From a virus: 25,019 nt of DNA. The notes below the pieces were generated by a model. The model did not search any database and was not told the DNA's origin. It was given only the letters and a program-made list of their open reading frames with translations. The stretch's first letter is position 1; every line of letters begins with the position of its first letter. The position numbers and the translations under genes are program-made. This document shows, in pieces, positions 1 through 25,019 of this stretch. The stretch covers positions 1 through 25,019 of IMG/VR virus record IMGVR_UViG_3300046455_000199; one strand, given 5' to 3'.

Positions 1-2
1 GC

Positions 3-539
3 CCTGTCGTCGGGTATGAGGGGCGTTATTCGGTCACATCAGACGGTCGAGTTTATTCGCACAAGAGCGCCATCTGGTTGAAGCCCGCTAATACACCGGA
101 GGGATATCCGGCTGTGAACCTCCGCAAAGAGGGCAATTCACGGACGTGGCGAGTCGGCCGGCTCGTCGCCATTGCTTGGTTGCCGAATCCGGATGATTTG
201 CCGGTCATCAACCACATCGACGGCGATAAAGAGAATAGCGCCGCGTCGAATCTGGAATGGTGCACCCAATCGCAGAACGCTCTTCATGCCTATGCGACTG
301 GATTGCGAGGACCGGCAACCGTCACCTTACGAACTGCCATTCAGAAAGTCGGGCTATCGAATCGTCGATTTACTCCGGAGCAGATTGAAGAAATGCGCAC
401 GATGCGTGGGTCCGGTGTTTCGCAGCGATCTATCGGTGAGCATTTCGGAGCACATCAGGCGGCGATAAGCCGGATTCTGAATGACAAAAGCTATCAGCCA
501 CCGCGCACCTTCTCCCAGGACGAATCGCGCATCCAGTAA
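3..539 (+). CDS. NUMOD4-HNH homing-type endonuclease, 5' partial
   Basis: The reading frame is open from base 3, so the true start lies left of the window. The first visible residues match the NUMOD4 motif (GYEGRYSVTSDGRVYS), followed by a short beta segment ending YPAVNL. Next comes an HNH_3-type nuclease core with the signature INHIDGDKENSAASNLEWCT, which supplies the His/Asn/His metal-binding residues. The last ~45 residues (RRFTPEQIEEMRTMR...SQRSIGEHFGAHQAAISRIL) look like a small helix-turn-helix, as in NUMOD-type DNA-recognition tails. Proteins of this kind are usually free-standing homing endonucleases of phages. A TTG at 78 could serve as a start, but it would cut off NUMOD4, so the longer frame is preferred. 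The gene is the first of a rightward cluster. Family assignment is secure; target and activity are unknown. Confidence 0.85.
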   Translation, partial: PVVGYEGRYSVTSDGRVYSHKSAIWLKPANTPEGYPAVNLRKEGNSRTWRVGRLVAIAWLPNPDDLPVINHIDGDKENSAASNLEWCTQSQNALHAYATGLRGPATVTLRTAIQKVGLSNRRFTPEQIEEMRTMRGSGVSQRSIGEHFGAHQAAISRILNDKSYQPPRTFSQDESRIQ

Positions 540-590
540 CCACAGCCCCGCGCGCAACGATCCCCGTGTGTGGTGGCTTGGCGTGTGTTT

Positions 591-616
591 GGGGCGCAGG
601 ACCGGCCCCGCTTTTT
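591..616 (+). terminator. Possible weak rho-independent terminator after the HNH gene
   Basis: GGGGC (591-595) pairs with GCCCC (605-609) across a 9-base loop, and five T residues follow after two bases (612-616). It lies in the 108-base gap between the HNH gene and the next ORF. The stem is only 5 bp, so this is tentative. Confidence 0.3.
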
Positions 617-647
617 CCACACGAATAACCCTTCTATTGAGGCGAGC

Positions 648-980
648 ATGAGATTCCAGATCAGTTGCCAAAAAGGCGAGACGTTCGAAACGATCGGCGA
701 TCCGGTCGATCTTCCGAACAACTGCGGTGAGACGTTCGTCGTGCACTACAACCCGTTTGTCAAAACGAATTTTCTCGACGACGAAGGCGAAGTTATTTGG
801 CTTGATCCCGTCGAGACGGAGATGTTCAGAGTGACTCACGCGGCGACCGGCTTTCGCGTTGCCGGCGGTGACACGATCGACGATGCAATCGCTCTCGCGG
901 CAGCAAAGATGAAAGACAAAGGCGAAGCAAAAGTCCGAGCCGTGCTCGAGCGCGCCAGAGCCACGCTGGCTGCCGCCTGA
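648..980 (+). CDS. Hypothetical phage early protein, 110 aa
   Basis: I do not recognise this family. The protein begins MRFQISCQKGETFETIG and has a beta-rich N-terminal half (NCGETFVVHYNPFVKTNF). Its C-terminus is helical and lysine/arginine/alanine-rich (AIALAAAKMKDKGEAKVRAVLERARATLAAA). The frame is open upstream to a GTG at 570, but the ATG at 648 was chosen because a purine-rich GAGGCGAG stretch precedes it and the upstream residues overlap a terminator-like hairpin. No membrane segment or signal peptide is visible. It sits between the HNH endonuclease and the cytosine methyltransferase, and ends 23 bases before the latter. Confidence 0.55.
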   Translation: MRFQISCQKGETFETIGDPVDLPNNCGETFVVHYNPFVKTNFLDDEGEVIWLDPVETEMFRVTHAATGFRVAGGDTIDDAIALAAAKMKDKGEAKVRAVLERARATLAAA

Positions 981-1003
981 CCCACCACGTTACCGGCATA
1001 GAC

Positions 1004-2170
1004 ATGAATATTAGTTTCGGATCAGTTTGCAGCGGGATTGAAGCAGCAAGCTGCGCACTGCATGCGCTGGGTTGGCGTACCGCGTGGCTGGCTGAGATCG
1101 AGAAATTCGCCGCCGCCGTTCTTGCTTACCACTATCCGACCGTGCCGAATCTCGGCGATATGACGAAGATCGCACGCGCCGTCCTAGTCGGCGAAGTAGA
1201 AGCCCCTGACGCATTGATCGGCGGAACGCCGTGTCAGGCATTTAGCGTCGCCGGGTTGCGCGAAGGACTTGCCGATGATCGCGGACAGTTGACGCTTGCT
1301 TACGTGAGGCTTTTAGATGCAATTGACTATATTCGACGACGTGCTGGAAAAAAGCCCGCCATCGCGTGGTGGGAGAACGTCCCCGGAGTTCTCTCCAGTA
1401 AAGACAACGCGTTCGGTTGCTTCCTTGCAGGGCTTGCCGGCGAAGATCGCGAGCTGCAGCCGCCAGGGAAGAAATGGCAGAACGCTGGTGTTGTCGTTGG
1501 ACCCACGCGCACAGTCGCGTGGCGAATCCTCGATGCCCAATATTTCGGAGTGGCCCAACGCCGCCGTCGTGTGTTCGTTATCGCAAGTGCTCGAAAAGAC
1601 TTCGATCCCGTCCGTGTACTTTTTGAGTTCGATGGCGTGCGCCGGGATTCTGCGCCGAGCCGAGAAGCGCAAACGCACGTTGCCGCCCTCACTGCAAACG
1701 GCGTTGGAACGTGTGGCGCAGACGACAACCAGGCCCAAGCCGGTCACTTGATAGCCAGTACTGGCGATATATCCCACTGCCTGAATGCGGGCGGCATGGG
1801 CCGCCAGGACTACGAGACCGAAACTCTGATTACTCATCCGGCCGTCTGCGTAACCGGTGAAATCACGCACACGCTAAAGGCTGAAGGGTTCGATGCCAGC
1901 GAAGATGGGACCGGACGCGGTCAGCCGATCACTGCATCAGGCGCCGCCGTCCGACGTCTAACGCCGCGGGAGTGCGAACGCCTGCAAGGTTTCCCCGACG
2001 ACTACACGCTGATCAACATGCGCGGCAAGCCTGCTGCTGACGGCCCGCGATACAAGGCGCTCGGCAACAGCATGGCGGTGCCTGTCATGCAGTGGATCGG
2101 CAGCCGAATTCAATTAGCAGAAACCATCCGCGCAGCGCGCGAAGCAATCGAACAAGTGAGGACGATATGA
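1004..2170 (+). CDS. dcm: DNA (cytosine-5) methyltransferase
   Basis: This enzyme transfers a methyl group from SAM to C5 of cytosine in DNA. The conserved motifs appear in order: motif I FGSVCSGIEAAS (residues 5-16), motif IV GGTPCQAFS with the catalytic Cys77, motif VI ENVPG (124-128), motif VIII AQRRRRVFVIA (184-194), and the C-terminal RECERLQGFPDDYT (322-335) with ALGNSM (352-357). The target-recognition region, about residues 195-316, contains glycine-rich segments (HCLNAGGMGRQDYET; THTLKAEGFDASEDGTGRG) familiar from phage-borne enzymes. The 388 aa length is normal for the family. No matching restriction gene is adjacent, so it is an orphan methylase. It probably protects phage DNA from host restriction or marks it. 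Its TGA overlaps the next start (ATGA), which suggests translational coupling. Confidence 0.93.
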   Translation: MNISFGSVCSGIEAASCALHALGWRTAWLAEIEKFAAAVLAYHYPTVPNLGDMTKIARAVLVGEVEAPDALIGGTPCQAFSVAGLREGLADDRGQLTLAYVRLLDAIDYIRRRAGKKPAIAWWENVPGVLSSKDNAFGCFLAGLAGEDRELQPPGKKWQNAGVVVGPTRTVAWRILDAQYFGVAQRRRRVFVIASARKDFDPVRVLFEFDGVRRDSAPSREAQTHVAALTANGVGTCGADDNQAQAGHLIASTGDISHCLNAGGMGRQDYETETLITHPAVCVTGEITHTLKAEGFDASEDGTGRGQPITASGAAVRRLTPRECERLQGFPDDYTLINMRGKPAADGPRYKALGNSMAVPVMQWIGSRIQLAETIRAAREAIEQVRTI

Positions 2171-2604
2171 AAGCTGAACTCGCGAGCGGTGAAATCGTGA
2201 CCTTGCCGAAAGACTGCAACTGTGTCACGCACAACGATCCGCATTGGACCTATATGGACCGTGTGTCGCGCGCCCTCAATCGGAAGTTGCTCGACCCGGC
2301 GGACAAGACCCCTGAGCAGCGTTATTACGGCGCAATGGGATGTGCAAAGGAAGACCTCGTTCGGGTCGAGGCGAAGCTTCGCGAAATGAAACAGCGCGGC
2401 ATCGTGCGTCTGATCCCCGAGGCGTCCGACGAGCCGACTGATGAGCAGCGCGCGCAACTCGAAGAAAACCGGCAGTGGTTGCTTCGACGATACGAGGAAA
2501 ACCGGCCGAAGCCAGTCGCGCCACCAAAGACAGACGACGAACTGCGCCGCGAACGCAACGACCGCCGCGACGAGATCCGCGAGCATGCCAAGGCCGTGCT
2601 CTGA
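2167..2604 (+). CDS. Hypothetical charged, helical phage protein, 145 aa
   Basis: Family not recognised. The ATG at 2167 overlaps the methyltransferase stop (ATGA); an upstream in-frame ATG at 2092 would run through the methyltransferase C-terminus and is rejected. The N-terminal 40 residues contain CNCVTHNDPHWTYMDR, a Cys/His cluster that could bind metal. From about residue 60 the protein is predicted by eye to be long charged helices (VRVEAKLREMKQRG; DELRRERNDRRDEIREHAKAVL), plausibly a coiled coil. No transmembrane segment is seen. It lies between the cytosine methyltransferase and the MazG-like gene and is probably an accessory early protein. Confidence 0.6.
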   Translation: MKAELASGEIVTLPKDCNCVTHNDPHWTYMDRVSRALNRKLLDPADKTPEQRYYGAMGCAKEDLVRVEAKLREMKQRGIVRLIPEASDEPTDEQRAQLEENRQWLLRRYEENRPKPVAPPKTDDELRRERNDRRDEIREHAKAVL

Positions 2605-2626
2605 CCCACTTCAAAGGATTGACGAT

Positions 2627-3103
2627 ATGACACAGAACACTAAAGACGCAGTGCCACGCGCCGAAGTATTGCGCATTATCGAGACGTACCGAGTAAGCGT
2701 CGGCAACAGCGCTGCGGGAGCAATCGCATGCGAAATGACGATGGCGAACCTGAAGGACATTCGCGATGCCGTGCAAGCTCTCGCCCCCACCGCCGAGCAG
2801 GCAGAGGGAGTGCGGGCCGGTGAGCGGTTCGTCCTCGACGAGGTTTGTGACGAGAGAATCCGTCAAGACAAGCAATGGGGCGGCGACAAGCACGATGACG
2901 AGCACGGACCGATCGAATGGCTCGGCTTCATCGACTATCAAGCCGACAAGGCAATCTCCGAAACGGCGGGACTGCAAACCGATAGATCGATTGCGCCGTA
3001 TGTTCGCGCTCGGCTGGTGAAGATCGCCGCCCTTGCGGTAGCCGGGATGGCATCGATCGATCGCTGCTTTCCTGATGCTGCATCTACCGGGGATCAGGCA
3101 TGA
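2627..3103 (+). CDS. MazG-like / all-alpha NTP pyrophosphohydrolase-related phage protein
   Basis: The core, about residues 70-145, has the layout common in phage MazG-like proteins: CDERIRQDKQWGG, then DKHDDEHGPIEWLGFIDYQADKA, then ARLVKIAALAVAGMASIDR. In the all-alpha NTP-pyrophosphatase fold the acidic residues (here the DDEH segment and neighbouring E/D) hold Mg2+ for dNTP hydrolysis. I infer nucleotide-pool cleansing or steering of host metabolism, but substrate cannot be told from sequence. The start at 2627 is preceded by AAAGGATTGACGAT. An upstream start in the same frame would overlap the previous gene by more than 150 bases. The stop overlaps the next ATG by four bases. Length is 158 aa. 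Confidence 0.65.
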   Translation: MTQNTKDAVPRAEVLRIIETYRVSVGNSAAGAIACEMTMANLKDIRDAVQALAPTAEQAEGVRAGERFVLDEVCDERIRQDKQWGGDKHDDEHGPIEWLGFIDYQADKAISETAGLQTDRSIAPYVRARLVKIAALAVAGMASIDRCFPDAASTGDQA

Positions 3104-3870
3104 GCCGCATCGTCTGCCAGTTCTCCTGCGGCGCAGCCTCGGCGGTGACGACCAAGCTGGCCCTCGCGGATTACGGCGATCGCACGGTGATCGTCAACGC
3201 GTTCATCAAGAACGAGGACGAAGACAACCGCAGATTTCTTTCCGACTGCGAGAAATGGTTCGACCGCACGATCACCGTGCTGCGCGATGAGAAATACGAC
3301 GCTGACATCAACGTGGTGTTTCGGCGAGTGGGATACATCAAGGGGCCGCAAGGTGCCGCCTGCACCTCGCGGATCAAGCGCGGGCTTCTGAAAAGCTTCG
3401 AACAGCCGGGCGACATTCTGGTGCTTGGCTACACCGCCGATGAAAAGTGGCGCTATGACGACTGGCTCGACAACTGGCCCGATCGTCCGATCATCGCGCC
3501 ATTGGTGGAGCGTGGCCTCACCAAGGAAGACTGCAAGGCTATGGTCGAGCGCGCGGGCATCCGCTTGCCGATGCAATATCGCCGCGGCTACAAAAACGCC
3601 AATTGCAAAACCTGTGTGAAAGGCGGCCTTGGTTACTTCAGGGCGGTCCGCGAAGACTTTCCGGAAGAGTTCGAGGAGCTTTGCATATCGGAAGACCATG
3701 TGGCGTCGCTACACGGTGAGCAAGCGCGAATTCTCCGTCATAGGTCCGGGCCGTTGAAGGGGCAGCGATTTGCCTTGCGAGAACTGCCGCCTGGCCCAAT
3801 TGAACGTGATGATGCGCCGCCCGAGTGCGGGCTCTTCTGCGAGGCAGCCGAACAGGAGTATTCAGCATGA
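3100..3870 (+). CDS. PAPS reductase-like PP-loop ATPase-family protein
   Basis: The 256 aa protein starts with a PP-loop-like strand and loop, MSRIVCQFSCGAASAV, a phage variant of the SGGKDS motif of PAPS reductases and adenine-nucleotide alpha hydrolases. CTSRIKRG (88-95) matches the family's CT-x-x-K/R motif, and LVLGYTADEKWR (108-119) is the usual hydrolase-loop strand. Four cysteines follow in two pairs, CKTC (169-172) and CGLFC (243-247), a possible Zn or Fe-S site. True sulfate assimilation is unlikely in a phage early operon. Relatives such as DndC act in phosphorothioate DNA modification, so a role in nucleic-acid or sulfur modification is an inference. It is coupled to both neighbours by ATGA overlaps. 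Confidence 0.8.
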   Translation: MSRIVCQFSCGAASAVTTKLALADYGDRTVIVNAFIKNEDEDNRRFLSDCEKWFDRTITVLRDEKYDADINVVFRRVGYIKGPQGAACTSRIKRGLLKSFEQPGDILVLGYTADEKWRYDDWLDNWPDRPIIAPLVERGLTKEDCKAMVERAGIRLPMQYRRGYKNANCKTCVKGGLGYFRAVREDFPEEFEELCISEDHVASLHGEQARILRHRSGPLKGQRFALRELPPGPIERDDAPPECGLFCEAAEQEYSA

Positions 3871-4535
3871 CCGCCCCCACAACCATCGACGGAGACATGA
3901 TGAAATTAACCGAACAACAGATTCTCGATATGGTGGCGACTCGTGGTCGCGCTGAAGGATCGATTTGGAAGTTTGATGAACTTGGTATCAGTTTGCTGAT
4001 AAACGACATAGCTCGCGCGCTGCTATCTGCAAGCAAGCCTGCTGCGCCGCAGGAGTATTTCTACGAGACGTACACGGGCCAGTGTGGCTGGCTGGTTGTA
4101 TCGAAGGAAGAATACGAGAATGCCGAGTACCGCAAGCGTCGAACGCCTCTCGCCGCATCCCCTGCCGCGCCAGCGCAATCGGGCGGTGTCGCACCGCTTT
4201 CAGTCATGCGCGCAGCGTTCCGAGTCACTGAGGCTGAAGGCAATCCCGACCCAAAAAAGCAGCGTTTTCATATGCGGTTCATTTTCCGCTCAATGGATGA
4301 ATTGCATGCCGCTGACGACCAATGGCGAATTTTCTCCAACGCCGCCCCGCAACCATCCCAGCCCGTGGAAGCTGGCGAGGCCAAACGATTTCCGACGCCT
4401 ATCTCGATCAGCACCGACAAGATTTGTGAGATCGCAGGCAAATACAACTTGGGCAATCCGCGCCTCGATGCGCTGCGTTGCTTCGTCAATGAAATCATCA
4501 TCGTCAACGAGGCCGAATATGCCAAGTCCGAATGA
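3867..4535 (+). CDS. Hypothetical phage protein, about 222 aa
   Basis: Family not recognised. The ATG at 3867 overlaps the preceding stop (ATGA). Two further in-frame ATGs at 3897 and 3900 follow a GGAG at 3891, so translation might instead begin at MKLTEQQILDMVATRG. The central part contains YFYETYTGQCGWLVVSKEEY, then an Ala/Pro-rich linker (LAASPAAPAQSGGVAP) that looks like a domain boundary. A second domain ends in KICEIAGKYNLGNPRLDALR. The layout suggests a mosaic of short phage accessory domains. No membrane segment is visible. The 3' end overlaps the next gene by 17 bases. Confidence 0.55.
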   Translation: MTAPTTIDGDMMKLTEQQILDMVATRGRAEGSIWKFDELGISLLINDIARALLSASKPAAPQEYFYETYTGQCGWLVVSKEEYENAEYRKRRTPLAASPAAPAQSGGVAPLSVMRAAFRVTEAEGNPDPKKQRFHMRFIFRSMDELHAADDQWRIFSNAAPQPSQPVEAGEAKRFPTPISISTDKICEIAGKYNLGNPRLDALRCFVNEIIIVNEAEYAKSE

Positions 4536-4863
4536 GGCGGCGCTGGCCGCGATCCATGAGTTTCTAGGAATTGCGCAGAAGAAAATCTGCCCGCAGCCAG
4601 ACAAGCCTGAAAGCGATTGGGCAAAGCTGAAGGCAGCGGTAGACGGTCTGTCGTTGCTCGCTGCGTCGCAGCCCTCTGCCGTGGTGCTGGACGATGAGCG
4701 GGCGGCGCTGTCGGCTGCGCTACAACGCTATCTGGACTGCGATGTCGCCCGCGATGCGCCGGGCGATACCCCTGCCGCTCAGGCCCGCGCTGCGCTCGCC
4801 AGCGCCGCATCCCTGCAAGCCACGGCGACGCAGCCAGCAAGCGATCAGCAGGAGGGGCAGTGA
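4519..4863 (+). CDS. Hypothetical alanine-rich phage protein, 114 aa
   Basis: Not a recognised family. The frame is open far upstream, but that part is arginine/serine/proline-rich and lies inside the preceding gene. The ATG at 4519 preceded by GAGG (4509-4512) is the credible start, giving MPSPNEAALAAIHEFLG. Most of the protein is Ala-rich helix (LDDERAALSAALQRYL; AQARAALASAASLQATATQ). It overlaps the preceding gene by 17 bases and shares one base with the next ATG (TGATG), so it is expressed as part of the same polycistron. Compositionally simple; function unknown. Confidence 0.5.
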   Translation: MPSPNEAALAAIHEFLGIAQKKICPQPDKPESDWAKLKAAVDGLSLLAASQPSAVVLDDERAALSAALQRYLDCDVARDAPGDTPAAQARAALASAASLQATATQPASDQQEGQ

Positions 4864-5222
4864 TGCCCTACTCCGCCAAGCCAGTCACGCGCGAGATCCT
4901 TCTCGAACTCATCAAGCCGGGCCAGATCTACTCGCCGTATAACCTCGGCCGCAAGCTCCATGCGACATCCGTGGACGTGAAGCAGATCCTTCTTTCACTC
5001 GTCGACGAAGGCAAGTTGAAGACGATCAGGCCGCACAAGCATCAGTGCTTCATTCTGCCGAACACCGAGCACCTGAGACGCGGAAAGCTGGCGCCGCCGA
5101 AACCTGACCCGGCGACCGTTGCCCAGCCGCGCACGCTCTCCCCGCTCGTTGGCGAGCTGACCGGTTACTTTGCCGAGATCAGCCGGCGCGTTGATCTGGC
5201 GATGATGGCGAGGCCGCGGTGA
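4863..5222 (+). CDS. Hypothetical winged-helix-like protein, 119 aa
   Basis: The ATG at 4863 follows a strong Shine-Dalgarno (GGAGGGG at 4851-4857) and overlaps the previous stop by one base. Residues 8-65 (TREILLELIKPGQIYSPYNL, then VDVKQILLSLVDEGKLKTI) have the helix-helix-helix-wing spacing of a small winged helix-turn-helix, with LVDEGKLKTIRPHKHQCFIL as the wing. The rest is a Pro-rich linker and a short helix. A DNA-binding role in early gene control or excision is therefore possible, but no family can be named. The gene is immediately upstream of the excisionase region. Its last bases overlap a possible tiny ORF (GTGA). Confidence 0.55.
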   Translation: MPYSAKPVTREILLELIKPGQIYSPYNLGRKLHATSVDVKQILLSLVDEGKLKTIRPHKHQCFILPNTEHLRRGKLAPPKPDPATVAQPRTLSPLVGELTGYFAEISRRVDLAMMARPR

Positions 5223-5281
5223 TCGAGCAGGAAGCGCAGAGGGTTATCGACAAAACCAAGGACGCATGGGGTGTGAAATGA
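5219..5281 (+). CDS. Possible 20-aa leader/small protein between two coupled junctions
   Basis: A GTG at 5219 overlaps the preceding TGA (GTGA) and has GAGG at 5210-5213 with 5-base spacing. The frame reads VIEQEAQRVIDKTKDAWGVK, and its TGA overlaps the ATG of the excisionase (ATGA at 5278). The two coupled junctions suggest a translated small ORF that passes ribosomes to xis. No homolog known to me; chance cannot be excluded at 20 codons. Confidence 0.3.
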   Translation: MIEQEAQRVIDKTKDAWGVK

Positions 5282-5478
5282 AAATCAGGCTCGACGAATG
5301 GCTGAAACGTGAATTCGATCCGCCGCCGGCTATCCGCACGGCGCGGCTCTGGATCAATGCTGGCAAGATATACCCGGCGCCGGTGAAGGTAGGCCGCTCA
5401 TACTATGTCGAGCAGAATGCAGTATTTCAGGACGGCAAGACCGTTCGCGCGCCCCTCGCCCAACGCATCCCACAATAA
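5278..5478 (+). CDS. xis: Excisionase (lambda Xis-like)
   Basis: This small DNA-bending protein would steer the integrase toward excision. The 66 aa sequence follows the lambda Xis pattern: a Leu-x-Glu-Trp start (RLDEWLKREF), then ARLWINAGKIYPAPVKVGRS, which is the winged-helix recognition helix followed by the 'I-P-P-V-K-x-G-R' wing, and YYVEQNAVF. The ATG at 5278 gives the lambda-like N-terminus MKIRLDEWL; an in-frame ATG at 5266 would add four residues. It lies two bases upstream of the integrase start, the usual xis-int order. Function is inferred from this pattern and from position, and both agree. Confidence 0.85.
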   Translation: MKIRLDEWLKREFDPPPAIRTARLWINAGKIYPAPVKVGRSYYVEQNAVFQDGKTVRAPLAQRIPQ

Positions 5479-5480
5479 TC

Positions 5481-6572
5481 ATGGCCGCACGCCCCCGCAT
5501 CCGCACCCGCGCCAACTGGCCCGACAACCTTCACATGCCGCGCGAAGGCTATTACACGTGGCGCGATCCGCGCGACGGCAAGACCCACATCCTCGGCCGC
5601 ATCCCGCTCGCGCAAGCTATCCACGAAGCGCAGGGAGCCAACCTCATTGTCGAGAAAGGCAAGCCCACGAAGTCGCTCGCCGAGCGCGTGCATCAGGATA
5701 CGCACACGGTCTCGGACCTCCTGAAGAAGATGCCGGTCAAGGGCGCGGTGAATACTATCCGGAACCGGAAATACTTCGACGCGCACATCGAGAAATGCTT
5801 CGGCTCTGTGCCGTGCGCCGACCTGACGACGAAGCACGTCGCCGACATGCTGGAAGACCTGATCGACGCCGGCAAGGCACCATGGGCCAGAAATCTCCGC
5901 TCGCGGATCATTTCCGTGTGCAAGCGCGGCGCGGCGCTGGGATGGATGGCCGGCAATCCGGCCGCCAATACGGAACAGGAAGAAATCACGGTGAAGCGCC
6001 GGCGGATTCGCGGCATTGAGGAATTCAACCTGATCTTCGAGAAGGCGCCGGAGGTCAGCGACTGGCTTCAGAACGTGATGCTGCTCGCGCTTGTCTCGGG
6101 ACAGGACCGCTCGACGTGCGCGCGCTGGGAGCGCAACTCCGTGAAGGATGGAATAGCTTCAGTGTTTCGCCAGAAAACGAAGGTGCATATCGAAATCCCG
6201 ACGTCGCTGCGGCTCGACGCAATCGGCATGTCGCTCGCCGACGTCATCGCGCGGTGCAAATCGACCGGCGTCGTCAGCAAATACCTGATCCATCACGTGC
6301 GCAACACTGGCGGGGCGAGTAGCGGACAGCCGGTCAAACTGGAATCGATCACCATGGCATTCGCCGCAGCGCGCAAACTGGCCAAAATCACTGGCGACGA
6401 CGTTCCGAGCTTTCACGAAATCCGCAGCCTGGCGAAACGCCTTTATGAAAAACAGGGTGGAGTCGATACGAAAGCATTGCTCGGACATATGACAGAAACT
6501 GCCGCCGACCTTTATGGCGACAGCCGCGGTGCAGAGGCAATCCGGGTCAAAATTGGGGTGAGCAATGGCTAG
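5481..6572 (+). CDS. int: Lambda-type tyrosine integrase
   Basis: This site-specific recombinase would join attP to attB. Residues 1-60 are the lambda arm-type DNA-binding domain (WPDNLHMPREGYYTWRDPRDG). About 70-170 is the core-binding SAM-like domain, and 175-363 is the catalytic domain. Catalytic residues visible are K232 or K234 in RQKTK, H312 and R315 in FHEIRSLAKRLYEKQ, H336 in LLGHMTE, and the nucleophile Y345 in ADLYGDSRG. The box I arginine is probably R210 in SGQDRST, one position later than in lambda (TGQRVGD). The 363 aa length is normal. The ATG is 2 bases after xis. Its stop overlaps the start of a second gene carrying a similar arm-binding domain. Arm sites and an IHF site are proposed downstream of that gene. 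Confidence 0.95.
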   Translation: MAARPRIRTRANWPDNLHMPREGYYTWRDPRDGKTHILGRIPLAQAIHEAQGANLIVEKGKPTKSLAERVHQDTHTVSDLLKKMPVKGAVNTIRNRKYFDAHIEKCFGSVPCADLTTKHVADMLEDLIDAGKAPWARNLRSRIISVCKRGAALGWMAGNPAANTEQEEITVKRRRIRGIEEFNLIFEKAPEVSDWLQNVMLLALVSGQDRSTCARWERNSVKDGIASVFRQKTKVHIEIPTSLRLDAIGMSLADVIARCKSTGVVSKYLIHHVRNTGGASSGQPVKLESITMAFAAARKLAKITGDDVPSFHEIRSLAKRLYEKQGGVDTKALLGHMTETAADLYGDSRGAEAIRVKIGVSNG

Positions 6573-7068
6573 ACCGAGAAAGACGGGCAGGAAACTGCTG
6601 CCCGACAACCTCTATGTCCTGAAGCGGGCCGGCGGCGATTACTACAGCTATAGAAATCCTGTCACCGGGAAAAGCCAGTCAATCGGATATGACTTGGCCG
6701 CTGCGGTCGATATTGCTGAACGGTCAAACCGCGAAGCAGAAAAAGAAATTATCGACGGGTCAGCTAAGAGCGCACTATTTTCCCATCAGGAAATAATTGG
6801 CCAGTCCTATCCTTTAGGCGGCTATCCGGGAATCTATTTCCTGATCAGCAAGGGACAAATTTTGTACGTCGGTAAATCGACAGACGTTGAATTCCGACTG
6901 GGCCAACACCGCGCCCGGCGAAAGATTGAATTCGATTCCGTCTTTATCATCGAATGTCCCGCCACGGAGCTTGCGCGGCTTGAGGCACGGTACATCCGAA
7001 CGCTAAGGCCGCCATTGAATTCGGCAATTCCGCTGGCCGTTTTACCATCGCCCGCTGCCGAGTTATGA
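6565..7068 (+). CDS. Integrase arm-binding domain fused to GIY-YIG nuclease domain
   Basis: Residues 1-56 are clearly a lambda-Int-type arm-binding domain: MARPRK, then LLPDNLYVL, then GGDYYSYRNPVTGKSQSIGY. The pattern is shared with the adjacent integrase and is, if anything, closer to canonical. Residues 86-155 are a GIY-YIG nuclease: G89-I90-Y91, Y101-V102-G103, catalytic Arg111, His115, metal-binding Glu140 in ARLEARYI, and Asn152 in RPPLN. There is no recombinase catalytic domain. The ATG overlaps int by 8 bases and is preceded by GGGGTGAG, so it should be co-translated with int. I infer a nuclease that is brought to attP arm sites. Possible roles are cutting rival attachment sites, regulating recombination, or homing. 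It could instead be a chimeric homing endonuclease that captured the domain. Domain calls are firm; the biological role is open. Confidence 0.88.
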   Translation: MARPRKTGRKLLPDNLYVLKRAGGDYYSYRNPVTGKSQSIGYDLAAAVDIAERSNREAEKEIIDGSAKSALFSHQEIIGQSYPLGGYPGIYFLISKGQILYVGKSTDVEFRLGQHRARRKIEFDSVFIIECPATELARLEARYIRTLRPPLNSAIPLAVLPSPAAEL

Positions 7069-7240
7069 ACAAATTGTGCACGCCTGTTGAACAGCCCAAG
7101 CCCAGTAAGGCTTTGCGGTACGAAGCTCATTTCTGATACAAATATTGCAATGACCGTGACTTTTGCCAAATAAAACAACTGGTTATCGGCAAAAAACAGA
7201 GAAAACTTAAGGGCAAAAACGTCCTATCGCGCCGTAAACA

Positions 7241-7253
7241 AATCAAGCACTTA
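7241..7253 (+). promoter_or_regulatory. Candidate IHF binding site in the att region
   Basis: AATCAAGCACTTA matches the IHF consensus WATCAANNNNTTR at every specified position. IHF bends attP in lambda-type recombination. One match of this kind can occur by chance, but its place next to int supports it. Confidence 0.5.
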
Positions 7254-7347
7254 CGCAGGGTTTTGAACATAAAAACGGAAAAGACGCTGGGAGGTGGGTT
7301 CCTTCGACACACTGGCGCCCTTCATCCGTATTACCAATAAATTCCAA

Positions 7348-7385
7348 CCAGGCTACCATGCGTTACCGGCGAGATAACCGGTAAC
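7348..7385 (+). repeat. Conserved 15-base element plus inverted repeat upstream of the methyltransferase gene (copy 1)
   Basis: CCAGGCTACCATGCG (7348-7362) recurs with one mismatch at 8429-8443. It runs into an 8-bp perfect inverted repeat, GTTACCGG (7362-7369) and CCGGTAAC (7378-7385), with an 8-base loop. TACCAT inside the element resembles a -10 box, but no good -35 is evident. Possible moron promoter or regulator site. Confidence 0.45.
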
Positions 7386-7424
7386 AAGAAAGAATCTGAC
7401 AATTACGAGAGACGAGGACACTCG

Positions 7425-8402
7425 ATGTTGAGCCGGTATAAATCTGCACTGTTCCAGCATTTGAACGCCCATTCGGGCAAAGACGTGGCACCTTGGGTCA
7501 AGGCGTTCTGTCACGAAATGTTTTCCCGACCGCGCAGTGCCAGGCTCATCTATACGGCATCAGTGCGGTGCAGGACCAGAATCCGCGACCGGATCGCGAG
7601 CCGAAGTCTTCAAGGGGTAGGCCTTGAGATCGGCGCGCAGAACGTGCCGACAAAGGTCAATAGCCACGCAGCGAGAACTGAGTACATCGACCGTCTGACG
7701 CGCGAGCAAACGTCAGTGCAGTTCGGGATTCCGCTAGAGAAGCTGGTGGAAGTGACGCACCTGATCGACGGCGGCCGCCTCGAAAAATTTGAAAACGGCT
7801 CACGCGATTACCTCATTGCCAATCACGTGCTTGAGCACTTTGACGATCCGGTCGGCGCGGTCATAGAGTGGCTACGGGTTCTGGCGCCGGGCGGCCGGCT
7901 GTTTCTTTCGCTGCCTAACTTCCGCAATAACCCCTTCGACTTCCGGCGCCGGCCGCCGACAGCCCGACACTTCGAGCGCGACTTTCAGGACGCAAATCAC
8001 CGGGTGGCAAGCGCCCGCGATCACTATGCGGACCTGATCCAGTCAATCTACCAGTTCGAGGAAAGCGATCCGGTGATCTATGCAACGGCGGATAAGTGGG
8101 TCAGCGAAGGAGACCGAAACCACTATCACGTGTACGACGAGCAGGCATTTCGTGATGTCCTGAGACTCGCCGGCGAGAAGTCCGGAACTGGCCTCCAGAT
8201 CATCGATTACTTCCTGCTCGATTCTGCGTTCGAATATATCGTGGTGCTGGAGAAGGCAGCAGAACCGGGCACTATCGTATGGCCGGATCCGGTCAAAAGC
8301 CGGGCGCGCGCCGTCTCATTGCTCGCAAGACAGACAGTCGCAGACGTGATCCAATTTTATGCAGCACGCAAACAATCGAAATCCCAAGCGGCGACTGTGT
8401 GA
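7425..8402 (+). CDS. Class I SAM-dependent methyltransferase (moron candidate)
   Basis: The protein has 325 aa. SAM motif I is the variant GLEIGAQNVPTKV (66-78), typical of a subfamily of bacterial methyltransferases that begins 'LEIG-x-x-x-x-P'. EYIDRL (86-91) follows as the motif II acid. Then come ANHVLEHFDDPVGAVIEWLR (132-151) and LAPGGRLFLSLPNF (153-166), matching Methyltransf_11. C-terminal segments (FDFRRRPPTARHFERDF; NHYHVYDEQAFRDVL) resemble enzymes found among sugar and glycan genes. It has its own upstream element and lies between attP and the late genes, so it is probably a cargo gene expressed in the lysogen. Surface glycan modification (lysogenic conversion) is a plausible inference; DNA methylation is less likely because no N6A/C5 motif is present. 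Confidence 0.8.
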   Translation: MLSRYKSALFQHLNAHSGKDVAPWVKAFCHEMFSRPRSARLIYTASVRCRTRIRDRIASRSLQGVGLEIGAQNVPTKVNSHAARTEYIDRLTREQTSVQFGIPLEKLVEVTHLIDGGRLEKFENGSRDYLIANHVLEHFDDPVGAVIEWLRVLAPGGRLFLSLPNFRNNPFDFRRRPPTARHFERDFQDANHRVASARDHYADLIQSIYQFEESDPVIYATADKWVSEGDRNHYHVYDEQAFRDVLRLAGEKSGTGLQIIDYFLLDSAFEYIVVLEKAAEPGTIVWPDPVKSRARAVSLLARQTVADVIQFYAARKQSKSQAATV

Positions 8403-8428
8403 ACTGATCCCACTCGAACATTTTTAAT

Positions 8429-8473
8429 CCAGGCTATCATGCGGCCCCTGGGGATTCCCCTAGACCACGGGCC
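8429..8473 (+). repeat. Conserved 15-base element plus inverted repeat (copy 2)
   Basis: CCAGGCTATCATGCG (8429-8443) repeats the element found before the methyltransferase gene. It too leads straight into an inverted repeat: GGCCC (8443-8447) with GGGCC (8469-8473), enclosing GGGGA-T-TCCCC (8450-8460). TATCAT (8435-8440) resembles a -10 box. A small ORF starts 43 bases after the element. Confidence 0.45.
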
Positions 8474-8485
8474 TATGCGGATTAA

Positions 8486-8623
8486 ATGAAAGCCAAAATT
8501 AAAGTTATCTCGCTGATTGTTTTGTCGCCGGCAATAGCGTTCGCAGCAGTAGTCGGGTTCGCGGTGGCGACCGTGGTATTCGGCGCCACACGGTTTATCG
8601 CTGGCGGCAAGATTTACGAGTGA
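8486..8623 (+). CDS. Small hydrophobic membrane protein, 45 aa
   Basis: The frame starts MKAKIKVISLIVLSPAIAF and continues as one long hydrophobic stretch, AVVGFAVATVVFGATRFIAG, ending KIYE. The positive N-terminus and ~35-residue hydrophobic region suggest a single- or two-pass membrane peptide, or a signal-like sequence. No good Shine-Dalgarno is seen directly upstream. The stop overlaps the 3' end of the outer-spanin gene on the other strand by 10 bases. The conserved element and hairpin just upstream support a small moron gene, perhaps acting in the lysogen envelope. It may be spurious. Confidence 0.4.
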   Translation: MKAKIKVISLIVLSPAIAFAAVVGFAVATVVFGATRFIAGGKIYE

Positions 8624-8814
8624 CAGTTGGCCTGCCGGGCCTTCTCGTAAGCGATCATCCATTCCCGCGTCTGCTGTGTGTCGTGCACGCTGTATGTGCC
8701 CGTCGGAATCCATGAGCAGTCTTTGACCGTGCGTGTGACATACACCGTCTGTGGAGCCGGTTGAGGCTGCTGCGCGCATGCCGCGAGCAGAAGCAAAGCA
8801 ATCAGGTATCGCAT
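8614..8814 (-). CDS. Outer-membrane spanin lipoprotein (Rz1-like)
   Basis: The 66 aa product opens MRYLIALLLLAACAQQPQ, a lipoprotein signal peptide whose lipobox LLAAC places the lipidated Cys at residue 13. A short Pro/Gln-rich segment follows (AQQPQPAPQTVYVT), as in Rz1 proteins, and then a soluble tail rich in polar residues. Outer spanins pair with inner-membrane spanins to fuse the membranes in the last step of lysis. The ATG at 8814 is preceded by AAAGGA with 6-base spacing; the TTG two codons upstream is less likely. The gene starts just inside the 3' end of the inner-spanin gene and is last in the lysis cassette. Confidence 0.75.
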   Translation of the reverse strand: MRYLIALLLLAACAQQPQPAPQTVYVTRTVKDCSWIPTGTYSVHDTQQTREWMIAYEKARQANCHS

Positions 8815-8816
8815 GG

Positions 8817-9149
8817 TCAATCCTTTCGGAGAATGCCGAGCTTCGCAGCTTCTGCGTCCAGCTCGTCAGAAGTCATAGCGTGCGCGTCAGACTGTGCCTG
8901 CTGCGCGACCTTTACTGCATCAAGCGACTTCTGCGCTTGTTCAGCGTCGGCCGCTGATTGCGCCGCCTGTTGCTGGGCGGCTGCGGTTTGCGACTGCGCC
9001 ACGCCGATCGCGGCCTTGGTTTCATCCTGCGCCTTGGTCTTGCCAGTTGAGTTGCCGTGGAACCACGCGACAACCACGGCGATCAGCGCACCGCCAGCCG
9101 TGGCAAACGCGCCGAGATGCGCGACGATGAATGTGATGATCAGGGTCAT
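8817..9149 (-). CDS. Inner-membrane spanin (Rz-like)
   Basis: The protein is 110 aa. It has an N-terminal membrane anchor (LIITFIVAHLGAFATAGGAL to about residue 28) followed by a long Ala/Gln-rich helix (TAAAQQQAAQSAADAEQAQK) and a polar C-terminus. This type II membrane topology with a periplasmic coiled coil is the inner-spanin architecture. The ATG at 9149 overlaps the endolysin stop (ATGA); longer open frame upstream is arginine-rich noise across the endolysin gene. The adjacent downstream lipoprotein gene completes the spanin pair. Assignment rests on topology and order rather than on close sequence recognition. Confidence 0.7.
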   Translation of the reverse strand: MTLIITFIVAHLGAFATAGGALIAVVVAWFHGNSTGKTKAQDETKAAIGVAQSQTAAAQQQAAQSAADAEQAQKSLDAVKVAQQAQSDAHAMTSDELDAEAAKLGILRKD

Positions 9150-9634
9150 TCTGATAACTCCCCGCCAGCCGCCTGATACGCGACCAGCAAATGTTCGATC
9201 TGGTTTTCGTGCTGACCGTAGCCCGCGCCGGGCAGACTGGCCCACACATTCGACACCTTGGCGACCGCGGCTTCGAATGCGCCTGCATCGATCAGCGGCA
9301 GCGCGCCATGCTCGCGTAACTGCTGAAGTGCGTAGCGGTCTTGCGAGATAGGCGAGAAGTCGCGCAGGAACATTTGCGCTTTGTAGATTCGCCACCAGCG
9401 GTTGAGGATCTGGTAGCGCCCGGCCGCAGTCGAGCGCAGCGCGGTATTCAGCACGTTCGGGTGATCGGCGTAGGACTTGAACAGCAGCGGCTTCGCGGGC
9501 GTACTGCCGACGAGCACGTTGTATCCGTCGTCGCTCTCCGCGAGCAGCGCCGCGCCGATCTCGCTGACCGCGATCATGTCGAGGAAGGCGATACGGTTCT
9601 CACCGCCCGCCGTCAATGCATCAATGCGCGCCAT
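9146..9634 (-). CDS. Endolysin, lambda R-type lytic transglycosylase (GH104-like)
   Basis: This enzyme would cleave the glycan strands of peptidoglycan without hydrolysis. The 162 aa sequence parallels lambda R: FLDMIAVSEIGAALLAESDD (18-37) carries the catalytic Glu25. GYNVLVG, YADHPNVLN, STAAGRYQILNRWW, DFSPISQDRYALQQL and WASLPGAGYGQHE then follow in the same order as in lambda R. No signal peptide or SAR segment is present, so it needs the upstream holin to reach the wall. The ATG at 9634 sits inside the holin 3' end (14-base overlap). Overlap with the spanin gene downstream gives a compact holin-endolysin-Rz-Rz1 cassette. Confidence 0.93.
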   Translation of the reverse strand: MARIDALTAGGENRIAFLDMIAVSEIGAALLAESDDGYNVLVGSTPAKPLLFKSYADHPNVLNTALRSTAAGRYQILNRWWRIYKAQMFLRDFSPISQDRYALQQLREHGALPLIDAGAFEAAVAKVSNVWASLPGAGYGQHENQIEHLLVAYQAAGGELSE

Positions 9635-9908
9635 CGTCGCCCCCTTTGCGGCGGAACATGCCGCGCACCCGATCAAGCATTGCGGCCTGGCTGACGACTC
9701 GCGCCACGACGGCCAGCACAGCGCCAGCGATCGGCACCCACTGCTGACCGTGCTTCGGGAAGAACGACACGAGCGAAGGCGCAACGTTGGGGAACTGGTC
9801 TGAGATCGCCGGGATTGCTGCCAGCAGAATCACGCCGAATGCGCCGATGCGCACCGACCACCACGAGCGGATCGTTTTCAGGTCCGCGATCAGTAAATCT
9901 CGAATCAC
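9621..9908 (-). CDS. Holin
   Basis: The 95 aa product forms two hydrophobic segments: VRIGAFGVILLAAIPAI (about 19-35) and WVPIAGAVLAVVARVVS (about 58-74). Its C-terminus is highly charged (DRVRGMFRRKGGDDGAH), a regular holin feature. The GTG at 9908 is chosen because AGGTG lies just upstream and the previous gene ends at 9917. A longer frame would run into that gene. Located directly before the endolysin, it would make the inner-membrane lesion that times lysis. The TIRSWWSVRIGAFG motif resembles holins of other proteobacterial phages. Confidence 0.8.
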   Translation of the reverse strand: MIRDLLIADLKTIRSWWSVRIGAFGVILLAAIPAISDQFPNVAPSLVSFFPKHGQQWVPIAGAVLAVVARVVSQAAMLDRVRGMFRRKGGDDGAH

Positions 9909-9916
9909 TCTGCACC

Positions 9917-10291
9917 TCACGAATTCAAACGCGACTTCACGTAAAACCAGAGCGCCGCGCCCATCATCAGGATCAGCGCCCACATCCCTTTCTTCGCCAG
10001 CTCTGCGCGTAACTCGTCGTAGAACTTGGTACGCGCTTCCATCTTTTTGATCACGGCCTCGTGATAGCGGCGATGCCCTTCCCAGTCACCGTCTGGAAAA
10101 CCTTTCGCCAGATCGTCAACGCGGTCGATCAACACCTTCACGTCCTTTTCCAGCACTTCGAGAGAACTGGTGTTTTCAACATGCCGCGTCCCGATCTCGT
10201 CGCGCAGTGCATCGAGTGCGTCGACGACGGCGCGGAACGATTCGCCATCGGTATGCGGCGGCTCGGTGTATCTGCTCACGGCGCCGCCCAT
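9917..10291 (-). CDS. Membrane-anchored coiled-coil protein, possible second holin or holin regulator
   Basis: The 124 aa protein has a soluble, heptad-like N-terminal region (SFRAVVDALDALRDEIG; LEVLEKDVKVLIDRVDDLAK). A single C-terminal transmembrane helix follows (GMWALILMMGAALWFYV, about 101-117) with the basic tail KSRLNS. This tail-anchored shape is common in lysis-cassette membrane proteins of unknown role. The ATG at 10291 is preceded by GGAGAGG. It lies nine bases upstream of the holin start, so a function as antiholin, pinholin-like partner or membrane organiser is plausible but unproven. Confidence 0.6.
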   Translation of the reverse strand: MGGAVSRYTEPPHTDGESFRAVVDALDALRDEIGTRHVENTSSLEVLEKDVKVLIDRVDDLAKGFPDGDWEGHRRYHEAVIKKMEARTKFYDELRAELAKKGMWALILMMGAALWFYVKSRLNS

Positions 10292-10306
10292 CCTCTCCGC
10301 GCCCCT

Positions 10307-11101
10307 TCAGCGCGGCCGGCGCGCACGCAGGAACCCCGAGCACTGCATCGTGCTTACCCCGAATCCGGCGCTACCAACTGCATATGCCGTGATTCCCGAT
10401 GGAGAATTGAACCGAACTGTTGGGAGTGCCACCGCTTGCGATACGCCGGTTGTGCCGCCTCCAGTCGCGACGTAGTTCGGGAATGCCGCGGCCGTCGCCG
10501 ATGCGGAAGTGAGACTGCTGTTCAGCGATTGAACGGTCGTCGTACCGGCAGGGATATAGACGATGACGCCGGTCACGTCCCAATCGCCAGCGGTCAACGT
10601 GAGGCTCGCGCAGTTCGCTGCGGTGCCGCTCGTCATGCTGGTGTTCACCGTCTGCGCGTTCACGTATTCGCCAAAACTACCCGCAGCCGGATTGTCATTC
10701 GTCGCCGTGCCTTTGATGCCGACCGTAGCGGCCGGCGTGATGAGGCCGGTTGCCGAGAGCGTTGAGAAGGACTGACCCAGCGTCCATGTGTTAGCCGTGC
10801 TCAGAAGCGGGATAGTCGCTCCGCTTGTTCCGGTGTTGACCGTCGCCGAAGTGCCAAGACCGAGATTCGTGCGCGCGTTTGTGGCAGTCGTGGCGCCCGT
10901 ACCGCCATTGGTGATGGCGAGAGTACCTGTGATGCCGGTTAGCGGCACAGCGCCCCATACAGGTGCTGTGCTCGCGCCTGTAGATACGATCGCCTGACCA
11001 GCCGTCGAGCCAGCGGGATTGAGCAGCGAAACCGGGTTGAGTGTCGCCGCCGAAGCGGTGAGAGCGAGCAGCGAGGCAAAGATTGCGAAGATGCGTTTCA
11101 T
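10307..11101 (-). CDS. Fibre-like protein with an N-terminal Sec signal peptide
   Basis: Residues 1-18 (MKRIFAIFASLLALTASA) form a textbook signal peptide with an AxA cleavage site. Then comes a low-complexity Thr/Ala/Gly-rich protein containing ITNGGTGATTATNARTNLGL (about 64-83), a repeat very common in phage tail fibres. A C-terminal beta-rich domain contains LTLTAGDWDVTGVIVYIPAG, which resembles fibre or receptor-binding tips. The 264 aa gene follows the tailspike by 9 bases; its Shine-Dalgarno AAGGGA is next to the tailspike stop. Virion fibres do not need export, so the signal peptide is odd. The product may be secreted, or the hydrophobic start may not be cleaved. No chaperone gene is visible nearby. 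Confidence 0.75.
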   Translation of the reverse strand: MKRIFAIFASLLALTASAATLNPVSLLNPAGSTAGQAIVSTGASTAPVWGAVPLTGITGTLAITNGGTGATTATNARTNLGLGTSATVNTGTSGATIPLLSTANTWTLGQSFSTLSATGLITPAATVGIKGTATNDNPAAGSFGEYVNAQTVNTSMTSGTAANCASLTLTAGDWDVTGVIVYIPAGTTTVQSLNSSLTSASATAAAFPNYVATGGGTTGVSQAVALPTVRFNSPSGITAYAVGSAGFGVSTMQCSGFLRARRPR

Positions 11102-11110
11102 GTTGGTCCC

Positions 11111-13228
11111 TTAGTTGGTGATTCGAAGCGTGCGAAAGCCGGAGCCGCCACTGTCTGCCGCGCCGTACTGAACAGACTTCAGTGACGAGCCGTAATAGAC
11201 GTCGAGTTCGTTGAAAGCCGCCTTCTCGTTGGTTGGCTGCATCTGCACACTCGACTGCTGGCACAGAAGCGTTTCCGTACCGGTGATCTGGTAGGAGGTG
11301 ACGTTGCTGATGTTGTAAGGACCGGTCATCGACGTGGACTGGTTGAACGACCAGAAAATGTTGTTGGACATGCGCACGATCTGGCATTTATCGATGAGCA
11401 GCATTGACGGCATTGTGTGCGACGTCGTCGCCAGAAACAGGCAGTTCGTGAAGTTGGCGAAGCTCAGTCCGTAGCCGCTCGGGAATGCGCTGCTTGCACC
11501 CTCGCATGTCACGAGCGGCTGTGATGTGCCGACGTACGTCACGAACTCGCATTCCACGCAGTCGATACCCGCGTCGAACAGGTTCGTATCGTCATGGCCA
11601 TGCGCATAGAAAGCGCAACCTGATACCGGCGGCGCAATGTAGTTCGGGTTCGTCGTGAGGCTCGACTGGATCGAGACGCCGAAATAGGTGTTGATGCAGC
11701 GAACGTATTTCGACCCATCGACATTAATCGGCAGGTTGCAGTAGTCGAACAGGCAGTTGACGAAGCGCGCCCACTGGCTTTGCTGGAGCAGCACGCCTGT
11801 TGCGCAGACTGTCCACTCGCAGTTGACAAAGCGGACATTTTCTCCTCCCTCTCGGGCCGGATTGACCGAATACAGGTTTTGCGCGAATCCGAATCCGACC
11901 TGTTGCCGAAACCGGGTATTGGAGACACTCCAGTTCGTGCAGCCGCTCGCGATGACGCCGTTGATGTTCGAATAGAACCAGCAGTTATCGATCGTCACCG
12001 AAATAATGTTTTGTGCGAGCAGCCCATTAAGGCCATAGAAGCGGGCGCTTTTCATCTCGAAACAGTCGATAAACGAGGTCGCTACCTGAGCGGCCACCGT
12101 CAGCGCGAAAGCGCCTGTGCTGGTGCCGTAGGTGCTGAAGTTGACGCCTTCGACATAGAAGAACGGCGCGACGTTGGTCAGCGGCGTGGCCGTGTCCGCC
12201 GACGGCGGGAAAAGCAAGTCCTGATACAGCAGGTTGCCGACGAGCATTCCATCGCTATTGCCTTTCAGGAACAGACGCCCTGTCATCGTTCCCGCACTCG
12301 GTAGATAGAAGTTACCCGCGTCGATGAAAAGCGTCTGGTTAAGGGAGGCCTGCGCCGCGGCGACCGCATTATTGAATGCCGTGCTGTCGTCGGTGCCGGT
12401 CGCGGTCGACACAACCCAGTCGCCCTTCGCGCCGAACTGGCGCAGCCGCAGTGGGCTCGCCTGGTTCAGATGCCAGCGGCGCCCGAGTGTGTCGACGATG
12501 ATCGAGCCACCGTTGTCTGCAGACGTCGTGTCGGTCGAGCTGACGTCGTAACTGCCGCCGCCGCCGTCTGACGGTGCGTAATAGCCTTCGACATAGGCGC
12601 TGACGTAGTTCGCATTGTTGACCGCGCGCAGCAGCGCAATCGACGAGAAGTTGCGACGCAGCGGCAGCCCCCATGCGAGCTGCTTGTCGCCAACGGTGCC
12701 ATCGCCAGGAGTACCGATCGCGATTGTCGTACCGACCTTCACGTTGACTTCCTGAACGCCGACCGGGATCGGTGACACGAAGTTGATCGTCGCGCCATCC
12801 AGAGACTGGATCTGGTCATCTGCCTGATACGACGCGTCGAAGAAAACCCACATGTTCGAGATCGACCCCGGCGTAACCGGCAACGTCAATTGCGTCGACA
12901 CACCCGGCGTGAAATCCGTGCCGGCCACAAAGCGAACATCGGTGATATTGCCGGTGAGCGCCGAATTCGGGTCTTCGGTGATCTGATCCCAGATCGTGAC
13001 GCCAGCGGCATCCTTGACGATCTGGCGATATACCCCCGATCCCCAGATCAGCGCCTGCCCGCGGCTATCGAGCAGAACCGGGTTCGTGTTTGCGATCGTG
13101 CCGGCGGGGTCCTGGAACGTCGCTTTCGGGTTCAGCGTTCCCGGGAAATAAAAGCCGACTGAGCCGCTCGCAAGAGGTAGCCCGTTCTGGTCGATAAACT
13201 GACTTTTGGCATTCGGCAGGATTTGCAT
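11111..13228 (-). CDS. Tailspike with right-handed beta-helix domain
   Basis: The 705 aa protein begins with a phage tail-attachment region, MQILPNAKSQFIDQNGLPLA, and continues with GYFYFPGTLNPKA-like and YRQIVKDAAGVTIWDQI segments found at the N-termini of many tailspikes and fibres. Residues 102-167 are a small beta domain also present in the 169-aa virion protein encoded at 19314-19823. From ~260 to 620 there are repeated short strands with Asn/Asp and Cys turns (FYVEGVNFSTYGT; NISVTIDNCWFYSNINGVIA-type rungs), indicating a pectate-lyase-like beta-helix. Many podovirus tailspikes use such folds to bind or depolymerise surface polysaccharide. The start is preceded by GAGG immediately after a terminator hairpin. 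Catalytic residues cannot be assigned. Confidence 0.88.
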   Translation of the reverse strand: MQILPNAKSQFIDQNGLPLASGSVGFYFPGTLNPKATFQDPAGTIANTNPVLLDSRGQALIWGSGVYRQIVKDAAGVTIWDQITEDPNSALTGNITDVRFVAGTDFTPGVSTQLTLPVTPGSISNMWVFFDASYQADDQIQSLDGATINFVSPIPVGVQEVNVKVGTTIAIGTPGDGTVGDKQLAWGLPLRRNFSSIALLRAVNNANYVSAYVEGYYAPSDGGGGSYDVSSTDTTSADNGGSIIVDTLGRRWHLNQASPLRLRQFGAKGDWVVSTATGTDDSTAFNNAVAAAQASLNQTLFIDAGNFYLPSAGTMTGRLFLKGNSDGMLVGNLLYQDLLFPPSADTATPLTNVAPFFYVEGVNFSTYGTSTGAFALTVAAQVATSFIDCFEMKSARFYGLNGLLAQNIISVTIDNCWFYSNINGVIASGCTNWSVSNTRFRQQVGFGFAQNLYSVNPAREGGENVRFVNCEWTVCATGVLLQQSQWARFVNCLFDYCNLPINVDGSKYVRCINTYFGVSIQSSLTTNPNYIAPPVSGCAFYAHGHDDTNLFDAGIDCVECEFVTYVGTSQPLVTCEGASSAFPSGYGLSFANFTNCLFLATTSHTMPSMLLIDKCQIVRMSNNIFWSFNQSTSMTGPYNISNVTSYQITGTETLLCQQSSVQMQPTNEKAAFNELDVYYGSSLKSVQYGAADSGGSGFRTLRITN

Positions 13229-13236
13229 GTGGGCCT

Positions 13237-13267
13237 CAAAACAAAAGGCCGCCTCTGCGGGCGGCCT
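13237..13267 (-). terminator. Rho-independent terminator abutting the tailspike start (tandem, second)
   Basis: AGGCCGCC (13246-13253) pairs with GGCGGCCT (13260-13267), an 8-bp GC-rich stem with a 6-base loop. On the minus strand it is followed by TTTTGTTTT. The T tract runs almost into the tailspike Shine-Dalgarno. Confidence 0.7.
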
Positions 13268-13272
13268 ATAAT

Positions 13273-13297
13273 AAAAAAGCCCTCACAGGGAGGGCTT
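13273..13297 (-). terminator. Rho-independent terminator after the ejection-protein gene (tandem, first)
   Basis: AAGCCCTC (13277-13284) pairs with GAGGGCTT (13290-13297) with a 5-base loop. On the minus strand it is followed by a T run. It lies 98 bases past the end of the muramidase-containing ejection protein gene, inside a 166-base intergenic gap. Confidence 0.7.
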
Positions 13298-13307
13298 GGG
13301 GAAATCA

Positions 13308-13514
13308 ATGAACGGCAGTCATTTCTGGGGCGACGTTTTTAGGACCATCGTGTTCTGCTTCATGGTCGTGATCATTCCGCCTGTCTATCGGTGGTTACTG
13401 CGAACGTGTGATCGCATTGACGAGAGCATTGCCCGCCGGCGCGGCGAGTGGGACCCCATACTTGGTAAGCGCATTCCCTACTGGGACCGCAAACCCAGGG
13501 CGCACGGTAAGTAG
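13308..13514 (+). CDS. Possible small membrane protein antisense to the ejection-protein 3' end
   Basis: The 68 aa frame, MNGSHFWGDVFRTIVFCFMV and onward, holds one transmembrane helix (about residues 11-27) and an Arg-rich cytoplasmic-type tail (RTCDRIDESIARRRGEWDP). GGGG at 13298-13301 gives 6-base spacing to the ATG, and TATAAT occurs at 13267-13272, though without a clear -35. The last 120 bases overlap the minus-strand ejection gene. Composition is more protein-like than most shadow frames here, but the call is tentative. A moron-type membrane protein is one possibility. Confidence 0.35.
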   Translation: MNGSHFWGDVFRTIVFCFMVVIIPPVYRWLLRTCDRIDESIARRRGEWDPILGKRIPYWDRKPRAHGK

Positions 13515-15734
13515 AGCCTGTGCGATCTTTTGACCCATTGCGGTATAAGGGAGCGCCCCGACGCCCATTGCGGCAGCAAGCGGTGCTGTATAAGCCGGAG
13601 CCATTACCTGACCCAAGGCGGCAGGGCCCATCATCGCGGCCAATGCACGGCCGGGCGTCCCGGAATCCGGGTATTTCGATCCAAGAACCTGTTGACCTGC
13701 GCTTGAGAAGTCCTGCATAAGCGCGTTGCCCGTAGCAGTCGCGCCCTTCCCTGCTGATTTGTCAGCCCCTCGTACAGCGTTATTGAGCTGCGCAGCCGTG
13801 AAAATTCCCTCGTTGTTCATCGCGCCTTGTGATCCGGCCGCCGCGCGCAGGCGCACGAAGTTGGCATAGGCCGCATTGGCATTTGCGAGGTCCTTGACGG
13901 CGTCGGCTGCGTTATTACGCGGAAGCGACTGCTCCACGATATTTTTCACCTCGCCGATCGCTTGACCAAGTTGCTGGTTGTCAAACGATGGATCACCTGT
14001 GAGCCCTCGGGAGATACGGCCAAGTTCGCTCTGCACACCTTTCAACGTTGGGCCATCCATCTCTCCCTGAGGCGACAGTTTCCCGAATACCTGATTTTTC
14101 AGGACGTTCGTGAACTGGCTTTGTTGTGGAGCGGGAAGGTTTTGCGCCATCGTCGCCAGGTTGCCAAGGTCGGACTGGAACTGCGGGTCAGCCTTGAACG
14201 TGAGTTTCGATAGCGCGTCGTCGTATGCGGTGCTGATTGTCTTCTGTACGGCAGCGACGCCATCATTGCCGACAGGGCCGCTGTACGTCTGCCCGAGCGG
14301 CGCAAGGACTTCGTTATAAGTGGCCTTGTTGAAACCCTGTACGGCGCGTTGCTGTCCATTCTTGATCATGTCGCCGACGAATGGAACGCTAGTCAGCTTA
14401 GCCTCGGTCCGCGCTGCAGCACCCCCCAAGATCTGCCCCGGCGTCAATGGCACGCCTGCATCAATAAGACGTTGCTGCGCGGCTCCCACAGCGGGCGATA
14501 CGGCTGCACCGACGGCACGCATAAGCGGATTGGCAATACCGCCAACTGCAGCCCCTGTGCCGGCCTGCTGCAGTTTCTGGCTCGCATAGCTTCTGGACGT
14601 ATCAGTCACGGGCTCCAGTAGGCTATTAGCGACTCCAGACAATGCGCCCGCACCGATACCGCCCAATACGCCGCTACCGGCCGGCATTGCTGCTGCAAGC
14701 GGGATAGAGCCAATTGCGTTGCCTACTCCACGGCCGATGTCGATTCCATTCCCGCCGGCCGCCGCACGCTGCGCCGCATATTGAGCATCCTGCGACTGGA
14801 TAGTCTGGTCGATCTGGGGAAGCGCGGTGTTGAGGTCTTTCGTGAACTGAGCGTCGGGAGCGATTTTGTTCGCGAGCCATGCGCCACCATGCGCGAGCGA
14901 TTGGACGCCGCCCTTGATCGCATCACCGATACCCATGGTGACTGAGCCTGGTGCCTGCCACGGCTGGCTGTTGATAGTAGGCTGCGTTGCTGTGGGTGGC
15001 GTCACGGCAGCGGGCGCAGCGGCCTTTCCGCTCATCACGCTATTCGCCATCGCAAGCAGCGTATCGTCAGCGGTTGACGTGCTATTTGGCGAAACTGACG
15101 GCGGCGTAGCAGCGGCGGAAGGGGTGCCCGAGCCTGATTGGACTGAATTCGCCATATCCAGCAAGGGATCGCCTGTTGATGCCGGCGGCGCTGATGCGGC
15201 CGGCGCGGACTGCGGTTTTGCTTGCGGCATGATCTGTTGTCCAGTAGCCGAGATAACGGGCGCGCTCATCTGCTGCGGGCTGAGTTCGGCAGCGTTCGCC
15301 GAGCCAGACAGAGCGGATGCAATCGAGTCCCCGAATTTCCTCACCATTCCCACCGCGCCGGCCAGCTTGTTCGCGTAGCCAGAGTCTTCGGCATAGCCAC
15401 CAGCCTTCAGCGCTTTGCCATATGCAGCAGCGTCATAACCCGATCCAACGGCGCCCTTGTAATTGCTGCTGATCAGGTTTGCGAAGTCGTTGCCGAAGGC
15501 CTGCGGGTTGGCGTACGCGCGGTACTGGTCGTTTGAGCCGGTCTGGTTATCCGTCGCGGCGACGCCCGGCCCCTTGATGTTTCCAAGGTTATTCGTGCCG
15601 GGAATGACCGACTTTCCCCACCCGGTTTCAAGTCCCCATTGTCCGAGCAGCACATCGGGCGCGACGCCGATCCGCTGGCTGACACTGGCTGCGACCGGCG
15701 CATATTGCTGGATGAACCCCTGGATATCTGGCAT
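13395..15734 (-). CDS. Internal virion/ejection protein with N-terminal muramidase domain
   Basis: The 779 aa protein starts with a FlgJ/glucosaminidase-like peptidoglycan hydrolase domain (about residues 1-130): FIQQYAPVAASVSQRIGVAP, LLGQWGLETGWGKSV with a probable catalytic Glu36, and TNNLGNIKG. A long linker rich in Pro/Ala/Ser follows. The C-terminal half is Ala/Gly-rich with hydrophobic stretches (GIGAGALSGVANSLLEP; AAMMGPAALGQVMAPAY), as expected of a protein ejected into and across the envelope. It is functionally comparable to T7 gp16 and P22 gp16, although homology to either is not claimed. It would open the cell wall locally during DNA entry. The ATG shares one base with the upstream gene's stop (TGATG). 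It is the last of three ejection genes, before two tandem terminators. Confidence 0.82.
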   Translation of the reverse strand: MPDIQGFIQQYAPVAASVSQRIGVAPDVLLGQWGLETGWGKSVIPGTNNLGNIKGPGVAATDNQTGSNDQYRAYANPQAFGNDFANLISSNYKGAVGSGYDAAAYGKALKAGGYAEDSGYANKLAGAVGMVRKFGDSIASALSGSANAAELSPQQMSAPVISATGQQIMPQAKPQSAPAASAPPASTGDPLLDMANSVQSGSGTPSAAATPPSVSPNSTSTADDTLLAMANSVMSGKAAAPAAVTPPTATQPTINSQPWQAPGSVTMGIGDAIKGGVQSLAHGGAWLANKIAPDAQFTKDLNTALPQIDQTIQSQDAQYAAQRAAAGGNGIDIGRGVGNAIGSIPLAAAMPAGSGVLGGIGAGALSGVANSLLEPVTDTSRSYASQKLQQAGTGAAVGGIANPLMRAVGAAVSPAVGAAQQRLIDAGVPLTPGQILGGAAARTEAKLTSVPFVGDMIKNGQQRAVQGFNKATYNEVLAPLGQTYSGPVGNDGVAAVQKTISTAYDDALSKLTFKADPQFQSDLGNLATMAQNLPAPQQSQFTNVLKNQVFGKLSPQGEMDGPTLKGVQSELGRISRGLTGDPSFDNQQLGQAIGEVKNIVEQSLPRNNAADAVKDLANANAAYANFVRLRAAAGSQGAMNNEGIFTAAQLNNAVRGADKSAGKGATATGNALMQDFSSAGQQVLGSKYPDSGTPGRALAAMMGPAALGQVMAPAYTAPLAAAMGVGALPYTAMGQKIAQALLTVRPGFAVPVGNALTKYGVPLAAPAGNALVNAITRSQ

Positions 15735-17176
15735 CAGAATGCCCCGAGCGCCTTCATGGCCTGATAGTCATTCGTCCATTGCTGGAGCTTGCCGTCAGAC
15801 TTCAGTTTCTGCATGGCGGCCTGCTGTTCCTGCGGGCTGCTGAGCGAGCGAATATAGGAAACATCCGGGTTGAACGACTGATTCCACTTCGATTCGAACT
15901 GCGGCAGCGCGCCGGTGTTGTTGCCATTCGACGAAAGGAAATTTGTGGTCGCCTGCTGACGGTCAAGCACGGCCTGCTGCAAGCCCTTCACATGCTGGAT
16001 CGATTCGAGCAGCGCCGGCGCGTTCATGTTGTGCGGATCGGGCTGGCCGGCCTTTGCCGCGGCGAGGCGCGAATCGCTGCCCGAGAGGCCGAGCGACGCC
16101 GCCGCCTGATCTGCCGCGCTGTTCAGGTATTGAACGAGCAACTGATTGTTCTTGACGGCATCCGATCCAGCCTGAATACCAAACGTGTTCAGGATCGCCG
16201 GTACATTGAGTGCGGAATTCGCACCCTTGCCGGTGAGCGTGCCCTGGATGTTCTGCGCGGCCAGATCGTATGTCTGCATCAGCGGTTTCGCCTGCGCGGC
16301 GGCGGATTGCAGTGAGCTGTAGCGTGCGGCGGCATCGCTCGCCACCTTGTCGGCGCCGATGGGCGGTGCCGCAGAGAATCCACCACCGGGAAGCGCACCG
16401 GGCGTCTGCCCAGGCTGGCCGCCGGCGGCGAATTGCGCCTTCGGGATCATCGTCGGCTGGCCGTTCTGGTTGACCGTGACCGGCGTCGCGGCATCCGACG
16501 GCGACAAGCCATTCTGGACCGTATAGCCGACCGTGCCGACGCCGCCACCGGCCGCCAGCGGGTTCTGGTTGACGGCAACCGTGGCTGGACCGGTGTTGAC
16601 CTGCGCATACTGCGGGAGCATCGCGTGCAACTGCGTCTCGCCGCTGAGCGCCGACATATAGTGTTGCTGCACCCATCCGCGCAACCCCTGCGGATCCTGT
16701 GGCATCGATTGCATTTCAGCCTGATACACCTGCGGCGTGATCGCGCCGGCCTGCAATTGCGTCGTGGCGAATCCCTGCACGTCCTGCGGCGACAGGTCGG
16801 GCTTCGTCAGCAGGCTACCAAGCCCTTGGCGCAGACTGCTTTGCGCCTTGATCGACTGATCAAGCTGGCCAGTCTGCAACGTCTGCTGCTGCTGCTTCTG
16901 CGTGTTGATGCCCTGGATCACCTGGGGCAGGTTGTACGCTGCAGCAGGATCCTGGCTCAGGATGCCGACCAGCTTGTTGTTGTCGACCTGGCCGGTTGTC
17001 GGATCCGTAGCCTGCTGATAGGCCGCAGACGTGGCGCGGTTCGCGTCGAGCTGCTGTTGCTGCGCGAGGCCGCTGGCATTGAGCGCGCGGAACTGAGCGA
17101 CTGACAGCGCCTGTTGCAGAGGATTGATCGGCTTCGGCGCGTTCGCATTCAGAGCAATGCTCGGATCGATTGGCAT
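15734..17176 (-). CDS. Internal virion/ejection protein, 480 aa
   Basis: The family is not firmly recognised. The protein is Gln/Ala-rich with little charge (ASGLAQQQQLDANRATSAAY; QVIQGINTQKQQQQTLQTGQ) and appears largely helical, typical of podovirus pilot proteins. The middle has a Gly/Pro-rich stretch (AAGGQPGQTPGALPGGGFSA). The C-terminus returns to helix (SYIRSLSSPQEQQAAMQKLK). It is encoded between the smaller DNA-transfer protein and the muramidase-bearing protein, matching the gene-7/20/16 group of P22 by position. AGGA lies 8 bases before the ATG at 17176. The role in DNA ejection is inferred from context and composition. Confidence 0.65.
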   Translation of the reverse strand: MPIDPSIALNANAPKPINPLQQALSVAQFRALNASGLAQQQQLDANRATSAAYQQATDPTTGQVDNNKLVGILSQDPAAAYNLPQVIQGINTQKQQQQTLQTGQLDQSIKAQSSLRQGLGSLLTKPDLSPQDVQGFATTQLQAGAITPQVYQAEMQSMPQDPQGLRGWVQQHYMSALSGETQLHAMLPQYAQVNTGPATVAVNQNPLAAGGGVGTVGYTVQNGLSPSDAATPVTVNQNGQPTMIPKAQFAAGGQPGQTPGALPGGGFSAAPPIGADKVASDAAARYSSLQSAAAQAKPLMQTYDLAAQNIQGTLTGKGANSALNVPAILNTFGIQAGSDAVKNNQLLVQYLNSAADQAAASLGLSGSDSRLAAAKAGQPDPHNMNAPALLESIQHVKGLQQAVLDRQQATTNFLSSNGNNTGALPQFESKWNQSFNPDVSYIRSLSSPQEQQAAMQKLKSDGKLQQWTNDYQAMKALGAF

Positions 17177-17184
17177 GTTTTTTC

Positions 17185-17934
17185 CTAGATCGTGAAGCCG
17201 TACTGATTGCTGCCCGCAGCCGCCGCACTGGCCGGCGCGGCGGCGCCTGCGTTGTTCGTCATCAGGCCATATGTGAGCGCACTGTTGCCGACGCCATTTA
17301 GACCGCTCGCGAGCGCATTTGCACTACCGACAGTGCCGGCCGCCTGTGCATTCGCGCCACTCGTGAGCGTGTTGCCGATGTTGCCGACGGCGGTAGCCCC
17401 CAACGAGCCGTTAGTCGCCGCGGCGTTCTGGCCGTTACCGACGACGCTCTGTAACCGATTCACATTGTTCGCGGCGCTGCTGTAATTCGTGTTGAACGTC
17501 TGTAGCGCGCGATTGAATACATCGTTGTAGGTCGAGTCAGCAACGCCAGTCGTGTAACTCGCCGCGCCCTTCAGCGCAGCACCGGACACACCTAAACCGC
17601 GCGCAGCGGCGCTATTCTGGACGGACTTCAGCCCCTGATTCAGGGTGAACTGGTAGCCCGGCGACGCATATGCATCACCCTCGCTCGGCGCCGTGAACTG
17701 CTTCGTCAACATCGGGTTCGTCAGCGCGGTCTGAAGCGCATTGATGTTGCTCGTGCCGAGATTCATGTACGGCGCGAGATTGGCCTGCGTCTGGTTCCAC
17801 TGATCGTTCTGGAGGTGCGCAGCATCTTCCGCCGCTTGAGCTTGCGTGTTTGCCGCGCTCTTTGAAGCACCTGCAGCCACGGTCGAGCCGACCGCCCCGA
17901 CGGCTGCTGCGCCAACAATTGCTGCTGCGACCAT
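17185..17934 (-). CDS. DNA-transfer/ejection protein, 249 aa
   Basis: The N-terminus is a hydrophobic, glycine-rich segment (MVAAAIVGAAAVGAVGSTVA) that could insert in a membrane. The middle carries SPGYQFTLNQGLKSVQNSAA and GLGVSGAALKGAASYTTGVA, a pattern I associate with podovirus DNA-transfer proteins. The C-terminus is Ala/Asn-rich low complexity. The product would be packed in the virion and ejected ahead of DNA. A strong Shine-Dalgarno (GGAGGA) overlaps the upstream GNAT stop region. It is first of the three consecutive ejection-type genes. Confidence 0.7.
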   Translation of the reverse strand: MVAAAIVGAAAVGAVGSTVAAGASKSAANTQAQAAEDAAHLQNDQWNQTQANLAPYMNLGTSNINALQTALTNPMLTKQFTAPSEGDAYASPGYQFTLNQGLKSVQNSAAARGLGVSGAALKGAASYTTGVADSTYNDVFNRALQTFNTNYSSAANNVNRLQSVVGNGQNAAATNGSLGATAVGNIGNTLTSGANAQAAGTVGSANALASGLNGVGNSALTYGLMTNNAGAAAPASAAAAGSNQYGFTI

Positions 17935-17937
17935 GAT

Positions 17938-18396
17938 TTAATCCTCCAGCCATTTTTCGAAGGTCGTCTCGACAGGCTCGAAGTCGAGAAACTTGAACAG
18001 AGCCGACGCGTCGTGCTGAACCTTGCTGCCGACCGCCCAGCGCTTCACACCGCGGCGCCGCAGTTCTTTTTCAACGAAGCGGAACATCCTGACGCCGGCG
18101 ATCCCCGTGCGCTTGTCTTCGCGCACGAAGAAAATATCCGGCGAGCAGGTCAGGCACGAGCGGTAATGCAGCCCTGGTGCGATGAAGCACACGAAATAGG
18201 CGACTATTTCGCCTCGCTCGCGGCCGATCGTCATCATCAGCGAGCCGTCGAGTTCGCGCGCGCGGTAGACCTCAACAACCGGCTCGAGCGGCACGCCGTG
18301 GTCCTTGTGGGTCGAGATTTCGCCGTAATGCTTGCGCAGAAGCGGCAGCAACTCGGCATAGACGCTCGAAAACGGCTCGATGGTGAACGTGATCAT
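17938..18396 (-). CDS. GNAT-family N-acetyltransferase
   Basis: The protein has 152 aa. The GNAT core is visible: strand GEIVAYFVCFIAP (about 62-74), then FFVREDKRTGIAGVRMFRFV (89-108), where RTGIAG occupies the acetyl-CoA pyrophosphate loop (R-x-x-G-x-A). The helix EKELRRRGVKRW and terminal strand LFKFLDFEPVETTFEKWL follow. It would transfer an acyl group from CoA to an amine. The target is unknown and could be a virion or host protein. The start overlaps the upstream 2OG-oxygenase gene (ATGA), so the two enzymes are translationally coupled. They lie within the virion gene order, which suggests a role in particle maturation or in the infected cell. Confidence 0.85.
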   Translation of the reverse strand: MITFTIEPFSSVYAELLPLLRKHYGEISTHKDHGVPLEPVVEVYRARELDGSLMMTIGRERGEIVAYFVCFIAPGLHYRSCLTCSPDIFFVREDKRTGIAGVRMFRFVEKELRRRGVKRWAVGSKVQHDASALFKFLDFEPVETTFEKWLED

Positions 18397-18974
18397 CGCG
18401 AAGTCCTGATATCGACGACCATCGAAACGCGTTCGTCGGCGCTGTTATTGATGACTTCGTGGATCTGGCTGTTATCGAACCAGAAGCACTCGCCCGTCAG
18501 CATGTTGATCTGCTCGTCGCCGGCCTTCAGGACCGCGCCAGGAAGGCCGTGCAGCACCACGTGAAAGCGTGTGTAGTAGCGCGTCTGCTCGGGTGTGTCG
18601 GCATGCGCGAAGATGCGGCCGCCCGGGCATACCTTGTTAATCATCACGCGGCCAAGACGCTCGCCCTGCACGCGCGCCATCAGGTTCATCACGAGCGGTC
18701 GCGCTTCGTGCAGCACCTTGTAAGCGGGATAGTCGATCGCCTCGTACTGGTCGTATCCGGCAAGCTGGTTCTGCTTGTAAAGCTCGATCTGCTCTTCCGT
18801 CAGGCCAGCGACCTTCTCGGGAAAGCGCAGCATGATCGTTTCGGTTTCGCCGAACGGCCCTTGCGGATAATGACGAAGGAACGTGTCCTCTTTCCACAGA
18901 TCGGGACGGCGGCGGATCGCGAGCATCAGCGGATTGACGTCAACGCCAGTAGCGAGGAAATGGAAGTTTTTCAA
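18393..18974 (-). CDS. Aspartyl/asparaginyl beta-hydroxylase-like 2OG-Fe(II) oxygenase
   Basis: The 193 aa protein carries a double-stranded beta-helix oxygenase. The facial triad candidates are His124 and Asp126 in IFAHADTPEQ and His172 in WFDNSQIHEVINNS, and an Arg in ERVSMVVDIRTS would bind 2-oxoglutarate. GECFWFDNSQIHEV is a strong signature of the Asp/Asn hydroxylase family. It would hydroxylate an amino-acid side chain or a small molecule; the substrate is unknown. The start is TTG (MKNFHFLATGVDVNPLM), with a poor Shine-Dalgarno, so translation may rely on coupling to the gene that ends four bases upstream. It is paired with the GNAT gene by a four-base overlap. Confidence 0.8.
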   Translation of the reverse strand: MKNFHFLATGVDVNPLMLAIRRRPDLWKEDTFLRHYPQGPFGETETIMLRFPEKVAGLTEEQIELYKQNQLAGYDQYEAIDYPAYKVLHEARPLVMNLMARVQGERLGRVMINKVCPGGRIFAHADTPEQTRYYTRFHVVLHGLPGAVLKAGDEQINMLTGECFWFDNSQIHEVINNSADERVSMVVDIRTSR

Positions 18975-18977
18975 TGT

Positions 18978-19310
18978 TTAGCTCGGGACGTATTCGATAC
19001 CGCTGATATTCAGCGTGCAGGCGAGACCATCGGCATAAATCTGCGTGGCCGGCTCCATCTTGTGGTTCACCAGTTCCGGGACTGCGATCGTCGCGCCCGC
19101 GCCAACAGATTTGCTGGCGATCTTCGTGGGCGAGCCGGCCGTGTTGCCGCTCGGCACTTTGTAGATATTCACCGTGACGACGGCGCCGGTCGGGTTGCAG
19201 ATGCTGCCCGCATGGATCGCACCATATGTGCCGCCGGGCGTCGTGTAATACGAAACTGCGCTGGCGGTCAGCGTCTGGGCCGCCACCATTTCGCGATATT
19301 TGGTCGTCAT
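18978..19310 (-). CDS. Small virion-associated protein, 110 aa
   Basis: I do not recognise a named family. The protein is beta-rich, with short Gly/Thr-flanked strands (LTASAVSYYTTPGGTYGAIH; AVVTVNIYKVPSG; YADGLACTLNISGIEYVPS). It has no signal peptide or membrane segment. The size and fold resemble small decoration or tail-accessory proteins. It lies three bases after the 169-aa adaptor gene, within the tail-associated group, so a structural role is likely. Start ATG is preceded by GAGGCTAAAGC. Confidence 0.55.
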   Translation of the reverse strand: MTTKYREMVAAQTLTASAVSYYTTPGGTYGAIHAGSICNPTGAVVTVNIYKVPSGNTAGSPTKIASKSVGAGATIAVPELVNHKMEPATQIYADGLACTLNISGIEYVPS

Positions 19311-19313
19311 GCT

Positions 19314-19823
19314 TTAGCCTCGCGCATAGACTTTGGACACGCCGACCGGAATGGCCGACGTGAAAGTGATCGTGTTGCCGGAAATGCTGTACTGGTCCGT
19401 TGCCTGAAACGTGCCATCGAAATGCACGAGAACTGCAGGCGCAGACGCATAGACCTTCGAAAGCGCCAGGCTCACCGTCGTGCCCGGCGTAAAGTCGGTG
19501 CCAGCGGTGAAAATGTCCTCGATCGGGTCGGCCGGGATATACGGAGCGGCCACGGCATCCGGCGGCGCATCGAACACAATTTGCGGCGCAGCCACCGGCG
19601 CCAGCGCGACGCCATACGGATCGATCGCAGCGGGCGGATATGGTGCCTGAGCGTCGATCAGCGGCGAATAGTCGATCTGCGTCGGCGGCGTCGGCGTCCC
19701 GCTGCCGCCTGTCCGCTGGAAGATCGCGAGCAGAAAAGCCCACCAGACCTGCGTAATGCGCCCGCTCGAATCGAGGAACGGAACCCCGGGATTCGGGATG
19801 TTGCTGTTGGTCGCGTCGCTCAC
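19314..19823 (-). CDS. Tail-associated protein sharing a domain with the tailspike, 169 aa
   Basis: The N-terminus (NPGVPFLDSSGRITQVWWAF) is of the type seen in small phage proteins encoded near tail fibres. A Pro/Ala-rich linker runs through about residues 41-100. Residues 106-168 (TAGTDFTPGTTVSLALSKVY to TFTSAIPVGVSKVYARG) form a beta domain that closely parallels residues 102-167 of the tailspike, including AGTDFTPG, a central F-D-x-x-x-Q-A-x-D-Q segment, and IPVGV near the end. A collar or adaptor role at the tail tip is inferred. The GTG start overlaps the gp10-like stop (GTGA), so the two are coupled. In P22 the tail needle gene (gene 26) lies here, but no needle-like coiled coil is visible. 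Confidence 0.65.
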   Translation of the reverse strand: MSDATNSNIPNPGVPFLDSSGRITQVWWAFLLAIFQRTGGSGTPTPPTQIDYSPLIDAQAPYPPAAIDPYGVALAPVAAPQIVFDAPPDAVAAPYIPADPIEDIFTAGTDFTPGTTVSLALSKVYASAPAVLVHFDGTFQATDQYSISGNTITFTSAIPVGVSKVYARG

Positions 19824-21244
19824 GTGCGCGACCTCGAAACATCAACCCACGCGCCGTTGAGCGCAGTCTTGACCGGCGCTGACCACGACAGCTCAAACAC
19901 ACGATCACGCGAATAGCCGAGTCGCTGGAACTGGATTGAGGTCAGGTATTCGCCAAGCTTGCCGAGTGATCCCTGAATCCAGTTCCCCCAGCTTCGGCCC
20001 CGGTCATCGCTCCAGCGAAGCCGGATTTCAGGTGAATCGGAGTCGTCAGGCAGCCCGTTGCCGACTTCCATGTCTGCGATGAACTGGCGGAACATCACGC
20101 GGTTGCCGTCGCTGCCCAGGATGTGCGGGAATGCCCGGATGTATTCGATCGTCGTCCCGTTATCGGTGTAGGCATTCGGGTCGAGCGCATAGACGTTGCC
20201 CGTCTGCCAGTCGCCAACCAGATTGCGGCCCGCATTGAACGAATGGCAGTTCATGCGGTGGCGGCTGAGCGTGCCATCGGCTTCGAGATATGCGCGCTGA
20301 TGCCATTGCGCGGTCACAACATCGAAGCACCACGTCGCATTCGCGGTCGGGAACGTCAGCACATAGAAGGCGTGGCCGCCCTGCTGGTATGAGAAGCCGA
20401 TTGCATCGTCAACGCGCGAATAGCCGGCCAGCGCCTGCTCGATCGAATGCGTCGAGATCCGCTCGGCGATGTAGTTGCGGCCGGCGAACACTACGTTCTG
20501 CCCTTGCAGGTCCTGCCCGAGCCAGAACAGCGCGAGATCGATCTTCGCGACTGAATGCTTGGCCGCGCAGCCATGCTCGATGAACACGCCAGGCATGCGG
20601 CCGAATGTGAAGTCTGAGGCGCCGGTGTTGTACCAAACCTCTGTTGTGAGTTCGCCGAACAGCCAGATTTCCCGGTGCATGACGGCCAGGGTAACGAGGT
20701 TGTCCGAATAGGTCGATTTCGATGCAATGTCGAGCGGGTCGAACGTGATCCCGTCGAACAGGGAAATGTAGAACTGCGGTGTGCCGGGCCGGTTGAACAG
20801 GAAATACCCATCCACCAGATCGACCTTGTCAGCACCATAGAACGCCGGATCGGAGACGGGAGACATGACATTGGTCTCCAGATCGATCGTGAACCCGTTC
20901 ACGGTGCCATCGACGATAAATACGTCGGTACCGTTGTCGACCATCGAGACAGGCCCACCCGTCGAGGTGAGCAGCCCGAGCGCGGTATAGGCGTTCGTGG
21001 CACTGACCGAATACACGCTCTGCCCGACCACGTCATAGCGATTACCGTTGCTCGCGGTATAGATCGCACGGCATTCACCATCACCCGGCGGCGTCGAAAC
21101 GAGCGTGAGGCCCGGTGTCGGATAGTAGGTGAACGGGCACGGCGCATCCTGCGGATTCGCTTCGGCGTACAGGTTCACGCTGCGCTGCGCCTCGGCAATA
21201 ACGCTGCGCGTCTGGTACGCGCCGGATGTGAGCGGGATGCGCAT
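19820..21244 (-). CDS. P22 gp10-like packaged-DNA stabilisation/tail protein
   Basis: In P22, gp10 closes the portal channel and is part of the tail hub. The 474 aa protein begins MRIPLTSGAYQTRSVIAEAQ and continues RSVNLYAEANP and YPTPGL, which are hallmark features of the family. The rest is a beta-propeller-like repeat pattern (NGTDVFIVDGTVNGFTID; LFWLGQDLQGQNVVFAGRNY; SGDWQTG-type and RLRWSDDRGRSWGNWI). Length is close to P22 gp10. The ATG shares one base with the stop of the adaptor gene upstream, so the two are translated together. This is one of the strongest markers that the virion is P22-like. Confidence 0.9.
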   Translation of the reverse strand: MRIPLTSGAYQTRSVIAEAQRSVNLYAEANPQDAPCPFTYYPTPGLTLVSTPPGDGECRAIYTASNGNRYDVVGQSVYSVSATNAYTALGLLTSTGGPVSMVDNGTDVFIVDGTVNGFTIDLETNVMSPVSDPAFYGADKVDLVDGYFLFNRPGTPQFYISLFDGITFDPLDIASKSTYSDNLVTLAVMHREIWLFGELTTEVWYNTGASDFTFGRMPGVFIEHGCAAKHSVAKIDLALFWLGQDLQGQNVVFAGRNYIAERISTHSIEQALAGYSRVDDAIGFSYQQGGHAFYVLTFPTANATWCFDVVTAQWHQRAYLEADGTLSRHRMNCHSFNAGRNLVGDWQTGNVYALDPNAYTDNGTTIEYIRAFPHILGSDGNRVMFRQFIADMEVGNGLPDDSDSPEIRLRWSDDRGRSWGNWIQGSLGKLGEYLTSIQFQRLGYSRDRVFELSWSAPVKTALNGAWVDVSRSRT

Positions 21245-21963
21245 CAGTTGCTCGAATTGTCGCTGTAGATGTTGTAGCGGGATTTCGACATCAGACCGCG
21301 CGGCATCGTCAGTTGCGGAATCTGCGTGTTCATCCGTTTAATCACGCGCTTGGCGTTCATCGCGAGGCGCACGAGCGATGCAGTCGGCTCAAGCTGATAG
21401 GACGGGCACAGGTAGATCGCGAGGTTGTAGCGCAGCGCGGCCAGATACGGCGGCGGCAGGTTGACTGATGTTCCGGCCGTCGCAAGCTGCGGCAGCGTCT
21501 CCATCGTCACGATGTGCAGCTCGTAGCTGCTGTTCGGGACCGGGTACAGAAACAGGGTGCCAAGCGGGAAGTCTGAGTCGTAGAACGCCCACTCGGGGAA
21601 TGACGAGAGCGTCTTGAGGCTGATGCGCGAATAATCTTCGCGCGCGTCGATCATCGAGATCCGGTAATCGACTGCGCTGCCGGCGCCGCTGCTTTGCAAG
21701 CGCGCATAAGCGGCGTTGATCTTGACCGGCCGCGTGACGTTGAAGTCGCCGCCTAGGCCAACCGTGTAGGAAACTGATCCGTTCGCCTGATGCGCCGTAT
21801 CGACCAGGTGATAGACGCTCAGGCGCTCAGCATCCCACTGGCCGAGCATCATGTTCAGCGTCGCCAGCGCGTCAGCCGTATCTTCGGCAGAGACAGCCTG
21901 CCCGATACCCAGCGCGCCGATGTCCTTCAGCGCCAGCGTGATCAGATCAGTTCCCGTAGTCAC
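21244..21963 (-). CDS. P22 gp4-like head-to-tail adaptor/head completion protein
   Basis: This protein would bind the portal and link it to the gp10-like factor. The 239 aa sequence starts TGTDLITLALKDIGALGIGQ and then has AEDTADALATLNMMLGQWDA, characteristic of the gp4-type adaptor family. Later segments include FPLGTLFLYPVPNSSYELHI and NLPPPYLAALRYNLAIYLCP. The GTG start overlaps the stop of the small head protein gene (GTGA). Position between coat and gp10-like genes equals that in P22. P22 gp4 has been reported to have muramidase activity; no such active site is evident here. Confidence 0.85.
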   Translation of the reverse strand: MTTGTDLITLALKDIGALGIGQAVSAEDTADALATLNMMLGQWDAERLSVYHLVDTAHQANGSVSYTVGLGGDFNVTRPVKINAAYARLQSSGAGSAVDYRISMIDAREDYSRISLKTLSSFPEWAFYDSDFPLGTLFLYPVPNSSYELHIVTMETLPQLATAGTSVNLPPPYLAALRYNLAIYLCPSYQLEPTASLVRLAMNAKRVIKRMNTQIPQLTMPRGLMSKSRYNIYSDNSSN

Positions 21964-22295
21964 ACTGCCTCCAGAGCCGCGCGAATCTTGTCGTTCGACC
22001 AGCGCTTATCGATCTTCACGCCCTTTTCATCGGCAATCTGGATCAGTGCTGCGCGTTCGTCGCTCTGCTCGATCGCAGGCTCAAGCGCGGCTTCTTCCTC
22101 GGCGCTGTGCACGATCACGCCGTTGACCATCTTCGGATATTCGAGGAATGCAGCCGAGTCGACGTAGACCTTCGGCGGGGTGTGATTCGCATCGGACCAG
22201 CCTTCGCCGAGTGCATCAAACTCTTCCTGCGTATGGACGACGCGCGATTTCTCGCCCTGCTTATGCGTCCACATCGGGAATTTTTCGTATGGCAT
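21960..22295 (-). CDS. Small head-associated protein with HeH/SAP-like C-terminus, 111 aa
   Basis: The start at 22295 gives MPYEKFPMWTHKQGEKSRVV; a longer frame adds only 15 residues of unlikely sequence. The middle is acidic (HSAEEEAALEPAIEQSDERA). The last 35 residues (LIQIADEKGVKIDKRWSNDK followed by IRAALEAV) have the helix-extended-loop-helix spacing of the HeH/LEM/SAP-like domains often found on small phage head proteins. It lies between coat and gp4-like genes, where some P22-like phages carry a small unassigned head gene. Role inferred as virion assembly only. Confidence 0.6.
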   Translation of the reverse strand: MPYEKFPMWTHKQGEKSRVVHTQEEFDALGEGWSDANHTPPKVYVDSAAFLEYPKMVNGVIVHSAEEEAALEPAIEQSDERAALIQIADEKGVKIDKRWSNDKIRAALEAV

Positions 22296-22315
22296 GAACC
22301 ACTCCACAAGAAGAC

Positions 22316-22350
22316 AGGGGCCGCACATCGAACCGAACATGACGGCCCCT
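22316..22350 (-). terminator. Possible terminator-like hairpin after the coat gene
   Basis: AGGGGCCG (22316-22323) and CGGCCCCT (22343-22350) make an 8-bp perfect stem with a 19-base loop, just past the coat stop. On the minus strand the trailing sequence is only moderately T-rich, so attenuation or mRNA stabilisation is as likely as termination. Confidence 0.35.
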
Positions 22351-22357
22351 TGTTCAA

Positions 22358-23560
22358 TCAGCCGGCGATGCGGCAGGCGAGTTCGTTGTAGACCGGGCGC
22401 CAGCCGTACAACACGTCGATACGGCAGGGGAACGTATCCGTGCCGATCGCATACTGACGCACGATCCGCATGGAAATGCCCTTGTGGTTGCGGCGGCCGG
22501 CGAAGTCGACGCCTTCCGGCATTTGCAGGTCAGCCGTCGCGAGCGTGAAGGCATTCTTGTGGTACGCCATGTTCACGGTGTACTGCGTGCTCGCGGCAAC
22601 GTCCCACGTGACCACAGCAGCGTTTGCCGGGCCGGCCGTGACCGTCTGGTATTGCTGGTTCGACGCCGCGGTGTTGATCGCCGGGAAGATCGACAGCGTT
22701 GCATTGCCCGAGCCGTCAGCCGTCGCAGCGGTCAGCACCGTGAACTGGCGCAGCACGCGCGTCGACTGGCGCGATTGCGGGTTCACCGCGAACACGCCTG
22801 CGATCGTGAACGTGTCGCCCGCAGCAACGGTGCCGCCAGCGCCGAGACCGGTCACGAGCAGCGAGCTACCCGTCTGGCCAGCACCCGATACGGTGCCGTT
22901 GGTGCGCGTGCCAGCGGTTGCCTGACGGATGTTCTGATCCATACCGATGTCGAAGCCCAGCGCCGGCACGAAGATGCCGCTTGCGTACTGATCGCTGATC
23001 TTCTGCGGTGCGTTGAACAGGCCAGCAGCGGCCTTCACCATCGAACCATTCGCGGCCGGATCCCACACGACTGCGCGCTGACCGTCGCGCGGCGCGGCTT
23101 CCTGATCGAGGCGCGTGCCGGCGGCCAGTAGCGTTGCGATGTCGCTGGGCGTGGTGCCTGCGGTGCCAACCTGATTGGCGACCGTGGTGTACAGACCGAG
23201 ACCGTCGAGATCGATCTTGTTGGCAATCGTCGCCATCGCCGGCGCGAGGTAGCGCTCCGCGAAGTCGTCGATGTTCAACGTCAGTTCCTGCGACGAAAAC
23301 TGGAAGTCGACGTGGAACTGCGTGTCGAGCGTCACCGGAATGACGGTTTCCACCACGTTTTCGACAGCCAGCGCGGGGCCGGTCGTGCCGACGAAGCGAA
23401 CCGGCTTGCGCACGTTCACCGTCGAGCCGATCTTTGCGCCCTTGACGGCGAATTCGTCGCTGTATTCCTTGTTCACGCGCGACGAGAACGCCAGGTTGTT
23501 TTCGAGGATCATCAACGACTTGTCGAGGATCTTGCTGGTATTGAGAAGGGTATTAGCCAT
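22358..23560 (-). CDS. Major capsid (coat) protein, P22 gp5-like
   Basis: The 400 aa protein has the N-terminal helix and E-loop-like region of P22-type coats: MANTLLNTSKILDKSLMILE, then NLAFSSRVNKEYSDEF, GAKIGSTVNVRKPVRF and IPVTLDTQFHVDFQFSSQEL. A central beta insertion is visible (GDTFTIAGVFAVNPQSRQST), comparable to the I-domain of P22 coat. The C-terminus has MRIVRQYAIGTDTFPCRIDV and YGWRPVYNELACRIAG, which matches the family end. Length is somewhat shorter than P22 gp5 (430). A good Shine-Dalgarno (GAGG) lies seven bases before the ATG. It is encoded immediately after the scaffold, in the normal order. Confidence 0.93.
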   Translation of the reverse strand: MANTLLNTSKILDKSLMILENNLAFSSRVNKEYSDEFAVKGAKIGSTVNVRKPVRFVGTTGPALAVENVVETVIPVTLDTQFHVDFQFSSQELTLNIDDFAERYLAPAMATIANKIDLDGLGLYTTVANQVGTAGTTPSDIATLLAAGTRLDQEAAPRDGQRAVVWDPAANGSMVKAAAGLFNAPQKISDQYASGIFVPALGFDIGMDQNIRQATAGTRTNGTVSGAGQTGSSLLVTGLGAGGTVAAGDTFTIAGVFAVNPQSRQSTRVLRQFTVLTAATADGSGNATLSIFPAINTAASNQQYQTVTAGPANAAVVTWDVAASTQYTVNMAYHKNAFTLATADLQMPEGVDFAGRRNHKGISMRIVRQYAIGTDTFPCRIDVLYGWRPVYNELACRIAG

Positions 23561-23569
23561 TTTTCAGCC

Positions 23570-24301
23570 TCATTTGGAGCCGTGTTTCTTCCACCACGCG
23601 ATCTGCTCTGCGGCCGTGGCGAATTCCTCGGGCTCGACAGGTGCGGACCGTCCGCCGATCGGGTTGATCGGTGCGGGGGCGTTGGAAACGGGTTTGGGTT
23701 TGGCCTGACCGACCGTCGATTCGAGACGGGCCAGTTCAAGCGCCATGCGCAACGGAGGAAGGGACAGCACGCGTTCGGCGACTTCCGGGTTCTGGCCCAG
23801 GTGATGCAACACCTTGTGGCCGGCATCCATCGCCGTAATCGCCTCCAGAAAGTCCGGCGATGCGCCGCCGAGCATCTGGAACGTGCGCAGCGACGAATCC
23901 CAGTCCTGGAATTCGGACTTGCCTGCGTCGAACACCTTGTTGCAGGCGTCGTCGAACTTCTCTTGCTGGATGAGGCGCTTCGCTTCGGCCCGCACCTCGT
24001 CGGCGCTCATCTGCCGCTGCGGGGGCTGCTGCGAGTTGTCAGCAGGTTGCTGGTACTGCCGCAACTGCTGTTCGAGCGCTTCACGCTGCCGCTTTTCCTC
24101 GTGTTTCTCCCGCGTGAGCTGGTCGATACGCCGTTGCACCCAGTCGTTCTTGGGCTTTTCCTGCTGCGTCTGCTCGACTGCTTCCGTGGTTTGCCCGGCG
24201 CCCGGTTCCGTGCTGATTTCAGCGGGCTGTTGCGCCTGTTCCGTGGAGGCCGTAGGCGTGACGTTCTCTACTTCGTTTGAAGCGTTCTCTTCGGTTTGCA
24301 T
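23570..24301 (-). CDS. Capsid scaffolding protein
   Basis: This protein would shape the procapsid and then leave it. The 243 aa sequence is very charged and Gln/Glu-rich, with a disordered N-terminus (ENVTPTASTEQAQQPAEIST) and a long helical region (WVQRRIDQLTREKHEEKRQR, EALEQQLRQYQQPADNS). A compact helical C-terminal part ends EFATAAEQIAWWKKHGSK, with a basic WKKH tail suited to coat binding. The ATG at 24301 is used; a longer frame would add 12 unlikely residues. It sits between a small virion gene and the coat gene, as in P22 (genes 8 and 5). Sequence similarity to P22 gp8 is not evident, so composition and order carry the call. Confidence 0.85.
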   Translation of the reverse strand: MQTEENASNEVENVTPTASTEQAQQPAEISTEPGAGQTTEAVEQTQQEKPKNDWVQRRIDQLTREKHEEKRQREALEQQLRQYQQPADNSQQPPQRQMSADEVRAEAKRLIQQEKFDDACNKVFDAGKSEFQDWDSSLRTFQMLGGASPDFLEAITAMDAGHKVLHHLGQNPEVAERVLSLPPLRMALELARLESTVGQAKPKPVSNAPAPINPIGGRSAPVEPEEFATAAEQIAWWKKHGSK

Positions 24302-24346
24302 GGACGTGTCCAAGGATTGAGCCCGGTGATGCCGCACCGGTACGGA

Positions 24347-24387
24347 CCAAAAGAAAAAGGCCCGCTCTCGTGAGAGAAACGGGCCTT
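24347..24387 (-). terminator. Rho-independent terminator upstream of the scaffold gene
   Basis: AAGGCCCG (24357-24364) pairs with CGGGCCTT (24380-24387), with an inner CTCTC/GAGAG stem in the loop. On the minus strand it is followed by TTTTTCTTTT. It ends the small virion gene mRNA 46 bases before the scaffold start. Confidence 0.7.
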
Positions 24388-24411
24388 CGGGAAAGCTTGT
24401 GCTGCTGGGTC

Positions 24412-24720
24412 TTAGCGCTGACCGCCGATGATGTATTGCTCGGCAGTCGGGACGATCGCGCCGGCCGTCGTATTGACGAACTGGATTGCCAGCGTGTTCG
24501 CCGCTGAGACGCGCACGTTGCCGATCGACAAACCGACCTGATGCGATGCCTTGTTCACGTCGATGGAATCACCGACCTGGAGGCCGGGAACCGCGAATGT
24601 CTGCTCTGCCGTCGTATTCGCACCGACCGATGCAGGCGTTAGCGTCTGACGGATGATGAAAAGCGCAGTGACGGGCGTCGGGCTCGACGCGTCCTGAAGA
24701 ATTCCGATATAGCCGGGCAT
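24412..24720 (-). CDS. Small virion structural protein, 102 aa
   Basis: Not a named family to me. The protein is nearly all beta-type sequence: MPGYIGILQDASSPTPVTAL, then FAVPGLQVGDSIDVNKASHQ, and ANTLAIQFVNTTAGAIVPTA. It resembles small phage head decoration or head-fibre base proteins in size and beta content. The ATG directly follows the portal stop (TAA-ATG), so it is tightly coupled to portal. A terminator-like hairpin follows. P22 has no known gene at this place between portal and scaffold, so it is a lineage-specific head gene. Confidence 0.65.
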   Translation of the reverse strand: MPGYIGILQDASSPTPVTALFIIRQTLTPASVGANTTAEQTFAVPGLQVGDSIDVNKASHQVGLSIGNVRVSAANTLAIQFVNTTAGAIVPTAEQYIIGGQR

Positions 24721-25019
24721 TTAGACCCCCTGTTGAGGTTGAGCGGGCAAAGGAAAACCCGCGCTCGGCGGGTTCGGTTGGGACTGCTGGTCTGGCATAG
24801 CCATTGGCGATGCGCCGCTGGCTGGATCGTCTGGTGACCCCGTCTGCATCATCTGCATCACAACTTGCGTCGCCACATGCGCAACCAGCTCCGGATCGAG
24901 CGGCTGGCCGAGTGCCTGAAGGCGCTTGGTTTCCGCGTCATAGGCCTTGATGTCCGTTTCCTGCTGATCCTTGCCGCTGCGCGCGTTCTGAAGCTCGGCC
25001 GTCAGATGCTCGATCATCT
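24721..25019 (-). CDS. Portal protein, C-terminal part (partial at window edge)
   Basis: The frame is open to the right edge, so only the C-terminal ~99 residues are present. The visible part is a helix (MIEHLTAELQNARSGKDQQE; YDAETKRLQALGQPLDPELV) followed by a Pro/Gln-rich tail (PDQQSQPNPPSAGFPLPAQP). In P22-like phages the portal C-terminus is helical (barrel) and the next gene downstream is scaffold. The position relative to the small virion gene, scaffold and coat supports portal. The sequence beyond the window would settle it. It is the most upstream visible gene of the late operon. Confidence 0.7.
   Translation of the reverse strand, partial: MIEHLTAELQNARSGKDQQETDIKAYDAETKRLQALGQPLDPELVAHVATQVVMQMMQTGSPDDPASGASPMAMPDQQSQPNPPSAGFPLPAQPQQGV

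Follow-up and report, generated by a model that had tools for sequence, protein, structure and literature searches.

The integration module of the virus considered here ends with a gene that raises a question: why should a nuclease carry the DNA-binding domain of a phage integrase, and which DNA could it be addressed to? The window, that is, the whole stretch analyzed, comprises 25,019 bases of an IMG/VR virus record; the gene (positions 6565 to 7068, + strand) encodes a protein of 167 aa in which an arm domain of the lambda Int type is joined to a GIY-YIG nuclease. A sequence-only reading of this DNA had proposed a nuclease directed to the arms of attachment sites. We analyzed the gene by means of Pfam, an AlphaFold2 model, and the comparison with 13 further lineages (indicated with L and a number), the fusion family being surveyed in one contig collection, which includes many fragments.

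The fusion gene, its product and its neighbors

The fusion gene follows xis and int on the same strand. The xis gene (5266–5478, +) codes for an excisionase (PF07825, E 2.5e-17; PHROG 629) and is the upstream partner of the int module, while the product of int (5481–6572, +) is a tyrosine integrase of the lambda type, in which an arm domain (PF09003), a core-binding domain (PF22022), and a catalytic domain (PF00589) were identified; about 98% of its length aligns with the HK97, 434, and LESphi3 integrases at 33–35% identity. The start of the fusion gene overlaps the int stop by exactly eight bases (ATGGCTAG, 6565–6572, +), as had been noticed from the sequence; overlaps of the same type, also of eight bases, occur in L012 (TTGGCTAG) and L221 (GTGGGTAG). 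Moreover, a Shine–Dalgarno-like sequence (GGGGTGAG) lies within the 3' end of int, ahead of the start of the fusion gene, whose translation might be coupled to that of int via the overlap.

As regards the other neighbors, a gene for a SAM-dependent methyltransferase (7425–8402; PF08241), which is likely a prophage-end cargo, is located just past the attP region. Upstream of the xis-int module, the window harbors a gene for a PAPS-reductase-like protein (3100–3870; PHROG 424, E 1.5e-41) and a gene resembling phage DNA cytosine methyltransferases (1004–2170), with a DNA match to several phages.

The Pfam scan assigned residues 2–57 of the fusion protein to Arm-DNA-bind_1 (PF09003; E 1.1e-12, 48.3 bits against a cut-off of 22) and residues 88–150 to GIY-YIG (PF01541; E 9.7e-8, 32.6 bits against a cut-off of 22.6), the overall layout being an arm domain (1–57), a linker (approximately 58–86), and the GIY-YIG domain (87–155). 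The same scan retrieved no recombinase catalytic domain (PF00589); therefore, the protein is not an integrase. The complete GIY-YIG set previously described for it (GIY 89–91, YVG 101–103, R111, E140, and N152) is present and, in the alignment of 13 lineages, Y91, Y101, G103, R111, H115, E140, and N152 of the nuclease are invariant, position 90 being either I or V. Neither NUMOD nor UvrC partner domains were found by the domain scans.

The AlphaFold2 model, built from an alignment of 15 sequences, has a mean pLDDT of 79.7 and a pTM of 0.46, so the placement of the two domains relative to each other is unreliable. In this model, residues 16–65 form a three-stranded sheet plus a helix, and the arm domain matches the lambda Int N-domain 1kjk (49 residues at 1.4 Å, Z 7.4, 39% identity); residues 85–157 adopt the GIY-YIG fold (Z 11.1 with UvrC, 1yd6, and Z 8.9 with I-TevI, 1ln0). 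Probing the solved structures with a profile of the fusion again retrieved the lambda Int arm domain and the GIY-YIG families. According to these data, the first 56 residues or so do correspond to an arm-type domain, as previously claimed, and the protein possesses the sequence and fold features of both PF09003 and the GIY-YIG superfamily.

Distribution of the fusion and of related nucleases

The arm-domain/GIY-YIG fusion is harbored by 14 lineages in viral contigs, the window included. It immediately follows a lambda-type int in nine of them (the window, L012, L014, L192, L214, L220, L221, the L255 group, and L261), the other five being L196, L200, L201, L210, and L339. The PF09003 cut-off was exceeded in all 13 lineages scanned, and L339 was recognized by a locally built arm profile. 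The arm-domain profile retrieved L012 and L013/L014, and two profiles of the GIY subfamily (A6 and A7) retrieved the wider family. The window protein alone as a query did not match any viral or genome contig, and the A3 profile scan found three viral loci only and none in genome contigs; both searches rely on short exact patterns, with which absence is not proven. The fusion in the window is thus not a chance product, since 13 other lineages have a gene with these two domains; its homologs do not lie mostly away from integrases. The L201 and L339 genes have a dN/dS of about 0.08, which shows purifying selection in this one pair. The GC content is 50–53% in the fusion genes versus 59–63% in int.

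Some individual loci deserve mention. In L012, an in-frame TAG (2178–2180) right behind the arm domain of int divides the gene into one piece with only the arm and another with an integrase lacking it, and represents either a sequencing error or a real disruption. In L192 (record G008), the genome search with PF00589 reported no integrase, yet the local integrase profile detects an ORF of 407 aa (2e-179); because of this miss, "no integrase found" has to be regarded as weak evidence. A nuclease of the same subfamily with no recognizable arm domain is encoded directly 3' of a lambda-type int, and is followed by an IHF-like site, in L225 (2710–3342; also L298). Another frequent architecture of the GIY subfamily has a longer N-terminus (L197–L207, L213, L216, L238, L248, and L002/L003), and many of these N-termini bear a motif resembling RYRPLDVVARAR; phage BL4 (L002) has its GIY gene behind one annotated as small terminase.

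The relationship between the two arm domains was then considered. In eight lineages, the distances between fusion arms correlate with those between Int arms (Mantel r 0.67, p 0.0008), a correlation that partly reflects shared descent, and the correlation of the GIY distances with the Int arm distances is weaker (Mantel r about 0.4–0.46, p about 0.04–0.05). The nearest relative of the fusion arm domain is not the arm domain of its own Int. A recent capture of the latter was rejected, the fusion arms being about equally close to the arms of other integrases. In the GIY tree, a single clade of arm fusions was not rejected (p-AU 0.40), a value compatible with one as well as with several origins. 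Furthermore, the third strand differs consistently in the clade of the window, reading S-x-S-[IL]-G-Y in the fusion versus T/S-x-[IV]-L-G-R in Int; therefore, the fusion arm domain may read a sequence different from that read by Int.

In eight lineages (L211, L217, L219, L227, L249, L348, L349, and L354), the same nuclease subfamily is preceded by an AP2-like N-terminus, with a strand-strand-strand-helix arrangement in the structure model and no arm-domain Pfam family at the cut-off. An integrase is found in the records of six of the eight, and in all six it adjoins the nuclease gene, on the same strand in L211 and L217 and divergently in the other four. In L211, L217, and L249, the N-terminus of the nuclease resembles that of the adjoining AP2-type integrase (in L217, MASIVQYSGGWRAHIYVGGVRESAVFKNKFDAESWAEERETEL beside MASFRKSGKGWRAEIAKKGIRDSATFPTKREAQEWAAKRESEI). 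Five loci (L249, L348, L349, L201, and L339) have a sequence resembling a tRNA 3' end between int and the nuclease gene, which is probably the att core, and a tRNA-Met gene is located just upstream of the nuclease gene in L217. As a separate observation, plasmid pMsip01 of Methylovorus (L009, 2294–3202), which is conjugative, carries next to umuDC a further member of this GIY subfamily, whose N-terminus is AP2-like, with a LuxR-type HTH behind it.

The five fusion lineages lying elsewhere than behind a lambda-type int are of particular interest. In L201 and L339 the integrase is of the AP2 type, yet the nuclease bears a lambda-type arm domain, and the sequence (TGA)ATCAA....TTACGCAGGGTTTTGAACA is placed directly at the stop codon of the fusion; these elements are nearly identical to the IHF/P-arm element of the window, that of L339 matching it in full. 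L196 and L200 possess integrases of other classes, and in L210 no integrase was recognized near the fusion in the stretch read, though the record holds one. A role as cofactor of the phage's own Int hardly fits these orphan copies.

Arm-site-like repeats and the optional cassette

The putative attP region of the window (7069–7424, 46% GC) was delimited through the alignment with relatives lacking the fusion gene ("empty" relatives, as opposed to "filled" ones), using the HK97 layout as a yardstick. It would consist of an array of P'-arm sites, an IHF-like site, and a P-arm site. Three candidate P'-arm sites are arranged on the + strand as an 11-bp tandem array: TTATGAACA (7063–7071), which contains the stop codon of the fusion gene, the diverged TTGTGCACG (7074–7082), and TGTTGAACA (7085–7093). 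The array is homologous to the intact ones located 3' of int in the empty L175, L181, and L184. The IHF-like site AATCAAGCACTTA (WATCAANNNNTTR; 7241–7253, +) follows the pattern AATCAA....TTA and is kept in the relatives; a candidate P-arm site, TTTTGAACA (7261–7269, +), occurs about 20 bp after its start in all the relatives examined. The attP core was not located within 7069–7424.

In the empty relatives, three direct repeats with a period of 11 come immediately after the int stop; they read TTTTGAACA in L175, L181, and L184, and those after the stop of Pseudomonas-type integrases are TTTTGGGG-like. The score of the period-11 array was reached by none of 500 shuffles in L175, L181, L184, and L098, and by one of 500 in the window, and the tandem-repeat analysis with shuffles recognized no arm array in L261 and L221. 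The P' arms of HK97, flanked by int on one side and by the annotated att core on the other, are in the same place as the period-11 arrays. Position and pattern thus suggest that the repeats are arm sites.

The comparison of filled and empty relatives was possible for four pairs, whose int genes are 85% identical (the window vs. L175–177), 86–87% (L012 vs. L184/185/189), 94–95% (L014 vs. L180–182), and 94% (L255 vs. L098). In each of the four, the gene is inserted precisely where the int stop meets the first arm-like repeat, with only the last int codons altered. Hence, the fusion gene is an optional cassette, polymorphic at a fixed point, and in this respect has the optional insertion typical of a free-standing homing endonuclease. 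No long co-conversion tract appeared in the filled/empty alignments, where the cassette flanks follow the recipient clade; the cassettes of the window and L012 are alike only in their last codons and at the right boundary. The GAAC core is intact in four of the nine arm sites of the window, L012, and L014 versus 16 of the 18 of the empty relatives. Self-protection by degraded arm sites was dropped as a general rule, since L214 and L220 have clean arrays.

Possible role of the fusion and comparison with known systems

The explanation that we favor, with a probability of about 0.5, is that the cassette encodes a homing or marker-exclusion GIY-YIG endonuclease, which would find the arm sites of attP via its integrase arm domain. 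The cassette has int on one side and the attP arm-type sites on the other; with another integrase class, it is separated from int by attP. It is probably expressed together with int. In related phages that do not carry the cassette, the arm domain would bind the arm-type sites of attP, whereupon the GIY-YIG domain tethered to it would cut the DNA beside them, at the junction between the 3' end of int and attP. Repair from the cassette-bearing phage would then copy the gene in, as in the intronless homing of T4 Seg nucleases, and place the rival phage at a disadvantage (marker exclusion). In the phage's own genome, the inserted gene parts the arm sites from their former neighboring sequence, which might confer immunity. 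Binding, cleavage, homing, and immunity are here inferred from sequences and genome layouts.

The general idea of a nuclease addressed to attachment-site arms thus gains strong genomic support, based on the profile and fold of the arm domain, the adjacency to arm-site-like repeats, the recurrence of AP2-like versions beside another integrase class, and the arm-site DNA abutting the gene where int belongs to another class. The suggestion that the nuclease acts on related phages is also the favored one, in a form that the sequence-only reading had not proposed, namely that of a mobile optional cassette. Several aspects count against this explanation. The cassette flanks follow the recipient clade, with no long tract of co-conversion; the arm domain of the fusion is not nearest to that of its own Int and, with its different third strand, may read another sequence; L214 and L220 are filled and their arrays are nonetheless intact, so that they would attack themselves unless the cut were made elsewhere; an overlap coupling the gene to int is not what homing genes usually show; and the filled/empty polymorphism could be due to losses rather than gains.

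In principle, the gene might act in the same way and spread only with its phage: the nuclease of a resident prophage or of a co-infecting phage would cut or nick an incoming attP of shared arm-site type, blocking its integration. The target logic is the same as in the homing/exclusion cassette, the orphans (L196, L200, L201, L339, and L210) would strike a foreign lambda-type attP with no danger to their own, and there are weak PADLOC matches, in the GIY part only, to the candidate PDC-S14. We consider this possibility unlikely, since plain exclusion does not require an insertion always at arm sites, and self-protection would be needed in the nine lineages where the nuclease and the neighboring int share the arm class. 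It is improbable, in turn, that the arm domain represents a generic AP2-like DNA-binding module and the nuclease has an unrelated target (host DNA, or phage DNA elsewhere), its position reflecting a hot spot where accessory genes gather at the ends of prophages. Accessory genes are indeed common near att sites and the GIY subfamily has many other N-termini away from integrases, but the arm-domain versions are concentrated at int/att, DNA resembling arm sites abuts the gene even with an int of another class, and a hot spot alone leaves integrase-type domains on a nuclease unexplained.

A further possibility is that the protein serves its own Int, with the extra arm domain competing for or bridging arm sites, or the nuclease processing att intermediates, thereby tuning integration versus excision. 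The overlap with int speaks for it, as do the homology of the two arm domains and the correlation of their distances. We judge it quite improbable: phages with an 85–95% identical Int and the same attP layout do without the gene, in five lineages the integrase next to the gene belongs to another class or none was recognized in the vicinity, and competition needs no strictly conserved nuclease residues. The dominant-negative regulation of Int, one of the roles previously put forward, appears less likely on the first two of these grounds, and nothing was found in support of another, the processing of recombination intermediates. Lastly, a decaying or non-functional fusion, generated by chance recombination of int with a nuclease gene, is hardly credible. 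It might be invoked for the sporadic distribution and the L012 copy beside an int with an in-frame stop, but the presence in 14 lineages, the invariance of the catalytic residues in the 13 aligned, and the low dN/dS of the L201/L339 pair largely refute it.

Returning to the homing/exclusion cassette, we may tentatively depict a wider scenario, in which integrase-mimic nucleases are widespread among temperate phages and have arisen for at least two arm-domain classes. They would patrol attachment sites, cutting attP (or att junctions) of rivals with a common arm-site type and inserting their own genes by homing at the int-attP junction; prophages would thus compete at the integration site itself. 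If this were true, a homing or exclusion nuclease would choose its target in a new way, by borrowing the site-recognition domain of a recombinase, and the site that a rival needs for lysogeny would be the very site attacked. This, in turn, would explain the patterns of presence and absence at int-attP junctions and provide a nuclease class with readable target rules (arm-type sites). It would also open the competition of prophages at attachment sites to direct tests, with the filled/empty pairs as ready substrates and controls.

No description of the arm-domain/GIY-YIG fusion was found in the open-access literature, which was the scope of our search; the word "integrase" is absent from the 2006 survey of the GIY-YIG superfamily (PMC1564403). 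Among known proteins, the arm-binding domain of lambda Int (PF09003; 1kjk, 2wcc, 1z1g, and 5j0n) resembles that of the fusion in its sequence, above the cut-off, its three-stranded sheet plus helix, and the identity with 1kjk; in the fusion, however, a nuclease takes the place of the core-binding and recombinase domains, and the third strand of the arm domain is unlike that of the neighboring Int. I-TevI and UvrC share with the fusion the fold and the GIY, YIG, R, E, and N positions, whereas neither NUMOD nor the UvrC partner domains were found in the fusion. The GIY-YIG phage-defense proteins (PADLOC PDC-S14 and PD-T4-3) are likewise nucleases on mobile elements, with a weak profile or fold match to the nuclease part; however, the PDC-S14 match covers only the GIY part, about 60 of 301–320 positions rather than the whole model, the matched stretch has no arm domain, and these proteins have no reported tie to attP. 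The T4 Seg nucleases are free-standing, optional GIY-YIG enzymes, encoded between conserved genes and responsible for intronless homing and marker exclusion (PMC1564403, PMC6083498). Like SegF and SegG, the fusion is a stand-alone optional GIY-YIG gene between conserved phage elements; unlike them, it has an N-terminal integrase arm domain as its DNA-binding part and is placed at the int/attP of temperate phages, its cleavage and homing activities being putative.
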